From Methylocella sp. (GTDB taxonomy: Bacteria; Pseudomonadota; Alphaproteobacteria; Rhizobiales; Beijerinckiaceae), in NCBI GenBank assembly GCA_037200525.1, contig JBBCGG010000001.1, positions 2,894,501-2,958,500 on the forward strand: 64,000 bases of DNA, in the 5' to 3' direction. Position 1 is the stretch's first letter. Every line of letters begins with the position of its first letter. The notes below the pieces were generated by a model. The model made no database searches. It was not told the origin of the DNA and saw nothing but the letters and a program-made list of their open reading frames with translations. The position numbers and the translations under genes are program-made. Positions 1 to 64,000 of this stretch are shown piece by piece.

Positions 1-350
1 ATTCGCGACCGTTTGGCGGAACGTGCAACCTCGCTTTCAATGGAAAGCGCGGAGTGATCGTGTTCCCGCGCCAATCGCCGCGGGGACACCTTTAAGCGCC
101 TTGTCTTCGCCGGCGTGAAGGCTTGGCGGCCGCCGCATCTGGAATCGGATCGGTAAGTCCAAGCTCCAGGAACCGCATGAATGCGAGCCGGATATTCGCC
201 GCTCCTCCGACGGCGAACGCCTAGTCTACTCTCTGGGAGAGCAACGCCACATTCTAAAATGGCTTCGGAGCCCAATCGCATATTGTTGTCGTATGCAAGT
301 ATGATCCCGACCGAAAGCAGGTTGCCGAATTCGATATGAGGCAGCGCTAA
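1..350. other. No recognisable gene
   Basis: No frame in this stretch gives a convincing protein. It precedes a run of transposon remnants and may itself be decayed mobile DNA; nothing in it could be identified. Confidence 0.4.
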
Positions 351-455
351 ATGATTAAGCAACTGCGCCGATTCGGCGGGCCAAGTTGGAAGGCCAAAGC
401 CGCCTTCCTATTTTTGCTGATCGCCTCATTGCTGATTGGCGCGGTTGTCGTTTGA
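351..455 (+). CDS. 34-residue membrane peptide
   Basis: A short ATG-started frame encodes a basic N-terminus (MIKQLRRFGG) followed by one strongly hydrophobic stretch (AFLFLLIASLLIGAVVV) that runs to the stop codon. This is a typical single-pass micro-membrane-protein layout with the positive end predicted inside. No clear Shine-Dalgarno sequence is visible. The neighbours are transposon remnants, so it may be a real small protein or a chance frame. No family was recognised. Confidence 0.35.
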   Translation: MIKQLRRFGGPSWKAKAAFLFLLIASLLIGAVVV

Positions 456-578
456 TTTTTAGAAATTTCACCGGAGCGCCCAACCGGTGGTTCCTTAAGC
501 GTCCGTTCGGGAGGTAGTTGAATCGGATGAATCATTTATGATTCATTGGAGGCGGCCTGATTCGAAGAGGGGTCGCCG

Positions 579-676
579 GTGTGGACGTCCGAAAATCGCG
601 CGAAATACAATCGTGACAAGCTGCGCTATCCAAGCGATTTGACGGACGATGAGTGGTCACACATCGAGCCGCTTAC
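579..676 (+). pseudogene. IS5-family transposase, N-terminal remnant
   Basis: From the GTG the frame reads VWTSENRAKYNRDK, then LRYPSDLTDDEW and IEPL. This is the characteristic start of an IS5-family DDE transposase (compare YPSDLTDEEW in the complete IS5 element at 48858-49746). Similarity stops abruptly after about 33 codons and a stop follows soon after. The preceding 50 bases, with the perfect inverted pair GAATCAT/ATGATTC at 530-545, resemble the upstream part of such an element. It is inactive. Confidence 0.75.
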
Positions 677-834
677 GGTATTGAAATCGTCGCTAGTGAG
701 CTGCTGACCCGAGCGAAAGACGACTTGATTTTCCATAACCTCCCTTACTTCAAACGTTCAGGATTTTGACGGCTTGGCCGCAATTTATCTTGCCGCAAAT
801 AAGCGCAACGTTAGGGTGCGATCAAACCGACCCC

Positions 835-1071
835 CTCATGCTCGACAACCGCGTGACGCGCGCTGTGCTTACTGAGCCGGCGCGCTGGCTGGCAATTGAG
901 TGGTTGCTCAAATGAGCTCGCGAACTGAACGATATCGAAGAAGTCTGGCGCAATTTGAAACGGCATCATCTCGCCTATCAGACATTCGCCGCGGACGATC
1001 TCGGTCACGCCATCCATGACGCGGTCGCCGAGCTCAACAAGGAGCAAATCCGCCATCCGTTGGACAGCCCC
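835..1071 (+). pseudogene. IS630-family transposase, C-terminal remnant
   Basis: One frame reads LMLDNRVTRAVLTEPARWLA, a TGA at 913-915, then ARELNDIEEVWRNLKRHHLA. This is the end of an IS630-family DDE transposase: the second Asp followed by N, then the ELN-x-IE-x-VW block carrying the catalytic Glu. The in-frame stop falls where intact relatives have a sense codon, usually Tyr, and the N-terminal half is missing. It is a dead fragment. Confidence 0.7.
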
Positions 1072-1368
1072 AGCGGATCGCTGCTTACACTGCAATCGCC
1101 ATTCCATCACGCCGCGCCTGTCGGAACCTTTGCCCGAACATCGTTGGCGGGCGGCATACGGCTCCTTCTGACGCACGTGCCGACGCGCTCGAATCTAGGA
1201 CCGCATCAACTTATCTGCCGTCGAATAGAACAGCGGAGCGCCAGAGCTGTGGCTTGATCTCTTGATGCGCGCTCAAGAGGACTGAAGAAAGTCAGCCCAA
1301 CCGCATTGTCTTCCTGGCGAGCCGGCCGCGAGTCTTTTTTTCGCGGCAATTGCCCCATGTGTGTCCGG

Positions 1369-3666
1369 TCACTGCTCCACGTAGCCGTAGCGAGCATAGC
1401 TTTCGTGGTAGGAGAAATGACTGACGTCTCCTTCGTAACGCGACATTTTTGCAAGGTCGACCTTATTCATCGCGACGCCGAGAAGGCGTTCGCGAACTTC
1501 CGGCGTTTTTTGCAGCGTATCCTGAGCCAGGCGTCTGTTGGTGCGCGCCCACTCTATGACGTAGATAAAGGAATCGATGAAGTTAGCCGCCGCCCTTGTG
1601 TCGACGATGGGCACGATCGGCGGAAGATCGACGATCACATAATCGAACATCTCGCGCAATTGATCGAAAAAATGCTTCGCCGCAAGAGATCCCAGTATTT
1701 TATTTGAGTGCAGGAGTTTGCCCGTTACGCCTGCGGGCAGAAAGTGCAATCCAGTCGAGGGATCGGTCAACATTGCATCAGCGATTTCGGCTCGTCCGGC
1801 GATGACATGGACGAGGCCGATGGATGCGTCCGGCGCGATCTTTTGCGTGAGAGATGGATTGCGCAGGTCGCAGTCGACCAAGATCGTGCGCTCGCCGGCG
1901 TGAGCTATCAAATGCGCAAAATTCGACGCAATGGTTGACTTTCCTTCGTTCGGCAAAGTCGACGTAACGCCGATGACCCTGTTCAGTTTTGCCGGGCCGT
2001 TGAGGTCGGCGACGAGTTGCAGCAGGCGCAAACCTTCAGCGAATTGCGAGAAGGGCGAATCCACGGCATGGCGCAGTATGTCGCCGACTGGAGGAACGGC
2101 TCTTGTAGCCGCCGGTCCGCGATCGGACGCGCCGTCGTCGCGAGGCGATGCTTTATCAGACTTAAGCCCCGGCAACATGGTGACGCAATTGGTTTTGAAG
2201 ATCTCCTCGACTTGGGAGCCGGTGCGGAAAACGCGGTCCGACATTTCGCGAAAAAGCGCGAGGCAGAAGCCGAACGCCAAGCCGCCGGCGCCAGTCATCC
2301 CCATGACCATGAGGTTGTTGGGTTGGCTTTGCTTGGTCGGGGCGATCGCCGGCCCGATCAGCCGGGAATCGTTTATCGGGAAAGACTCCTGCTGAACCGC
2401 GTCCATGTAACGCTGGAGAAAGCTGTCGTAAATCGTCCGGTAGCTTTGCGCTGCGCTCTCGAGTTCCAGCAATTTGACCTGAGCGGAGTTCGTGCTCTGC
2501 GATTCCGCGATGACGCCTTTAAGGCTGTTGGTCAAACTCTGCTCGCGCGCGGAAGCGATCTCATAATCACTCTTGTAGCTTTCGGCGATCTTCCTCATTT
2601 GGTCGTCGATGTTGCGCCGGATCTCCTGCATCTGCGTGCGCAAATTGACGGTCGCCAGATGGTTCTGGCCGTATCGCGCCGAGAAGATGCGCTCGCGCGC
2701 TGCATAATCCACATATTGATTACGCAAGCGGACGATGACCTCGCTCTTCAGACCATCGGCCACGGATGCGTCCGGAAGGCCTTGATCGATCACCGCGTCA
2801 ACGCGGTCGAGGCGAGCCTTCGCTTCGGCGGTCGAAGCCCGCGCGGTGATCAGCTGGGTGTTCAATTCAGAAAGTTGCTGTTCGTTGACGAGCAGACCTT
2901 TGCCGCTCTCGACGATATTGTTCGCCCGCTTGAAATCGACCACTGCCCGCTCTGCGGCCGACGCTTCGGTCCGCAGTTTCGTAAGACTGTCCTGCAGCCA
3001 TCCGCCGCCGCGGCGGGCGGTTTCATATCTCGCGTCCAGTTGTTCTTTCAGATAGGCGTCGGCGATGGCGTTGGCGATTTTGGCTGCTTTTGCAGGGTCG
3101 CGGGAACGAAAGCCGATTTCCATCACATAGGTCGAGCCGGCGCGAACCACGCTGCGGCGGTTTTCAAAAGTGGCGAGCGCCCGGTCGGTTAATTCGGCTT
3201 CCGAAGGGGGAGCATCCGACTTCATGATGCTCTGAGCGCCCAGCAAAGATCCAATCCATCTCGGGATCAAGTCTTGGCCGTCGCCAACAAACTCGGGATC
3301 ATGCGTGAGTTGCAATGCGTCGATCACCGCCAAGCTTATCTTCGGCGATTTCAGTATCTCAACCTCCGTCTGAACGGCGCCAGCGTCGACGGGAGGGGTG
3401 GCGACCGTCGGCTGCTCCTTCAGGAATTGCGTTTTGCGCGTGTCGATCACCATTGTTCCTATGGCGGTATAGCTCGGCGGCGTGATGTATAGATAGAGCG
3501 CTCCGAGAGACAATGCGCATAATGTAATGACGAGAATAGTCCAGGACTGCCGCTTGACCATTCCGATTGCCGAATGAACAAGGTCGATAACGGACAAATC
3601 GCTCTGGAGGCCAAGATCGCCGTTGGCGGCGGCGGGCATATTGCCCAATGGGTTGATTTGCAGCAT
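1369..3666 (-). CDS. Polysaccharide co-polymerase / tyrosine autokinase (ExoP/Wzc/GumC type)
   Basis: This inner-membrane protein of 765 residues is of the kind that sets chain length in exopolysaccharide or capsule export. The N-terminal Wzz domain has a first membrane helix at about residues 40-60 (WTILVITLCALSLGALYLYI), a long periplasmic coiled coil, and a second helix near residue 430 (LMVMGMTGAGGLAFGFCLAL). The cytoplasmic BY-kinase domain has Walker A (STLPNEGKST, near residue 570), Walker A' (TILVDCDLRNP) and Walker B (YVIVDLPP). The C-terminus carries the expected tyrosine cluster (YHESYARYGY). The length is normal for a fused ExoP/Wzc. It stands alone with no glycosyltransferases beside it, but a GtrA flippase and an acyltransferase lie within 5 kb, which points to a scattered surface-polysaccharide locus. 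Confidence 0.9.
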   Translation of the reverse strand: MLQINPLGNMPAAANGDLGLQSDLSVIDLVHSAIGMVKRQSWTILVITLCALSLGALYLYITPPSYTAIGTMVIDTRKTQFLKEQPTVATPPVDAGAVQTEVEILKSPKISLAVIDALQLTHDPEFVGDGQDLIPRWIGSLLGAQSIMKSDAPPSEAELTDRALATFENRRSVVRAGSTYVMEIGFRSRDPAKAAKIANAIADAYLKEQLDARYETARRGGGWLQDSLTKLRTEASAAERAVVDFKRANNIVESGKGLLVNEQQLSELNTQLITARASTAEAKARLDRVDAVIDQGLPDASVADGLKSEVIVRLRNQYVDYAARERIFSARYGQNHLATVNLRTQMQEIRRNIDDQMRKIAESYKSDYEIASAREQSLTNSLKGVIAESQSTNSAQVKLLELESAAQSYRTIYDSFLQRYMDAVQQESFPINDSRLIGPAIAPTKQSQPNNLMVMGMTGAGGLAFGFCLALFREMSDRVFRTGSQVEEIFKTNCVTMLPGLKSDKASPRDDGASDRGPAATRAVPPVGDILRHAVDSPFSQFAEGLRLLQLVADLNGPAKLNRVIGVTSTLPNEGKSTIASNFAHLIAHAGERTILVDCDLRNPSLTQKIAPDASIGLVHVIAGRAEIADAMLTDPSTGLHFLPAGVTGKLLHSNKILGSLAAKHFFDQLREMFDYVIVDLPPIVPIVDTRAAANFIDSFIYVIEWARTNRRLAQDTLQKTPEVRERLLGVAMNKVDLAKMSRYEGDVSHFSYHESYARYGYVEQ

Positions 3667-4486
3667 CGCTTCAATAAGCCTTTGATCGTTTTAAATAAAC
3701 AATGCCCAAGCGGCTCGTGAAGGACGCCTCCCTGCTCAGCCAGGACCGGGAAGCCACCCCGCCGGAGTCGGCGACGTGTGAGAAGGTTTGGTTATTTTCA
3801 CAGTTCTAATCTTGGGCGACGATATCGGCATCAAAAACAGCATGGCATGAATGACGGGATAATATTGACGGCAATCGACGTTCATCATCTTTCATTCGGA
3901 AGCGTCAACTAGATAGATTGCATGTCAAAATATGACCGTCCTATTGCCCTCAACAAAAAATTATCTTAGCATGATTGAAATTGCACCTCAACTCAGCGCA
4001 TTTCAATAACGAAATTGGGTATTATAGCTATATTTTATGGTTTATTGGGATCGTAAACAATTGCGCCCAACATTTGAAAAGCACCACGCCGAAGCCCTTG
4101 CATCAAGGGCTGCCGCAATGATCGGCTCAAGCGCTGCGTTGAAAATCCGCTTCTTAGCCATTGTCGGGTGCGACGCTCGTTTTGATAATTGGCAACGTGA
4201 GTCCCTCGTCATACGAGGCATATTTCTACAATATGCAGCATCGCGACATGACGCGCCTGTTCGCACACGCTGAATGGCGTCCGTGGTCTTTGACGTGTCC
4301 TGCTCAGCCCGGGGCGCGTCGCCGACGGCGGCGAGCATTGATTGTCTCTATCTTCGGACGCGCAAATGTCTGTCGGCGCTGGGCATGGTCATGTCATTCA
4401 CGAAGCCTCCTGCACGATCCGCTGAGCGTGGCAGCCCGCCGAACTCAATCGCCGAGATTGGCGCCGAAAATGTCGGAGGGAGATTG
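3667..4486. other. 820-bp intergenic region, AT-rich in its middle
   Basis: This region separates the divergent kinase and GtrA genes. The part from about 3830 to 4040 is clearly richer in A/T than its surroundings and probably holds the promoters of both genes. Short frames here (for example 4037-4273) show no recognisable protein. No RNA gene or complete repeat was seen. Confidence 0.4.
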
Positions 4487-4924
4487 ATGCGGCGAAGCTC
4501 CAAAATAATGTACGCGCAATTTCTCATTTATGCGTTCGTGGGAGGCATGTCGTTCCTCATTGAGTTAACCAGCTTCCAAATGATGTTATTCATCCGCATT
4601 CCGCTTATTTTGGCGTCAGTGGCGAGTTTCATATTTGCAAACGTGGCAAACTACTTCCTTTCTTTGAAAATTGCTTTTGTTGGCGGCCGATTCAGCCTAG
4701 GCGTCGAATTGCTGCGTCTTTCGCTCGTCGTGCTGATCGGCCTCGCGTTGAACACCCTGATCGTCGTGGGTCTAGTCGATGGCCTCGATATGATCCCCGC
4801 GGTCGCGAAAATCCTCACCCTTCCGGTTGTTCTGGTCTGGAATTTTATCGGCCGGTCCCTACTGGTCTTTTACCCCGATAAGCTGCCGGCGGCGATTGCT
4901 TCGACGTTTTTGAACGAGGATTAG
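4487..4924 (+). CDS. GtrA-family flippase-like membrane protein
   Basis: The product has 145 residues and four predicted membrane helices (QFLIYAFVGGMSFLIELTSF near 10-30, a second at about 45-65, LVVLIGLALNTLIVVGLV near 87-105, and a last one ending in VWNFIGRSLLVFY). This matches the GtrA/DPMS family, which moves polyprenyl-phosphate-linked sugars across the inner membrane for O-antigen or teichoic-acid modification. The ATG at 4487 was chosen because a GGAGGG sequence lies just upstream and the conserved helix starts soon after; a longer in-frame start at 4274 adds residues unlike the family. It is likely part of the surface-glycan gene set. Confidence 0.8.
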   Translation: MRRSSKIMYAQFLIYAFVGGMSFLIELTSFQMMLFIRIPLILASVASFIFANVANYFLSLKIAFVGGRFSLGVELLRLSLVVLIGLALNTLIVVGLVDGLDMIPAVAKILTLPVVLVWNFIGRSLLVFYPDKLPAAIASTFLNED

Positions 4925-4973
4925 CCGCTCGGGTTAGTCGCACTATCCCGCCGGCGTTTCCTTAATCTTTCCT

Positions 4974-5178
4974 TTGGTGAAACGAGGCCGGCCACGCAAG
5001 AACCAAATCCCCGATACACTCTTTGTGGCGGCCGAGGCGATGCTGGCCGGGATCAAATGGAGGAAAGTCAGCTGGCGCCGCGGCGTCAACGGTCCTCTGA
5101 GCGCCCGCTTCGTCGCCCAACGCATTCGCGTCGCAGACGGGCCGCCTCAGCGTATCCTCGATAAAGGTCAGCAGCATA
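4974..5178 (+). pseudogene. IS701-like transposase fragment
   Basis: The frame reads KRGRPRKNQIPDTLFVAAEA, then WRRGVNGPLSARF, then RVADGPPQRILDKGQQH. This is an internal segment seen in IS701-type transposases (the region before the C-terminal catalytic block). It begins and ends without the rest of the protein, so it is a relic. It lies between GtrA and the GMC oxidoreductase gene, whose 3' end it abuts. Confidence 0.55.
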
Positions 5179-5212
5179 TAGCGAGTCACGGTTACTTTTC
5201 GCCGGACGATAT

Positions 5213-6841
5213 TTATTTGCAAACGGCTGCGACGAAGCGCTGTTTGAGGTGATCGGCCAAACGCAAGGTCATCGCGACTGCCGTGAGCGTCGGGGGCGCC
5301 GTGCCGACTGTCGGAAAGACCGAACCGCCGGCCACGAACAGGTTGGCCACGCCGTGCACCCGGCAGTTGCGGTCGACCACACCCTCACGCGGGTTGTCGG
5401 CCATGCGCGTGGTGCCGAGCTGGTGCCAGCCTCCTTCCACCCCGGTTCGCGGCCAGGATTCGACCTCGTCCGGGGTCAAAGGCTCGAGTCGGCCGATGTT
5501 CAGCCGCTGCAGTTCCTCGCCGAGCAACTCTTCGGCGCGCACGATAGTGCGTCGATCGATCGGCAGGGTACACCAGTCCAGGCAAGATCGGTTCAGTCCC
5601 AGGCGGTCGCGCGCGTGATCCAACGTGACGCGGCTATCGCGATTGGGCGCCTGCTCGGACTTGCTCTCCAGCACGTAGTGCTTGACGAAGGCCTCGGTGC
5701 GAAAGGCCTGCAGGAATCCGCTGAACGTGGTGCCCGGCAGGTTGGCGATGATGTTGCCGATGTCGCGCGCGGTGATGCCCTTTGGGCCATAGGGCGGCGC
5801 CCGCACAAAGGGATCCAAGCTGCGTGACTGGCTGAGGGTGAGCACGAGTTTGCGCAGAGAGGCGAATCCGGCGCCGGCCTCGCCCCGATACTCGGCGTGA
5901 AGATTCGCGGAATAGCCCAGCAAAGCCTCGTGCTCTTGCTGGGCGGGGGTAAGGGACAGGCGCGCCGCCAGGCCGCGGCCGTAATATTTGAGCCCGTAGA
6001 GCGCCAGGGCCGGGCGCTTGGCGTTAAGGAACATTCGGCGTTTGGTGTGCGGATGTTCCGTAAAGTAGCGGCCGACGAGATCGTGGTCGTTCCCCAGCCC
6101 TAAGGGCGCAACGTCGCGCGAGAGCAGCAGCTGGCGAGCATTCTCGATGCCGCCGGAGGCCAGAACATAGATCTTGGCGCGCACGCGGAAACGGGCGCCG
6201 GTCAGGCTGCCCGCACGCATGCTGGCGACTTGGCTGGCGTCGTTGGTGACCTGAATGCCCATGCCGGTGGCGTGCAGCAGGCACATGATCCGCTCGGAGC
6301 GTCTGATTTCGTCGAGGTAGACCCGGCCGAAGCGGGTCGGCGGGCTGAACTGATAGAGGTGGGTTTCGAAACGCGCCGGGTCGGCCGGGATGACGCCGGC
6401 GCTTGGATCGGCCAAATGCGAAACCGCCGCCGCCACATCGAAATTGTCGCGCCGAAGTTGGCAGATCTCCTGGGCGCGCGGATAATAGGGTGCGAGTTCT
6501 TTGGCGCCGAATGGCCAGCCGCTGCATGGAACCCAGTCTCGCCGTTCAAAATCCAGGGCTTCGAGCGGACGGCACCAGCCGCCCCAGCCGTTGGTGTTGC
6601 CGCCGATCATGCGCAGTTGGCATTCGGCCAGGGGCCAATAGGGCAGGCCGAGATTCCGGCCCTCATAAAGGCTGTTGGTCTGCGAATCGTAGTCCATGCC
6701 GCCGCTTTCGAGCAGGCAGACATTCAACCCACTAAGATCGAGTGACCGCGCGAGGGTTATGCCGGTCGCGCCCGCGCCGACGATGCACATGTCGGTCTCA
6801 AGTTCGTCGTCCTGCGGAATGCGTCGTCCGTCAAGGATCAT
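5213..6841 (-). CDS. GMC-family FAD-dependent oxidoreductase
   Basis: This flavoenzyme of 542 residues has an N-terminal Rossmann motif (CIVGAGATGITLARSLD, near residue 19) followed by the ESGG acidic end that binds the ribose of FAD. The C-terminal GMC domain contains HQLGTTRMADNP, the segment that normally carries the active-site His, and the closing block FVAGGSVFPTVGTAPPTLTA. Such proteins oxidise alcohols, sugars or sterols; the substrate cannot be read from sequence. No signal peptide is apparent. It appears monocistronic, with an intergenic gap of almost 900 bp upstream. Confidence 0.9.
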   Translation of the reverse strand: MILDGRRIPQDDELETDMCIVGAGATGITLARSLDLSGLNVCLLESGGMDYDSQTNSLYEGRNLGLPYWPLAECQLRMIGGNTNGWGGWCRPLEALDFERRDWVPCSGWPFGAKELAPYYPRAQEICQLRRDNFDVAAAVSHLADPSAGVIPADPARFETHLYQFSPPTRFGRVYLDEIRRSERIMCLLHATGMGIQVTNDASQVASMRAGSLTGARFRVRAKIYVLASGGIENARQLLLSRDVAPLGLGNDHDLVGRYFTEHPHTKRRMFLNAKRPALALYGLKYYGRGLAARLSLTPAQQEHEALLGYSANLHAEYRGEAGAGFASLRKLVLTLSQSRSLDPFVRAPPYGPKGITARDIGNIIANLPGTTFSGFLQAFRTEAFVKHYVLESKSEQAPNRDSRVTLDHARDRLGLNRSCLDWCTLPIDRRTIVRAEELLGEELQRLNIGRLEPLTPDEVESWPRTGVEGGWHQLGTTRMADNPREGVVDRNCRVHGVANLFVAGGSVFPTVGTAPPTLTAVAMTLRLADHLKQRFVAAVCK

Positions 6842-7752
6842 GATGGCGACATGGGGTCTGCAACATCGCTCTCGATCCTATTCTCATCTGCCGCCTTGCC
6901 CACCTTGTGATTCGCCTCAGCGCTCGCTATTGCTGCGAGGCATGGCCATTCGCTCCTGCACTGCCTGATCCCCGCTTGTTTGCGCCATCGCCGCGTTCGC
7001 TCGTTGCCGGAGTTTCAGCTCCCGCGCCGACGACCGTCGCGAGGTGCCGCGCAGTCTGCGCCGCGGCCGGCGATAGGCTCGGATCCGCCGCCACCCTGAT
7101 CCACTGGTGCGCCTTGGCCGCCGCCAGGTTCGTTCTCGCCTCCGGGCTCATTTCTTGCGCCGCGGGCATTTGCGGCGATCCGATTAGTCGCCGCATAGTC
7201 CGGCGGCTCGGTATGCTCAGCGTCGGTCTCACGAATGCCGGCGAGCGTCGGACGAAACGCGCGCGCTGGCGCGATGACCGTGCGCCGCGGCTCGGTCGCG
7301 AGCATCCAATCGAAAATCGCCGCGAATATCGTCATTGATCGGCTTACCGAGACATTTAACGCTCTGAAAGACCCGAATGAGGTAATACTTGAGTTTGTGG
7401 AGGCGCTTGCAAGGCGTGGCGATATTGGCTTCCCGCAAACATTGCCGGACATACGTAGATTCGAACTGGACGTGAGCGAAAAGATCGCCGTGGGGCCGAA
7501 GCGCATAAAAGGCGCAAACGCGTCATGCGCCTAGAACGCAATTATGGCTTCTATCCTAGAGCCTAACCTCTTCTTGCGGCGTCCTGAGCGGCGGCGTCAG
7601 CGCCGACTTCAACAATTTCGCCAGTAGAATAAGCCGTCGCTTGGAGTGCGGAAGGTTTTCGTGGGACGGATTACATTTGGGGGAGTGGAAGTCATGAGAA
7701 TTGTTTGCCGCGGCATGGCGAAAACTCTGTTCCCACGGCTGCAATTTTCCAA
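6842..7752. other. Intergenic region with unassigned short frames
   Basis: Two short frames have protein-like composition but no recognised family: a plus frame around 7310-7505 (VIDRLTETFNALKDPNEVIL..., preserving a regular hydrophobic pattern) and a minus frame around 6927-7170 (MSPEARTNLAAAKAHQWIRV...). Both lack convincing starts and may be decayed genes. The upstream signals of the GMC gene and the acyltransferase must also lie here. Confidence 0.35.
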
Positions 7753-8841
7753 ATGAGTTATGCGAAACGAATTCCTTCCCTAGATGGCTTGCGTGGGATC
7801 GCAGCGATCGCGGTCACCCTGTTCCATTTCAGCATTTTCTTTCTGCCGCAAGCGCACCTCTCCGATATGCTGCCATTCCTAGGCCACGCATATCTTGCGG
7901 TTGACCTTTTTTTCATGCTCAGCGGATTCGTAATCGCTCACGTCTATGGGCGCTTGCTAGCATCGAATTGGCGGGCGCACTGGATGCAATTTGCAATAGC
8001 GCGCTTCGCTCGCATTTACCCGTTGTTTGCCCTTACGACGCTGGCCATGGTGATAACTGTCGTTCTATCCGGGACGCCACTAAAGTTTGTGTCGTTTTCC
8101 GATGGATCGTTAGTGCTTCAGCCGGTTCTGCTGCAACAATGGTACGGCGGCGGCCTAAGTTGGAATTACCCATCGTGGTCCATCAGCACCGAAGCGGAAG
8201 CCTACGTTTTTTTCGTCTTCTCCGCCGGCCTACTCGTCACGGGAAAATATCCGCAGCTGATGGCCGCCTGCTGCGTAGCCATCCTGGCGTCGCTAAGTAT
8301 CGCTCACGGCGGAAGCTTAAATTTCGTCCAGGGCGTTCCCGCGCTGGTCCGCACTCTCTCTGAATTTTCAATTGGCGCGCTCATCTATCGTGCGCATTCG
8401 GGGGGAGCCGCGCTCCTAATAAAGCGAGCTGGAATTCTCACAATTTTATTCATGGGCTTGGCGATCATAACGCGCCAGGATTTCTTTACCGTGGGCGCGT
8501 TCGGGTGCCTCATATTTTATGGCGTCAATACAACGGGCGTTGCGGGCAGGCTGCTAAACTCGCGCCCGGCGGTCGCTCTCGGCAACTGGTCGTATTCAAT
8601 TTATCTCAGCCACGCGCCTACGCATTACGCTGTCATGGTAGCGTTTGCCGCGAGCGGTCATCCGATCAACGATCTAAGCTCAGCGAACGCAAGATTGCTG
8701 GTATTGGCGACGGCTCTGGGAGTCGTGGCCATGGCGGCTGTCAGCTACGAATATTTCGAGACGCCGGCGCGCCGCTTACTGATGGGCGCAATCATGAAGG
8801 CGTCGCCTCACATGCGGCCGATCAGCCGCGCGCAGACATGA
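7753..8841 (+). CDS. OafA-like acyltransferase, membrane-bound
   Basis: The protein starts RIPSLDGLRGIAAIAVTLFH, the hallmark of the acyltransferase-3 family, with the (R)G...FHF motif where the proposed catalytic His sits. About ten membrane helices follow (for example YLAVDLFFMLSGFVIAHVYG). Members transfer acetyl or other acyl groups to polysaccharides, lipopolysaccharide or Nod factors at the inner membrane. The ATG at 7753 places the motif at the usual distance; an in-frame ATG at 7705 would add 16 residues. The 3' end abuts an IS3 remnant, so the last residues may be altered. Confidence 0.85.
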   Translation: MSYAKRIPSLDGLRGIAAIAVTLFHFSIFFLPQAHLSDMLPFLGHAYLAVDLFFMLSGFVIAHVYGRLLASNWRAHWMQFAIARFARIYPLFALTTLAMVITVVLSGTPLKFVSFSDGSLVLQPVLLQQWYGGGLSWNYPSWSISTEAEAYVFFVFSAGLLVTGKYPQLMAACCVAILASLSIAHGGSLNFVQGVPALVRTLSEFSIGALIYRAHSGGAALLIKRAGILTILFMGLAIITRQDFFTVGAFGCLIFYGVNTTGVAGRLLNSRPAVALGNWSYSIYLSHAPTHYAVMVAFAASGHPINDLSSANARLLVLATALGVVAMAAVSYEYFETPARRLLMGAIMKASPHMRPISRAQT

Positions 8842-8849
8842 AAGCGCTC

Positions 8850-8984
8850 GCTGCAGGCGTGGCCGCCTGCCGAAGCTTCGCGACAATCTCCTCAGGTTTG
8901 TATCTCTTTCGCGCCATTTCGATTCCTCCTTCGCCTCTGAAAGCGATACCTCAGGGAGGATCTCTTTTCAGGGGAAGACCAATA
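8850..8984 (-). mobile_element. IS3-family left-end remnant
   Basis: Read on the minus strand this begins TGGTCTTCCCCTGAAAAG and continues with GATCCTCC, then an AGGAGG ribosome-binding site and an ATG at 8915-8917 starting MARKRYKPEEIVAKLRQ. It is the left end and orfA start of an element closely related to, but distinct from, the four complete IS3 copies in this window (TGGTCTGCCCCCTGAAAAG; MPRKR...AEEIVAKLRQ). Only about 17 recognisable codons remain before it meets the acyltransferase stop. Confidence 0.75.
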
Positions 8985-9085
8985 AAGTGAGACGCCATAT
9001 CGCTTTTGCCAGAGACCCGTTTGGGCGATGACGGCGCAATTCGAAAGCCTATAAAAAGTAGAGACGGAAAAATAAGGACGCGCCG

Positions 9086-9214
9086 ATGGCCATTTGGATT
9101 TTATGGGCGATTTTGCTGACGCTGTGGGGTCCGCCTTTCTTGCGCCTGATCTATGGCTTTTTCGCCCTGCTGGTCCTTATGCTATGCTTAGCGCAAAGCA
9201 GGAGCGCGCCCTGA
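9086..9214 (+). CDS. 42-residue two-helix membrane peptide
   Basis: The ATG is preceded by AAGGA at a good distance. The product is almost entirely hydrophobic (AIWILWAILLTLWG, then PPFLRLIYGFFALLVLMLCL), consistent with one or two short membrane spans, and ends QSRSAP. Its TGA overlaps the ATG of the next tiny frame, so the two are probably translationally coupled. Overlaps of this kind are typical of phage early genes. No family was recognised. Confidence 0.5.
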   Translation: MAIWILWAILLTLWGPPFLRLIYGFFALLVLMLCLAQSRSAP

Positions 9215-9288
9215 TGATGTGTAAAGTCGTCGAATTAAATCTTTCGCATGCGAAAACGGGAAAGTTGTGCGTTGAGGACGGCGATTGA
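9214..9288 (+). CDS. 24-residue coupled micro-ORF
   Basis: It starts at the ATG that overlaps the preceding TGA and encodes MMCKVVELNLSHAKTGKLC followed by VEDGD. The stop is followed at once by a GTG that opens the next frame. The start/stop packing is the main evidence; the product is unknown. Confidence 0.3.
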   Translation: MMCKVVELNLSHAKTGKLCVEDGD

Positions 9289-9383
9289 GTGATTCATGTT
9301 TCCCCAGATTTGGCTTCGACGGATGTTGAAGCGTTGGATGAACTTCGCTGGGGACTAGACGGCCTTTTGCCGCGAGGAGGCAG
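9289..9383 (+). pseudogene. Start of a gene cut off by IS copy 1
   Basis: A GTG directly after the preceding TGA opens a frame (VIHVSPDLASTDVEALDELR...) that stays open until the IS boundary at 9384 and ends a few codons inside the element. It looks like the N-terminal 31 codons of a third coupled gene, the rest of which is not found on the other side of the IS. The family is unknown. Confidence 0.35.
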
Positions 9384-9450
9384 TGGTCTGCCCCCTGAAA
9401 AGTGATCCTCCGTGAAGTATGGGCTTATGAGCCTGATGGAGGACTGCGCA

Positions 9451-9729
9451 ATGCCGAGGAAAAGACACAAGGCGGAAGAGATCGTCGCGAAGCTACGGCA
9501 AGTCGAAGTGCTTAGCGCGCAAGGGCGACCGGTCGCGGAGGCGATCCGCTCGATAGGGGTGACGGAAGTTACATACTATCGATGGCGGTCGGAATACGGC
9601 GGCCTGAAGGGCGATCAGGTGAAGCGGCTGAAGGAGCTGGAGGCGGAGAATACGCGGCTCCGTCGAGCGGTGTCCGATTTGACGCTTGAGAAGCTGATCC
9701 TGAAAGAGGCTGCCTCGGGAAACTTCTGA
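9451..9729 (+). CDS. IS3 OrfA (copy 1)
   Basis: The product has 92 residues: MPRKRHKAEEIVAKLRQVEV, a helix-turn-helix (AEAIRSIGVTEVTYYRWRSE) and a leucine-zipper-like segment (RLKELEAENTRLRRAVSDLT), ending EAASGNF. The ATG at 9451 follows a GGAGG sequence. OrfA binds the IS ends; a -1 frameshift near its end should make the OrfAB transposase. This copy alone has His instead of Gln at residue 6. Confidence 0.9.
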   Translation: MPRKRHKAEEIVAKLRQVEVLSAQGRPVAEAIRSIGVTEVTYYRWRSEYGGLKGDQVKRLKELEAENTRLRRAVSDLTLEKLILKEAASGNF

Positions 9730-9752
9730 GCTCCGCGCGTCGTCGCGCCTGC

Positions 9753-10619
9753 GTGGAGCATGTGATCGCCGAACATGGCGTTTCCGAGCGGTTCGCTTGC
9801 CGGGTTCTCGGTCAGCATCGCTCCACGCAGCGCAAGGTTCCGACCAAGCCCGATGACGAAGCGGCATTGATCGCCGACATCACGGCGCTCGCCATCCAGT
9901 ACGGCCGCTATGGCTACCGCCGCATCACGGCGATGTTGTGGGAGCGAGGCTGGAAGGTCAACGTCAAACGGGTCGAGCGGATCTGGCGACGCGAGGGGCT
10001 GAAAGTTCCGGCCAGACAACCCAAGCGCGGGCGTCTCTGGCTCAATGACGGCTCGTGCGTCCGGCTGCGCCCGCAATGCCCCAACCACGTCTGGTCCTAT
10101 GACTTCGTCGAGGACCGCACTCATGATGGCAGGAAATATCGCATGCTGAATATCATCGACGAATTTACCCGCGAATGCATCGCGATCAGGATTAACCGGC
10201 AGCTGAAGGCAGCGGACGTCATCGACGTTCTCTCGGACCTCTTCATCTTGCGAGGGGTTCCGATCCACATTCGTTCCGACAACGGCCCGGAGTTCATCGC
10301 CAAGGCGTTGCGTGACTGGATTGCCGCCGTCGGCGCGAAGACCGCCTACATCATGCCGGGCAGTCCCTGGGAGAACGGCTATTGCGAGAGCTTCAACTCG
10401 AAGCTGCGCGACGAGCTTTTGAATGGTGAAATCTTCTACACTCTCAAGGAGGCGAAGGTCGTCATTGAGCGATGGCGACGCCACTACAACACCGTGCGCC
10501 CGCACTCATCGCTGGGCTACAAGCCGCCAGCCCCGGAGACCCTGCAATGGCCGGCTTCGCAATCCGGACCAGCTTCGCCCGCCACGCCAGCAATAGCGCC
10601 AGGGCCGACAATGCACTAA
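9753..10619 (+). CDS. IS3 OrfB transposase (copy 1)
   Basis: The product has 288 residues with an rve/DDE integrase core: VWSYDFVEDR (first Asp), RSDNGPEF (second Asp), SPWENGYCESFNSKLRDE (Glu), and the IS3 ending RRHYNTVRPHSSLGYKPPAP. The frame is open upstream of the GTG start to the end of OrfA, consistent with programmed -1 frameshifting. All catalytic residues are present, so the protein is probably active. Confidence 0.92.
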   Translation: MEHVIAEHGVSERFACRVLGQHRSTQRKVPTKPDDEAALIADITALAIQYGRYGYRRITAMLWERGWKVNVKRVERIWRREGLKVPARQPKRGRLWLNDGSCVRLRPQCPNHVWSYDFVEDRTHDGRKYRMLNIIDEFTRECIAIRINRQLKAADVIDVLSDLFILRGVPIHIRSDNGPEFIAKALRDWIAAVGAKTAYIMPGSPWENGYCESFNSKLRDELLNGEIFYTLKEAKVVIERWRRHYNTVRPHSSLGYKPPAPETLQWPASQSGPASPATPAIAPGPTMH

Positions 10620-10653
10620 CATTCAAACTGGATCACCCCATGGGGGCAGGCCA

Positions 10654-11382
10654 GAGATCGCCCGCATAGTCGGTCTCGCATCGCCGGAGGTTGAGACCTT
10701 GCTGCTAGAGCTAGAACGAAACGGTGTGTTCTCCCGCGATCGCAAAGGCGTAATTTATTCCCGTAGGATAGTTCGTGATGAAAAGAAGTCTTCTTTAGCA
10801 CGGAAAAATGGGAAAAACGGTGGCAACCCAAGCCTCAGTAAACAAAAGGAAATTCCTGCGTCGGATAAGGGTGAGGTTAAGGATAGACTTAACACCCATA
10901 AGCCAGAAGCCATAAGCCATATACCAGAAGCTGCTAGCGCAGCTGGCGCGCTGGTCGATTTTAAAAAATCGATCATGGATGCCTTCCGGCAGGCCGGGTC
11001 ACAAAAGTTTCCGAATACCCACCGAGCTGAAATTTGGATCTCGCAGGGCTGCAAACCGGAGATTTGCATCGCCGTGATCCGGGAATGCCTGGCGAGAAAT
11101 CCTTCGATTTCCAGCTTGACATATTTCGACGGCGCAATCCGTGAAGCGCATGAGAAGGCCCCGGCCATGCAGACGGCCGCGCCTGGGCCGAAAGAGATCA
11201 GCGACGCCGACTGGCGGTTGTGGATGCAGCGCTACAAATCGGGCGATGGCCCATGGCCTGCGTCGCTGGGGCCTCGCCCGCGAATGGGCGGTTGTCTCGT
11301 ACCCGCACACGTCCTTGCAGAATTCTTGCCCGCCATCATCGCGCTCGAGAAAGAGCGCGCGCCGCTTGCAGGTGTCTCATGA
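10654..11382 (+). pseudogene. Phage replication-type protein, N-terminus removed by IS copy 1
   Basis: The frame is open directly from the IS boundary (EIARIVGLASPEVETLLLEL, then NGVFSRDRKGVIYSRRIVRD). This resembles the DNA-binding end of DUF1376/DnaT-like phage replication initiators, in which a winged-helix segment precedes a basic KNGKNGGNPSLSK linker. The C-terminal part (WISQGCKPEICIAVIREC...) is common in replication proteins of alphaproteobacterial prophages. A TTG at 10699 could still start a shortened product. It overlaps the next gene by ATGA. Its missing 5' half marks the left truncation of prophage 1. Confidence 0.6.
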
Positions 11383-11555
11383 ATCTTTCTCGAAAATCCA
11401 ACGTGATCGATTTCGCCGCCGCGCGCGAAGCCCGGCGCCGGCGCGCTTCAGCCGCCATGGCTCACCAAATGGTGGAGATCGCCTCATGCCAGGCGGAAAC
11501 CATTGCGACCTTCTGGCGGATGATGTTTTGGGCGGTATGGGAGCGGAGGCCATGA
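11379..11555 (+). CDS. Small phage protein, 58 residues
   Basis: It starts in an ATGA overlap with the replication gene and ends in another ATGA overlap with the next one. The N-terminus (MNLSRKSNVIDFAAAREARR) is basic and the C-terminal half more hydrophobic (FWRMMFWAVW). NVIDF-AAAREARR starts are common in small alphaproteobacterial phage proteins. No function was recognised. Confidence 0.55.
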   Translation: MNLSRKSNVIDFAAAREARRRRASAAMAHQMVEIASCQAETIATFWRMMFWAVWERRP

Positions 11556-11791
11556 GCGAAATGGTCGAGCGCGCACGCGCAATAGTAGAGGATGAAATGG
11601 CCTCCGCTACAGGATCGAGAATATCGAGCAAATTGGCACGAAGGCTTGTCCGCGCGGTGATAGAGGCGATGAACGAGCCAACTGAAGCGATGTTGCTTTC
11701 GGCCACCTCGAGAGATTACTTCGTCGGCCACATCGATACGATCGATGCAAATATCGTCTTCACCGCCATGGTCGACGAGGCGCTGAAATGA
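11552..11791 (+). CDS. Small phage protein, 79 residues
   Basis: The ATG at 11552 is preceded by GGAGCGGAGG and overlaps the previous stop. The sequence is mostly helical with no Cys (MSEMVERARAIVEDEMASAT..., then FVGHIDTIDANIVFTAMVDE). It couples to the next gene by ATGA. The family is unknown. Confidence 0.55.
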   Translation: MSEMVERARAIVEDEMASATGSRISSKLARRLVRAVIEAMNEPTEAMLLSATSRDYFVGHIDTIDANIVFTAMVDEALK

Positions 11792-12000
11792 CCGGGTCCT
11801 CTGTGCTCGTCGAGCTCATGCCCCGTCTATCCACTGCCCATCTCATGGCCATGGAGCAGCGTCTCGTCGCCCGCCAAGACGCCCACACCAACAATCAATG
11901 CCTGCGGTGGTCTCCCCGAGAAGAGGCAGCATTGATCCGCGTCAGGTCTGAATTATTCCGGCGCGCCGCGGCTGATGAAGCCCAGCGGCAGCCATCATAG
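11788..12000 (+). CDS. Small phage protein, 70 residues
   Basis: It begins at an ATGA overlap. It contains a single conserved-looking motif (LRWSPREEAALIRVRSELFR) that could form an amphipathic helix pair, and is rich in Arg and Ala. The last gene before it and the next one 12 bases downstream form the same operon. The function is unknown. Confidence 0.5.
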   Translation: MTGSSVLVELMPRLSTAHLMAMEQRLVARQDAHTNNQCLRWSPREEAALIRVRSELFRRAAADEAQRQPS

Positions 12001-12011
12001 AGGCCAAATCC

Positions 12012-12599
12012 ATGACCAAGAAACGCAAAAAGCAGCAGATCACGTTGCCAGGATTAAACTGCTCCGTGGAATTGGAGCCAGCCTCAATCCAAGATCCATT
12101 CGAACCGGCGAAGCAATTGACGGTAATGAAAAACATCCGCGTCCACCCGCTCGACAGCATGGTGGCGAGGAAAACAATCAACGCCCCTCAGAAAGAAGCC
12201 GGTGATCGCTTCCTCGAGCTGTTCGACCGCGCAGAGATCGGGGGCGCCCGCGCAATTGACTACAGCCAAGTCAAAGTTGACATCTCGTTCACGCATCGTG
12301 GCCTTCCCAAGGGCGTCGCCGAGGCGGTTCAGGAATTGAAGGAAATCCGCCAGCATCTCGGCGCCCGGTATTATGCGCTTCTCGTCAGCGTCATAGGCGA
12401 TCGGATGGCTGTTTATGATTTGGCGCGCGCGCGCGATAAGGCCGAGAAGCCCACATATGCAACGCTATCCTATTTTACCGCAGCATTGCGACTTGCGCTC
12501 GATGATCTCACGGAGTTTTGGGGAGTTGGGATCGGCGCGACGCGCCCACGCCGACATCAATTCGAGATGAGTGTGGAAAATGAATTGGAGCATAATTAG
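12012..12599 (+). CDS. Phage protein, DUF6456-like C-terminal region
   Basis: The product has 195 residues. The basic N-terminus (MTKKRKKQQITLPGL) is followed by AGDRFLELFDRAEIGGARAI, DYSQVKVD and a helical domain ending LTEFWGVG. The AG-x-RF...GGARAIDYS-x-VKVD pattern and the later helical domain resemble the domain called DUF6456 in alphaproteobacterial regulators, but this is from memory and not certain. It is the last gene before a strong terminator, so it closes the early or regulatory operon. Confidence 0.55.
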   Translation: MTKKRKKQQITLPGLNCSVELEPASIQDPFEPAKQLTVMKNIRVHPLDSMVARKTINAPQKEAGDRFLELFDRAEIGGARAIDYSQVKVDISFTHRGLPKGVAEAVQELKEIRQHLGARYYALLVSVIGDRMAVYDLARARDKAEKPTYATLSYFTAALRLALDDLTEFWGVGIGATRPRRHQFEMSVENELEHN

Positions 12600-12651
12600 G
12601 CAGTTGACTTATTAGAGCAAATCAGCGACGAATCTGTAACGTACAAAATCA

Positions 12652-12680
12652 CGCCCGGCCGCAAGGTTCGGGCGTTTTTT
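12652..12680 (+). terminator. Rho-independent terminator
   Basis: The stem CGCCCG (12652-12657) pairs with CGGGCG (12669-12674) and is followed by six T. It lies 52 bases after the preceding stop and directly before the phage tRNA, so it separates early from late transcription. Confidence 0.8.
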
Positions 12681-12682
12681 GT

Positions 12683-12757
12683 CGCGGAAAGGCGCAGTGG
12701 TAGCGCGTCCGGCTCATACCCGGAAGGCCGTCAGTTCAAATCTGACTTCCGCAACCA
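12683..12757 (+). tRNA. Phage-encoded tRNA-Met (CAU), initiator-like
   Basis: This 75-nt cloverleaf has D arm GCGC/GCGC, anticodon arm TCCGG-CTCATAC-CCGGA with anticodon CAT, five-base variable loop, T arm GTCAG/CTGAC with TTCAAAT loop, and encoded CCA. Position 1 is C and position 72 is A, giving an unpaired first acceptor position (GCGGAA/TTCCGC form the rest). The C1-A72 mismatch is the signature of bacterial initiator tRNA. The second initiator feature, three G-C pairs at 29-31/39-41, is only partly kept because one pair is C-G. Confidence 0.88.
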
Positions 12758-12982
12758 AGTTTTGAGAAGACCAACACTCGTTGAAGCTGCTGATCACAGC
12801 TGAGAGAGACTTCTGTCGCGCTAAGGTTGGATGAAGCGCGATGCAGAGCCGGCCTAAGATAATCGCGTTGGGGGTGCGCTAAGCCGACAGCCCCCGCCAG
12901 TTTGGTGCCCGATCATCCAAAGGATGGTCCCGGAAAAAACGATGGCGAGTAGCGAAAGCGGCCGCGCCGTGGGCCGGAGTTT

Positions 12983-13067
12983 CGATCGGTAAGAGGCCTG
13001 TGCCGTCAACGCTTGCGGCAAACTCATAGGGCTAGCCTCTTCGCAAGCGCCCGTTGTCGGCCGATCG
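12983..13067 (+). other. Nested inverted repeats before the terminase genes
   Basis: Three nested stems can be drawn: CGATCGG (12983-12989) with CCGATCG (13061-13067), AAGAGGC (12991-12997) with GCCTCTT (13035-13041), and TGCCG (13001-13005) with CGGCA (13016-13020). GCTTGC (13011-13016) can also pair with GCAAGC (13043-13048). The element ends about 20 bases before the terminase small-subunit start. It could be a leader RNA structure, a packaging (pac/cos) site recognised by the terminase, or an operator. Confidence 0.45.
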
Positions 13068-13088
13068 GAAACAATTCAGGATTGAGAA

Positions 13089-13649
13089 ATGCCCGTCCTG
13101 ACCAATCCCAAGCATGAACTCTTCGCCCAGGAGCTTGCAAAGGGATCGACGGCAGAGGCCGCTTACGCCAAGGCAGGATACACGCCCAGCCTCAAGAATG
13201 CTCAGCGTCTGAAGTCAAATGAGGGTATCCGGAGCCGAGTTGAGGAAATCCTGAGCCAAGCCGCTCAAAAGGCCGGCGTTACCGTCGAGCGCATAGCTGA
13301 AGAGTTGGTCAAGATCGGCTTCTCGGACATCCGCAAGGCAGTGAGATGGCACAGCGCCAGGATCACTGAAGAGGACAATCCGGACGGCGGCGACGTCCTC
13401 GTGATCAAGAATATCGTTACGAACACCGTTGAAATCATCGCGAGCGACGAGATCGACGATAACACTGCGGCCGCCATTGCCGAGGTCAGCCAGAATGAAA
13501 AGGGCGGCGTCAAAATCAAATTCCATGACAAGCTCTCGGCGCTTGAGAAGCTCGGCAAGTTCGTGGGCATGTTCAAAGATCGGCTGGAATTGAGCAGCGA
13601 CGGCAGCGTGGAATTCAAAACCATCTATGAAAGCCGTCCGCGAGATTGA
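13089..13649 (+). CDS. terS: Terminase small subunit
   Basis: The product has 186 residues. The N-terminal helix-turn-helix (NPKHELFAQELAKGSTAEAA, then YAKAGYTPS) and the following central helices are typical of the Terminase_2 family, which binds the packaging site and recruits the large subunit. The C-terminal part contains the HDKLSALEKLGKFVGMF block common to the family. It overlaps the large-subunit start by 23 bases. It follows a structured non-coding stretch that may contain its recognition site. Confidence 0.85.
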   Translation: MPVLTNPKHELFAQELAKGSTAEAAYAKAGYTPSLKNAQRLKSNEGIRSRVEEILSQAAQKAGVTVERIAEELVKIGFSDIRKAVRWHSARITEEDNPDGGDVLVIKNIVTNTVEIIASDEIDDNTAAAIAEVSQNEKGGVKIKFHDKLSALEKLGKFVGMFKDRLELSSDGSVEFKTIYESRPRD

Positions 13650-15003
13650 GCGCCGCGTCCGTTGGTATCAGCGGCCTCTCCACGAATATCTAATCGGCGG
13701 CGGCAAGCGGGCCATAGAAATTGCTCATCGCCGCTGGGGAAAGGATGAGATCGCGCTCGCGGTGACTTGCGAATTGGCGCACCGGCGCGTGGCGTCCTAT
13801 TGGCATTGCCTGCCGGAATATGCCCAGGCTCGCAAGGCGCTGTGGACGGCAGTCAACCCGCACACTGGGAAAAGGCGGATTGACGAAGCCTTCCCTCCCG
13901 AGGTGAGGGCATCGACGAATGACCAGGAAATGTTCATTCGGCTGAAAAACGGCTCGACCTGGCAGGTGATCGGGTCGGATCGCTATGACGGCCTTGTCGG
14001 CGCCGGCGTCGCAGGCGTCGTCTTCTCGGAATGGGCTTTGGCCAACCCGATCGCTTGGGCTTACATCCGGCCGATGCTGATCGAGAATAACGGCTGGGCC
14101 GCGTTCATCACGACGCCTCGTGGACGGAATCACGCCAAGTCCATGCTGGATATGGCGAGAAAGACGCCGGGCTGGTTCGCTGAAGTCTCGACGATAGAGG
14201 ATACCGGCGCGCTGACACCGGCGCAGTTGGCAGAAAGCCGGGCCGAATACGTCGCGCTCTATGGCGAAGATCTCGGCAATAATCAATTCGAGCAGGAATA
14301 TCTCTGCTCCTTCAATGCGGCGATCCTCGGCGCTTTCTATGCGCGTGAGATGGCGTCGGTTCGTGCTGAGGGCCGGATCCGCGATATCGGGGTTGTCGAA
14401 GGCCTCCCGGTTCATACGGCGTGGGATCTGGGCGTCAGGGACTCGACGGCAATCTGGGGGTTTCAGATTTTGCCGGGTGGTCTTCACATCCTCGATTATT
14501 ACGCGGCCCATGGCGTCGGCGTTCAGCATTACTCCGATGTTCTGAAGCGCAAGCAGAAAGAATACGGCTGGACGCCTGGCAAGGACTTCGTCCCGCATGA
14601 CGCCAAGGTAAAAGAGTGGGGCACGGACCGCACCCGCGTTGAGACCATGCTTGAACTCGGGCTGCGGCCGCACGTCGTGCCCCGCAGTTCGGACGCGGAC
14701 GGTCATCAGGCGATCCGCTCGACACTGCCGAAATGCATCTTTCACCCCCGGACGGAAGATATGGGCATTGCGTGCCTTGAGAGCTATCGGCGGGAGTGGG
14801 ACGACACGCTGAAGGCGTTCCGAGCGAGCGCGCTGCACGATTGGTCGTCGCACGGAGCTAAAGCGTTTCAGTATTTGTCGCAGGCCTGGCGCGTCGATAT
14901 CCCGGAGCCGGTGAAAGATACGCGGTTTCAACCGTTGGAAGAAACCACGCTGGACGAGCTCTGGGAAGACCGGGGACGTCGGCATAGGAGTGGGCGGATA
15001 TGA
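13627..15003 (+). CDS. terL: Terminase large subunit
   Basis: The packaging ATPase/nuclease has 458 residues. Near the N-terminus, HRRWGKDEIA occupies the Walker A position in the deviant form seen in many podovirus terminases. VVFSEWALA is in the Walker B region, and TTPRGRNH fits the coupling motif. The C-terminal RNase H-like nuclease begins with the acidic AWDLGVRDSTAIWG. It would cut and translocate DNA into the prohead through the portal encoded two genes downstream. The length is near the family norm. Confidence 0.9.
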   Translation: MKAVREIERRVRWYQRPLHEYLIGGGKRAIEIAHRRWGKDEIALAVTCELAHRRVASYWHCLPEYAQARKALWTAVNPHTGKRRIDEAFPPEVRASTNDQEMFIRLKNGSTWQVIGSDRYDGLVGAGVAGVVFSEWALANPIAWAYIRPMLIENNGWAAFITTPRGRNHAKSMLDMARKTPGWFAEVSTIEDTGALTPAQLAESRAEYVALYGEDLGNNQFEQEYLCSFNAAILGAFYAREMASVRAEGRIRDIGVVEGLPVHTAWDLGVRDSTAIWGFQILPGGLHILDYYAAHGVGVQHYSDVLKRKQKEYGWTPGKDFVPHDAKVKEWGTDRTRVETMLELGLRPHVVPRSSDADGHQAIRSTLPKCIFHPRTEDMGIACLESYRREWDDTLKAFRASALHDWSSHGAKAFQYLSQAWRVDIPEPVKDTRFQPLEETTLDELWEDRGRRHRSGRI

Positions 15004-15245
15004 CCGACGAGATGGACAATACCGGCCAATCTCGCGGCGGTTACGATTCCGATGGCGCGGCGCCCAGCGCAAAAGAGCGCGTTGAAGCAACCGGAGAGAA
15101 ATTCACCAAAGAGAACGCCGAATACAAGAAGGGCAAGCCCTTTCACCGCTGCGGTCTCTGCGAATATTACCGCGCGCATAAATGCGATCTGGTCGCTGGG
15201 TACGTTGAGCCCATGATGGGCTGCAAATATTTCGAGAGAGATTGA
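15000..15245 (+). CDS. Four-cysteine protein resembling a HiPIP iron-sulfur site
   Basis: The product has 81 residues with a polar, charged N-terminal half. The C-terminal half reads HRCGLCEYYRAHKCDLVAG, then YVEPMMGCKYFERD. The spacing C-x2-C-x7-C-x12-C, with the third Cys followed by LVAG and the last preceded by G, resembles the cluster-binding end of high-potential iron-sulfur proteins. It could equally be a small zinc site. It lies between the terminase and portal genes with overlapping start and stop codons on both sides, so it is expressed with the packaging genes. There is no export signal. Confidence 0.6.
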   Translation: MTDEMDNTGQSRGGYDSDGAAPSAKERVEATGEKFTKENAEYKKGKPFHRCGLCEYYRAHKCDLVAGYVEPMMGCKYFERD

Positions 15246-17857
15246 TGGCGATTGCCCCGCGCGGACCATGCAAGCGCATACGTCAGTTTGCGAATTCGGA
15301 CGCGGATGTGTCGCCTCCAGTAACGGCGGCCGCGGTCGATGAAGATTGCGCGGCGTGGAAGCTCCAGATCGAGTTAGCCGAAAAGCGCAGCGACCGTTGG
15401 GAGCGCCGCTGCAAGCGGATCATTAAGCGCTACCGCGAGGAGCGGCCGGACGAAGGCCAGAACGTCGGTTTGCCCATGAGGATGAATCTCCTCTGGTCGA
15501 ACGTTCAGACGCTTCAGCCCTCAATCTATGGGCGCGAGCCGGTTCCGATCGCCGAACATCGGTTTTTGGATCGCGATGTCGTCGGGCGGGCCGCGGCGCA
15601 AATTCTCGAGCGCGCGATGCGCTACGAGCTGCCGGACAGCGGCTTCCATGATACGATGGAACAATGCGTCCTGGACTTTTTGCTTGTCGGTCGCGGCGTG
15701 CCGTGGCTGCGGTTCAAACCGGTGATCGGCGCGGCGTCGAGCTTGACGGATCGCGGCGACGACGAACTTTCAGATAGAGCTGGCGATCCGCTTGACGTTG
15801 GTGAAGAGCCTTCGGATCTCGATAGGCAGGAGGAAACCGACGGCGACGCCCAAACGGACGAGGCGCCGGCGGAGCGCCTTCTCAGCGCCAATGTGGAGAT
15901 CGATTACGTCCACTGGCAGGATTTCTTCACCTCGAAGGCGCGCTTCTGGAAAGAAGTTGAATGGGTCGCGCGGCGCCTGTTCCCCTCGCGCCAGGATCTG
16001 ATTGACGATTTCGGCGAGGAGATCGGTAAAGCCGTCCCACTGGAGATGACGCCCGAGACGGACGAACTCAATAAGATCGGCCGCAACATCGATCAAATGC
16101 CCGATGCCATGAAAAAGGCCATCGTTTTTGAGATCTGGCATAAGCCGACGCGGAAGGTTTATACGATCGCGAAAGGGTTCGATAAGTTCCTCGAGGAGCC
16201 GCGCGAGGATCCGCTGAATCTCGAAGGCTTCTGGCCGTGCCCGAAGCCCCTGTTCGCCACGATGACGAACGACACCATTGAGCCCGTTCCGGATTACATC
16301 GAATATCAGGATCAGGCCATTGAGATCGACAATCTCACGAACCGGATCAGCCTGCTCATCAAAGCTTTGAAGGTCGCCGGCGTCTACGACTCGTCGCAGA
16401 AGCAATTGGCGCGGCTGCTTGATGAAGGGCACGAGAATAAGCTGATCCCGGTTTCATCTTGGGCCGCATTTGCGGAAAAAGGTGGGCTGTCTTCGGCGAT
16501 CTCGTTCCTGCCGATCAAGGAGATTTCGGACGTTCTCGTCGGGCTCACACAGGCGCGCGAGCAGATCAAGAAAGATCTCTACGAAATCACAGGCCTCGCC
16601 GACATTATGCGGGGGCAGGCGGATCCGCGCGAGACCGCCGAGGCGGTGCAGACGAAGGGCCGTTGGGGCAGCTTGAGATTGCAACGGCGCCAGACGGAAG
16701 TCGCCCGCTTCTGCCGCGACACCATCAAGATGATGGGCGAGATTATCGCCGAGCATTTTCCAGTCGAGACGCTGATCAATATTTCAGGAGCGATGTTTGA
16801 TGACGGGATCGGTGGGCCAGCCCCAGTTGCGCCAAAGCCACCCCAATCGCCCATGCTCGGACATAACGGAGGGCCGCCCCTTGGCGCTCCATCAGGGATG
16901 CATGATCCCAACGGCTTGCCTATGCCGCCGGTTCGGTCACAGCAACCCTCGGTGCCAATTTCGCCTGCGGGAACGCAAGTCGGCCAGCCTGCAACGCCTA
17001 TTGGAGGAGCGCCTACCAGCGTTCCGCCTTCAAATCCGATGGTTCACGCGGCTCCGCAGCCGCCCGGTGGAGTCGGTGCACCTGCACCTGCGGTAGATCC
17101 CGACGCGCAATTTCAGATGCAGATGGCTCAATACCAAATGCAGATGCAAGCTCATCAGCAGGAGAAGCAAATCCTGATCATGAAGGCGATCGACCTTCTG
17201 AAGCAGGACAAAATGCGCGGCTTCCGCATCGACATCGAGACGGACTCCACAATCGTCGATGATGTGAACCAAGATAAGCAGGCCCGGACGGAGTTCTTGA
17301 AGGCGACGACCCAATTCATCGAAGAAAGCTTCAAAATCGGGCAGATGAACCCCGATGCCGTGCCCATGCTTGGGAAAATGCTGCTATTCGGCGTGCGAGG
17401 TTTCCGCGCCGGTCGCGATCTCGAGAGCACCATCGAGGAATTTATCGACAAATCCGAGAAGGATGCTGTCGCGAAGCAGATCGCGCCAGCGCAGCCCAAT
17501 CCCGAGATCCAGAAGCAGCAATTGGAGTTGCAGGAGACGCAGGCCAAATCGCAGGCTGAGATCCAGCGAGCGCAGATCGATGCTCAGGCCTCAGCTGAGG
17601 ACAATCAGCGCGCGATGGCGACCAATACGCTCGACGCTCAGGTCGCGCAGCAGAAAGCGCAGATGGAAATGGCGCAAATGCAGCGGGAGGCCGAATATCG
17701 CGCCGCCGAGCATGCACAGAAAATGGCCGAACTTCAATTGCAGGCGCAGATTGCGGCGCAGACGCACGCCCGCGAGATGGAGGCAACCGGTTTGGCGCAT
17801 CAGCGGCGGATCGAAACGCTCATGGCGCCAACGCCAGCGCCGAACGGAGCAGCGTGA
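15245..17857 (+). CDS. Portal protein (P22-like, extended)
   Basis: This protein of 870 residues occupies the portal position after terL. The body (residues about 50-520) has typical portal content, such as ERRCKRIIKRYREERP at the start, a stretch describing helices around EQIKKDLYEITGLADIMRGQ, and RETAEAVQTKGRWGSLRLQR, which matches the P22-type family. A Pro/Gly-rich linker follows (about 520-620), then a long Gln-rich coiled coil (PDAQFQMQMAQYQMQMQAHQ onwards), probably the barrel that projects into the capsid. The ATG at 15245 overlaps the preceding TGA by one base; a TTG one codon earlier is unlikely. Confidence 0.85.
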   Translation: MAIAPRGPCKRIRQFANSDADVSPPVTAAAVDEDCAAWKLQIELAEKRSDRWERRCKRIIKRYREERPDEGQNVGLPMRMNLLWSNVQTLQPSIYGREPVPIAEHRFLDRDVVGRAAAQILERAMRYELPDSGFHDTMEQCVLDFLLVGRGVPWLRFKPVIGAASSLTDRGDDELSDRAGDPLDVGEEPSDLDRQEETDGDAQTDEAPAERLLSANVEIDYVHWQDFFTSKARFWKEVEWVARRLFPSRQDLIDDFGEEIGKAVPLEMTPETDELNKIGRNIDQMPDAMKKAIVFEIWHKPTRKVYTIAKGFDKFLEEPREDPLNLEGFWPCPKPLFATMTNDTIEPVPDYIEYQDQAIEIDNLTNRISLLIKALKVAGVYDSSQKQLARLLDEGHENKLIPVSSWAAFAEKGGLSSAISFLPIKEISDVLVGLTQAREQIKKDLYEITGLADIMRGQADPRETAEAVQTKGRWGSLRLQRRQTEVARFCRDTIKMMGEIIAEHFPVETLINISGAMFDDGIGGPAPVAPKPPQSPMLGHNGGPPLGAPSGMHDPNGLPMPPVRSQQPSVPISPAGTQVGQPATPIGGAPTSVPPSNPMVHAAPQPPGGVGAPAPAVDPDAQFQMQMAQYQMQMQAHQQEKQILIMKAIDLLKQDKMRGFRIDIETDSTIVDDVNQDKQARTEFLKATTQFIEESFKIGQMNPDAVPMLGKMLLFGVRGFRAGRDLESTIEEFIDKSEKDAVAKQIAPAQPNPEIQKQQLELQETQAKSQAEIQRAQIDAQASAEDNQRAMATNTLDAQVAQQKAQMEMAQMQREAEYRAAEHAQKMAELQLQAQIAAQTHAREMEATGLAHQRRIETLMAPTPAPNGAA

Positions 17858-18087
17858 TGAAAATTGAGTTCAGGTCTGGGTACAAGGCGAGAAAATTCAT
17901 AGAAAGCGTAGTCACTGTGCTCGTCTCAGAAGACGATGACGGCAATATTGAGCGCGATCGCCCAATTTCGTTGTTGATCTCGTCGGGCCCTTATGAAGCG
18001 TCATCCGATACCGAGCTCGATCTTAAACTAAGCGAGGCAATCTGTCTGCGCGATGCGCTTTCGCTTCTAATTGAGCAGGTGAAATGA
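17854..18087 (+). CDS. Phage protein, 77 residues
   Basis: It overlaps the portal stop by ATGA and the next start by ATGA. The sequence alternates beta-type and charged segments (MMKIEFRSGYKARKFIESVV, then ISLLISSGPYEASSDTELDL) and ends with a helix (CLRDALSLLIEQVK). No family was recognised; a minor structural or assembly role is inferred only from position. Confidence 0.55.
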   Translation: MMKIEFRSGYKARKFIESVVTVLVSEDDDGNIERDRPISLLISSGPYEASSDTELDLKLSEAICLRDALSLLIEQVK

Positions 18088-18380
18088 GCCGGGAAACTTT
18101 CGTCTTCCGCGACGGCAAAATGGTCCGCAAAGAGGACGCTGAGCCGCTCGATGGCGGCTTTCATCTGATCCGAGACGGTATGGAGCCGCTGCGCCATATG
18201 GCCGATGGCCGTGTCTATGACAGCAAATCGGCATTTCGCCACGCGACGAAAGCGGCGGGATGTTGTGAAGTTGGGGACCACGTATTTAAGCCGCGGGCAC
18301 CCATCAAATTGGACCGCCGCGAGCGCGTCGACGCCATCAAGAAGACGATTTACGATATCAGGAACGGGAAACGAGCATGA
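18084..18380 (+). CDS. Conserved phage protein, 98 residues
   Basis: It starts MSRETFVFRDGKMVRKEDAE and contains the run MEPLRHMADGRVYDSKSAFR, which to my knowledge recurs in small conserved proteins between portal and scaffold genes of podovirus-like prophages. It has two Cys in AAGCCEVGD. The biochemical role is unknown. It is coupled on both sides by ATGA overlaps. Confidence 0.6.
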   Translation: MSRETFVFRDGKMVRKEDAEPLDGGFHLIRDGMEPLRHMADGRVYDSKSAFRHATKAAGCCEVGDHVFKPRAPIKLDRRERVDAIKKTIYDIRNGKRA

Positions 18381-18709
18381 ACAGGCTAAACGATCGGTTC
18401 AGCAATCAGACTGCGGTCCAGGCAATTAGCGGCCTCACCCAATGCCAAAATGTCGCTGAAGTGGAATCCGTATCTTCGGCGGCGTCGATGATATTGAAGA
18501 TCATCAACGACGTAGACGCCAATCTGGCATTGGCTCTGGACATCAAAGGCAAGTTGGTGTCTTCGCCGCCGCGTGGAGGTGAGTCTGAACATGGCAAACC
18601 GGAGCCGGTCGGACTCGTTGGGGCGTTGCATGAGCGACTGAGCGAGCTTTCCTCTCGAGTGGCGCAGACCAACGTCGCCTTGCGCTGCATTGACGTGGCT
18701 CTCGGCTAG
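18377..18709 (+). CDS. Phage protein, 110 residues
   Basis: A mainly helical protein without recognisable motifs (for example VSSAASMILKIINDVDANLA and LHERLSELSSRVAQTNVALR). The C-terminal part could form a coiled coil, which is compatible with a chaperone or assembly role. It is coupled to the preceding gene by ATGA. Confidence 0.5.
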   Translation: MNRLNDRFSNQTAVQAISGLTQCQNVAEVESVSSAASMILKIINDVDANLALALDIKGKLVSSPPRGGESEHGKPEPVGLVGALHERLSELSSRVAQTNVALRCIDVALG

Positions 18710-18714
18710 CGAAT

Positions 18715-18984
18715 ATGGCGGCGACGATGGACTGGAGACCTATAGTCGAGGCTCCAACTGGGATCGTGCTGCTAGTATTTTGTCCTGAATATTATGAATA
18801 TTACGGAACAGGAAACGGACCCCAAAAGTGCCGCCGTCCCGAGCCGGCCGTGATGACGACTGCCGAATTCGACGGAAAAAATTGGTGGGTGCAAGCTCCC
18901 GGTAGTTACGCGTCGGACTGCGAATTAGGGCGCAACCCGACGTTTTGGCGGCTGTTGCCCGCGCCTCCGGAAGGGATAATCTAA
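18715..18984 (+). CDS. DUF551-like phage protein
   Basis: The product has 89 residues. It opens MDWRPIVEAPTGIVLLVFCP after a few residues and ends FWRLLPAPPEGII. The W-P-I...AP start, the central Trp-rich strand (DGKNWWVQAPG) and the terminal WRLLPAPP match the short DUF551 pattern (W-I-P...P-T-HW-x-PLP-x-PP) common in phages. The function of the family is unknown. Confidence 0.6.
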   Translation: MAATMDWRPIVEAPTGIVLLVFCPEYYEYYGTGNGPQKCRRPEPAVMTTAEFDGKNWWVQAPGSYASDCELGRNPTFWRLLPAPPEGII

Positions 18985-19220
18985 TGGACCCCCAATCCTA
19001 CCAGCAAATGATGATTCAACAGCTGATGGGTGCCGGTTACGCGCCCCCCGGCATGAGCGGACAGCTCCCCACATCGCAGTACGGGCAAAGCGCGGTGACC
19101 GGCAACGGCATGGCGTTGCAACAGGCGCAGCAGGGCCAGCCTGGGATGCTCGGTCAGGCGCCTCCGTCGCAAGTGATGCAACAGCCAATGCAGTCCTATC
19201 CCAGCGCGCCGCAGTATTGA
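18984..19220 (+). CDS. Gln/Pro/Met-rich low-complexity phage protein
   Basis: The product has 78 residues dominated by Q, P, M and G (QQAQQGQPGMLGQAPPSQVM). It begins at an ATG sharing one base with the preceding stop. It may be an unstructured internal or scaffold-associated protein. Composition is the only evidence, although the overlapped start supports translation. Confidence 0.5.
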   Translation: MDPQSYQQMMIQQLMGAGYAPPGMSGQLPTSQYGQSAVTGNGMALQQAQQGQPGMLGQAPPSQVMQQPMQSYPSAPQY

Positions 19221-19226
19221 GCGCCC

Positions 19227-19289
19227 ATGTCGTCAATCATTGAATTGAAATCCCGGCCGATCGCGACGCTTGGCCCGGAGCGCACCTGA
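19227..19289 (+). CDS. 20-residue coupled micro-ORF
   Basis: ATG to TGA encodes MSSIIELKSRPIATLGPERT, and the stop shares its A with the ATG of the next gene (TGATG). No Shine-Dalgarno sequence is clear. It may serve to couple translation of the downstream gene rather than make a functional product. Confidence 0.3.
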   Translation: MSSIIELKSRPIATLGPERT

Positions 19290-19582
19290 TGAAGATTCTC
19301 TGCATCGGCGGGGCATCCGACGGGCACATGCGCGAAGTCACTGGAACACGCCTGACGACCGCTGCGGCGATTTCGCCAGTATCTATCTATGAATATGATC
19401 GGCAGCCATCGCCGGTCATTATCGAGAAGAGCTATTATAGGATCGAATGTATGTCGTTCTCGACCCGAGAGGGCGTCGAGAAGCGATATTTCTGGGTTGA
19501 AGAGTCGCTCACGCCGTTGCAGGCCATGGACCGGCTAATTGAAGGATATCGACAGCCGGCCAAGGCGTCTGTCGAGGCTTAA
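19289..19582 (+). CDS. Phage protein, 97 residues
   Basis: An alpha/beta protein with no known family (MKILCIGGASDGHMREVTGT, then YRIECMSFSTREGVEKRYFW). The aromatic-rich middle and terminal helix suggest a compact fold. It sits directly before the scaffold gene in the head cluster. Confidence 0.5.
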   Translation: MKILCIGGASDGHMREVTGTRLTTAAAISPVSIYEYDRQPSPVIIEKSYYRIECMSFSTREGVEKRYFWVEESLTPLQAMDRLIEGYRQPAKASVEA

Positions 19583-19594
19583 CCCGAGGAACCA

Positions 19595-20797
19595 ATGGAC
19601 CCCGAAAAACTGAACGACGGCCGGGATACAGCTCCCGCCGGTGGAGAAACTCGCGTTGAACGCACCGAGCCGCAACGCGAAGAGAACCCAAATCGTCATC
19701 CTCGGGATGAAGCCGCAGGCAAGGAAAAGGGCAAAGATGTTCGTTCTCTTGTGCGCGCCGCAATCCGTGAACATAAAGACCCGGACGAGCCGCGCAATGA
19801 GCGCGCGCCGGGGACAAGAGATCTAAAGCCTCAGGATCGAGCGGCGTCTACGCCCTCTCCGCAGGCTCAAACCGTTTCTTCGAAGCCAGATGCCAGCGCG
19901 ACTGTACCGCCGGCCGAGCCACAAGCTCCGGCCAGCGTCGCTGCCCCCGCTGCCCTGTCGAAGGATGTCAAGGCCATATGGGACACGCTTCCGGACCAGG
20001 TGAAAGCCGAGTTCGTCAAGCGTGAGCAAGACACCCAAAAGGGCGTTGAACAACTCAAGGCCAAATTCAAGCCGATCGAGGATGCTTTTACACCCGTCAA
20101 AGATCAATTGCAGCGCCTGGGCAAGACAGAAGCCGAAGCGGTCTCGCAATTGCTTGGATGGCATGCCGCGCTTGCCGGGCCCAACAAGGCCCAAGCGTTC
20201 AAAGCCCTCGCTCAGGCGCACGGATTCGATCTCTCAACCCTCGGCCCACAGCCCGGCGTTGCGCCTCAGACTCCGGCTGACCCGAACCAAATTCTCCGAC
20301 CCTATCTCGATCCGTTGAATCAGAAGGTCACCGCTCTCGAAACCGAGCTACAGCGCCGGGACCGTGAGCGGGTACAGAACGACATCTCAAATTTCTCCAA
20401 GGACAAGCCGCACTTTGAAAAGGTGCGTACCGTCATGGGGCATTTGATCAACTCAAAGATCGCGACCGGCGCCACCCCGAAGGAAGTCTTCGATGACGCC
20501 TATGAGCGCGCTTGCCGCGCCGATCCCGAGACGTTCGCTCTGATTCAGCAGGAACAGCGAGAGAAGCAGGAAGCCGAAACCCGCGCTGCCCAGGAAGCCG
20601 CCGCCAAAAAGGCGGCTGACGAGGCTGAGCGCCGCAGAAAAGCTGATGCTGAAGAGGTCCAGAAGGCGCGCCGAGCCGGCGTCGGTCCCCGCGCGGGATC
20701 TCCGGTTGGCGGCCGAGCGGTTGCGGGTACACCGCAAGGGCAGTCGGTTCGAGACAGTCTGAAGAGCGCAATCAAGGAGCAGTCGGCCATAATCTAA
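19595..20797 (+). CDS. Scaffold protein
   Basis: This protein of 400 residues lies directly before the capsid gene. It is charged and largely helical: a disordered N-terminus (residues 1-120, rich in E, R, P and A), a central helical segment (DVKAIWDTLPDQVKAEFVKR...), and an Ala/Glu/Lys coiled coil near the end (AEAEAQEAAAKKAADEAERR type composition) followed by a basic tail. Position and composition are typical of internal scaffolding proteins that direct procapsid assembly; there is no protease domain. Confidence 0.75.
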   Translation: MDPEKLNDGRDTAPAGGETRVERTEPQREENPNRHPRDEAAGKEKGKDVRSLVRAAIREHKDPDEPRNERAPGTRDLKPQDRAASTPSPQAQTVSSKPDASATVPPAEPQAPASVAAPAALSKDVKAIWDTLPDQVKAEFVKREQDTQKGVEQLKAKFKPIEDAFTPVKDQLQRLGKTEAEAVSQLLGWHAALAGPNKAQAFKALAQAHGFDLSTLGPQPGVAPQTPADPNQILRPYLDPLNQKVTALETELQRRDRERVQNDISNFSKDKPHFEKVRTVMGHLINSKIATGATPKEVFDDAYERACRADPETFALIQQEQREKQEAETRAAQEAAAKKAADEAERRRKADAEEVQKARRAGVGPRAGSPVGGRAVAGTPQGQSVRDSLKSAIKEQSAII

Positions 20798-20810
20798 GGA
20801 TTATGGTGTT

Positions 20811-21839
20811 ATGGCATTCCCCAATTTGTCGGAAATCGTCACGACGACCCTGCGTAATCGCACGGGCGTCCTGGCCGATAACTTCTCCCGCAACAACGCC
20901 CTCATCCGCCGGCTCAACACCCGCGGCAGAGTCAAGACCTTCTCCGGCGGTCGCACGATCGTTCAGGAGCTGGCATACGCCAATAACCAGACCTTCCAAT
21001 GGTATTCGGGTTATCAGACCCTGAATATCAGCCCCTCGCAGACCTTTACTGCGGCGGAATTCCCGATCCGGCAGGCTGCGCTCGCCGTATCGATCTCCGG
21101 CCTCGAGGAGTTGCAGAACTCCGGCGAGGAAGCCATCATCGATCTGCTGGAAAGCCGCATCGAGAATGGCGAGGATACGTTCCTGAACGGCCTGTCTCTC
21201 GCCATGTACGGCGACGGCAGCGTGACGGGCACGATCAACGGTCTCGCCAATCTCGTCGCCAACACGCCGACTTCTGGCGTCGTCGGCGGTATTGATCGGG
21301 CGACGTGGTTGTTTTGGCGCAACATTGCCTTCTCGGCGCTGGCGAACGGCGGCGGCGCGGCGACGTCGGCTAATATCCAGCACTACATGAACTCGCTGTG
21401 GAAGCAGCTGGTTCGCGGGCGCGACATGCCCGATCTGATCGTTGCGGACGGCAATTACTGGCAGCTCTATCTCGAGAGCCTCCAGGCCATCCAGCGCATT
21501 CAAACCGAAAGCCGCGCGCCGGATATGGCTGAAATCGGGTTCGAGACGCTCAAATATATGAGCGCCGACGTCGTGCTTGATGGCGGCTTCCAGGGCTTCG
21601 CCAATGATCCGTTCACCCCGGATATTGCGGGCGGTTCGGCCGTTGGCGGCGCGCCGACGAACACGATGTACATGCTGAACACTAAGTATCTGCATTGGCG
21701 TCCGCACGCCGATCGCGACATGGTTCCGCTCGATCCGAACCGCTTTTCGGTCAACCAGGACGCGATGGTCCGCCTGCTCGGTTGGGCGGGAAACATGACG
21801 CTGAGCGCCGCCTTCCTGCAAGGCGTTCTCACCAGCTGA
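20811..21839 (+). CDS. Major capsid protein
   Basis: The product has 342 residues. It starts MAFPNLSEIVTTTLRNRTGV and contains TFSGGRTIVQELAYANN, EDTFLNGLSLAMYGDG and the terminal block FSVNQDAMVRLLGWAGNMTL. The pattern fits the phage major capsid proteins (HK97-like fold) found next to this kind of scaffold. It is followed by a strong terminator, consistent with the need for a high copy number. The coat gene fragment of prophage 2 at 43425 is unrelated in sequence. Confidence 0.8.
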   Translation: MAFPNLSEIVTTTLRNRTGVLADNFSRNNALIRRLNTRGRVKTFSGGRTIVQELAYANNQTFQWYSGYQTLNISPSQTFTAAEFPIRQAALAVSISGLEELQNSGEEAIIDLLESRIENGEDTFLNGLSLAMYGDGSVTGTINGLANLVANTPTSGVVGGIDRATWLFWRNIAFSALANGGGAATSANIQHYMNSLWKQLVRGRDMPDLIVADGNYWQLYLESLQAIQRIQTESRAPDMAEIGFETLKYMSADVVLDGGFQGFANDPFTPDIAGGSAVGGAPTNTMYMLNTKYLHWRPHADRDMVPLDPNRFSVNQDAMVRLLGWAGNMTLSAAFLQGVLTS

Positions 21840-21848
21840 TCATGCTTG

Positions 21849-21880
21849 GCGAGACGGCCCCACATCGTCTCGCTTTTCTT
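21849..21880 (+). terminator. Terminator after the capsid gene
   Basis: The stem GCGAGACG (21849-21856) pairs with CGTCTCGC (21866-21873) and is followed by TTTTCTTT. It lies ten bases after the capsid stop and would lower expression of the downstream head and tail genes relative to the capsid. Confidence 0.8.
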
Positions 21881-21917
21881 TCCCGCTTCAGTTCGCTTTT
21901 CCGAAAGGATCCTCATC

Positions 21918-22448
21918 ATGCCTGCAACCGCTTCCGGGCTGGCCTTTGCGACAACCCCTCTCGAGGGCGTCAATCTGACCATCACCTATACCGTCAACAA
22001 TCAGACCCCCGAATTTCCTGGACCGCCTTTTTCGTTGGGTCAGGTCGTTCAGGGCGTCGATAATTCCGAATATGTCTTCGTGAAATTCGCCGCGGCTTAT
22101 CCGGTCGGCACCGTGGGTTTCATGGACGCCAATTGGAACTTCACGGCGCTCACCAGCGCGAACGCCGCGGCGGTCTCCGGCCAATTGGTCGGCGTCATGT
22201 CGCAAGTCAACTCTCTTGGTGGTGACTTCGGCTTCGTTCAGACCGCCGGTCTCTCTCCGGCGATTCTGACCGCGGCGAGCACGCCCGCCAATACCGCGCT
22301 GTTCACTTCGGCCACCGCTGGCCAGTTGACCAGCACGGCAGCGGCCAACGTCGCGATTGATGGCATCATTCTGACGACCGCCAATGGGGCGAGCGCCGGC
22401 GTGGCGCCGGGTCTCCTCAACCAGCCGCAAGTCTTGCTGCCGAGCTAA
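21918..22448 (+). CDS. Putative head decoration protein
   Basis: The product has 176 residues, rich in Ala, Thr, Val and Asn and predicted to be almost all beta (MPATASGLAFATTPLEGVNL, then FTALTSANAAAVSGQLVGVM). The ATG at 21918 follows GAAAGGA. Its position after the capsid gene and its composition suggest a capsid cement or decoration protein; no family was confirmed. Confidence 0.55.
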   Translation: MPATASGLAFATTPLEGVNLTITYTVNNQTPEFPGPPFSLGQVVQGVDNSEYVFVKFAAAYPVGTVGFMDANWNFTALTSANAAAVSGQLVGVMSQVNSLGGDFGFVQTAGLSPAILTAASTPANTALFTSATAGQLTSTAAANVAIDGIILTTANGASAGVAPGLLNQPQVLLPS

Positions 22449-22507
22449 TAAATAACCGGGGCGCGCCGTTGAGGCTCGCCTCGTTCCTCTTTGGAGCGTG
22501 ACCTTTC

Positions 22508-23380
22508 ATGAATAACCATGTGACGATTGACGGCCAAGGAGGAACGATCCAGCCCAATGGTCTGGTTCGCTTCGGTTCCGACGAAACCGTGAACGTGCTG
22601 TTTTATACGAAATCGGTGCTTGATCCGGTTCAATCGCGCGAGCGCGGCCGACCCTATCACGTGTCGCTGCCCTATGTCCGAATCCAGCAGCCTGGCGAGA
22701 AGGATTACATCGATCGCCCGGTGACGGAAAATGACGCGGCGAAGCATCGCTGGCCTCACCATTGGGCGCGCTATGAGGGCGGCCAGAAGCCTGCTCCGGC
22801 CGGGACGCCGCTGGAATGCCTTTTCCCGCAACACCCCGAGATCGCCGCCAATTTGCATACGCTCGCTGTCCACACGGTAGAGCAGCTCGCCGGCCTGACC
22901 GCGCACGGCCAGCAGACCATCGGCATGGGCGCGACGGAATGGCAGCGCAAGGCCAAGGAATTCCTCGCCGCGGCCAATGGCGGCGTCGGCATGCATCGCC
23001 TCCAGCAGGAAAACGACAAGCTCAAGGGCCAGATCGAGGTTCAGGGCAACCAGATCGCGCTCATGAAGACGCAGATCGATCGGCTTCTCGCGGCGCAGAA
23101 CCAGAAAATACCGCCTGCGATGATCCCGAATGGAGATCCGACGCTCGCCCAGCAGTTCGGCGAGGGGCGCACCACCGATTATCCGCCGCAATTCGGCGAT
23201 AGCCGCCAAACCTTCCCGAACGACGACCTACCCGATACAGACGCCGCGCCTGCAATCGAGGCCTCCGATGAACCGATGTTCGTCGAAGAGGAAGCCGCAG
23301 ACTCGGAAGAATCTCTCGATGCGCCGCCGAAACGTCGCGGCGGATGGCCGGCCGGAAAACCGCGTAAGCCGCACGAGTAG
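22508..23380 (+). CDS. Phage structural protein, 290 residues
   Basis: The N-terminal 110 residues have a beta-rich, proline-containing domain (TVNVLFYTKSVLDPVQSRER, YVRIQQPGEKDYIDRPV) of the kind that appears in phage proteins where peptide residues map to a head protein. A coiled coil follows (LQQENDKLKGQIEVQGNQIA) and then an acidic stretch and a basic tail ending PPKRRGGWPAGKPRKPHE. It is placed between decoration and head-tail genes. The function is unknown. Confidence 0.5.
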   Translation: MNNHVTIDGQGGTIQPNGLVRFGSDETVNVLFYTKSVLDPVQSRERGRPYHVSLPYVRIQQPGEKDYIDRPVTENDAAKHRWPHHWARYEGGQKPAPAGTPLECLFPQHPEIAANLHTLAVHTVEQLAGLTAHGQQTIGMGATEWQRKAKEFLAAANGGVGMHRLQQENDKLKGQIEVQGNQIALMKTQIDRLLAAQNQKIPPAMIPNGDPTLAQQFGEGRTTDYPPQFGDSRQTFPNDDLPDTDAAPAIEASDEPMFVEEEAADSEESLDAPPKRRGGWPAGKPRKPHE

Positions 23381-23415
23381 TCTCTCCAATCTCAACCCCA
23401 AAAAGGAAGACCATC

Positions 23416-23799
23416 ATGGCGATTCAGACGGATCTCACGGGCCTTGGCGTGCCGCCGGCGGTCGCCGAGCGCATCGGCTACAATATTGCGCCGCTCAATG
23501 GCATCGGCACGACGCAGGCCGGGGCTGCGAAGATCGGAAGCTCGATCACCCTGGCCAATGCGCAGACGGGCGCCACAGCCTATACGCTTCCAACTGGCCC
23601 GATCGCCATGGGCAAGGAGCATTACGTCTTCAACGTCGGCGCCGTTGCAGCGCTGGTCTTCCCGCCGCTCGGCGGCGCCACCCTCAATGGCAGCACCACG
23701 GGCGATATCTCCATCGCTGCAGGGAAGGGCGCGATATTTATGCTCGTCGCGGGATCCGGCGGCGCCGCGCCGCAATGGGTCTGCGTAGCCGGCGCGTAA
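23416..23799 (+). CDS. Small beta-rich virion protein
   Basis: The product has 127 residues. After a short helix (VPPAVAERIGYN) it alternates Gly/Ala/Thr strands (AYTLPTGPIAMGKEHYVFNV, TTGDISIAAGKGAIFMLVAG). This is typical of phage decoration or spike-base proteins. A good ribosome-binding site (AAAAAGGAAG) precedes the ATG. Confidence 0.5.
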   Translation: MAIQTDLTGLGVPPAVAERIGYNIAPLNGIGTTQAGAAKIGSSITLANAQTGATAYTLPTGPIAMGKEHYVFNVGAVAALVFPPLGGATLNGSTTGDISIAAGKGAIFMLVAGSGGAAPQWVCVAGA

Positions 23800-23814
23800 T
23801 CGGAGCTATCGACA

Positions 23815-24825
23815 ATGCCGATGACCTATCTGGAAATCGTTCAGACAGCTTGCGACGAGCTCGGCCTTGATCGGCCCGCGGTCGTCGCGGGCGCGACCGA
23901 TCTTCAGACTCGTCAACTCGGAGCGCTAATCAATCGGGATCTTCGCGAAATCCAGCAGAATTACGACTGGACCGCGCTGCAAACCGAATACAATTTGCAT
24001 GTCGCGCAGCCCGTTAACGCGATCGGTGACGTTCTGCAAGGCAGCCCGCTGATCAAAAATATCAAGATTGTCGGCGCCGATGGATTTAGCGACGGATTTA
24101 GCGATGGATTTGGCGGCGGCGACGCCACTCAATTCAGCCAGCTTTGGGTCGTCAATGGGCAATTCCTTCCCGTTGCGACGCGTGTAGCCACCGTCCCTGG
24201 CCCGACGATGGTCACCATTGATCAGCCGGCGACCGCCACTCAAACGGGCGTCCCGATGGTTTTCGCGAAAGACACCTATCCGGAGCCGGCCGATTTTTCT
24301 CGATTTATCAACCAGACATGGTGGGATCGCACGAACCGCTGGTCTTTGATGGGGCCAGACAGCCCTCAACTCGATCAGTGGCATCGATCCGGCATTGTGA
24401 CGATCGGGCCTCGCCGACATTTCCGGCAGATCGGCTCGAACGGTCTCAAGCAAGCCAATGGGCCGATCAATAATTATCGGCTCTGGCCGCCGCCGGGCGC
24501 GATCGATACGCCAATCGATATCGTTTTCGAATACATTTCCAAGAATTCGGTGCTTAGCGCCAATGGCGTGGCGCAGGCGAGGTTTTTGGCCGACACTGAT
24601 TTCCCGATCCTGGATGAGAATATCTTCATCCTCGGCGCGAAGTGGCGGATGTGGCAGATCAAGGGCTTCGACTACGCCGCTTTCCAGCAGGAATATCAGG
24701 ATTACGTCGACCGCAAATACGGCAATGACGGCGGCGCGAAAACCTTGTCGCTGCCGAGCCCGCGCGTCGGTTATTTCGCGTCTGTTGTTCAGGACGGATC
24801 TTTTCCGGGACCGGTCGGAAACTGA
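23815..24825 (+). CDS. Head-tail adaptor, P22 gp4-like
   Basis: The product has 336 residues. It begins MTYLEIVQTACDELGLDRPA with a helical N-terminus and has W-rich strands in the middle (INQTWWDRTNRWSLMGPDSP). The C-terminus (LGAKWRMWQIKGFDYAAFQQ, EYQDYVDRKYG) is characteristic of the gp4/tail-accessory family that plugs the portal in P22-like phages. Residues near 90-105 carry a threefold DGFS/DGFG repeat made by a short tandem repeat in the DNA (about 24080-24118), which could vary in length. Confidence 0.7.
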   Translation: MPMTYLEIVQTACDELGLDRPAVVAGATDLQTRQLGALINRDLREIQQNYDWTALQTEYNLHVAQPVNAIGDVLQGSPLIKNIKIVGADGFSDGFSDGFGGGDATQFSQLWVVNGQFLPVATRVATVPGPTMVTIDQPATATQTGVPMVFAKDTYPEPADFSRFINQTWWDRTNRWSLMGPDSPQLDQWHRSGIVTIGPRRHFRQIGSNGLKQANGPINNYRLWPPPGAIDTPIDIVFEYISKNSVLSANGVAQARFLADTDFPILDENIFILGAKWRMWQIKGFDYAAFQQEYQDYVDRKYGNDGGAKTLSLPSPRVGYFASVVQDGSFPGPVGN

Positions 24826-24828
24826 TCG

Positions 24829-26466
24829 ATGCGCATCACTGCGAAAGCCAAACGACCACAAAAGATGGTGGTGGTCGAGGGCGTACCTTTGCCGGCGCCT
24901 GTCAGCGGTTGGGATGCAATTTCGCCGCTGGCCAATATGCCGGTGGATCGGGCTTTTCAACTCGACAATTGGGTTTGCCGGCCGGGCTGGATCGAGCCGC
25001 GCCGTGGTTCGGTTGTCCAGGCGACGGGTTTGGGGACTAACAAGACGCCTGTCCAGACCCTCATGGCGTTCAACGGGTTCAACGGGACGCGAAAGATCTT
25101 CGGCGTCGCGGGCGGGACGATTTACGATTGCACCGCAGTCGGTCCGGCCACGCCCACCACAATGACCGGGCTGCAAAATTCGCGGCTCCAATACATCATG
25201 TTCTCGAACGCCTCTCAGGCGCAGCATATCATCGCCTGCAATGGCGCCGATGGCGTCCTCCTTTACGACGGGACCACATGGAGCAAGGCGCCCATCACCG
25301 GCGATGGAATCGACCCGACGCAATTCATTCAAGTCAACGCATATCAGCAACGCCTCTGGTTCGTTCAGAATAACTCGACGGACGTCATTTTCTTAACCAC
25401 TGTCGGAGGCATCCAGGGCGCCGCTCAGACCTTCCCCCTCGGTCAATTGATGACCAAGGGCGGATTTCTCATGGCGATCGGGACATGGACGGTCGACACC
25501 CGGCAGAATGTCGATGAATATATCGCGTTTATGACGTCCCGCGGTGAGGTCATCGTCTTTGCCGGGACGGATCCGACCACGGCGAGTACCTTCCAGCTCG
25601 TCGGTCGATATCAGATCGGCTCGCCGATAGAGCGCCGCTGCTTTCTGCGCATCTCCGGCGATCTGATGATTATCACCGTCGACGGCGTCGTCGGCATGTC
25701 GGAGATGTTGTCCACCGATCGCGCGGCGGCAAACAGGGTTTCGCTGACGTCGATCATCATGAATCAGATGGCGTTGGCCGCACAGCAATTTAAGAATAAT
25801 TTTGGTTGGCAGCTGATTGAATTCCCTCTGGGAACGCTCGCCATCCTGAATATCCCGATGCAAGAAAACGCCTTCCAGATGCAATTCGTGATGAACACCA
25901 TCATCGGGGCCTGGTCGCGCTTCATCGGGATCGATCCGAGCACGGGGTTGCAATCGCCGCTGTTCGGGATTAACGCCAATTGCTGGGAAGTCGACGCCGC
26001 GGATAATATTTTCTGGGGCGGCAATAACGGCACTGTTTTTCAATGGAATGTCGGATCTGGAGACGGGAAGCAGCCGATTTGCTGCATCGTCAAGGGCGCC
26101 TATAATTCGTTCGGAAACGCGGCGCAACTGAAGCGCTATACGAGCTTGCAGGCGCTGATCACTGCGTCGGCCAATCCTGTACCCTCCATCGGGATCGACG
26201 TAGATTTCAAGAATGCCGCGACATTCTCGACGGAGCAGCCAGTTACCACATCGCAAGCGCTGTGGAATCAGGTCAAATGGGGCCAGTTCAATTGGGGTAA
26301 TGCGCCGGGCATCACAAATAACTGGCTGTCTCCCCAAGGGATCGGGCATTACGTCTCGGTCTGGACGAAAGTCACGACCCAGCAGAACCCGAATAATCCG
26401 TCCGCTACGAGCAATTTACAGCTGAACGGGTGGAATATCTTGGCGGAACGAGGGGCATTTATTTGA
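24829..26466 (+). CDS. Tail hub/stabilisation protein, P22 gp10-like
   Basis: The product has 545 residues with many Gly- and Trp-containing strands (ISPLANMPVDRAFQLDNWVC, GTRKIFGVAGGTIYDC, YQQRLWFVQNNSTDVIFL, CWEVDAADNIFWGGNNGTVF). This repeating beta pattern is typical of the propeller-containing tail-stabilisation proteins. Its place directly after the gp4-like gene supports this. The stop overlaps the next gene by TTGA. Confidence 0.7.
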   Translation: MRITAKAKRPQKMVVVEGVPLPAPVSGWDAISPLANMPVDRAFQLDNWVCRPGWIEPRRGSVVQATGLGTNKTPVQTLMAFNGFNGTRKIFGVAGGTIYDCTAVGPATPTTMTGLQNSRLQYIMFSNASQAQHIIACNGADGVLLYDGTTWSKAPITGDGIDPTQFIQVNAYQQRLWFVQNNSTDVIFLTTVGGIQGAAQTFPLGQLMTKGGFLMAIGTWTVDTRQNVDEYIAFMTSRGEVIVFAGTDPTTASTFQLVGRYQIGSPIERRCFLRISGDLMIITVDGVVGMSEMLSTDRAAANRVSLTSIIMNQMALAAQQFKNNFGWQLIEFPLGTLAILNIPMQENAFQMQFVMNTIIGAWSRFIGIDPSTGLQSPLFGINANCWEVDAADNIFWGGNNGTVFQWNVGSGDGKQPICCIVKGAYNSFGNAAQLKRYTSLQALITASANPVPSIGIDVDFKNAATFSTEQPVTTSQALWNQVKWGQFNWGNAPGITNNWLSPQGIGHYVSVWTKVTTQQNPNNPSATSNLQLNGWNILAERGAFI

Positions 26467-26885
26467 ATCTCCTTTTCGGTCACGACAAAACAGTTGCAGA
26501 TTGGGCGTCCAAGAAATTCGGCTCTCCATTGCGCAATTGGTATTGGGCGATTGGGATCATCGATCGTGAAGGGCTCTTGGTTGGAGCCGCATCATTTCAC
26601 GATTTCAACGGATCGAACGTCGAGCTCTGCTTTTATGGCCCCGGCGCGATGACGCCGACGATCCTGCGCGGGTTGATGAAGTTCGCGTTCGTCGGCTTGA
26701 AGGTCAATCGCGTGACGGCCCGGATGCCGCGCCAAAATAAAATCGTGATCAAGGCGCTGCCTCGCTTCGGGTTCAAATGCGAGGGCGTCTTGAAGCGTTA
26801 CTTCGGCCCGACAAAGCGGCTCGATGCGATCATGTTCGGCATTCTGGCCGCGGATGCTCAAAAATATATTGAGAGGGCGAGATGA
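26463..26885 (+). CDS. GNAT acetyltransferase in the tail operon
   Basis: The product has about 140 residues. It contains GIIDREGLLVGAASFHDFNG, MKFAFVGLKVNRVTARMPRQ and FKCEGVLKRYFG, matching GNAT motifs: strand and acetyl-CoA region, and the R...N...A-x-x-x-x-x-GF(K)-x-EG-x-L end. A TTG overlapping the previous stop is the likely start; an in-frame GTG at 26430 is possible. Acetyltransferases at this spot are known in some podoviruses but their substrate is unknown. Confidence 0.7.
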   Translation: MNLLFGHDKTVADWASKKFGSPLRNWYWAIGIIDREGLLVGAASFHDFNGSNVELCFYGPGAMTPTILRGLMKFAFVGLKVNRVTARMPRQNKIVIKALPRFGFKCEGVLKRYFGPTKRLDAIMFGILAADAQKYIERAR

Positions 26886-27895
26886 GTCTCAGTCAGCCGA
26901 CGCCCCCAAATCCCACACAGACGGCTGACACGCAGCAGGGCTTCAATCAACAAGCCGCGACGCAGCAGGCCGAGCTGAATGACGTCAACCAGCAGACGCC
27001 TTTTGGGTCCGAAACTTTCACCCAATCCGGGACCAATCCTGACGGGACACCGAAATTCACTGCGACGACGGCGCTGAGCCCGCAGGAGCAGGGCCTCTTC
27101 AACGCGACAGTCGGGACGCAACAGCAAGTCGCGAACGATGCTGGGCAGTTGGCGACGAACCTCGCGCCGTCTCTGACCTCGGGACCGAACTTGTCGAACG
27201 ATGCTCTGACCAGCCAGCTGCTGAACATGCAAACCCAATTCATGCAGCCGACATTCACGCAGCAACAGAGCAATCTTGACTCGCAGCTCGCCGCGCAGGG
27301 CATCACGCAGGGGTCGACCGCCTACGATAATGCGGAGCGTTCACTCAATCAGAATCAGACCGGATCGGTTGAAAACGCCATGGCGCAGGATCAGAACCAA
27401 GTCTTCAATCAGGCGCTTCAGAGCTATGAGGCTCCAATCCAGACGCTGGGAACGCTCCTCGGCGAGGGCCAACCTGGCTCGGTCAGTTCTTCCCTGGTCT
27501 CAACACCGCAGGAACAAGTTCAGCCGGCCAATTTCGAGAGCACCGCAGAACAGAATTTCGATCAGCAAAATCAGCAGTTCCAGAACACGATTTCAGGCCT
27601 GTTCAGCATCCCGAGCGCGATTCTCGGTGGATTGGCGAGGGCGCCAGGCACGCCGGCCGCCGGTACTACGTCTGATCGCCGCGCGAAGCGGGATATCGCT
27701 GAGATCGGCCGACTCTTCGATGGCAAGCCCGTCTATCGCTTCCGCTATCACGACGATCCGAAGATGCAAATTGGATTGATGGCTCAGGATGTGGCCGAGG
27801 ATTGCCCAGAAGCAGTACATGTCGGCGATGATGGGTTTATGCGCGTGAATTACGAGCGCGCGACCGAGAGCGCGGTGAGGGGCGTCGATGGCTGA
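26882..27895 (+). CDS. Virion protein with C-terminal S74 intramolecular chaperone domain
   Basis: The product has 337 residues. The first 250 are Gln-, Asn- and Thr-rich and mostly helical (ADTQQGFNQQAATQQAELND). From about residue 264 it reads SDRRAKRDIAEIGRL, then YRFRYHD, IGLMAQDVAEDCPEAV and INYERA-like MRVNYERAT. This is the Peptidase_S74 chaperone found at the ends of tail spikes, which drives trimerisation and then cuts itself off at the Ser-Asp junction. It starts in an ATGA overlap with the GNAT gene. Confidence 0.75.
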   Translation: MSLSQPTPPNPTQTADTQQGFNQQAATQQAELNDVNQQTPFGSETFTQSGTNPDGTPKFTATTALSPQEQGLFNATVGTQQQVANDAGQLATNLAPSLTSGPNLSNDALTSQLLNMQTQFMQPTFTQQQSNLDSQLAAQGITQGSTAYDNAERSLNQNQTGSVENAMAQDQNQVFNQALQSYEAPIQTLGTLLGEGQPGSVSSSLVSTPQEQVQPANFESTAEQNFDQQNQQFQNTISGLFSIPSAILGGLARAPGTPAAGTTSDRRAKRDIAEIGRLFDGKPVYRFRYHDDPKMQIGLMAQDVAEDCPEAVHVGDDGFMRVNYERATESAVRGVDG

Positions 27896-29561
27896 TCCGT
27901 CTACCGATGGCCTTGGCGCGGCGCTTGCGGCCTCGCCGAACTTCATCAATCCGGCTTACGCGACGCCGGCGCAGCGACAGCAGCTCTACGCCTATGCTAA
28001 CGAGCTTATGAAGCCGCAGCCGGTGAAAAGCGTGGCGCAGGGATTTGGCGAGCTCGCGCGCGCCCTCGTTGGAGGGTACACGGGTCATCTCGCAGATCAG
28101 CAGGAACAGAACAGTTATGCGGCCCAAGTCGGCAAAACGAACGACTATTTGAACAGTCCACAGGGGGCTGGAAGCTCCCCGCCTGGTGCGCAAACCGCGG
28201 CAAGTGACATCTCCGGCCCAATCCTGCAACAGGAGAGCGGCAATAATCCGAATGTTGCTCCCAGCGTCGACGGCGCTCGAGGCCAAGGCCAGATCATGCC
28301 GGCGACATTCGCCGCCTATGCCAAACCAGGGGAAAGTATCGATAATCCATCCGATAATCTTGCGGTGCATCACCGCATCATTGCGGACTACCAGCAGCGC
28401 TACGGAGGCGACCCCGCGCGCGTTGCCGTAGCCTATTTCTCAGGTCCGGGAAACGTAGCGCCGCCAGGTTCGCCGACGCCCTGGATCGCCGATCGCGAGG
28501 ACGGGAACGGCAAGACTGTCTCAAGCTATGTGAATGACGTCACCGGTCGGGTTAAGCTCGCCGGCCCCGTTCCGACGCCGAACAGCGCGCCACAGCAGCC
28601 AGCTGCTACAAGCGCGCCGACGGTACGCCCGGTCGCTAATCCACAGCGGAACGCAGCTGCGGCATCGCTCTTGGCAATGCCGGACTTAAATCCGGCGACG
28701 GCTGCGATCCTTCAACGCGAATATTCGCCCCAGACGCTTGAAGACCCATATGGAGGGTTTCACTTCGCGACGCCAGCTCAGGGCGCCGGACCCTCGGTTA
28801 CCCCGCAAGTTCATTTCGGGGGCGTTGCCGTTCCTGGCTTTGCGGGAGAGACGACCACATCGCCTGGGCCAACGGGCGCACCGCAGACCCAGGTTATCGC
28901 ACCTTCTCCTCCCCAAGGCGGCCCGCAAGCGGGAAATCCGCTGGCCGGAGCGGCTCCCTTGGTAAATGCTGGAATCGGATTCAAGGCTGCTGAGGACGAA
29001 GCCGGGAAGGATGTCGATACCCTCGCGACTTATCGCAATACGGGCGTCCAGGCGAAGGCCACCCTCGGCATGCTGGATCAAGCCGAGCAACTTGGTCAGA
29101 AGGCGAATTATGGGTTCGTGCCCTTGATGCAGAATTTCCTCGGAAAATATGGCATCAAGACAGACAATCTGCCGGATCAGCAGGCCTACACGGCGGCGGT
29201 TTATGCCCTTGGCGCGACGAGCCCGCAGATTGCGGGGGCATTCGCGAGCTCCCCGCCAAATCTGCTGACCCCGGAGGGCCGGCAAATCGCCTTTGAAAAC
29301 CTGAAAACTCTGGCCAATTATCAGGCTAAGGTGGGGGAAATCGCGGGCGATCGTTCGATTCCCGTCGCGGAACGCATGACGAGAATCCAAGCGCTTCCGC
29401 CCCCGACGCCGCCGCAGGCGCAACAATCTCCAGCGCCGGGCTCGGCGACAGCTTCGCCCACGGCCGCCGCGCCCCCAGTGGGATTCAGACAAGCCAAAGA
29501 CGGCGCCTTTTATGCGCCTGATCCCAATAGGCCTGGCAAGTTTGTAAAGTGGACGCCCTGA
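27888..29561 (+). CDS. Virion-associated lytic transglycosylase-like protein
   Basis: The product has 557 residues. Residues about 105-200 form a transglycosylase (SLT-like) domain: ISGPILQQESGNNPNVAPSV with the catalytic Glu, GARGQGQIMPATFAAYA and VAVAYFSGPGNV. The rest is Pro/Ala-rich and disordered with a helical end. Such proteins are carried in the particle and open the peptidoglycan during DNA entry. Its stop overlaps the next gene (TGATG). Confidence 0.75.
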   Translation: MADPSTDGLGAALAASPNFINPAYATPAQRQQLYAYANELMKPQPVKSVAQGFGELARALVGGYTGHLADQQEQNSYAAQVGKTNDYLNSPQGAGSSPPGAQTAASDISGPILQQESGNNPNVAPSVDGARGQGQIMPATFAAYAKPGESIDNPSDNLAVHHRIIADYQQRYGGDPARVAVAYFSGPGNVAPPGSPTPWIADREDGNGKTVSSYVNDVTGRVKLAGPVPTPNSAPQQPAATSAPTVRPVANPQRNAAAASLLAMPDLNPATAAILQREYSPQTLEDPYGGFHFATPAQGAGPSVTPQVHFGGVAVPGFAGETTTSPGPTGAPQTQVIAPSPPQGGPQAGNPLAGAAPLVNAGIGFKAAEDEAGKDVDTLATYRNTGVQAKATLGMLDQAEQLGQKANYGFVPLMQNFLGKYGIKTDNLPDQQAYTAAVYALGATSPQIAGAFASSPPNLLTPEGRQIAFENLKTLANYQAKVGEIAGDRSIPVAERMTRIQALPPPTPPQAQQSPAPGSATASPTAAAPPVGFRQAKDGAFYAPDPNRPGKFVKWTP

Positions 29562-30259
29562 TGGCGATCGCTCCTGTCGACTATGACCCTTTTGCCGACG
29601 CTCCTGCCGCGCAGGCTTCGGGGACAATTACGCCGGTGGATCATGATCCATTTGCGTCAGAGCCGCATGGCTTTTTGGATACTGCAAAGGATGTCGCGCA
29701 AAGCGGCTTGACCGGCCTCGCCAAGGGCGTCGCTCATATCCCGAGCCTCTACGGCGATGTGCGGGATATGGCATCCAACATCACGCAACAAGGTGCCGCG
29801 TGGGCGCTTGAGTACACTGGTCAACTGCCGCCAGGCAAGACTGCGGCGGATATACTTGCCGATGTGAATAAGCCTGCGCCGAGTGAAACGAACGCTGACC
29901 AGAGCGCGCTCGGCCAAGTCGCGCGCGCCGTCGATAATTTCGCAGCGCCGAACTCGGCCCAGGTCGATCAGGTCGTTCAAAGCGCAGCTGGTGCCTATCA
30001 TCAGCCTCAGACCGAGGCTGGACGCTATGCCGACACGATCGGGCAATTCGTTCCGGCGGCGGCGCTCGGGGGGGGGCTCCGGTCAGATTTGGCGTCATAC
30101 CTGGAGTCGCGTCAGAAGCGGCAGGGCAGGCGACGGAGGGAACTCCATGGGAGCCCGCGGCGCGCGCTATTGCGCCCGTGCTTGCTGGGGGCGCAGCATC
30201 CTTCGCGACGGGACCGACAGTCGAGCAAGGGATGCTGGCCACTGCCACCCGCGGCGTAG
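29561..30259 (+). CDS. Ejection/internal virion protein, 5' part before a frameshift
   Basis: The gene starts at the ATG overlapping the previous stop and is normal up to residue about 170 (DYDPFADAPAAQASGTITPV, GFLDTAKDVAQSGLTGLAKG, QTEAGRYADTIGQFVPAAAL). It then enters a run of nine G at 30068-30076. After the run this frame turns into an Arg-rich nonsense tail (ESRQKRQGRRRRELHGSPRR) and stops, while the protein-like sequence continues in the -1 frame. The gene is therefore a two-part ORF whose full product would be about 700 residues. Confidence 0.75.
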   Translation: MAIAPVDYDPFADAPAAQASGTITPVDHDPFASEPHGFLDTAKDVAQSGLTGLAKGVAHIPSLYGDVRDMASNITQQGAAWALEYTGQLPPGKTAADILADVNKPAPSETNADQSALGQVARAVDNFAAPNSAQVDQVVQSAAGAYHQPQTEAGRYADTIGQFVPAAALGGGLRSDLASYLESRQKRQGRRRRELHGSPRRALLRPCLLGAQHPSRRDRQSSKGCWPLPPAA

Positions 30260-31653
30260 ATGATCAAACCATGCGGGCGGCCCAACAAATCATGGAGGAT
30301 GCTGCGCAACGCGGCATTAGATTGACATCAGCCGAGGCCATCCAGCAAGCGACTGGCGGCGCCACCCAAATGGGTCGTATCCAGCGTCTGGTCGAAGGCA
30401 CGCGGGAAGGCGGGGCAATCACCGCGCCGGCGATGGCGCAACGCCCGGCCCAGGTGGCCGGCGCCGTCAATGACGCACTCGATCGGATCGCTCCCGCCTC
30501 GGCGCAGCCTTCCGTCTTGGGCATGCAGGGACAGGAGGCCGCAAACAGCGCGATCGAAGGCGTAAACCGGAATATCAATCAGGCGTCTCGGCCATTTTAT
30601 CAAGCGGCAGAGGCGCAAACGATAGATCCGCACGATTTTACGCCGATCGCGAATAACCCGGCGTTTCAGGTTTCCCTCAACCGGTTGCGCGCTAATCCGG
30701 TTCTTGGTCCGCAATATGCTCATCTGCCAGATAATGCGATCGGCGTTGTCGACGCAGTGACCAAGGACATGCGGGCGCGAGGGCAAGCACTCTCAAATGT
30801 CGCGAACCCTGGCTTTCAGCCGCAGGAGGCCGCGACGTATGGCGGCGGGGCTTCAGACGCACGGGATATCGCTCGTGACCCAAATCGCGGGGGCGACCCG
30901 AATTACGATGCCGCCCTTTTGCTTCAACAGCGCGGGAGGCAACAATTTCTCGATCCGCTGCAGGCTGGCCCGCTTGGAACGATGAGCGGAACGCCGGCCG
31001 TGCGGGCGCAGACTAGCGCGCTTTTCCCGTCCGCGCCGCTCGAAGGCTCCGCCGCAGAGACGACGCAAGCGATTGGCCACCTAAATCAGCAAAATCCAGC
31101 AATCGCCCCCGCTCTCGCGCGCCAACATCTTGCGACTGCTTTCTCGGAAGCCAGTCAAAACAATGTCCCTGGCGAAAACCAATGGGGAGGCGCTAAATTT
31201 GCAGCACAAGTCGCCGGCAATCCGTTGCAGCGCGAGACGCTAGCAGCCGGGCTCGGAGCGCTTCCGAATGGAGCGGCTGTTGCGCCGGACATTCACAGCT
31301 TATTGACCGCGCTGGAAGCTACGGGAAAACGCCAAGCGCCGGGATCCTTGACAGCCTTCAATGCCGAGGATTTGAAAAATCTTTCAGAGCCGGGGACGGC
31401 GGCGGCGCTGGGAAACACGCTTCTAACTCTGAATCCCGGCTCGATCTGGCAAAAGACGTCAGATGCTCTCACTCGGGCAAGACTTGGAAGCAGATCAGAG
31501 GCGCTTGCGCACGCTCTTCTCGCCAACCCTGGGGAGGCTTTCAGCACCATTATGGAGGCCCAGCGGGCTGCCCCCATAGGGCGCGCGCAACGAGACCTCG
31601 CCGCTGCCCTTCTTGCCGGGCGCACCGGCGCGACTTCGCAGCCAGCGCCATAG
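30178..31653 (+). CDS. Ejection/internal virion protein, 3' part after the frameshift
   Basis: This frame continues the protein begun at 29561. Upstream of the nominal GTG/TTG start it is open back to the nine-G run, where it reads APVRFGVIPGVASEAAGQ, a natural continuation of the other frame. The product is long, helical, and rich in Ala and Gln (DDQTMRAAQQIMEDAAQRGI, INQASRPFYQAAEAQTI), like the internal-core proteins ejected with podovirus DNA. Full-length protein needs a -1 shift at the G run or one extra G. Confidence 0.75.
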   Translation: MLAGGAASFATGPTVEQGMLATATRGVDDQTMRAAQQIMEDAAQRGIRLTSAEAIQQATGGATQMGRIQRLVEGTREGGAITAPAMAQRPAQVAGAVNDALDRIAPASAQPSVLGMQGQEAANSAIEGVNRNINQASRPFYQAAEAQTIDPHDFTPIANNPAFQVSLNRLRANPVLGPQYAHLPDNAIGVVDAVTKDMRARGQALSNVANPGFQPQEAATYGGGASDARDIARDPNRGGDPNYDAALLLQQRGRQQFLDPLQAGPLGTMSGTPAVRAQTSALFPSAPLEGSAAETTQAIGHLNQQNPAIAPALARQHLATAFSEASQNNVPGENQWGGAKFAAQVAGNPLQRETLAAGLGALPNGAAVAPDIHSLLTALEATGKRQAPGSLTAFNAEDLKNLSEPGTAAALGNTLLTLNPGSIWQKTSDALTRARLGSRSEALAHALLANPGEAFSTIMEAQRAAPIGRAQRDLAAALLAGRTGATSQPAP

Positions 31654-31812
31654 TCGCTTCGTTCCATCGATCGCTTCGGAGATTCCGTCTGTGAGCAACC
31701 AGGCCACGAGAATCGCAAATGGAACGTGGAAAAGATTTCCGCGAGCAATTTCTGGCCAGACGTTCCAGCACCACGCGACGACAATTATTATCTGGAAAAT
31801 CAACCACTTCAT
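31495..31812 (-). CDS. Small membrane protein on the opposite strand
   Basis: The product has up to 105 residues. It begins MKWLIFQIIIVVAWCWNVWP, a clear membrane span, then has a second hydrophobic stretch (LFHVPFAILVAWLLTDG) and a basic segment (GTKRLWRWLRSRAG). The first 53 codons lie outside the preceding gene; the rest runs antisense to its end, so the true C-terminus may be shorter. It could be a holin or superinfection-exclusion protein; no family was recognised. Confidence 0.45.
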   Translation of the reverse strand: MKWLIFQIIIVVAWCWNVWPEIARGNLFHVPFAILVAWLLTDGISEAIDGTKRLWRWLRSRAGAPGKKGSGEVSLRAPYGGSPLGLHNGAESLPRVGEKSVRKRL

Positions 31813-31963
31813 GGCATTTTCTTTCGCATATCAACGATGGGAAATGCCAAATGTTGATAGCCAGTCTCTATTATAACATTCCGGTAGATATTGCGGGGAA
31901 GTCTGCCCCATTCGGCCATCGCATTCGCTATCGGCAGAATTTACGTAGAAATTATGAGATCCC

Positions 31964-32112
31964 ATGCATGTAGCGATGCCGCTGAGTCTATTTTGTTCGG
32001 AAATGTTCATCCCCGATGGAAGAATTTCTGGCGCTCTAAAGGGTATCTCCAGCTCACATTTGCTTAATCTGGTTACGCTCGAGACGGGCCATTCTATAGC
32101 ATATGCTGACAT
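31964..32112 (+). pseudogene. Virion gene, 5' part, interrupted by IS copy 2
   Basis: The frame reads MPLSLFCSEMFIPDGRISGA, LKGISSSHLLNLVTLETGHS, IAYADI and stops being phage sequence exactly at the IS boundary. Removing the 1270-bp element and one CAT target repeat joins it in frame to the 3' part at 33383 (AYAD-I-GPNNLAVLEVGI). The ATG at 31964 or 31976 is the likely start; an in-frame stop lies just upstream. The intact product would be about 240 residues. Confidence 0.65.
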
Positions 32113-32179
32113 TGGTCTGCCCCCTGAAAAGTGATCCTCCGTGAAGTATGGGCTTATGAGCCTGATGGAGGACTGCGCA

Positions 32180-32458
32180 ATGCCGAGGAAAAGACAGAAG
32201 GCGGAAGAGATCGTCGCGAAGCTACGGCAAGTCGAAGTGCTTAGCGCGCAAGGGCGACCGGTCGCGGAGGCGATCCGCTCGATAGGGGTGACGGAAGTTA
32301 CATACTATCGATGGCGGTCGGAATACGGCGGCCTGAAGGGCGATCAGGTGAAGCGGCTGAAGGAGCTGGAGGCGGAGAATACGCGGCTCCGTCGAGCGGT
32401 GTCCGATTTGACGCTTGAGAAGCTGATCCTGAAAGAGGCTGCCTCGGGAAACTTCTGA
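32180..32458 (+). CDS. IS3 OrfA (copy 2)
   Basis: As in copy 1 but with Gln at residue 6 (MPRKRQKAEEIVAKLRQ). The helix-turn-helix and leucine-zipper segments are intact, and GGAGG lies upstream of the ATG. Confidence 0.9.
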   Translation: MPRKRQKAEEIVAKLRQVEVLSAQGRPVAEAIRSIGVTEVTYYRWRSEYGGLKGDQVKRLKELEAENTRLRRAVSDLTLEKLILKEAASGNF

Positions 32459-32481
32459 GCTCCGCGCGTCGTCGCGCCTGC

Positions 32482-33348
32482 GTGGAGCATGTGATCGCCG
32501 AACATGGCGTTTCCGAGCGGTTCGCTTGCCGGGTTCTCGGTCAGCATCGCTCCACGCAGCGCAAGGTTCCGACCAAGCCCGATGACGAAGCGGCATTGAT
32601 CGCCGACATCACGGCGCTCGCCATCCAGTACGGCCGCTATGGCTACCGCCGCATCACGGCGATGTTGTGGGAGCGAGGCTGGAAGATCAACGTCAAACGG
32701 GTCGAGCGGATCTGGCGACGCGAGGGGCTGAAAGTTCCGGCCAGACAACCCAAGCGCGGGCGTCTCTGGCTCAATGACGGCTCGTGCGTCCGGCTGCGCC
32801 CGCAATGCCCCAACCACGTCTGGTCCTATGACTTCGTCGAGGACCGCACTCATGATGGCAGGAAATATCGCATGCTGAATATCATCGACGAATTTACCCG
32901 CGAATGCATCGCGATCAGGATTAACCGGCAGCTGAAGGCAGCGGACGTCATCGACGTTCTCTCGGACCTCTTCATCTTGCGAGGGGTTCCGGTCCACATT
33001 CGTTCCGACAACGGCCCGGAGTTCATCGCCAAGGCGTTGCGTGACTGGATTGCCGCCGTCGGCGCGAAGACCGCCTACATCATGCCGGGCAGTCCCTGGG
33101 AGAACGGCTATTGCGAGAGCTTCAACTCGAAGCTGCGCGACGAGCTTTTGAATGGTGAAATCTTCTACACTCTCAAGGAGGCGAAGGTCGTCATTGAGCG
33201 ATGGCGACGCCACTACAACACCGTGCGCCCGCACTCATCGCTGGGCTACAAGCCGCCAGCCCCGGAGACCCTGCAATGGCCGGCTTCGCAATCCGGACCA
33301 GCTTCGCCCGCCACGCCAGCAATAGCGCCAGGGCCGACAATGCACTAA
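32482..33348 (+). CDS. IS3 OrfB transposase (copy 2)
   Basis: The product has 288 residues with intact DDE residues (SYDF, SDNGPEF, GYCESF). It is in the -1 frame relative to OrfA and is identical at protein level to copy 3. Confidence 0.92.
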   Translation: MEHVIAEHGVSERFACRVLGQHRSTQRKVPTKPDDEAALIADITALAIQYGRYGYRRITAMLWERGWKINVKRVERIWRREGLKVPARQPKRGRLWLNDGSCVRLRPQCPNHVWSYDFVEDRTHDGRKYRMLNIIDEFTRECIAIRINRQLKAADVIDVLSDLFILRGVPVHIRSDNGPEFIAKALRDWIAAVGAKTAYIMPGSPWENGYCESFNSKLRDELLNGEIFYTLKEAKVVIERWRRHYNTVRPHSSLGYKPPAPETLQWPASQSGPASPATPAIAPGPTMH

Positions 33349-33382
33349 CATTCAAACTGGATCACCCCATGGGGGCAGGCCA

Positions 33383-33962
33383 CATTGGCCCCAACAATCT
33401 AGCTGTCTTGGAAGTCGGTATCGCGATCGGCGCGAACACTTCCGGCGTTTTGATCGCCAAACAAAACGTTACCTCTGTTGCAACGGAGCTGAGCGACGGC
33501 GGCGTGCCGGGCGGCAATACCTACATTCCTCCGCTGGCGAGGAGGGACGCGGCTACGCAGGCTGCCGGCCTCGTGGGCGAGATCATGTCGCTCTCGGTCC
33601 CGAATTCTTCTGCTGTGTCACAGCCGACCTCCGGAACACCGATCAACATCGGCTCCATCGCGCTGACGCCCGGCAACTGGCTTTGCAACGGCACGGTTTG
33701 GACAAAGCCAGCGGCAACCACGACGACATCAAGCCTCCTAGCCTCTCTTTCCACGACATCCGCGACCAATGCTGCTGCTGGAAGCGTCGGAGCGGCTGAG
33801 AGCTCTTCGGCGATCCCGGCCAATGTGGCGGAGAGCGTCAACTTTGGGCCTGCGGTTTTCAATGTTTCTGCGGCCACGACGCTTTTCTTAGTCGGCAACG
33901 CCTCGTTCGCAGTGAGCACGATGGCTCTTTATGGGAGCGCACAATGCCAACGCTACATGTGA
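33383..33962 (+). pseudogene. Virion gene, 3' part, separated by IS copy 2
   Basis: This is the continuation of the gene begun at 31964: GPNNLAVLEVGIAIGANTSG, VLIAKQNVTSVATEL, then a helical segment (AATQAAGLVGEIMSLSV) and a beta-rich C-terminal domain (INIGSIALTPGNWLCNGTVW, ATTLFLVGNASFAVSTMALY). The frame from the IS into this part is open, so a chimeric protein starting inside the IS is possible. The C-terminal domain has the sort of Thr/Ser/Ala strands found in phage tail or spike proteins. Its identity is unknown. Confidence 0.6.
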
Positions 33963-33993
33963 GATGCGAGATGCTCATATCGAAGGTGAGATA

Positions 33994-34428
33994 ATGGACA
34001 TTTCCGAAAAGGGATTGCTAGCGCTCATCGGTCGCGAAGGATCGCGACTCAAGGCCTATCGCGACAGCCGCGGGATTTGGACCATCGGCGTCGGCCATAC
34101 GGGCCGCGCGAGTCCGCCATCGGTTCATGCCGGGATGACCATCACTCCCGACGAGGAAATGCGAATCCTCCATACCGATCTCGCGCCGGAAATCGCCGCA
34201 GTCAATCGGGCGATCCGCGTTAGCATCAGCCAAGATCAGTTCGACGCTTGCGTTTCGCTTGCCTTCAACATCGGCGCGCATGGCTTCGTCGGATCGACCG
34301 TCGTCCACATGATCAATGCCGGCAATTTAGAGGCCGCGGCGAATGCCTTCCTGATGTGGGATCACCCATCAGAGTTGAAGGGTCGCCGCGAAGCCGAGCG
34401 AGAGCAATTTTTGGGAGTCGCCGCATGA
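33994..34428 (+). CDS. Endolysin, GH24 (T4-type) lysozyme
   Basis: The product has 144 residues. The catalytic triad is in place with the T4 spacing: Glu15 in GREGSRLKAY, Asp24 in YRDSRG, Thr30 in WTIGVGHT. The later helices (SQDQFDACVSLAFNIGAHGF, FLMWDHPSELKGRREAE, with R-x-x-E-x-x-FL) are typical. There is no signal-anchor, so release needs a holin. The ATG at 33994 follows GAAGGTGAG; a longer in-frame start adds no family sequence. It opens the lysis module. Confidence 0.9.
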   Translation: MDISEKGLLALIGREGSRLKAYRDSRGIWTIGVGHTGRASPPSVHAGMTITPDEEMRILHTDLAPEIAAVNRAIRVSISQDQFDACVSLAFNIGAHGFVGSTVVHMINAGNLEAAANAFLMWDHPSELKGRREAEREQFLGVAA

Positions 34429-34469
34429 GACTCGCGCGTGCTCTTCCCCTCACGAAAGGAACCAAAACG

Positions 34470-35042
34470 ATGCGTGGATTTCGCTTGATTGTCGCCATTT
34501 GTTGCGCCGCTCTGGTTTGTGCGTCGCCTTCCTTTGCCGCCTCGAAAGCAAAATTGCCGCTGCCGCTCCCGATCGACCCGCTCGGTTTGAATGGCGATGC
34601 CGCCGCGACGACTTCGAAGCTCCCGATCCCGCTGCCGTTCGATCCGCTCGGCCTCAACGAGACCGGCCTCCAGTCACCTGACCAAATGGTCGACAAGGTT
34701 CGCGCTTGGGTCACGAGCGACGCCGCCGCGGATTTGGCCGCGGCTCAGACTGTCGCCAAGGCCGCCGGAAATACGATAACGGCGGCTTGCTGGACGCCAA
34801 TTCAGGCCTTCGTCGCGCAGGTTCAGGCGCTCCCGGTGGCTAGCGATATGCCGAAAATTCACCTCGCCGTGGATATCGAGATCATCACGGATCTTGAAAT
34901 CGCGCTGTCGCCCAATTCGCCAATCGTCGCCGGTTGCTCCTCACTCGCGAATTTCCAGCTCATCTCCGCGAAGGATCTCGTCTCGGGGATCCTGACGGGC
35001 GCAACTTCGCTCGCGGCTCTCGCTGCTTCGCCGATCAAGTAG
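34470..35042 (+). CDS. Secreted phage protein in the lysis module
   Basis: The product has 190 residues with a clear Sec signal peptide (MRGFRLIVAICCAALVCASP, then SFA-A) and two near-identical Pro-rich repeats after it (LPLPLPIDPLGLN and LPIPLPFDPLGLN). Four Cys are predicted in the exported region, possibly disulfides. The start at 34470 has AAGGA at the right distance; an earlier in-frame ATG at 34425 would spoil the signal peptide. It may act in the periplasm during lysis or in lysogeny. No family was recognised. Confidence 0.6.
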   Translation: MRGFRLIVAICCAALVCASPSFAASKAKLPLPLPIDPLGLNGDAAATTSKLPIPLPFDPLGLNETGLQSPDQMVDKVRAWVTSDAAADLAAAQTVAKAAGNTITAACWTPIQAFVAQVQALPVASDMPKIHLAVDIEIITDLEIALSPNSPIVAGCSSLANFQLISAKDLVSGILTGATSLAALAASPIK

Positions 35043-35276
35043 GAGCTGATCGTTCCCGTTCCGCCCGCGAACACCGCAAGAATTCGCTTCGTGACAACGA
35101 AGGATGACTTTTTTTCGCGCTTGATCCGCTTCGACAATATGGCCGCGGTGAGCCACGTCGAAGCGGTGATGGCCGATGGCACGATCATCGCGGCGCTGAC
35201 CCAAGGCGGCGTGCAACGCCTTCCCGGCGACTACGCGCCAGAGGACACGTTACAAATCTTCGTCGATCTCAAATGA
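35043..35276 (+). CDS. Papain-like (YebB/NlpC-type) protein, N-terminal part
   Basis: The frame opens after the previous stop; a GTG at 35091 or a CTG at 35046 are possible starts. It reads RIRFVTTKDDFFSRLIRFDN, then SHVEAVMADGTIIAALTQGG and VQRLPGDYAP. This matches the His-containing first half of permuted papain-fold phage proteins (SHVE as the catalytic His region). The frame ends in a TGA that overlaps the ATG of the next ORF, which carries the Cys half, so the enzyme is split in two. Confidence 0.6.
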   Translation, partial: ELIVPVPPANTARIRFVTTKDDFFSRLIRFDNMAAVSHVEAVMADGTIIAALTQGGVQRLPGDYAPEDTLQIFVDLK

Positions 35277-35554
35277 CGCCGGAAATGTACGCCCATTGGG
35301 TGGCCTTCCTCGAATATCGCATCGGCTGGCAATACGACATGAAGGCCATTCTGGGGTTCGCGACGTTCAACGGCGGCCTGCATGATCCGCGTAAACTGAT
35401 CTGCTCGGCCTCGATCGCCGACTCGCTTCGTCACTGCGGCTGGTGGCCCATCCCGCTCGCCAAACGCTACCACGCCATAGATCCTGTTACGGTTCTGCTC
35501 ATGCTCCAAGCGGATGTGCGCAGCATCGTCCATCCCACGGAGACGCTGACATGA
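35273..35554 (+). CDS. Papain-like protein, C-terminal part
   Basis: The product has 93 residues: MTPEMYAHWVAFLEYRIGWQ, YDMKAILGFA, then KLICSASIADSLRHCGWWP. ICSAS is the position expected for the catalytic Cys in the two-part fold. In related proteins as I know them, the TPE-x-Y-x-x-W segment directly follows the sequence that ends the upstream ORF (FVDL), so the two ORFs are halves of one domain. Coupling is by ATGA. It ends by ATGA overlap with the holin candidate. Confidence 0.6.
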   Translation: MTPEMYAHWVAFLEYRIGWQYDMKAILGFATFNGGLHDPRKLICSASIADSLRHCGWWPIPLAKRYHAIDPVTVLLMLQADVRSIVHPTETLT

Positions 35555-36003
35555 ACACGCTCGTAAGCATCGGGCCGGTCGTTGAATTTCTGAAGCCCGC
35601 CATCCAGGACGTCGCGGCGGTCGTGATCCTCGCGGGACTCGGCGCCGTGGGGAATCTCGCGCGTAAATATCTCAAGATCCAGATCTCCAGTTCGCAGATG
35701 GATCTCGTGCGCAAGGCGATGGCGGACGAAGTGCATCGCATGGTCGGCGAAGGCGTCGACAAGCTCTCGACGATCAACGTCAACGTCGAGTCGCCGCAGG
35801 TGGCGCGGGTCGCTAACGCCGCGATCGCTAATGCCGGGCCCGTTGTCGCGAAGTTGGGCATCACTCCCGATGAGGTGAAGGCGTTGGCCCTCAGCACGAT
35901 TGGCGCCTATCAGGCGAGCGTCGAGAGCAATCCCGCGCCTGTCGTTGTATCGCCCGCGCCGATCGCCGCGCCGCCGGCGGCCGCAGGTCTCGTGACCACC
36001 TAA
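35551..36003 (+). CDS. Holin candidate, 150 residues (prophage 1)
   Basis: One N-terminal membrane helix (DVAAVVILAGLGAVGNLA, about residues 20-37) is followed by a basic amphipathic region (ARKYLKIQISSSQMDLVRKA), a helical domain and an Ala/Pro-rich tail. This resembles the LLH-type holins, and the position in the lysis module agrees. It starts in an ATGA overlap. An identical copy is at 45053. Confidence 0.6.
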   Translation: MNTLVSIGPVVEFLKPAIQDVAAVVILAGLGAVGNLARKYLKIQISSSQMDLVRKAMADEVHRMVGEGVDKLSTINVNVESPQVARVANAAIANAGPVVAKLGITPDEVKALALSTIGAYQASVESNPAPVVVSPAPIAAPPAAAGLVTT

Positions 36004-36041
36004 GAAGTTCGCCGAGGAAGGCTTTCAGGGGATAATTCGAA

Positions 36042-36398
36042 ATGGCGGACGAAGGCGAAAATCGTGAACACCGGCTGCTCAACGAGCGCTGGACGTGGGA
36101 AAAAGAAATGGTTGCACTCACATCGGACAACCAAGCCAGGATCAGAAATCTCGAAGAGGGGATTAAGCCGCTAGCCCAGCTTTCCCTCAATCTCGAGCGG
36201 TTTGTCGCGAAGTTCGAAGCGCTCATCGATCGCTTTGAATCCGTAGAGAATATGCGCGAGGACCTCGATCAGCTCATAGCCAGCGAGAACCAACGCAAAG
36301 GCGCCGACGCGCGGAACATACGAAACTCGCTCCTGGGTGGACTTGGAGGGGGTTTGGCGTCCGGCGTGGGCGCTTGGCTGCTGACGCACATAAAATGA
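36042..36398 (+). CDS. Coiled-coil protein with C-terminal membrane anchor (prophage 1)
   Basis: The product has 118 residues. A charged coiled coil (LNERWTWEKEMVALTSDNQA, LNLERFVAKFEALIDRFESV) ends in a Gly-rich membrane segment (NSLLGGLGGGLASGVGAWLL). It resembles small tail-anchored phage lysis accessory proteins (XhlA or spanin-like layout) but lacks a lipobox. It is preceded by GGGGATAATTCGAA and follows the holin candidate by 38 bases. An identical copy is at 45544. Confidence 0.55.
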   Translation: MADEGENREHRLLNERWTWEKEMVALTSDNQARIRNLEEGIKPLAQLSLNLERFVAKFEALIDRFESVENMREDLDQLIASENQRKGADARNIRNSLLGGLGGGLASGVGAWLLTHIK

Positions 36399-36409
36399 GG
36401 ACGCCTGCA

Positions 36410-36949
36410 ATGACTAGATTGGTGGTCAAGGTCCTTTTGTTTGCGATGCTGGCGCTGGCGCCGGCTGCGGCTCACGCTCAAATGCGAGCGTTCGTAGTCA
36501 CATCGTGCGCGGATCTCCCGGCGATCTACAATCCCGGCAGTCAGGGCATCCCAGTGATCGACGAGACAGGCGCTGCTTGCACTGGCGGCGGCGGGGGCGG
36601 CGGCTTTACCCCCAACCTCGGTAATCAGACCAAGCCCAACGCGCAGGCGACTACGCCGGCGACTGGCGCGACTATTACCATGACAAAAACCACGGTTGGA
36701 ACAACGGTTGTTTCGATCGCTCCGCTTTCGACAGCAATGGTTCATCGTGTCGTAAAGAACTGTTCGCCGAACACTTCGACGCCACCCGCCGCGCCATCAC
36801 CAATTCTAACGGTTGGACCGTCGGCAACGACAACCGCAACTGGTTTTGATCTCGCGCCCGGTGAAAGCTTGGATGTGTCCACGCTAACGGCGCAGGTGTT
36901 TGGGATCAGCAATGTCGCCGGAACTGTCGCCTGCTATTTTGCAAACTGA
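36410..36949 (+). CDS. Secreted protein, constant head/variable tail (prophage 1 form)
   Basis: The product has 179 residues. The signal peptide (MTRLVVKVLLFAMLALAPAA, AHA) is followed by a conserved segment (MRAFVVTSCADLPAIYNPGS, QGIPVIDETGAACTGGG), a poly-Gly linker of seven residues and a Thr-rich C-terminal domain (PLSTAMVHRVVKNCSPNTST...). The prophage 2 paralogue at 45912 shares the head and linker but has a different tail. This is a modular exported protein; function unknown. Cys pairs suggest disulfides. Confidence 0.6.
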   Translation: MTRLVVKVLLFAMLALAPAAAHAQMRAFVVTSCADLPAIYNPGSQGIPVIDETGAACTGGGGGGGFTPNLGNQTKPNAQATTPATGATITMTKTTVGTTVVSIAPLSTAMVHRVVKNCSPNTSTPPAAPSPILTVGPSATTTATGFDLAPGESLDVSTLTAQVFGISNVAGTVACYFAN

Positions 36950-36955
36950 GCGATG

Positions 36956-37011
36956 CAGATGGAGAGGTGGCCACGACGACCGGGCACAGATGGACCGCGA
37001 AGATCGAGTAG
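36956..37011 (+). pseudogene. Leftover C-terminal tip of the other tail type
   Basis: After the stop of the preceding gene a frame reads DGEVATTTGHRWTAKIE and stop. The end TTxGHRWTAKIE matches the last residues of the prophage 2 protein (TATTAGHRWTAKIE). It is a discarded C-terminus left behind when the tail domain was exchanged. Confidence 0.55.
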
Positions 37012-37039
37012 GCGCGGAGCGTGTTTTTCGAAGTTGAAA

Positions 37040-37254
37040 TCACGTCGTAACATCGCTGTTCCATAAGCGTTGATCGACTAGGCTGGGCGGTCTGCCGGCT
37101 CCAGTCTGGTCAAAATCGCGGGCTTATGCCTGCGGGGAGCCGGACCGTTTCGCCACCCCCTTGATGTCTTTGCATGAGACTCTCTTCGAGGCCCAACGAT
37201 CGTGTCCCGGTAGTGAGAACTGCCCCCGCTTGTTCGACGCGAGCGGGGTTTTAT
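37040..37254 (+). ncRNA. Candidate structured RNA, prophage 1 copy
   Basis: This region is conserved with 46735-46945 although no ORF is shared. Stems: CCGGCTCC (37095-37102) with GGAGCCGG around a hairpin CGCGGGC-TTAT-GCCTGCG; CCTTGA with TCGAGG around GTCT/AGAC; then the conserved stretch GGCCCAACGATCGTG and an intrinsic terminator. Differences from the second copy preserve the pairing. It is likely transcribed on the plus strand from the late operon or its own promoter. It is not recognised as a known family. Confidence 0.5.
37224..37254 (+). terminator. Terminator ending prophage 1
   Basis: CCCCGCT (37224-37230) pairs with AGCGGGG (37242-37248), followed by TTTTATT. It ends the RNA candidate and the late operon, about 30 bases before the start of the host transporter gene. 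Confidence 0.8.
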
Positions 37255-37286
37255 TGCGAGACAATTCCAGACTTCGGGAGCAGAAA

Positions 37287-38294
37287 ATGATAAAAAGCGT
37301 TCTACGATGGGCGGGACAGAACGGCGCCGCTGTCGTTATCGCCGGCGTGGTTATCGGCCTATGCATTCCAATCCTGTCGGACATGGCGAGGCCATATCTC
37401 GCTGTCGCGATTTTCATATTTACATTTGGCTCGTTCCTGAAATTCGACCGCAAGTCGATCGAAGGCGAAATCGCCAACATGAAGCGAAATATATTGATGG
37501 TCTTGTGGGCCACATTTGGCGTCCCTCTCAGCATATTTCTCATTATCATTATCGCTCGGCCCGGCCCAGAACTGGCTCAGGGGCTGCTCTTCTGGGCATT
37601 GGTTCCTGCAAGCCCGACCTGCGTCGCCTTTGCGGTGATTCTCCGGCTCAACATCCCGATAGCGCTTCTGGCGACCGTTCTTGGGACCGCCGCGTCGCCG
37701 TTCTACATCCCAGCTCTCGCCGCATTGTTTGGCGGTTATCATCTCGATATCGACCCGATTGAGATGTCTTTGGACCTCGCCCTTCTCGTGGGAGGCGCTT
37801 TTCTAGCATCCTTGGCGGCAAAACGCCTCGCAAGCACATTCCTTCGCGAAAACCCCGAAGCCACAACCGGAATTGCCATCCTTGCGATGTTCCTCGCCGG
37901 AATGGGGTCCATGCGAGGCATGCAGGCGCAGCTGCTGACGCAGCCGGAGACCAGCCTTGAATTCGTGCTCTTGGCCTACGCGCTGCTTTTTGGGGCGGAA
38001 TTGACCGGGACGCTTTTGTTCTGGCGTTACGGCCGGACCGCAGCCTTGACCGCGGGGCTGATCAGCGGAACACGCACCATCACGCTGTCCTGGGTCGTGC
38101 TCGGTAGCCACATCCTGCCGCTGGCCGATTTGTTCCTCGCCACGGGGATGGTCGCGAAATACACCGCTCCGGGCCTGACAAAATGGCTACTGGCGCGCAT
38201 CATCGGTTCAGAGGATGCCGTACAATCGCCGCGCGCCGATCTGCATCATGCGCGCTCAGGTCCAGCCGTAGAAAAAACAGAGCCTCATCGCTGA
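37287..38294 (+). CDS. Bile-acid/Na+ symporter-like (BASS) transporter
   Basis: The product has 335 residues and about ten membrane helices (AAVVIAGVVIGLCIPILSD, YLAVAIFIFTFGSFLKFD, PISPTC-like VPASPTCVAFAVILRLNIP, ALATVLGTAASPFYIPAL). The alternating helix pattern and the P-x-S/T-C motif fit the BASS/Na+-dependent transporter family, whose substrates include organic anions, pantoate and arsenite. The ATG has GGGAGC upstream. It looks like a host gene at the boundary of prophage 1. Confidence 0.7.
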   Translation: MIKSVLRWAGQNGAAVVIAGVVIGLCIPILSDMARPYLAVAIFIFTFGSFLKFDRKSIEGEIANMKRNILMVLWATFGVPLSIFLIIIIARPGPELAQGLLFWALVPASPTCVAFAVILRLNIPIALLATVLGTAASPFYIPALAALFGGYHLDIDPIEMSLDLALLVGGAFLASLAAKRLASTFLRENPEATTGIAILAMFLAGMGSMRGMQAQLLTQPETSLEFVLLAYALLFGAELTGTLLFWRYGRTAALTAGLISGTRTITLSWVVLGSHILPLADLFLATGMVAKYTAPGLTKWLLARIIGSEDAVQSPRADLHHARSGPAVEKTEPHR

Positions 38295-38505
38295 TTTCCC
38301 GCGCCTTGCGCCAAGGCTGCGATCGCTCGAAAGCGCTGCGGACGTTCTGCGATTCTCCGACATAAACCGGTGCCGGATCAGAAGGGCGCCCGAACGCTAC
38401 GATATACATTCCTGGTCCGGCCGGCAGATCGGCAGCCTTTACGCCCGCAATCAGCGCGTAGCGATAGCGCTTTCCTGACGCTCCTCGGAATGAGTAGGCG
38501 AGCAT
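38200..38505 (-). CDS. GIY-YIG-like small protein
   Basis: The product has 101 residues from the ATG at 38505 (a TTG at 38556 would add 17). The core reads AGPGMYIVAFGRPSDPAPVY, VGESQNVRSAFE, then KAREISDEALFFLRLD. The Y-I...V-Y-V-GES spacing matches the GIY-YIG fold (strand, strand, then a helix starting with a polar residue). The Arg and Glu usually needed for catalysis are not clearly present, so activity is uncertain. It overlaps the end of the transporter gene by 95 bases in antisense. Confidence 0.55.
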   Translation of the reverse strand: MLAYSFRGASGKRYRYALIAGVKAADLPAGPGMYIVAFGRPSDPAPVYVGESQNVRSAFERSQPWRKAREISDEALFFLRLDLSAHDADRRAAIVRHPLNR

Positions 38506-38613
38506 GGTCCACGTACCGAAGGTGAACAAATAGTCCCACTTTCCAAACAGGTTCAAAAAAGTGGGACGAAAGCATATAAATTATCTAATGATTTCAATGC
38601 GCATCGAAGGTAT

Positions 38614-38687
38614 TGGAGGCCTCGCCCGGAATCGAACCGGGGTGCAAGGATTTGCAGTCCTCTGCGTAACCACTCCGCCACGAGGCC
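38614..38687 (-). tRNA. tRNA-Cys (GCA)
   Basis: On the minus strand a 74-nt cloverleaf has acceptor stem GGCCTCG/CGAGGCC, anticodon loop ACTGCAAAT with GCA, T arm CCCCGGTTCGATTCCGGG, discriminator T and encoded CCA. It is an ordinary host tRNA upstream of the attachment tRNA. Confidence 0.95.
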
Positions 38688-38755
38688 TCCGTCGCGACGA
38701 TAGCGCGACCCTGCCTATAGCAAGAAAAACGAAGTGGACGCAAGAAATCCTCCGG

Positions 38756-38776
38756 AAAAAAAAAGCCCGGAGGGCT
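38756..38776 (-). terminator. Terminator on the minus strand
   Basis: AGCCC (38764-38768) and GGGCT (38772-38776) form a hairpin with an uninterrupted A run (38756-38764) on the plus strand, so on the minus strand it is a hairpin followed by T. It would stop transcription coming from the integrase side. Confidence 0.6.
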
Positions 38777-38907
38777 GCGGCGGCGGAGCGATTTTCCCGG
38801 ATGGCCGCCGTTGCCAGACGGTTGCGCGATTAGCGCTTTGCAAAACCGTTGCAAGCTTGCTATATGCGGCTCGTTCGCATCGGCGCGTCGTTCGCCCTAG
38901 CGCGCGG

Positions 38908-38983
38908 TCCCTGATAGCTCAGCTGGTAGAGCAATCGACTGTTAATCGATCGGTCGCAGGTTCGAGTCCTGCTCAGGGAGCCA
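38908..38983 (+). tRNA. tRNA-Asn (GTT), probable phage attachment site
   Basis: A complete 76-nt tRNA: acceptor TCCCTGA/TCAGGGA, D arm GCTC/GAGC, anticodon GTT in CTGTTAATC, T arm GCAGGTTCGAGTCCTGC, discriminator G and CCA. An integrase gene starts 24 bases after it and faces it, the usual layout for integration at a tRNA 3' end. No second copy of its 3' end was seen elsewhere in the window. Confidence 0.95.
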
Positions 38984-39006
38984 ACCAATAAATAACCTAT
39001 TGATTT

Positions 39007-39730
39007 TTATGTGGTTTCCGCCACAAGGCCCTCACCGAATTCGGGTGGTGGGGGCATAGGATCTGAAGATTCCTCTCTCGCCATTTTTGCCATTGCTCCG
39101 CGCGCAAGCCTCTTCCGGTTTGCTGCTTTCGTATAAAGCGACGCCATCCGACCGCCGGTCCAGCCGAAAATCGCCTCAAGTTCTGCTTCGGTCGCGCCGT
39201 TGTTTGCTGCATGCGTGGCGCCGGCCTTACGCAGACCGTGTGCTGCGCCAGGCACACCTGCTGCATTACAGGCATCGCGGAACCAGTTTCCGAAGCTTTC
39301 CTTGGTCATAGGGTCGCCGGATGGCGTGGCAACGAAGGCTCCATCGCCGGTCTTGCTCACGGCGATAATCTTTTCCAGCACAGGCAAAATGGGGATTTCG
39401 ACGATTGTCCCTGTTTTTTCAGTCGTCATGGTGATCAGGCCATCCCGGACGTGCTGTCTGCCGAGCCTAGCCGCGTCGCCCCGCCGCAGACCTGTATAGA
39501 GCAATATTGCCAGCGCTAAGCGCTCTCGCGTCCCGATCGGCCACCTCTTCTCGAAGCGCCTGATCTCCTCGTCGGTCCAGGTATGAAAACCTTTGGTTTT
39601 GTGACCGAATCCATCGACGTTCTTTGTCGGATCAACCGTTAAGTGCTTAGCCTTGACTGCCCATTGAAATAAACCGCGCATCGCCTTCAAGAAATCATTT
39701 CCAGCAAATGGCGTATCTCTGCGTTTATCG
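39007..39730 (-). pseudogene. int: Tyrosine integrase, C-terminal catalytic part, split by IS copy 3
   Basis: The catalytic domain is intact: TGLRRGDAARL (first Arg), AAHGLRKAGATHA (H-x-x-R) and GRMASLYTKAANRKRLARG with the Tyr nucleophile. The N-terminal part lies beyond IS copy 3 at 41001-41363. Removing the IS and one ATCG repeat restores the reading IIDSRD-KRRDTPFAGNDFLK. The gene points toward tRNA-Asn. As it stands, no full-length integrase can be made. Confidence 0.9.
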
Positions 39731-39797
39731 TGGTCTGCCCCCTGAAAAGTGATCCTCCGTGAAGTATGGGCTTATGAGCCTGATGGAGGACTGCGCA

Positions 39798-40076
39798 ATG
39801 CCGAGGAAAAGACAGAAGGCGGAAGAGATCGTCGCGAAGCTACGGCAAGTCGAAGTGCTTAGCGCGCAAGGGCGACCGGTCGCGGAGGCGATCCGCTCGA
39901 TAGGGGTGACGGAAGTTACATACTATCGATGGCGGTCGGAATACGGCGGCCTGAAGGGCGATCAGGTGAAGCGGCTGAAGGAGCTGGAGGCGGAGAATAC
40001 GCGGCTCCGTCGAGCGGTGTCCGATTTGACGCTTGAGAAGCTGATCCTGAAAGAGGCTGCCTCGGGAAACTTCTGA
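39798..40076 (+). CDS. IS3 OrfA (copy 3)
   Basis: Identical at protein level to OrfA of copies 2 and 4 (MPRKRQKAEEIVAKLRQ start). The motifs are intact. Confidence 0.9.
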   Translation: MPRKRQKAEEIVAKLRQVEVLSAQGRPVAEAIRSIGVTEVTYYRWRSEYGGLKGDQVKRLKELEAENTRLRRAVSDLTLEKLILKEAASGNF

Positions 40077-40099
40077 GCTCCGCGCGTCGTCGCGCCTGC

Positions 40100-40966
40100 G
40101 TGGAGCATGTGATCGCCGAACATGGCGTTTCCGAGCGGTTCGCTTGCCGGGTTCTCGGTCAGCATCGCTCCACGCAGCGCAAGGTTCCGACCAAGCCCGA
40201 TGACGAAGCGGCATTGATCGCCGACATCACGGCGCTCGCCATCCAGTACGGCCGCTATGGCTACCGCCGCATCACGGCGATGTTGTGGGAGCGAGGCTGG
40301 AAGATCAACGTCAAACGGGTCGAGCGGATCTGGCGACGCGAGGGGCTGAAAGTTCCGGCCAGACAACCCAAGCGCGGGCGTCTCTGGCTCAATGACGGCT
40401 CGTGCGTCCGGCTGCGCCCGCAATGCCCCAACCACGTCTGGTCCTATGACTTCGTCGAGGACCGCACTCATGATGGCAGGAAATATCGCATGCTGAATAT
40501 CATCGACGAATTTACCCGCGAATGCATCGCGATCAGGATTAACCGGCAGCTGAAGGCAGCGGACGTCATCGACGTTCTCTCGGACCTCTTCATCTTGCGA
40601 GGGGTTCCGGTCCACATTCGTTCCGACAACGGCCCGGAGTTCATCGCCAAGGCGTTGCGTGACTGGATTGCCGCCGTCGGCGCGAAGACCGCCTACATCA
40701 TGCCGGGCAGTCCCTGGGAGAACGGCTATTGCGAGAGCTTCAACTCGAAGCTGCGCGACGAGCTTTTGAATGGTGAAATCTTCTACACTCTCAAGGAGGC
40801 GAAGGTCGTCATTGAGCGATGGCGACGCCACTACAACACCGTGCGCCCGCACTCATCGCTGGGCTACAAGCCGCCAGCCCCGGAGACCCTGCAATGGCCG
40901 GCTTCGCAATCCGGACCAGCTTCGCCCGCCACGCCAGCAATAGCGCCAGGGCCGACAATGCACTAA
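40100..40966 (+). CDS. IS3 OrfB transposase (copy 3)
   Basis: The product has 288 residues with DDE residues intact. It shares WKINVKR and VPVHIRS with copy 2. Confidence 0.92.
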   Translation: MEHVIAEHGVSERFACRVLGQHRSTQRKVPTKPDDEAALIADITALAIQYGRYGYRRITAMLWERGWKINVKRVERIWRREGLKVPARQPKRGRLWLNDGSCVRLRPQCPNHVWSYDFVEDRTHDGRKYRMLNIIDEFTRECIAIRINRQLKAADVIDVLSDLFILRGVPVHIRSDNGPEFIAKALRDWIAAVGAKTAYIMPGSPWENGYCESFNSKLRDELLNGEIFYTLKEAKVVIERWRRHYNTVRPHSSLGYKPPAPETLQWPASQSGPASPATPAIAPGPTMH

Positions 40967-41000
40967 CATTCAAACTGGATCACCCCATGGGGGCAGGCCA

Positions 41001-41363
41001 ATCGCGGGAATCAATAATGACTTCCTCTGTGATGGCAGCAAACGGCTCTTTCCCAGCGGATTTTAGCATCACTTTATAAATATTGCCGCGCTGGCTCTGG
41101 GTAGCTGACGATAACCTTGTCCATTCCGATGCTTCCTTATATCGATCAACTAGCCAAGTAAGGCTTTCTGATTCAACCGGAACACTGGCGGACATCTTCC
41201 CGGCCACCGCCGCGTAATAGGCCTCTTCAAACTCCAGAGTTCCGAACTTTTCCTTTATACGTGTCCTGCGCCCCTTTCCTTTGCGGACATACCATACCGT
41301 CGCGCCATGGCGTGTCGTCTGCTTCTGGAGGAAGGGCCACCTAGGCTTCGGCATGGACCGCAT
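41001..41363 (-). pseudogene. int: Tyrosine integrase, N-terminal part
   Basis: Starting at the ATG at 41363 it reads MRSMPKPRWPFLQKQTTRHG, ATVWYVRKGKGRRTRIKEKF, then the arm-binding and core-binding helices (LTWLVDRYKEASEWTRLSSA). The sequence is cut at the IS boundary after EEVIIDSRD. The other part is at 39007-39730. The first part of the N-terminal domain is typical of alphaproteobacterial phage integrases with W-Y-x-R-x-G-KGRR. Confidence 0.85.
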
Positions 41364-41551
41364 TAAAATATGATCTTGCGACCGCCTGCAACCGGGGGTG
41401 TTGGCATCACACGCCGAGCCTCGCTGAATGGCGTAAGCTTAATCGTACCATCCTGGGAGATTTCGACCGCAAAGCTAGCACCCGTTTGCTCCACAGCGCG
41501 GAGCGCGCGGGCTATGTCAGCTTGCGTAAACCGGGCGGGACGGCGGCTCAT
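41363..41551 (-). CDS. Small protein upstream of the integrase, 62 residues
   Basis: It begins MSRRPARFTQADIARALRAV and contains FAVEISQDGTIKLTP, a compact sequence I know from many alphaproteobacterial prophages as the ORF directly upstream of the integrase. The stop overlaps the integrase start. The ARFTQADIARAL part is predicted to be a helix and may bind DNA. A role as an excisionase-like factor is plausible but unproven. Confidence 0.65.
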   Translation of the reverse strand: MSRRPARFTQADIARALRAVEQTGASFAVEISQDGTIKLTPFSEARRVMPTPPVAGGRKIIF

Positions 41552-41554
41552 GGT

Positions 41555-42022
41555 TCAGGCTTGGCCTTTCTCGAGCGCGCCGGAAACTCGGCCTCGGAGC
41601 GAACTGAGCAATTCCTCATCGCTGACCGTTATGTCGTCGGCGATCATGTTCATAAGCTCCGGCTCGCACGGTTCTGGGATATGGACGATCGTGTGCTTTC
41701 CGGCGCCGGCGCACCATCCTAACTCAAGGTGAGCGCTGCGACCGCATGGCATCACGAGCACGCAGGTATCAGCCCAGCGCATGGCGCGGAAGTCGGAATT
41801 AAATCCTTGAGCGGCAGTAGCCGAATTTAGCAACTTCTCGCGGTATGAACTTGGCGTCCATGCTTCCCAGTTCGGATCAATTTCGGTCCAGCGGAAGCCA
41901 TCCTTAATGCCGAAAAACGGCGATCTAAAATCATAGACCTCGTGGCCGTCTTCGCGGAGCATTGAAACGATTGCTTGCTGATGCTTATTCCGCCAAGACG
42001 ATGCAACATAAATTCTCTTCAT
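41555..42022 (-). CDS. Nucleoside 2-deoxyribosyltransferase-like protein
   Basis: The product has 155 residues. It starts MKRIYVASSWRNKHQQAIVS and has EVYDFRSP, DPNWEAWTP, then DTCVLVMPCGRSAHLELGWC. The Y(V)ASS-W start and the CGRSAHLELG motif, with its Glu, match phage-carried members of the nucleoside deoxyribosyltransferase superfamily (DUF4406-like). Such proteins may act on free nucleotides or signalling nucleotides. It ends close to the next ORF and starts in an ATGA overlap with 42019-42278. Confidence 0.7.
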   Translation of the reverse strand: MKRIYVASSWRNKHQQAIVSMLREDGHEVYDFRSPFFGIKDGFRWTEIDPNWEAWTPSSYREKLLNSATAAQGFNSDFRAMRWADTCVLVMPCGRSAHLELGWCAGAGKHTIVHIPEPCEPELMNMIADDITVSDEELLSSLRGRVSGALEKGQA

Positions 42023-42278
42023 GCCTTCTCCTTACTCGCCTGAAGGGCGGCGCGGGCGCGGCGAAGGTCACCCCATGTCAAAACCTGACCTCCGTTGCTG
42101 TAGATAACGAGATCATCTTCCTCGATTTCGGAAAGCCACGGCGTCCTTGCGAACGGCTCCAGCGCCTCCCGCATCAACGCCAGATCGGCGTCTTTGGCGG
42201 CGATGGTTTCGCGGAGCTTGTCGCGCTCCCTAATTACCTCGCCCAAAACATCGAGGGGCGACAGCGTCTTACCACTAG
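42019..42278 (-). pseudogene. Prophage 2 early gene cut by an IS5 element
   Basis: The C-terminal 86 codons read SGKTLSPLDVLGEVIRERDK, LRETIAAKDADLALMREAL, then WGDLRRARAALQASKEKA. It is a helical phage protein of the type with a paired coiled coil. The 5' end is lost beyond the IS5 border at 42279; the frame is open 58 bases into the element, where an ATG at 42336 could start a chimera. The family is unknown. Confidence 0.5.
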
Positions 42279-43142
42279 GCCGTTGTGACGAATTCGGCGT
42301 TTGGGGGATTCTCGCGAGGATCTTTCCATGATTCAAGGCTGATTTTTGGAGATCAGCCTTGATGATTCGGGATGTCGATGCGCTGCGAGACGATCAATGG
42401 GAGCGGCTTTGTGATCTTGTGCCAGGCGGAAGAGCCGGCCAGCGCGGGCCGCGCTGCGACAATCGACGCTTCGTCGACGCGCTGTTATGGATGGCCCGCT
42501 CGGGCGGCCGCTGGCGCGATCTGCCCGAACGCTTCGGCGACCATCAGGCGGTGAAACGCCGCTACTATCGCTGGATCGAGCGCGGCGCCTTGGACGGATT
42601 TCTTGAGGCATTCACCGCCGAGGCCGATCTCGAATGGCTGATGATCGACTCAACAATCGTGCGCGCCCATCAGCACGCGGCCGGCGCAAGGATCGCCAAA
42701 GGGGGGCGGATGCCCAAGGCCTGGGCCGCTCTCGCGGTGGTTTGAGCACCAAAATCCACGCCGCGACAGACGCGCTCGGCAACCCCGTTCGGCTCCTTCT
42801 CGGACCTGGGCAGCGCAACGACATCACAAAAGCGCACGCCCTGATCGAAGGCTTTGCGGCCGATGCGATCATCGCCGATAAAGGTTATGACGCCAATCAC
42901 TTGCGCAAGGCTGTTCTTATGCGTGAGGCTGAGCCGGTGATCCCATCAAAATCCAATCGCCGCGCGCCGCTCCCCTACGACAAGGCGCTCTACAAGGAGC
43001 GCAATCTCGTCGAGCGTTTCTTCAATAAACTGAAGCAGTTCCGGCGCGTCGCAACCCGATACGACAAGCTCCTCGCAAACTACCGAGGCTTCGTATTGCT
43101 CGCCGCTATTGCTATCATGCTCAGGTAATTCGTCACTACTGC
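42279..43142 (+). mobile_element. IS5-family element, 864 bp
   Basis: The ends are GCCGTTGTGACGAATT and AATTCGTCACTACTGC (inverted), flanked on both sides by CTAG (42275-42278 and 43143-43146). It contains a two-frame transposase. CTAG is a preferred target of the IS5 group, so the equal flanks may be a target duplication but could also come from two separate insertions joined by deletion. Confidence 0.85.
42362..43128 (+). CDS. IS5 transposase in two frames (putative -1 frameshift)
   Basis: The first frame (42362-42745) reads DDQWERLCDLVPGG, then LLWMARSGGRWRDLPERFGD and DSTIVRAHQHAAGAR with the first Asp. The second frame continues from about 42700 (RSRGGLSTKIHAATDALGNP, then IIADKGYDANHLR with the second Asp, then KERNLVERFFNKLKQFRRVA with the Glu). 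The frames join at AAAGGGGGG (42698-42706), a slippery sequence for -1 frameshifting, as in IS427-type elements. All catalytic residues are present. Confidence 0.85.
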
Positions 43143-43143
43143 C

Positions 43144-43207
43144 TAGCGACGCGGAATTTGACGCCGGCTTTAATGAGATGATCGCGAAAAGAAACACGCG
43201 TCGATAA
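43144..43207 (+). pseudogene. C-terminal remnant of the prophage 2 scaffold protein
   Basis: Directly after the IS5 element a plus frame reads SDAEFDAGFNEMIAKRNTRR and stops. Its position before a coat protein gene and the helical, basic end resemble the C-terminus of a scaffold protein. The rest of the gene is absent, so a deletion joined the early region to this point. Confidence 0.4.
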
Positions 43208-43424
43208 TCCTTCGGCGGCCGCGCCGAAGATGATTGGAAGGCTGACGGTTCGGCCTTCCTGACTGACAAAGCGTCCGGGCCCGGCCCCGTCAATGCCTGC
43301 GAGAGCCGAAAGGCTCTACCCCGTCACCTCTCTCTGTCTCGGGAACAGAGATGAACGCGGCCCCCGGCCGCTCCCCCAAATCACTGCGCTGCGGAGATAG
43401 CGCGCCCTATAGGAGCCAATCCCG
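43208..43424. other. Spacer before the prophage 2 coat gene
   Basis: No gene is seen. A GAAA-loop hairpin AGAGCC-GAAA-GGCTCT lies near 43299-43315, and CGGAACCGT/ACGG type small repeats occur, but no T run follows. The last 20 bases contain a TAGGAGCC ribosome-binding site for the coat gene. Confidence 0.4.
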
Positions 43425-43735
43425 ATGGCTAATAATATCCTCACGCCGTCTATGATCACGCGGTACTCGATCCGGATGTTTCTGAACACGAACTATTTCA
43501 TTCAGAACGTCTCCCGCCAGTTTGAAGACCAGTTCGGCAACGAAGGCGCCAAGATCGGCGCGCAGCTTCGTATCCGCTACGCCAACCAGTACACCGTGAC
43601 GGACGGCCCCAGCATTTCCGTGCAGGACACGACGGAACAGCAGTTCCTCCTCACGGTCGCCACCCAGCGCCATGTCGACGTCGCCTTCACCTCGGCGGAA
43701 ACCTCCCTTGATGTCGACGATTACATGGAGCGCAT
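43425..43735 (+). pseudogene. P22-type coat protein, N-terminal part cut by IS copy 4
   Basis: The frame reads MANNILTPSMITRYSIRMFL, NTNYFIQNVSRQFEDQFG, KIGAQLRIRYANQYTVTDGP and ends at the IS border. This matches the start of P22-type coat (gp5-like) proteins (MANNILTP...I.r.al..l). It is unrelated to the capsid gene of prophage 1, so prophage 2 came from a different phage. About two thirds of the gene is gone. Confidence 0.8.
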
Positions 43736-43802
43736 TGGTCTGCCCCCTGAAAAGTGATCCTCCGTGAAGTATGGGCTTATGAGCCTGATGGAGGACTGCG
43801 CA

Positions 43803-44081
43803 ATGCCGAGGAAAAGACAGAAGGCGGAAGAGATCGTCGCGAAGCTACGGCAAGTCGAAGTGCTTAGCGCGCAAGGGCGACCGGTCGCGGAGGCGATCCG
43901 CTCGATAGGGGTGACGGAAGTTACATACTATCGATGGCGGTCGGAATACGGCGGCCTGAAGGGCGATCAGGTGAAGCGGCTGAAGGAGCTGGAGGCGGAG
44001 AATACGCGGCTCCGTCGAGCGGTGTCCGATTTGACGCTTGAGAAGCTGATCCTGAAAGAGGCTGCCTCGGGAAACTTCTGA
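43803..44081 (+). CDS. IS3 OrfA (copy 4)
   Basis: Intact OrfA, identical at protein level to copies 2 and 3. GGAGG precedes the ATG. Confidence 0.9.
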   Translation: MPRKRQKAEEIVAKLRQVEVLSAQGRPVAEAIRSIGVTEVTYYRWRSEYGGLKGDQVKRLKELEAENTRLRRAVSDLTLEKLILKEAASGNF

Positions 44082-44104
44082 GCTCCGCGCGTCGTCGCGC
44101 CTGC

Positions 44105-44971
44105 GTGGAGCATGTGATCGCCGAACATGGCGTTTCCGAGCGGTTCGCTTGCCGGGTTCTCGGTCAGCATCGCTCCACGCAGCGCAAGGTTCCGACCAAG
44201 CCCGATGACGAAGCGGCATTGATCGCCGACATCACGGCGCTCGCCATCCAGTACGGCCGCTATGGCTACCGCCGCATCACGGCGATGTTGTGGGAGCGAG
44301 GCTGGAAGGTCAACGTCAAACGGGTCGAGCGGATCTGGCGACGCGAGGGGCTGAAAGTTCCGGCCAGACAACCCAAGCGCGGGCGTCTCTGGCTCAATGA
44401 CGGCTCGTGCGTCCGGCTGCGCCCGCAATGCCCCAACCACGTCTGGTCCTATGACTTCGTCGAGGACCGCACTCATGATGGCAGGAAATATCGCATGCTG
44501 AATATCATCGACGAATTTACCCGCGAATGCATCGCGATCAGGATTAACCGGAAGCTGAAGGCAGCGGACGTCATCGACGTTCTCTCGGACCTCTTCATCT
44601 TGCGAGGGGTTCCGATCCACATTCGTTCCGACAACGGCCCGGAGTTCATCGCCAAGGCGTTGCGTGACTGGATTGCCGCCGTCGGCGCGAAGACCGCCTA
44701 CATCATGCCGGGCAGTCCCTGGGAGAACGGCTATTGCGAGAGCTTCAACTCGAAGCTGCGCGACGAGCTTTTGAATGGTGAAATCTTCTACACTCTCAAG
44801 GAGGCGAAGGTCGTCATTGAGCGATGGCGACGCCACTACAACACCGTGCGCCCGCACTCATCGCTGGGCTACAAGCCGCCAGCCCCGGAGACCCTGCAAT
44901 GGCCGGCTTCGCAATCCGGACCAGCTTCGCCCGCCACGCCAGCAATAGCGCCAGGGCCGACAATGCACTAA
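44105..44971 (+). CDS. IS3 OrfB transposase (copy 4)
   Basis: The product has 288 residues with intact DDE residues. It differs from the other copies by Lys for Gln in NRKLKAAD. Confidence 0.92.
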   Translation: MEHVIAEHGVSERFACRVLGQHRSTQRKVPTKPDDEAALIADITALAIQYGRYGYRRITAMLWERGWKVNVKRVERIWRREGLKVPARQPKRGRLWLNDGSCVRLRPQCPNHVWSYDFVEDRTHDGRKYRMLNIIDEFTRECIAIRINRKLKAADVIDVLSDLFILRGVPIHIRSDNGPEFIAKALRDWIAAVGAKTAYIMPGSPWENGYCESFNSKLRDELLNGEIFYTLKEAKVVIERWRRHYNTVRPHSSLGYKPPAPETLQWPASQSGPASPATPAIAPGPTMH

Positions 44972-45005
44972 CATTCAAACTGGATCACCCCATGGGGGCA
45001 GGCCA

Positions 45006-45056
45006 CTCCAAGCGGATGTGCGCAGCATCGTCCATCCCACGGAGACGCTGACATGA
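45006..45056 (+). pseudogene. Tail of the papain-like gene, duplicated
   Basis: Directly after IS copy 4 the sequence reads LQADVRSIVHPTETLT and stop, the last 16 codons of the gene at 35273-35554. The rest of that gene is missing here. Confidence 0.85.
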
Positions 45057-45505
45057 ACACGCTCGTAAGCATCGGGCCGGTCGTTGAATTTCTGAAGCCC
45101 GCCATCCAGGACGTCGCGGCGGTCGTGATCCTCGCGGGACTCGGCGCCGTGGGGAATCTCGCGCGTAAATATCTCAAGATCCAGATCTCCAGTTCGCAGA
45201 TGGATCTCGTGCGCAAGGCGATGGCGGACGAAGTGCATCGCATGGTCGGCGAAGGCGTCGACAAGCTCTCGACGATCAACGTCAACGTCGAGTCGCCGCA
45301 GGTGGCGCGGGTCGCTAACGCCGCGATCGCTAATGCCGGGCCCGTTGTCGCGAAGTTGGGCATCACTCCCGATGAGGTGAAGGCGTTGGCCCTCAGCACG
45401 ATTGGCGCCTATCAGGCGAGCGTCGAGAGCAATCCCGCGCCTGTCGTTGTATCGCCCGCGCCGATCGCCGCGCCGCCGGCGGCCGCAGGTCTCGTGACCA
45501 CCTAA
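45053..45505 (+). CDS. Holin candidate (prophage 2 copy)
   Basis: Identical to the protein at 35551-36003, with the same membrane helix near residues 20-37. The upstream gene it used to be coupled to is truncated, so expression here may depend on a promoter in or before IS copy 4. Confidence 0.6.
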   Translation: MNTLVSIGPVVEFLKPAIQDVAAVVILAGLGAVGNLARKYLKIQISSSQMDLVRKAMADEVHRMVGEGVDKLSTINVNVESPQVARVANAAIANAGPVVAKLGITPDEVKALALSTIGAYQASVESNPAPVVVSPAPIAAPPAAAGLVTT

Positions 45506-45543
45506 GAAGTTCGCCGAGGAAGGCTTTCAGGGGATAATTCGAA

Positions 45544-45900
45544 ATGGCGGACGAAGGCGAAAATCGTGAACACCGGCTGCTCAACGAGCGCTGGACGTGG
45601 GAAAAAGAAATGGTTGCACTCACATCGGACAACCAAGCCAGGATCAGAAATCTCGAAGAGGGGATTAAGCCGCTAGCCCAGCTTTCCCTCAATCTCGAGC
45701 GGTTTGTCGCGAAGTTCGAAGCGCTCATCGATCGCTTTGAATCCGTAGAGAATATGCGCGAGGACCTCGATCAGCTCATAGCCAGCGAGAACCAACGCAA
45801 AGGCGCCGACGCGCGGAACATACGAAACTCGCTCCTGGGTGGACTTGGAGGGGGTTTGGCGTCCGGCGTGGGCGCTTGGCTGCTGACGCACATAAAATGA
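45544..45900 (+). CDS. Coiled-coil membrane-anchored protein (prophage 2 copy)
   Basis: Identical to the protein at 36042-36398, with a C-terminal Gly-rich membrane segment. It is part of the duplicated block. Confidence 0.55.
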   Translation: MADEGENREHRLLNERWTWEKEMVALTSDNQARIRNLEEGIKPLAQLSLNLERFVAKFEALIDRFESVENMREDLDQLIASENQRKGADARNIRNSLLGGLGGGLASGVGAWLLTHIK

Positions 45901-45911
45901 GGACGCCTGCA

Positions 45912-46487
45912 ATGACTAGATTGGTGGTCAAGGTCCTTTTGTTTGCGATGCTGGCGCTGGCGCCGGCTGCGGCTCATGCGCAAATGCGCGCGTTCGTTGT
46001 CACCTCATGCGACTCTCTGCCGGCGATCTATAATCCGGGTAGTCAGGGCATTCCGGTAATCGACGAGACCGGCGCCGCTTGCACGGGTGGTGGAGGAGGT
46101 GGCGGCGGTGGCGCGATCAGTCAGCCTCTGGGTGGCGCAACTCCGCTGGCTCAGGCTGTTGCGGTCACTATCGTCCCCAACGTGAAGACGCTGACGGATC
46201 GCAGCGGCGCGGTAACGACGGGCGGCACCTCTCAGACTTTGGTCGCGTCGGTCTCTGCTAGAATGACGATCTTCATCGAGAATCCGTGCACAGCCGCTTC
46301 GCAAAATATCACGACGGCCGAGAGCCTCTTCATCAACTTCACGGCTGCTGCATCTACGACGGCAGGCGGATCGATCGAGCTAGCCCCCTGTGGGGTTTAT
46401 AGCACGGGCACGGGACCGGTTTCGACCGAGGCGATTACGGTCACAGCGACGACGGCCGGCCATAGGTGGACCGCGAAGATCGAGTGA
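45912..46487 (+). CDS. Secreted protein, constant head/variable tail (prophage 2 form)
   Basis: The product has 191 residues. The signal peptide is identical to the prophage 1 form; the following segment is highly similar (MRAFVVTSCDSLPAIYNPGS). A nine-Gly linker leads to a different C-terminal domain (ISQPLGGATPLAQAVAVTIV, RMTIFIENPCTAASQNIT, GGSIELAPCGVYSTGTG) ending GHRWTAKIE. The tail looks like a beta-sandwich with a likely disulfide. The function is unknown; head/tail modularity suggests a variable exposed or target-binding domain. Confidence 0.6.
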   Translation: MTRLVVKVLLFAMLALAPAAAHAQMRAFVVTSCDSLPAIYNPGSQGIPVIDETGAACTGGGGGGGGGAISQPLGGATPLAQAVAVTIVPNVKTLTDRSGAVTTGGTSQTLVASVSARMTIFIENPCTAASQNITTAESLFINFTAAASTTAGGSIELAPCGVYSTGTGPVSTEAITVTATTAGHRWTAKIE

Positions 46488-46734
46488 ACATGGTTGAGAT
46501 TAGTGGCGCTGGTCCACGGAAGGACAAATTTACAACCATCACGATAATTGGCATTCCTGTTTCGGGGTTTTGCTGGTCGTGATTTGACCCACAAATGTGG
46601 CGGACCGAGTGTTGCAACATTTAAGAACGCAACAATTTGTTATGGAGTGGGGGCGATTGGTTGGCCTCAATCGTCCCCATTTTCCGACAATCCTCGATTT
46701 GCGGCGACTTTTTTCGAAGTTGAAATCACGTCGT
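46488..46734. other. Spacer between the secreted protein and the RNA candidate
   Basis: Short frames are present (46548-46736 ends FFEVEITS, and the same FFEVEITS end precedes the RNA in prophage 1 at 37021-37050), which may be the remnant of a shared small gene. It is more AT-rich than the flanks. No gene can be assigned with confidence. Confidence 0.35.
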
Positions 46735-46945
46735 AACATCGCTGTTCCACTCGTATTGACCGACTATGCTGGAGGGGCAGTCGAGCTCCAGTCTGGTCAA
46801 AAATCGCGGGTCTCCGTCCCGCGGGAGCCGGGCCGTTTCGCCACCCCCTTGTCGTTGCATGAAACTCCCCAAGGCCCAACGATCGTGTTCCGGTAGTGAG
46901 AACTGCCCCCGCCGCCGTTCACCTCCGGCGAGCGGGGGTTCCTTT
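46735..46945 (+). ncRNA. Candidate structured RNA, prophage 2 copy
   Basis: This is the homologue of 37040-37254. Stems: GCTCC with GGAGC around the hairpin CGCGGG-TCTCCGT-CCCGCG; CCTTG with CAAGG around GTT/AAC; then GGCCCAACGATCGTG and a strong terminator hairpin. Relative to the other copy, changes in the first hairpin (a G-U pair there, G-C here), the CCUUG stem (U-G there, U-A here) and the inner GUCU/AGAC stem (GUU/AAC here) keep the pairing. Confidence 0.5.
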
Positions 46946-46946
46946 T
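46906..46946 (+). terminator. Terminator between prophage 2 and the host gene
   Basis: CCCCCGC (46906-46912) pairs with GCGGGGG (46932-46938); an inner GCCG/CGGC pairing adds to the stem, and TTCCTTTT follows. The convergent yedK gene ends right here, so the hairpin may serve both strands. Confidence 0.75.
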
Positions 46947-47596
46947 CAAAAGCCGAGGGCGGGACTGCCAGCCTCGTCCATTTTCTCTCCCTTCGCGACA
47001 ATCCTGAGCTTTTCGTTCGGCAGAGGTCGTTGAAGCGCAATAGCTTGCTCGATCGATCCTTCGAGCCATGCATCCATTTCCTCGGGCGTCGTGAGCAGCA
47101 CCGGCATGGCCTTGGCATGTATCGGGCGCACTATCTCATTCGCTTCTGTCGTCAGAAGCGAAAACAGACGGTGCTCGCGCGTCTCGCCCTTCCGCTCACC
47201 GCTCCATAGCCGCCAGATCCCCGCGAAGGCGAAGAGGGGCCGGCTCTCATCTAGCGCGAACCAATTGGTGACCTTTGGCCGACTGTCGGTCCACTCACAA
47301 AACGACGTCGCCGGCACAAGGCAGCGCCATTCAGCCTTGAGCCAGCCGCGCCAATACGGCGAGGCCAGATTGCGGACGTTGGTGATCGGGACCTTGCCGA
47401 GGTTCGGCGGCGGCGGGAAGCCCCAGCGCATCAGCGACAGCTCGCGCTCGCCGTCCGACGCCCTGCGAACCACCGGAGCCATCATGTCGGGGAAGATGGC
47501 CGGCATCAGCGGCAGATTGCCGGCCAGATCACGCCGGAACCTGAACAACTGGCGTATCGCATCCTGATTGCGGGTCATGGAGTAGAGGTTGCACAT
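46946..47596 (-). CDS. yedK: SOS response-associated peptidase (YedK/HMCES family)
   Basis: The product has 216 residues. It starts MCNLYSMTRNQDAIRQLFRF with the invariant Cys2 that caps abasic sites in single-stranded DNA by forming a thiazolidine link. The other family signatures follow: MRWGFPPPP, NVRNLASPYWRGWL, CLVPATSFCEW with the Glu, FAGIWRLW, and IHAKAMPVLLT with the active-site His. An earlier in-frame start at 47710 would bury the Cys, so 47596 is chosen. It is a host gene converging on prophage 2. Confidence 0.92.
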   Translation of the reverse strand: MCNLYSMTRNQDAIRQLFRFRRDLAGNLPLMPAIFPDMMAPVVRRASDGERELSLMRWGFPPPPNLGKVPITNVRNLASPYWRGWLKAEWRCLVPATSFCEWTDSRPKVTNWFALDESRPLFAFAGIWRLWSGERKGETREHRLFSLLTTEANEIVRPIHAKAMPVLLTTPEEMDAWLEGSIEQAIALQRPLPNEKLRIVAKGEKMDEAGSPALGF

Positions 47597-47950
47597 ACGC
47601 TCACGAAATCGCGTCAGAGGAGCGATCGTCAATCGGCGCCAATGCCGTGCCGTTCCCAAAGGATCCACTTTTCTTTGAGCGACCGGAATGCATTCGCCGA
47701 CCGGTAGCACCTGCAGAGCCAGTATCGATCCCGATGCAACTTAGCAGGAGGCGTTCATCGGGCGGCAGAGGGGAGGCTGGGATCGCCCGAACACCTCAGT
47801 GACCGGTTGGAGCAATATAGCCAACCTGACTTTGTGTAACCGATAAGCCACATCGCCCAAAAACCGGCATTCTTATCGTCACAAAAGGTTGTAAAAGAGC
47901 AGAAACAAGCAGAAGTTGAGGAGGTCAACCAAAAATTAAGGGGGGAACGA
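47597..47950. other. Intergenic region upstream of yedK and the outer-membrane barrel gene
   Basis: These two genes diverge here, so their promoters must lie in this stretch. The last 40 bases contain GGTTGTAAAAG and an unusually strong GGGGGGAACG ribosome-binding site before the barrel gene. No other feature is seen. Confidence 0.45.
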
Positions 47951-48739
47951 ATGTTACGGCATACTCTACTTGCTTCCGTCGCTTCCATTATGCTGACAGG
48001 GTCGGTCCTTGCGGCCGATCTTCCTTCCCGTGCTCCGCCGCCGGTATATCTGCCGCCAGCGCCGATCTTTACCTGGACCGGCTTCTATATCGGTGCTCAG
48101 GTTGGTTATGCTTGGGGTACCTCAAACGGTAACATCGGCGATAATTTTGGTGACTTTTCTTCCTTAAGCGTCAGCAATAGCGGCGTCATCGGCGGCGGTC
48201 ATGTCGGCTATAATCTGCAGTGGAACCAGTTCGTCATCGGCCTCGAAGGCAGTGTCGATGGCGCCAGCCTGAACAAGACTTTCTCTGGATTCGTTTCAGA
48301 GAATGGGGTATTCCCAGGGTTCGCCCCTCCCGTTACTGTCCATTCCAACGTCGACGTTATGGGCTCGGTCCGTGGCCGCCTCGGCTACGCTTGGGATCGC
48401 GTCCTGATATACGCCACGGGCGGCGTCGCTTTTGCTGGCGTAAACAGCAGCATTTCGACTCCGTTTGGGTTCGACAGCGCATCGTCGACGCGGGTTGGCT
48501 GGACCGTCGGCGGCGGCCTTGAATATGCCATTACCAACAATTGGTCGATCCGGGCGGAATATCGCTATTCCGATTTCGGCCATACCACCGTATTTGCCAG
48601 CAATTCCTTCAACTTTCCTCTGTTGGCTTCGGTCGGCGCATTTGCTAACCGCCACACTACCGAAAACCAGGTGCAGGCCGGCGTCAGCTACAAGTTCGAC
48701 ACGTTCGCTCCGCCCGCTCCGATTGTCGCCAAGTACTGA
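47951..48739 (+). CDS. Outer-membrane beta-barrel protein (Omp25/31 type)
   Basis: The product has 262 residues. The signal peptide (MLRHTLLASVASIMLTGSVL, AA-D) is followed by a Pro-rich spacer (RAPPPVYLPPAPIFTWTGFY) and eight-strand barrel-like repeats (GAQVGYAWGTSN, GGHVGYNLQWNQFVIGLEG, VMGSVRGRLGYAWDRVLIYA, IRAEYRYSDFGHTTV), ending in an aromatic-rich strand (VQAGVSYKFD). This matches the rhizobial Omp25/Omp31 family of small barrels. The strong ribosome-binding site suggests high expression. Confidence 0.85.
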   Translation: MLRHTLLASVASIMLTGSVLAADLPSRAPPPVYLPPAPIFTWTGFYIGAQVGYAWGTSNGNIGDNFGDFSSLSVSNSGVIGGGHVGYNLQWNQFVIGLEGSVDGASLNKTFSGFVSENGVFPGFAPPVTVHSNVDVMGSVRGRLGYAWDRVLIYATGGVAFAGVNSSISTPFGFDSASSTRVGWTVGGGLEYAITNNWSIRAEYRYSDFGHTTVFASNSFNFPLLASVGAFANRHTTENQVQAGVSYKFDTFAPPAPIVAKY

Positions 48740-48857
48740 GATCTAGCTCGTCGTCTTTCTTTTCAGGGGAAGCAGGGAAGGCTCGGCCGATTGGCCGGGC
48801 TTTCTCGCGTTCTCGCTGCAGGCGATGGTGGCACATTCGCTCGTGGAACGCGTCTAA

Positions 48858-49746
48858 GAGTCCGTTTGACAACTATGGGTGGGTTATCCGGCGGATCAAC
48901 AAGCCGGCCATAGCGACCTCGATCATGGCGTGAGAGACGTCTATCCGGGCCTCGTAGTCTCGGACGAGACGCCTGTGGCGGGTCATCCATCCGAAGGTCC
49001 GTTCGACGACCCATCGTCTCGGCAGAATCACGAATGCGGCCTCGGTACGCCGCACGATCTCGACGGTGAAGTCGAGAAAAGCCGCTTTGTCGAGCAGTCG
49101 CTGGCGATCGTAGGCGCTGTCGGCGAACAGGTGTTTGACCCGCGGCCAGCGTTTTTGGATGGCCTCAAGAACGGCTTGCGCGCCTGTGCTGTCGGCGATA
49201 TCGGCCGTGGTGAGATTGACCATCAGCAGACGTCCGTCGGCGTCGACCGCGATATGGCGTTTGCGCCCGACGATCTTCTTGGCGCCGTCGAACCCGCGTG
49301 TTCCCTGCGGCGCCGGGGCTTTGACGGACTGGCTGTCGAGCACCGCCGCGCTCGGTTCGGCGTTGCGGCCCGTCCGCGCGCGGTCGATCATCAAGGCGAC
49401 ATCGTGAAGGGTGCGAAACATCAGACGCCGGGTCAGGCGGCGAAACCACCAGTACACCGTCTGCCAGGGCGGGAAGTGAACCGGCAGCATCCGCCACTCA
49501 CATCCCGACCGCACCAGATACCGGATGGCGTTCAAAACTTCGCGCAGGTCTGTCCGTCGGGGGCTTCCGGTCGCTCCCGCCTTCGGCAGAAACGGCTCGA
49601 CCGAAGACCATTCCTCATCAGTCAGGTCGCTCGGATAGCGCTTCGTCTTCTTCTCAATCTTGGCCATTCGGCCACGGCTCTTGGCTGTCCACATCGAAAG
49701 CGTGAATCATAACCAAAGAACCATGTCAAAGTTGTCAAACAGACTC
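48858..49746 (-). mobile_element. IS5-family element, 889 bp
   Basis: The ends are GAGTCCGTTTGACAAC on the left and, inverted, GTTGTCAAACAGACTC on the right. Both flanks read TAA (48855-48857, 49747-49749), a 3-bp target duplication of TNA form typical of the IS1031-like subgroup. It is a complete and apparently recent insertion. Confidence 0.9.
48873..49694 (-). CDS. IS5-family transposase
   Basis: The product has 273 residues: KRYPSDLTDEEWSSVEPFLP at the start, IRYLVRSGCEWRMLPVHFPP, DSQSVKAPAPQG (first Asp), LFADSAYDRQRL (second Asp) and RRWVVERTFGWMTRHRRLVR (Glu with Y/R-x-x-E). It is complete and probably active. The same family left the broken remnant at 579. Confidence 0.92.
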   Translation of the reverse strand: MWTAKSRGRMAKIEKKTKRYPSDLTDEEWSSVEPFLPKAGATGSPRRTDLREVLNAIRYLVRSGCEWRMLPVHFPPWQTVYWWFRRLTRRLMFRTLHDVALMIDRARTGRNAEPSAAVLDSQSVKAPAPQGTRGFDGAKKIVGRKRHIAVDADGRLLMVNLTTADIADSTGAQAVLEAIQKRWPRVKHLFADSAYDRQRLLDKAAFLDFTVEIVRRTEAAFVILPRRWVVERTFGWMTRHRRLVRDYEARIDVSHAMIEVAMAGLLIRRITHP

Positions 49747-50146
49747 TAAGAGCGATCGTCAATCGGGGGCAACCAATGCATCCTCGCCGCTCGCCGGCGA
49801 TTGCCCCGTGGGAACGCAGACAGGCATTGCAGAGTCGTTGGGCGCATTTTTCATCGATCTCGACTCGCCGCCGCGACCGCTGGATCTCCCGACGGAGAGT
49901 CAACACCGGCTAAAGGTGATCAAGGGCGATAAAAGCGCGGCTTAGGCTAGCGATAGATCCGCTAATGTTGACGCATTAGGTCCCTTGCCAGGGGCCGGAT
50001 AATTAGTCGACGGCAGCCCCCATCGTTAGATCAATATGTCGCCATCGGCCGGCAGCGCTAGGCAAAGTCCATATTAATTTTCATATATACAAAATAGTCG
50101 GGGGGCTCTATGCCTTCCTTGGGATTTCAAGGACAGGGTGATTGCG
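49747..50146. other. Region between the IS5 element and the ATPase gene
   Basis: A plus frame open from the IS edge reads GDCPVGTQTGIAESLGAFFI, DLDSPPRPLDL and stops near 49945, which looks like the end of a real gene, but a minus frame with Cys residues is equally open; neither could be assigned. Then comes an AT-rich stretch near 50070-50098 (TTAATTTTCATATATAC) that could be the promoter of the downstream gene. Confidence 0.35.
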
Positions 50147-51586
50147 ATGGCGTTGAGCACTGAAATGCGCCGACTTGAAGCGAAATGCAGCGCGCGTAAT
50201 GGCTGGCCGAAGTGGCTTCAATGGCTAGAGATTAGCGGCATCCGAGGCTGGCATGGGCAGCGGATATCTTTCGATTTCCCCATAGTGGCCATCGTTGGCG
50301 AAAATGGCTCGGGAAAAAGCACAATTTTGCAGTCTGCGGCGTGCGTATATCAGAACCCCGATGGGCGAACTTGGTATCCAACCGAGTTTTTTCCGGAAAC
50401 AGCTTGGGATCACATAGACAACGTCCGTATTGGATTTTCCTATCGCCAGGGCGAAAAGCCTTCAGAAAGCTCGATAAGAAAACCGACAACGCGATGGCTC
50501 GGCCAACCCGCTAGGCCATTGAGAAGCGTCTCTTATATTGGCTTGGATAGGTTGCAACCCGTCTCTACTCGTGTTGGTTATGCAAGAATTGCAAAAACAA
50601 AACATCAGGAAAAATCTGCCAAAGATTTTGATAAGGATCAACTGCAAAGATTATCGTTCATTATGGGCGAAGAATACGATTTTGCTAAAATGGCTATTTC
50701 AAGCATAGATGATAATAGAGAGATTCCTGTTTTATCTAAATCTAGTATGCCATATTCAGGTTATCATCATGGCATGGGCGAATTAACTACAGCGGAACTG
50801 ATCAGCGAAAACATAACTAAATATAGTCTCGTCCTGATTGATGAAATTGAATCTTCTCTTCATCCACGCGCCCAACGCAGATTGATACGAGATTTAGCGC
50901 GCATTGCTCGAGACACTGAATGTCAAATAATTCTTAGCACTCACTCTTCTACTATCTTAGAAGAGCTACCAATGAATGCTAGAATTTATATTCTGCGCAA
51001 TAGCTCTGGAAGATCGATTGTCAACGGAGTAACTCCGCAATTTGCCATGACAAAAATGGACGATGAGGACCATCCGGATTGCGAGGTCTATGTCGAAGAC
51101 GAGCGGGCTAAGACGTGGTTAGCAGAAATACTTAGCAAACATGCACCAGATCTGTTCGTTCGTTGCCGCATTATTCCCTACGGAACAGCAAATCTCGGCG
51201 TGGCGCTTGGCCAAATGGCAAAGGCAAAGCGATTTCCTCGGCCGACCGTCATATTCCTCGATGGTGAGCAGGAGACTGCGGACGGATGCATATTGCTTCC
51301 GGGTGGTGATGCTCCTGAGCGGGTCGTATTCGATAACTTGGGCAAAGGGGGCTGGGGTGACATACATGTACGCATAAGCCGCGACTATTCGGACGTGTCG
51401 GACGCATGCCAAAAGGCTATGACGCTTTCGGATCACCATGAGTGGGTTAAGGCGGCGGCTAACCAGCTGCGGTGCGGTGGTGACGTTCTATGGCAGGCTA
51501 TGTGTAGTGAATGGGCTAAGGTAAAACCGGTCAACGAAGTCCAATATCTACTAGAAGGAGTACGGGACGCTATTCTCTATACCTAG
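50147..51586 (+). CDS. OLD-like ATPase with TOPRIM-type nuclease domain
   Basis: The product has 479 residues. The N-terminal ABC/AAA ATPase part has Walker A (GENGSGKS, residues 51-58), a degenerate signature (YHHGMGELTTAEL) and Walker B (YSLVLIDEIESSLHPRAQRR), followed by the H-loop LSTHSS. The C-terminal part has CEVYVEDERAKTWLAEIL (TOPRIM Glu) and VIFLDGEQETADG (D-x-x-x/E acidic pair). This is the layout of OLD-family nucleases and of GajA, known for phage defence. No GajB-like helicase or reverse transcriptase partner is adjacent. Codon and base use are more AT-rich than the neighbours, suggesting transfer. A GTG three codons upstream is an alternative start. Confidence 0.75.
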   Translation: MALSTEMRRLEAKCSARNGWPKWLQWLEISGIRGWHGQRISFDFPIVAIVGENGSGKSTILQSAACVYQNPDGRTWYPTEFFPETAWDHIDNVRIGFSYRQGEKPSESSIRKPTTRWLGQPARPLRSVSYIGLDRLQPVSTRVGYARIAKTKHQEKSAKDFDKDQLQRLSFIMGEEYDFAKMAISSIDDNREIPVLSKSSMPYSGYHHGMGELTTAELISENITKYSLVLIDEIESSLHPRAQRRLIRDLARIARDTECQIILSTHSSTILEELPMNARIYILRNSSGRSIVNGVTPQFAMTKMDDEDHPDCEVYVEDERAKTWLAEILSKHAPDLFVRCRIIPYGTANLGVALGQMAKAKRFPRPTVIFLDGEQETADGCILLPGGDAPERVVFDNLGKGGWGDIHVRISRDYSDVSDACQKAMTLSDHHEWVKAAANQLRCGGDVLWQAMCSEWAKVKPVNEVQYLLEGVRDAILYT

Positions 51587-51620
51587 CTCCGCCCATCCGA
51601 ACTTCTCGATACCGCTTTAT

Positions 51621-52145
51621 TCAGACTTCTACAATTCCTTTGAAACTTGCGGCCCGCAGCAGCCCGTCGCCGGTCAATCCACGATAGGCGATCTCGATAT
51701 GGAATATTGGCATTGTCCAGACAGCGCCGGCGACCTTCAAACCGCTGATCGCGGGCTGTTCCGTGCGGATGAAGTCTAACCCCTCTTTCAATTCCTTTGA
51801 GACGGGTGCCGAGAAGCCCGTCCCGACCCCACCGACATAGCGGAGCCCTTCCGGCTCCTTGGCAGCTAGCAGAAGCTTGGCAACCGCCCCTTGCACGGCC
51901 GCAGATGGCTCGTAGCCGATCACGACGAACTCGCCAGACTGCACGCATTTCGTCTTGAGCCAGTCCTTGCTCGGCCCAGAGCGGTACGGTCGATCAAGTC
52001 GCTTGGAAACGATCCCCTCAAGCTCGTTTTCGCTCACGATCTTGAACATCGCCGCGCCGTCACCGCCGTATTCCTCGCTGAGCAGGATGGGCGGCTTGTT
52101 TCGGATGCTGTCGGCCCGCGAGCGCCTGGCGGCCCTCGCCGGATT
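51621..52145 (-). pseudogene. ATP-dependent DNA ligase, C-terminal fragment
   Basis: The frame reads IRNKPPILLSEEYGGDGAAM, FKIVSENELEGIVSKRLDRP, YRSGPSKDWLKTKC, then the OB-fold region ending EIAYRGLTGDGLLRAASFKG. These are motifs III-V and the C-terminal domain of LigD-type ligases (EGIVSKR, D-W-L-K-x-K). The motif I half lies at 52566-52901, with an unrelated YciI gene and a transposon end in between. It is a broken gene. Confidence 0.85.
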
Positions 52146-52173
52146 TAAAGCTGTCTTAAGCCGCAGCGTTGGG

Positions 52174-52467
52174 TCAGCCGGTCTTGCGCAAAAGCGCGCC
52201 GTTGGCCCCGTGGATTTCGTATTCGCGGAGCCGATGCCGGGTGATGCACCCCTCGAGAATGTAGGGATCGTCATCGACCATCTTCTGCGCCGCTTCCAGC
52301 GACGACGCCTCGTAGAGGAACAGGCCACCATCGTCTGGCTGAAGCAGGGTGCCCGCGGAGATCACCTTGCCCTCGCCGATTAGGTTGAGCTGGTAGGCTC
52401 GATGCTTGGGGCGCACGCGCTGGATCTCGGCCTTGTCGCCGTAGTCCATGATGCAAGCGTAGATCAT
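52174..52467 (-). CDS. YciI-family protein
   Basis: The product has 97 residues. It starts MIYACIMDYGDKAEIQRVRP, with HRAYQLNLIGEGKVISAGTL, then DGGLFLYEASSLEAAQKMVD, DDPYILEGC, the YCII fold with its conserved R-x-x-H and DP-Y/F motifs. Related small proteins may act as hydrolases or dehalogenase-like enzymes, but the substrate is unknown. It is intact, yet sits between the two halves of a DNA ligase gene, in the same direction. Confidence 0.85.
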   Translation of the reverse strand: MIYACIMDYGDKAEIQRVRPKHRAYQLNLIGEGKVISAGTLLQPDDGGLFLYEASSLEAAQKMVDDDPYILEGCITRHRLREYEIHGANGALLRKTG

Positions 52468-52485
52468 TGGTCTAAGCTCCTAATG

Positions 52486-52560
52486 TGTTGATTTCCGCTG
52501 AGAACTGACCTGGGAGGGCCAGGAATTTCCACTGAGAATTGACCCGGCTTTTTATGGTCG
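52486..52560. mobile_element. IS21-like terminal repeats (remnant)
   Basis: The sequence starts TGTTGATTTCCGCTGAGA and has two near-repeats, TTTCCGCTGAGAACTGACC and TTTCCACTGAGAATTGACC, about 30 bases apart. Multiple direct terminal repeats of this type are found at the ends of IS21-family elements. No istA or istB gene is present nearby, so it is a leftover end that could explain the break in the ligase gene. Confidence 0.6.
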
Positions 52561-52565
52561 TGGGG

Positions 52566-52901
52566 TTAGTTTGAGTCAAGGCATCGTCGTGCGCGGCGCC
52601 GACACCAACCGGCTGCGTCCAGAATGACCGCTTCGCCGTCGATGACGGCAGACTGCACCGGGAGCAGGAGCAGGGCGCCGGCGATAGCCGGAAAGCGCGG
52701 CGTCCAGTCGAAGCCGTTGCGGATCGTCACTTTGCCGCCCGAGACATAGGCTGAAACCCGGTAGCCGTCCCATTTGATCTCGTGGATCCACTTCTCGCCG
52801 GATGGCGGCTTGGCGACCAGCGTTGGCAGGCAGGGCGGAATCCACTTGGGGAGCGGGCGGTCGAAGAGGCCGGGCTGTTTCGGGTCTGCCGGCTTAGGCA
52901 C
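52566..52901 (-). pseudogene. ATP-dependent DNA ligase, N-terminal fragment
   Basis: The product has 111 residues. It reads LPKWIPPCLPTLVAKPPSGE, KWIHEIKWDGYRVSAYVSGG, with the catalytic Lys in motif I (E-I-K-W-D-G-Y-R), and AVIDGEAVILDAAG (motif III region), then runs into unrelated Arg-rich sequence and stops. It is the front half of the gene whose end is at 51621. Confidence 0.85.
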
Positions 52902-53954
52902 GATCGCACGACTCGAACCCGTTCCGGCGCTACGTCGGTTTTACGGGCTCGTGGACGCTGCGGCTGGGGCATTTGGCCATCGTTGCAAGCGTAACATAGG
53001 CCAACCGGTGGACAAAAAGCGGACCAGACGCCCAGCGGGGAATCAACGCTTTCCTGACGCTCCTCGGAATGAAAAAGAGAGGATTGCGGCCACGAGGAAA
53101 GGCTAGCAGAGGCGCGGGGCGCGCTGCAATGAATGCGACACGAAAAGGTGGGAGACTACCAGCCGTAAGTAGTTGAAATTATATGCGGCAATATTTCTCC
53201 CACCTATGTGATAACTAATTGATTTCACTAGTTAAGAGTTGGCCTACCTCCCCACCAAATTGATTTCATTGCATCTTTGAATTTGACGCCGCCTTCAGGC
53301 CCCCGCTCGTTCGGGTTCGATCGGGCTGCGGGCTCGAAGGCTATCATCAGGCAAACGCTGTCGAATCCATGGGCTGCCGCCTTAAGCTGTAATATTGATT
53401 ATTGACAACTGTTGGTTTGCATCGCATGGTCATTAAATTATATTACGTATGACTTTAGGAGGATTGGCTTACCAGCCGATCCTCTGTCGCTGGCTTTCTG
53501 GCGGCCAATTCTCGCGCCGACCTTATGCTTCAGACTTTTAGCTGCATCCGTTCATCTTAAACGAGCGCTTGCCATAACTGATTCATTTCAGTTCCGGGCG
53601 AGCTCTTCATCCACGCTGTGCGGCGATCTTGTCTCTCAACGCTTCGATCCGTTGGATGATTTTGCGAGCGCTTATTGGCTTCTGTGGCATCTAACATTCC
53701 CGCCGCGGTGCTCGATGATTGCGCAGCACCGAGCGCGATTTTCGGCGCATCGAGATGAAGCGATTCCGCATCCTTTCCTCGCGTTGCGCCAACATCCCGC
53801 ATTGCGGCTGTAGTCATTTGACGCCGATCAGTAGTCTGGCCGTAACTCGCGCTCGTTAGCTTCTCGTTGCTCGAGCCGATGAGTTGGACTGCGCTCGGAA
53901 CGATGCGGTCACAATCTCGGCGCCCTTTTTACCAATCTAAAGTGACGAGATCGC
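52902..53954. other. 1-kb stretch without an identified gene
   Basis: Short frames exist on both strands (for example 53412-53813 plus and 53557-53817 minus), but none has a recognisable family or a good start. A 26-bp segment at 53047-53072 is identical to one inside the GIY-YIG gene (38468-38493). The part from 53160 to 53460 is relatively AT-rich. Confidence 0.45.
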
Positions 53955-55265
53955 ATGAAATTTCTTATCGCGTCGACCCCCGCAACCGGCCATCTCAATC
54001 CATTGCTTGCGATCGGGCGCATCTTGATCGATGAAGGCCACGAGGTCGTTGGTATATCCGCGAGCTTTCTGCGCGACCGCATTGAAGGCATCGGCGCGGC
54101 GTTCCGCGCCTTTCCGGCGGGCGCCGACCTCGACTTGCGCGACATCGACGCGGCATTTCCCGAACGGAAAAACATACCTCTCGGGCCTGAAGAGGCGCGC
54201 TTTACGATGACGCGCGTGTTCATCGACCCGGTCCCAGCTCAGCATGAAGGCCTGAAGCAGGTTCTGCGGGACTTCCCGGCTGACGTCATTATCGCCGACA
54301 ATCTATTTCTTGGCGCCTTGCCGATGCTGCTTGGACCACGGTCGGAACGTCCGGCTATTGTTTTGTGTGGAAGCACGCTTCTATTTGCGCGCCGTGAGGA
54401 CGGAGCGCCGCATTTCCTTGGGTTGCCGCCAGCAAGCAGCGAAGCCCAGCGTCAAGAATATGCCGCCATCTTCGAAAAGACTAAAGCGGATGTGACTGAT
54501 CCTATACGCGAGTACTTGAACGATCGCCTGGCGGGCTTGGGCGTCCGGCCATTATCCATCGATCTTTTCGATGCTCTCATAAAGTTGCCAGACGCCTATC
54601 TGCAGTTGACGGTTCCAAGTTTCGAGCTTCCGCAACGCGATGTGCCCGACACGGTGCATTTCGTCGGCGCCGTCTCAATCGTTCCGAATCAAGCCACTGT
54701 CCCGACCTGGGCCGACGAATTGGATGGCTCGCGCAAAGTCGTGCTGGTCACTCAGGGGACGGTGAATAATTTCGATTTCGGCCAATTGGTCGCCCCGACG
54801 CTCGCGGCGCTCGCCAACGAGCCTGATGTGCTCGTGATCGCGACCGCCGGCGGTCGTCCAATTGATTCCATACCCGGGCCAATTCCCAGCAATGTCCGCT
54901 TGGCCAGCTATCTGCCGTTCGAATGGGTGCTGCCCAAGATCGATGCGCTTGTCACTAACGGCGGCTATGGCAGCGTCAATCAGGCTCTGAGCTTTGGCGT
55001 TCCGCTTGTCACAGCCGGGCTGACCGAAGACAAAGCCGACGTCAACATCCGTGTCGCCTGGTCCGGGGTCGGCATTAATCTCGCCACCAACGATCCGACG
55101 CCGCAGGCGCTACGCGAGGCGATCCGGGCCGTTCTGGATCAACCCAGTTATCGTGCGCGCGCCTCAGCCATGGCCAAGGAGTTCGGCTGCGCCGATACGC
55201 GATCCGAAATCCTCCGGATCCTTCGTCAGGTCTCGGGCATTTACGCCGAAGAAGCAGCCCAGTGA
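53955..55265 (+). CDS. MGT/UGT-type glycosyltransferase
   Basis: The product has 436 residues. It begins MKFLIASTPATGHLNPLLAI, typical of the GT1 family (phosphate/GHxxP acceptor loop), and its C-terminal donor-binding domain contains VVLVTQGTVNN, VIATAGGRPID, ASYLPFEWVLPKIDALVTNG, GGYGSVNQALSFGVPLV, the NDP-sugar motif in which HGG is replaced by NGG. Such enzymes glycosylate macrolides, sterols or other hydrophobic acceptors. It appears monocistronic; the substrate is unknown. Confidence 0.85.
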   Translation: MKFLIASTPATGHLNPLLAIGRILIDEGHEVVGISASFLRDRIEGIGAAFRAFPAGADLDLRDIDAAFPERKNIPLGPEEARFTMTRVFIDPVPAQHEGLKQVLRDFPADVIIADNLFLGALPMLLGPRSERPAIVLCGSTLLFARREDGAPHFLGLPPASSEAQRQEYAAIFEKTKADVTDPIREYLNDRLAGLGVRPLSIDLFDALIKLPDAYLQLTVPSFELPQRDVPDTVHFVGAVSIVPNQATVPTWADELDGSRKVVLVTQGTVNNFDFGQLVAPTLAALANEPDVLVIATAGGRPIDSIPGPIPSNVRLASYLPFEWVLPKIDALVTNGGYGSVNQALSFGVPLVTAGLTEDKADVNIRVAWSGVGINLATNDPTPQALREAIRAVLDQPSYRARASAMAKEFGCADTRSEILRILRQVSGIYAEEAAQ

Positions 55266-55659
55266 TGCGACAGCGCTAAGGATTCCGCGCTGCGAGCCGT
55301 TAATGCTTGCAGCGCATTAAGGTGTGTGCTTCCGGTCCTCGCATCCTCGGCCGCCTCGTGCGGGCGAGGATTTTTTTCGGCGAGGGGTACGAGATCGCGG
55401 TGACAGAGCGCCGTCGATTTGGGAGGACTTTTCAACCGCAACCACGTCGCGCCTGCGCCCATCGTCGCCCGCTTGCGCGTATATTGCGAGCCGGCGTCAG
55501 GTATTTTCGTACTTCCGCGGTATGATGCTGGTCGATGGGCAAGCAAAGGCGCTGCGGCTAGCGGCCGTATGGTATGCCGCAAGCGCAGTCATTGGAAGGC
55601 ATCTCACGTCGCATCGACTGATCCAGCGCGCGGTTACGTGATGATTGCGACGAAAGCGA
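55266..55659. other. Intergenic region after the glycosyltransferase
   Basis: Overlapping short frames are seen but none is convincing. Near 55330-55370 GGTCCTCGCATCCTCGGCCG can fold back on CGTGCGGGCGAGGATTTTTTT, a hairpin with a T run, which probably is the terminator of the glycosyltransferase gene. Confidence 0.45.
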
Positions 55660-55962
55660 TTATCGCACGTGCGAAGGACTCACAACCTTCAGATGCCGCG
55701 CCTGCCGATCCGAGACCTCTGACGCCCTCGATCTTGCGGCGATCCCGCTCCAGGCTTCTTCAAACGTATCGCCAAATCCGATTTGGCGCGGCGCGTTCAC
55801 TCTCAAATCGCTCTTCTCGATGCACCAATGGCCGCCCAGCGAACTGATGAGGAGCTGATTGTATCCAGGCCTGTGCTTCCGAAGGAGTTCTAACAGAGCA
55901 GCTTCTTCGTCGCTGACTTCGAGCATAAGCCGGTCTCCACGTTTTTTTGTATATGATGCCAT
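55660..55962 (-). CDS. Hypothetical protein, up to 100 residues
   Basis: It starts MASYTKKRGDRLMLEVSDEE with GAGG just upstream of the ATG. The sequence continues AALLELLRKHRPGYNQLLIS, SLGGHWCIEKSDLRV, then an Arg-rich end that may be beyond the true stop of a decayed gene. No family was recognised. The N-terminal 75 residues look protein-like. Confidence 0.45.
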   Translation of the reverse strand: MASYTKKRGDRLMLEVSDEEAALLELLRKHRPGYNQLLISSLGGHWCIEKSDLRVNAPRQIGFGDTFEEAWSGIAARSRASEVSDRQARHLKVVSPSHVR

Positions 55963-56781
55963 CGGTAACCTCGCATTTGAGCGTCACGACCATTGAGGCG
56001 AGGCAGGCAGGCCGCGTCTAATGGGTGTGTGCCCTTGGTCCTTTTTTAGCGGGACCCCCGCCAGCCCGTTGAAAGGGCGGCAAGGGCGGTTTATCCAATC
56101 TGCCGAATCGCTGTCGTTGAGCCTTGAAGACGATCTTGAATCTTCAAGGGAGTAGCGAAGCGGTCCGGCTCCCCGCTGGGAAAGCCCGCACTTCTTGGTC
56201 CGGTTCCAAACAGAACCGGCTAGAATTGCATATCGAATGGGAAGACATTGAATTGATACTGTTGCACGCGGATTTCACGACTGTTGCACTTGTAAGCTGG
56301 CTGCCAAACGCTTCAGAATCGACAGTCGCGAGCCGACCTCGGCGGCGAGTGCGCGGCTAAAAGCAACCTTGGATTGTCGAATTTAAGGCAGCAATATTGA
56401 CTAATTTCCCAGTTTTAATGCGGAGAATCAGGCTGTGCCGGGGCTGCGCCAGGGGACGAAGGAACCGCGCGCTTGGCGGCCGGCAGCGCGAGCGATCAGG
56501 CGGCGGCTGACGGATTTCAATGAAGTTGCGGTGGCGCTGACGAAAGGCGTGGACGCTTTACGGACCAGCCTTTTCGATGGGCCTGGCGGCGTTCTCCGGC
56601 CGGCGCCTTTTAGGGCGACTCGCATGCACCCTTCGATCGAAAGGTCGAAGCGCCGGTCGCGCCGCGCTAGCGCAAGCTGGAGATCGATTTAAGCGTTGTC
56701 TCAATGCATCATCCCGAACAGCCGCAGACTGTTCGGGATGATTTCTGGACGCATCGCTAATGATGAAAATGGAACGGACTG
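55963..56781. other. Intergenic region with small frames
   Basis: Three small plus frames occur (for example 56124-56360, with the protein-like piece LHIEWEDIELILLHADFT), but start and family are unclear. Rhizobial-type palindrome at 56708-56742 is listed separately. Confidence 0.4.
56708..56742. repeat. Palindromic repeat, 14-bp stem
   Basis: ATCATCCCGAACAG pairs perfectly with CTGTTCGGGATGAT around a seven-base loop (CCGCAGA). It lies 40 bases beyond the porin stop and resembles, in its CCCGAA...GCAGACT...TTCGG core, the tandem repeats at 62508-62684. It may also act as transcription terminator or mRNA stabiliser for the porin. Confidence 0.75.
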
Positions 56782-58092
56782 TTAGAACTTCACGATAATG
56801 TCGCCGCCAAATGTAAGCTGCGAGCTTTTTGTTCCGACATCAAAGGGCGTGGTGCTGTTCAACGAGGAATCATAGCGAATTTCAGGCCTGACTGTAATGC
56901 TTTTCAAGAACGGCGCCTCCGGAATGGCCGGGGCGGAGATGTTGAGACCAAGAGTAAGCTCGAGATAAGTTGTCGGAGCTGGAGCAAAGGCCCCCGCCAC
57001 GGGAAAGCCGCCGTTGAAAGGGAAACCGTGTTGGGCGTTGGCGAAATTGAAGTTGCCGGGGGCTCCGAGAGACGAAACGAAGAAGTTGTTGTTATCGCGC
57101 CAGACCTCGGCGCGGCCGACGATCTTCAGCCAATCGTTGATCGCGTAGGCCGCATATTGCGCAATGCCATAGCCGTCGAGGCCGCCTGCGGCGTCGTCGT
57201 GGATGTAATTGACGTCGGTGGTGAAGATGAGCTTGTCGGTCGCCTTCCAGATCACGACCATGTCGTTCAGAAAGCGCAACGTAGAGTTCGGGTTGCAGCC
57301 GCCGCATGCTGCGATGCCGACGGGCGTATCCGCGTTTTGCGGACCGATGTTTGTGATCGCCAGAACCGTAAGATTGCCGCCTAGCAGGTTCAGTCCGATT
57401 CCCCCTTCAAACCCGGCGCCGCCATTGTTGTCTCCCTGACCATTGCCGAAGGTCGTATTCACGCCAGTATTGACGCCGGCATAGATATCGACCTCGGGAA
57501 TGACGTGGGCGACGGCCGTGATGCCGGTCAGCTTGAAGGGAATGCCGAAGTTGAAGATATAGGAATGCGAGTAAAGTAAATTGTCCCCTGCGGGAATGAC
57601 TTCGGCGCCTTCCAAAGTGACATATTGGCCCGCTTTGACGTCGATGCCGCCAGAGAACAGCCAGGGCAGGTGGACCTGCACATTGGCTTCGACGACATCG
57701 AGCTGATACCTGTCGTTGATGGCGTAATCGAGTTCGCCGAGAAAATGGGTGTAACGCGCGTCCGACCCGTACATGCCCTGAATCTTGAAGCCGAAATCAT
57801 AGTCCTTCGACGTCGGATCGATTGGACGTTGGATTGTCAGCAACGCCTGGTTCAGCAGCAGAGAGTTTGCTTTGTCAGTGAACAGATGCCCGAAGTTCAG
57901 CCCATTTGCGGGGTCAGCCGGATTTATGGTGATGCCGGCCTCAACTGCGCCGGTTACTGCAAACGTATCCCACCAGGAGGGCGGCGGCTTTGCGGGCGCG
58001 AGATCTGCGGCGCGCGCGAATTGTCCTAGGTTGAGCAGGATAAAACTGGCGCAAAGCGTCGGCAGGACGGATGATCTTGATAGCGTAGCCAT
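56782..58092 (-). CDS. Outer-membrane porin-like protein (BBP2 family)
   Basis: The product has 436 residues. The signal peptide (MATLSRSSVLPTLCASFILL, ending ARAA-D) is followed by WWDTFAVTGAVEAGITINP and regular beta strands with aromatic ends to the terminal Phe (LTFGGDIIVKF). The DTF..GA(V/L)E.G.T.NP start is that of the putative beta-barrel porin-2 family found in alphaproteobacteria. The ATG at 58092 has GGGAGTGGA upstream; the in-frame start at 58155 would disrupt the signal peptide. Substrate specificity is unknown. Confidence 0.8.
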   Translation of the reverse strand: MATLSRSSVLPTLCASFILLNLGQFARAADLAPAKPPPSWWDTFAVTGAVEAGITINPADPANGLNFGHLFTDKANSLLLNQALLTIQRPIDPTSKDYDFGFKIQGMYGSDARYTHFLGELDYAINDRYQLDVVEANVQVHLPWLFSGGIDVKAGQYVTLEGAEVIPAGDNLLYSHSYIFNFGIPFKLTGITAVAHVIPEVDIYAGVNTGVNTTFGNGQGDNNGGAGFEGGIGLNLLGGNLTVLAITNIGPQNADTPVGIAACGGCNPNSTLRFLNDMVVIWKATDKLIFTTDVNYIHDDAAGGLDGYGIAQYAAYAINDWLKIVGRAEVWRDNNNFFVSSLGAPGNFNFANAQHGFPFNGGFPVAGAFAPAPTTYLELTLGLNISAPAIPEAPFLKSITVRPEIRYDSSLNSTTPFDVGTKSSQLTFGGDIIVKF

Positions 58093-58442
58093 GGTTCCAC
58101 TCCCATTAGCGCCGTCGAGAACTATAAAAAGCGCATAGGATGCGTGGACATTCAATCAATCAATCTTGTGCGAGTTTGATTTGCTATGTCTGATGTGTTC
58201 CTGCCACAGTTGGGGCGTTTGTGCGCCATATTGCTACTTAAAGGAACTGTATTTGCTTAAATAGAGGTCAGAGGGAGCCGGTAATTCCTCCGTCGCTCCC
58301 CCTTGCCGCAGCTGTGGCCGCAATCGCCCACGTCGCCGCACGGGAGAATAAAGATTTGTCCGCCGCTTCGATTCTCATTTACGTAAACTTTTCGAAGCCG
58401 ATGTCGCGTTCCTCGGCCATTTTGAGGGCGGATCGCGCGGCG
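58093..58442. other. Porin upstream region
   Basis: The stretch 58156-58300 is AT-rich with TTGATTTGCTATG and TTGCTACTTAAAGG that could form promoter elements of the porin gene, but none can be fixed with confidence. No gene is seen. Confidence 0.4.
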
Positions 58443-59372
58443 TCACGCCTCCATCAACGCCGATACATGCGCCGCCGCCGAGCGGGCGAGACCGTCCAAA
58501 TCATAGCCGCCTTCGAGAATCGAGACGATGCGCCCATTGGCGCGCCGTTCGGCGATCTCCATCAGCCGCGTCGTGACCCAGGCGAAATCGGGCTCGACGA
58601 GATTGAGGCCTCCGAGCGGATCTAGGCGATGGGCGTCAAAACCGGCCGAGATGACGATCAGGTCCGGCACGAAAGCCTCGATTCGCGGCAGAATGCGGCT
58701 GGTCATCGCTTCGCGGAATGCGAGGCCGTCATCGCCGGCCGATAAGGGCGCATTGACGATGGTGTCGTGCTCCCCCCGTTGATCGACTGCTCCGGTGCCT
58801 GGAAAGAGCGGCATTTGATGCGTGGAGGCATAAAGAACTGTCGGGTCGCTCCAGAAGATCTCCTGCGTCCCATTGCCGTGGTGAACGTCGAAATCGACGA
58901 TCGCCACGCGCTCCGCGCCATGAGCGGCCTGCGCATGGCGCGCTGCGACCGCGACAAAATTGAAGAAGCAAAAGCCCATTGGCCGGGCTGTCTCAGCGTG
59001 GTGGCCGGGCGGCCGCACGGCGACAAAGGCGTTTTTCACCGCGCCGCGCATCACTTCATCGACCGCCGCCACAGCTCCCCCGACGCCGTGGCTGAGAGCG
59101 TCCCACGTGCCCGGACTCATGACCGTGTCGGCATCAAGACGGCTGCGGCCTTCGGCGGGAGCGGCGGCCTCGATCGCCTTGACGTAATTCGCGGGATGAA
59201 CGCGAAGAAGCGCCTCGCGGACAAGGCCGGGGGCCAGCGCGCGATGGAGGGCTTGGAAGCGCTCATGTTCGAATGCGCGTTCGATGGCGCGGATGCGGTC
59301 CGGACGTTCCGGGTGTCCAGGACCGGCATCATGCTCGAGACTTGAGGGATGGGTCACAAAAAGAGTGGTCAC
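58443..59372 (-). CDS. Histone deacetylase-like amidohydrolase
   Basis: The product has 309 residues from the GTG at 59372 (an in-frame start at 59426 adds 18). It contains HDAGPGHPERPDRI, RPPGHHAE with the catalytic His pair, DFDVHHGNGTQ and SAGFDAH with the zinc ligands (Asp, His, Asp), and GGY at the end. This is the class II HDAC/acetoin-utilisation family; in bacteria such enzymes act on acetylated polyamines or other small amides. Substrate not known. Confidence 0.9.
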   Translation of the reverse strand: MTTLFVTHPSSLEHDAGPGHPERPDRIRAIERAFEHERFQALHRALAPGLVREALLRVHPANYVKAIEAAAPAEGRSRLDADTVMSPGTWDALSHGVGGAVAAVDEVMRGAVKNAFVAVRPPGHHAETARPMGFCFFNFVAVAARHAQAAHGAERVAIVDFDVHHGNGTQEIFWSDPTVLYASTHQMPLFPGTGAVDQRGEHDTIVNAPLSAGDDGLAFREAMTSRILPRIEAFVPDLIVISAGFDAHRLDPLGGLNLVEPDFAWVTTRLMEIAERRANGRIVSILEGGYDLDGLARSAAAHVSALMEA

Positions 59373-59484
59373 CAAAAGAACTCGCTCATGGATCGCGCTG
59401 GCGAGGCCCGCGGTCGCCGCAACCATGATCTATTCGGAAGAGCGAGTTTACAATGGGCCTCGGGCGGCGCCCCAGAGGGATCGC

Positions 59485-60408
59485 TCAGGTTTGAATGCCG
59501 TCCGCCGCGGCGGACGAGCTGATGGTGACTTCGACCACCTCGGGAGGCCGCAGAAACCTGATCGGCAAATGCGACGTGCCAAGACCGCCCGAAATGATCA
59601 GATGGCGGTTCTTGTCGATGATATGCCCGTAGACCAGATCCCCGAAGATCCGCGCATAGCGCTTTTGCGGGCCGGGCAGATTGACCTGGCCGCCATGCGT
59701 GTGTCCGCATAAGGTCAACGCGACCCGATCCGGCATGCGCCGGAACACGAACGGTTCATGCGCGAGCATCACGACCGGCGCGGAATCGGCGATCAAAGCC
59801 ATCGTTCCAGGCAGATCGTCTACGCCGCCGGGGCTCTCGCGATCCCTTGGTCCCGCGATCTGATCGCCAAGGCCGGCCACCCAAAAGGGTTGACCGTCCT
59901 TGCTTAGCCGGACGGCGTTATTTTCAAGGACTCTTATATTGGCGTTGATTAACGCGTTGCGTACGCCCACGGCGTCGTCGCTCGGCAAATTCGGCAGCGC
60001 GCCGTGGAGCCAATCATGATTGCCAAGCACTGCAAAAACGCCGAGCGGAGCCTTTAACACCGAAAGGGCGGGGCCCCACTGCTCGGGCATGACCGGGTCG
60101 GTCAAAATCGTATGCCCGCCGCTAAAATCACCGAGGAGAAAGATGACGTCCGGCTGAAGAGCGTTGGTCAGCTCGGCGATTGAACGAATTCGATCCGCCG
60201 GCATCCATGGGTCGCAGGCGTGAATATCGGCCAGAACGGCCGCCTTGAGGGTTAGATCCCGTGGCCAGTTTGGAGGAGCGACGGCATAGGAGGTCACCTT
60301 GAGGCGCAGGCCCGGCTCGAATGCGAAAGCATAGGAACCAAGGCTAGCAGTCGCCCAAACGACGCCGCCGGCGCTTTGTAGGAAAAGCCGACGGCTAAGA
60401 TTGCTCAT
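59485..60408 (-). CDS. Tat-exported metallophosphoesterase
   Basis: The product has 307 residues. The N-terminus has a twin-arginine signal (NLSRRLFLQSAGGVVWATAS). The calcineurin-like domain shows all metal-binding motifs: AVLADIHACDP (D-x-H), FLLGDFSGGH, VLGNHDW, and LCGHTHGGQVNLPG. This matches the YaeI/YkuE-type family, which act on phospholipids or UDP-linked lipids at the membrane surface. It is followed by the divergent neighbourhood of a small gene. Confidence 0.9.
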   Translation of the reverse strand: MSNLSRRLFLQSAGGVVWATASLGSYAFAFEPGLRLKVTSYAVAPPNWPRDLTLKAAVLADIHACDPWMPADRIRSIAELTNALQPDVIFLLGDFSGGHTILTDPVMPEQWGPALSVLKAPLGVFAVLGNHDWLHGALPNLPSDDAVGVRNALINANIRVLENNAVRLSKDGQPFWVAGLGDQIAGPRDRESPGGVDDLPGTMALIADSAPVVMLAHEPFVFRRMPDRVALTLCGHTHGGQVNLPGPQKRYARIFGDLVYGHIIDKNRHLIISGGLGTSHLPIRFLRPPEVVEVTISSSAAADGIQT

Positions 60409-60499
60409 ATAAACACTCTACCGCATCGCTCGGGAGGAACCAACCCATAGTTGAGTAGAGTTCGGCTTAATTCGGGAACGAGATTCCCAGAATAGTCTT

Positions 60500-60685
60500 C
60501 TAGGCGGCCTTTTCCTCGCGAATGACGGCAGGGTTTTGCCCGGCATGGATTTGTGGGGCCTTCTGCGTCTTGTTCGATTCCAAGGCCGCCGCAACGGCTG
60601 ATATTCCAATCTCGCGATAGAGCCGGGACAGAAGGTCGCGCGGAACATTCTGGCGGGCGGCTGGTTGTTCGGGTTGCTGTGTCAT
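60500..60685 (-). CDS. Small conserved protein, 61 residues
   Basis: It starts MTQQPEQPAARQNVPRDLLS, then RLYREIGISAVAAALESNKT. The NVPRDLLSRLYREIGISAVA stretch is a conserved small-protein sequence I know from Rhizobiales, without assigned function. It has a helical core and disordered ends. Confidence 0.65.
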   Translation of the reverse strand: MTQQPEQPAARQNVPRDLLSRLYREIGISAVAAALESNKTQKAPQIHAGQNPAVIREEKAA

Positions 60686-61396
60686 GATCTGGCTCGTCTA
60701 GTTGGAGGCGGAATGGCGCATTTTGAGTTTCGTTTGAAGGATCATGTGGCGTGAAAGTTAATGCCGTCTAACCCTTTTGGATTTGTTTGCGGCAGGCTGT
60801 GGAGAAGCCGGCTCGCCATAGGGCGATAAAAACAGACCGCCGCCGCTTTGCCTGTGCGGAATCGCTCAGTCTGCGGCGCGTGCGGTTGCGTCCTTGCGCC
60901 GGGCTCCCTGTTCAGGGCCGCGAAGCAAGTCAGCCAAGCCGCCGGCCAGAGGTTCGTTTTCCTTCATCCTGACGATTGAGCGCGGACGGCGAGCTGGTGC
61001 GCTCTGTCCAGTCCAAGCATGTTGGCATCCGGGCATTTTCTTGACGGGCTCGGCGCGGGCGCGGGTTTGTCCGAGTAGACTCTAACCTTTTCAGGTAAGG
61101 TTTAAAGAGGTGTTATGATTTAGTCCCTGATATCAGCAGATGATCCGCATTGGGGAGAAAATTGCCGATCAAAGAGCAAGCTGAAACGCCGCGTCGGGCA
61201 GATCACAATCAGTTGAGTTTCGTATCAAGAATTGTTTTGTGACGACGAGCAAATGACGTCTTCATGCTGGGTCTTGTTCCTGGCGCTTTCTCACCGCATA
61301 AGCCGCATTACGTCTTGACGCAATGCACCGAAGGAGCTGCGGGTTGAGCGAGCTTATGCAAATGAAAACAAGGGCCGGGTTTTGGATCAGGGATTT
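60686..61396. other. Intergenic region without identified gene
   Basis: Short frames only. Near 61081-61110 TAACCTTTTCAGGTAAGGTTTA forms a small inverted repeat (TAACCTT/AAGGTTTA). Nothing else recognised. Confidence 0.4.
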
Positions 61397-62506
61397 ATGC
61401 ATAAACATCCACGGCCGGGTTCTGGCGGAGCCGGCGGCCCGAGCGGTTTTTTGGACGAGGCGAAGCCGCTCGCTCTAGGCGCGACGCTGGATGACGCGCA
61501 GGAACAGATTGCAGCCGCCGCCATAGCGCGGCGCCATTCAATTGGAAAAAAGCTCGCCGCTGGCTTAAGCCTCGCCATTGCGGCTTTTTCGATTTACATC
61601 CTCGGACGCACGCTCTCGGCCGTTAATCTCGGCGATTTGAGCGAGGCGATTGCCGCGACCGGAGGCGACCAGATCGCCGCCGCGGTGCTGCTGGCCGCGG
61701 TCTCATTCACCGCTTTGACCGGCTATGACGCTCTAGCTCTGCGCCAGCTCCGCGTCCGCGTCCCTTATAAAACCACGGCGCTCGCCTCGTTTACGAGCTA
61801 CGCCATTTCTTTCACCCTCGGCTTCCCTTTGATCACCGCGGGCACCGTTCGATACTGGATTTATTCCCAGGTCGGCCTCGCGGCGAGCAAAGTCGCCAGC
61901 CTGACCCTCGTCGCCGGCGTGACGTTCTGGTTCGGCATGATCTTTGTAATCGGCGCGGGCCTTGCCTTCAGATCCGAGGCGATCAGCGCGATCAACCATT
62001 TCACTCCCGCTCTCAATTTGCTGATCGGCGTCGGTTTGCTTGGCGGCATCCTCGCTTATCTTGTCTGGGTGACGATCCGCCGCCGCAATGTGCGCTTTCA
62101 AGGCTTTCGACTCGAACTTCCAGGTCTTGGTCTGTCGCTCGGCCAGATCCTGCTTGGCATTATTGATCAATGCGCAGCTGCCGGCGTTCTTTACGTCCTG
62201 CTGCCGACGCATAGCACCATCGATTTCTTCACCTTCGCGGCCACCTATGTGTTTGGCTGCATCCTTGGAGTCGCCAGCAACGCCCCCGGCGGCATCGGGG
62301 TCTTCGAAGCGACGATGCTGAAGGCGGTGCCGGGGGTTGCGCAGGAACCTTTGCTGGCCTCGCTGCTGCTGTTTCGCGCCATCTATTATCTTGCGCCTTT
62401 CGTCCTTGCTCTCGCCCTTCTCGGCGCACATGAGAGTTTCCGCCGCTGGAGGAGCTTGCGCGAGGCGATGCGGCGCACCGAGGCGCAAGTGGACGATCTC
62501 GGCTAG
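61397..62506 (+). CDS. Lysyl-PG synthase-like transmembrane protein (flippase domain)
   Basis: The product has 369 residues from the ATG at 61397; a TTG at 61382 is possible. Eight or so membrane helices (LAAGLSLAIAAFSIYILGRT, ALASFTSYAISFTLGFPLIT, LTLVAGVTFWFGMIFVIGAG) and the conserved segment SNAPGGIGVFEATMLK match the LPG_synthase_TM/UPF0104 family, the membrane half of MprF without the aminoacyl-transferase domain. Such proteins are thought to flip lipids. It appears monocistronic, followed by tandem repeats. Confidence 0.8.
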   Translation: MHKHPRPGSGGAGGPSGFLDEAKPLALGATLDDAQEQIAAAAIARRHSIGKKLAAGLSLAIAAFSIYILGRTLSAVNLGDLSEAIAATGGDQIAAAVLLAAVSFTALTGYDALALRQLRVRVPYKTTALASFTSYAISFTLGFPLITAGTVRYWIYSQVGLAASKVASLTLVAGVTFWFGMIFVIGAGLAFRSEAISAINHFTPALNLLIGVGLLGGILAYLVWVTIRRRNVRFQGFRLELPGLGLSLGQILLGIIDQCAAAGVLYVLLPTHSTIDFFTFAATYVFGCILGVASNAPGGIGVFEATMLKAVPGVAQEPLLASLLLFRAIYYLAPFVLALALLGAHESFRRWRSLREAMRRTEAQVDDLG

Positions 62507-62507
62507 A

Positions 62508-62684
62508 CATGATTCCGAAAAGTTGCAGACTTTTTTGGATAAGATCATGCGTTGAAATAGCAAGAGCATGATCCCGAAAAGTTGCAGACTTTTCGGACAA
62601 AGATCATGCGTTGAAATAGCAAAAGCATGATCCCAAAAGTTGCGGACTTTTCGCGTAAGATCATGTGTTACAATAAAAAAGCGT
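62508..62684. repeat. Three tandem 59-bp palindromic repeats
   Basis: Units begin at 62508, 62567 and 62626 with CATGATYCCRAAAAGTTGC, each with a hairpin (CCGAAAAGTtgcagACTTTTCGG in the middle unit) and the tail GATCATGCGTTGAAATAGCA. They resemble rhizobial palindromic elements. They lie directly after the stop of the membrane protein gene and may stabilise or terminate its mRNA. Confidence 0.85.
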
Positions 62685-62866
62685 GATCGATTCGTTTTGA
62701 AGAGATGATGCGCGAAGCTAAAGCCGTATAGAAGTCCTGGAGGCCGCGAACCTGCGCTCCAAAGCGACAGACGGAAACGCTGTCAAAAAACCTTCATGCT
62801 TTTAGTTCAACGCATGTTTTTTGTTGTGCGCTCTGAAATAGGGTGGCTGCCTTGGAAAACCGAACA

Positions 62867-63955
62867 ATGATTTCTGGAGGCGTAAGAACCCAGTCCTTGA
62901 TGAGTAACCAACTGGCTCGCGACCGTCTTGTCATTAGCCGCTTGATTGACGCATTGCCTGAGGCGGTCATTGTCGTCGGCGCGGACGATCGGGTTCTTGC
63001 GATCAATTTTCCGGCGCAAGCGCTGTTCCCGGCGGTGCAGCCAGATCATCCTTTGGCGCGCGGGCTGCGGTCGCCGGACGTGCTCGATGCGGTGATGCGC
63101 GCCCGCGCGTCCGGCCATCCTGAACGCGCGACTTGGCTCGAGCGCGTGCCGGTCGAACGATTCTTCGAACTAAACGTCGCCGCAATGGAGGGATCGGACA
63201 TTGGACCGGCTATGATTCTGACCTTGCGAGACCTCAGCGAGGCTCGCCGGGTCGAACGGATGCGGGTCGATTTCGTCGCCAACGCAAGCCATGAATTGCG
63301 CACGCCGCTCGCATCTCTGCTTGGTTTCGTGGAGACGCTCCAGGGGCCGGCGCGGGAGGACGCCCCGGCCCGCGTGAAGTTTCTCGCCATCATGCGGGAG
63401 CAGGCGCAGCGGATGACCCGCCTCGTCGATGACCTTCTATCCCTGTCGCGAATTGAACAGAACCTGCATCTGCGTCCGCAATCCCCGGTTGATTTGGTCG
63501 CAATCCTTCGCCACATAGCCGATACGCTGACGCCAATGGCGCGCGATAACGATGTTGTCCTGAAGGTTGATGTTCCAACTTCGGTCGTCGTTAGCGGCGA
63601 TCGCGACGAATTGCTGCGAGTTGTCGAAAATCTCGTCGAAAACGCGATCAAGTACGGCGCCTGCGATTTAACCAGTTCTAGCCGCGACGTTGACATCACG
63701 CTCAAAGCGCGGGAGCGTCAATGCGTATTGAGCGTGCGCGACTACGGTCCGGGGATCGCGCCTGAGCATCTGCCACGCCTGACCGAGCGTTTCTATCGGG
63801 TTGACGCCGGCCAAAGCCGGGCCAAAGGCGGCACAGGCCTTGGTCTCGCCATCGTCAAACATATCGTCGCGCGCCATCGCGGCAGACTCGGCATCGAATC
63901 GACGGTCGGCGAAGGCGCGACCTTCAGCGTGACTTTGCCCTTGCACGTAAGATGA
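62867..63955 (+). CDS. phoR: PhoR-type phosphate sensor histidine kinase
   Basis: The product has 362 residues from the ATG at 62867 (GTG at 62843 and ATG at 62900 are alternatives). An N-terminal PAS domain (LIDALPEAVIVVGADDRVLA) is followed by the HisKA block VDFVANASHELRTPLASLLG with the phosphorylated His, and the ATP-binding motifs NLVENAIKYG (N box), VRDYGPGIAPEHLPRLTERF (G1) and GGTGLGLAIVKHIVARH (G2). No membrane helices are seen before the PAS domain, as in alphaproteobacterial PhoR. A Pho box immediately downstream supports the assignment. Confidence 0.9.
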   Translation: MISGGVRTQSLMSNQLARDRLVISRLIDALPEAVIVVGADDRVLAINFPAQALFPAVQPDHPLARGLRSPDVLDAVMRARASGHPERATWLERVPVERFFELNVAAMEGSDIGPAMILTLRDLSEARRVERMRVDFVANASHELRTPLASLLGFVETLQGPAREDAPARVKFLAIMREQAQRMTRLVDDLLSLSRIEQNLHLRPQSPVDLVAILRHIADTLTPMARDNDVVLKVDVPTSVVVSGDRDELLRVVENLVENAIKYGACDLTSSSRDVDITLKARERQCVLSVRDYGPGIAPEHLPRLTERFYRVDAGQSRAKGGTGLGLAIVKHIVARHRGRLGIESTVGEGATFSVTLPLHVR

Positions 63956-63971
63956 TTCGATAAATCGACCG

Positions 63972-63989
63972 TTGTCATCAAGCTGTCAT
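63972..63989 (+). promoter_or_regulatory. Pho box (PhoB-binding site)
   Basis: TTGTCAT-CAAG-CTGTCAT is a direct repeat of two near-consensus CTGTCAT heptamers separated by four bases, followed by a T/A-rich stretch. It lies 16 bases after phoR, so a phosphate-starvation gene, most likely the pst transport operon, should start right after the window. Confidence 0.75.
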
Positions 63990-64000
63990 TTTAAATTCAT

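Follow-up and report, generated by a model that had tools for sequence, protein, structure and literature searches.

The window analysed here, a 64-kb stretch of a Methylocella sp. chromosome, carries a prophage in which a virion gene is broken at a run of nine G (30068-30076, + strand). The broken gene and its two upstream neighbours are arranged as follows:

26882-27895, + strand: virion structural or DNA-ejection-like gene with a C-terminal S74 peptidase (chaperone) domain
27888-29561, + strand: virion gene of the internal or ejection type with an SLT transglycosylase domain; its positional counterpart in Rhizobium phage RHph_N65 is annotated 'putative injection protein'
29561-30076, + strand: 5′ part of the broken gene, 172 codons in the native frame, 69% identical to residues 1-172 of the Methylocapsa palsarum homologue
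30077-30259, + strand: out-of-frame tail of the truncated product, approximately 60 residues, with its stop at 30257-30259
30076-31653, + strand: 3′ part of the broken gene in the −1 frame, 525 codons plus stop, free of internal stops

The ATG at 29561 and the stop codon of the gene before it overlap as TGATG, and the reading frame is lost at the G9 tract. From 30076, the −1 frame reads APVRFGVIPGVASEAAGQ and stays open to 31653, whereas the tail in the original frame has no homology to relatives in that frame. A preliminary description of this locus had reported the nine G, a frame that is protein-like from 29561 up to the run and a long −1 open reading frame after it, all of which we find in the sequence. 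It had also proposed that the two halves form one protein of about 700 residues, and this agrees with the nearest relative, in M. palsarum NE2, which is encoded in one frame of 697 codons.

The broken gene sits in an ejection-type virion cassette, adjoining the gene for the SLT-domain virion protein, and the S74-domain gene further upstream matches 'DNA ejection protein' among other PHROGs. Neither half has a convincing named family in PHROG or Pfam; one distant homologue matches a PHROG of unknown function. For the M. palsarum protein, structure prediction (mean pLDDT 81) gives a fold that is helical throughout, with a confident core from approximately residue 220 to 600, and places the break, at about residue 172, between two helices. 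On this model, the truncated product would be without the entire helical core. No solved structure in the PDB matched by sequence or by fold. The fold matches among viral models were almost all to uncharacterised proteins; some LT_GEWL-domain proteins and one 'Injection protein (Fragment)' were among the weak ones. The preliminary assignment as an ejection-protein gene holds for the cassette; for the product of 29561-31653 itself, we infer an ejection function from its position, which is reasonable.

Comparison with the M. palsarum protein gave 69% identity for the 5′ part and 85% for the 3′ part, and the two matched regions adjoin directly. Because both halves align colinearly to this single 697-residue protein, the frame break at G9 is far beyond chance. 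The same match to one unbroken protein rules out two genuine separate genes. A second close relative (G009) is 81% identical in the 3′ part and reads in one frame across the G9 site, as does the more distant RHph_N65 gene EVC08_011, an intact homologue of the whole gene that lies directly downstream of the 'putative injection protein'. Scanning viral contigs with a single protein alone returned no match, and an alignment-based profile search was needed to recover 67 loci, to which a further genome search added more. We aligned 76 homologous open reading frames; apart from a few truncated by contig ends, each one that spans the site reads through it without interruption. Approximately 70 relatives covering the site, from IMG/VR contigs, related genomes and RHph_N65, thus have a single frame there, and in this comparison the break is a singleton, seen in one genome only. 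Within the genome itself, no second intact copy of the gene was found, the sole other match being 59 bp long. Several viral homologues (L120, L122, L125, L127 and L128) are longer, at 863-978 amino acids, and most of these have an unmatched stretch between profile positions of about 334-355 and 455-469, suggestive of an inserted or exchanged domain.

The tract is as isolated as the break. Comparing run lengths in related prophages, a check raised by the preliminary description, we found that no homologue has a G run above 5 within 25 alignment columns of this junction; a long tract is absent from all of them. Where the window has the tract, the two nearest relatives carry the residues AAAGGSPLRFG and AAAGGAPLRFG. 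As both read two glycines there, the ancestral tract was likely in frame and coded for two glycines, and would most simply have expanded; shortening of a longer tract may be an alternative.

The preliminary description had offered programmed frameshifting as one cause, and our comparison contradicts it. Under this explanation, −1 frameshifting on the G run, by the ribosome or through transcriptional slippage, would produce both a short and a full-length protein. The direction of the shift and the slippery run fit, as in phage tail assembly chaperone genes, which are likewise structural genes with a −1 shift on a slippery run, and G runs can permit low-level frameshifting (7 G in the herpesvirus thymidine kinase gene; PMC5009743). 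However, the homologues are in one frame with no long G run at the site, which excludes a conserved programmed frameshift, and the RNA downstream folds no better than shuffled sequences (z 0.12 and −0.34). Stimulatory RNA structures downstream are not obligatory for programmed frameshifting. Unlike the tail assembly chaperone genes, this is another phage gene with neither a conserved site nor a structure. We therefore rejected programmed frameshifting on the lack of conservation of the break and slippery tract and of downstream RNA structure, and consider it highly unlikely.

The 3′ part shows no sign of decay. Its pairwise dN/dS against two relatives is approximately 0.06-0.09, and dN on the branch leading to the window is 0.05-0.09, compared with 0.03-0.08 on the other branches; these similar values fit a break too young for relaxed constraint to show, or constraint that has not relaxed. 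The absence of a stop in 525 codons, together with the low dN/dS, means that either the frame was broken recently or the gene is intact and its tract miscalled. The sequence by itself fits both; a recent break seems to us the more probable.

To place the tract in its genomic context, we surveyed G-run lengths by pattern searches. G9 at 30068-30076 is the only G or C run of at least 8 in the 64-kb window; 52 of 100 dinucleotide shuffles contained at least as many G8 matches as the window, so a G9 alone is not improbable there. The 5.24-Mb chromosome, a single contig, has 82 G runs of exactly 7, 10 of exactly 8 and 13 of at least 9, the present tract being one of the 13. This heavy tail is what growth of long tracts by slippage would give. 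A more direct comparison comes from three copies of an IS21-like element, which show 0 mismatches over approximately 1.76 kb and differ solely in a G tract just before the transposase start:

G000:C1 3060228: IS21-like copy with a tract of 12 G (L141)
G000:C1 3578093: IS21-like copy with a tract of 8 G (L142)
G000:C1 2480887: IS21-like copy with a tract of 7 G (L143)

A fourth, more diverged copy (L144) has a tract of 6. Since the three copies differ in the G tract alone, G tracts mutate much faster than bases or are miscalled; long G runs in this assembly either change faster than any base or are unreliably read.

The second of these possibilities has to be weighed for the broken gene as well. 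If the tract were a sequencing or assembly error, its true length would be in frame and the gene intact, as in its relatives. In favour of an error, miscalls classically show up as singleton frame breaks in homopolymers with homologues intact (PMC3711429). Constraint on the 3′ part is normal, and the variable G runs of the IS21-like copies could themselves be miscalls. Against an error, clear host genes in the same assembly carry G/C runs of 8-9 in frame. These include genes for a CobB-like synthase, a PNP-family phosphorylase and HemB by Pfam, the HemB run lying in its N-terminal extension, and for an AsmA-like protein, a D-Ala-D-Ala carboxypeptidase and an ATPase by reading of the sequence alone. 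A general homopolymer failure of the assembly is therefore unsupported, although these approximately six in-frame cases bound its homopolymer error rate only loosely. In addition, the chromosome is one contig with 99.81% completeness, and a two-base mistake would be needed if the true length keeps the spacing of the relatives. Taken together, we regard an error as a real possibility but a doubtful one, and the length of the tract as probably genuine.

Elsewhere in the genome, a C10 run splits an alpha/beta-hydrolase frame (L029, 1248-1914); the same locus, which also contains a fragment of a dehydrogenase, has the look of a rearranged remnant in any case.

The prophage itself is degraded. Insertion sequences interrupt it, one of them lies where its left end has been lost and another splits the nearby integrase gene, as set out below:

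9384-10653, + strand: IS copy 1, IS3-family-like, 1270 bp, bordering what survives of the prophage on the left; no target duplication
32113-33382, + strand: IS copy 2, IS3-family-like, 1270 bp, just downstream of the broken gene; target duplication CAT
39007-39690 and 40980-41363, minus strand: two pieces of a tyrosine integrase gene, split by IS copy 3 and adjoining a tRNA-Asn gene (38908-38983)
39731-41000, + strand: IS copy 3, IS3-family-like, 1270 bp, inside the tyrosine integrase gene; target duplication ATCG
43736-45005: IS copy 4, beside the remnant of a second, related phage; no target duplication

The absence of target duplications at copies 1 and 4 suggests deletions between insertion sequences, and at the left edge of the prophage, where copy 1 lies, an IS-mediated deletion is likely. 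Searching the genome with the 1270-bp element gave at least 40 matches, 39 of those listed being full length at 99-100% identity; with four near-identical copies in the window, this is a recent IS burst. The prophage probably cannot complete a cycle. The structural genes examined look intact, which counts against reading the broken gene as a pseudogene.

Two further features of the region were observed. A tRNA-Met gene (anticodon CAT) lies amid phage genes at 12683-12757. A right-end phage module of 1.1 kb is present twice (35504-36604 and 45006-46106, 97.7% identity), and its last gene diverges beyond a poly-glycine linker, the two copies ending in unrelated C-terminal domains; the module at 45006-46106 seems to be what remains of a second prophage, related to the first and with an exchangeable domain.

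Damage of this kind extends to the second close relative. In the G009 prophage, the same gene is independently broken by a different lesion near codon 43, and the upstream S74-domain gene is split by a stop with an ATGA overlap (loci with breaks, L043 15814-17905 and 13015-14021). These lesions indicate that loss of such genes recurs and is not unusual in prophages of the genus.

The state of the prophage also bears on phase variation, another of the causes put forward in the preliminary description. In that case, replication slippage would let the G tract toggle the virion protein reversibly, and infectious particles would come from part of the prophage population. A long coding-frame G tract is the right kind of sequence, tracts of this type differ between repeat copies in the same assembly, a likeness to phase-variable poly-G and poly-C genes, and the 3′ part is undecayed. 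A hypermutable tract does lie near the break, but it is not kept in related genes and is absent from all relatives. Moreover, known genes of the slippage type mostly encode exposed or modifying functions (PMC3711429), whereas the product here is an internal virion protein, and the damaged prophage is probably unable to finish its cycle. Beyond the tract itself, we found no positive evidence for phase variation and think it improbable. Its population-level form, in which most prophage copies among the lysogens are disarmed and a slippage-derived minority makes infectious particles, seems to us very improbable.

Missing from the three options of the preliminary description was the cause that we consider likeliest, simple mutation by slippage in a prophage undergoing decay. 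We propose that the gene at 29561-31653 originally specified a single virion protein, some 700 residues long, largely helical and probably belonging to the DNA-ejection cassette. Its short in-frame G tract, two glycines in the nearest relatives, would have changed length by replication strand slippage, most simply by growth. With the tract now out of phase, translation would run on in the wrong frame and terminate after some 60 codons, short of the entire conserved core, and the truncated product would presumably be non-functional. Occasional slippage on the run could still produce small amounts of full-length protein, although we see no indication of any use for it. The locus would then be a pseudogene in a defective prophage, created by a recent G-tract slippage frameshift, and this is the explanation that we consider probable.

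This explanation accords with the GeneTack classification of frame-broken genes, in which genes subject to programmed frameshifting or phase variation group into clusters of relatives with frame breaks, while singletons with intact homologues represent recent indels or sequencing errors (PMC3711429). As in the singleton homopolymer-indel pseudogenes of that scheme, the break is at a homopolymer, is confined to one genome, has intact homologues and lies in decaying mobile DNA. Nothing of substance differs, and the element copies with 12, 8 and 7 G provide an unusually clear control. An isolated frame break beside intact homologues is also what is expected of a pseudogene. Two observations count against slippage: the G12/G8/G7 pattern would likewise be expected if the assembler miscalls long G runs, and an undecayed 3′ part also fits an intact gene with a miscalled tract.

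For annotation, the finding is mainly a caution. By homologue comparison, the split gene is neither two genes nor a recoding site, and its annotation should describe a virion protein of approximately 700 amino acids in a frameshifted (or miscalled) copy. For this genome, the IS21-like copies serve as an internal yardstick of how fast G tracts change, or how unreliably they are read.
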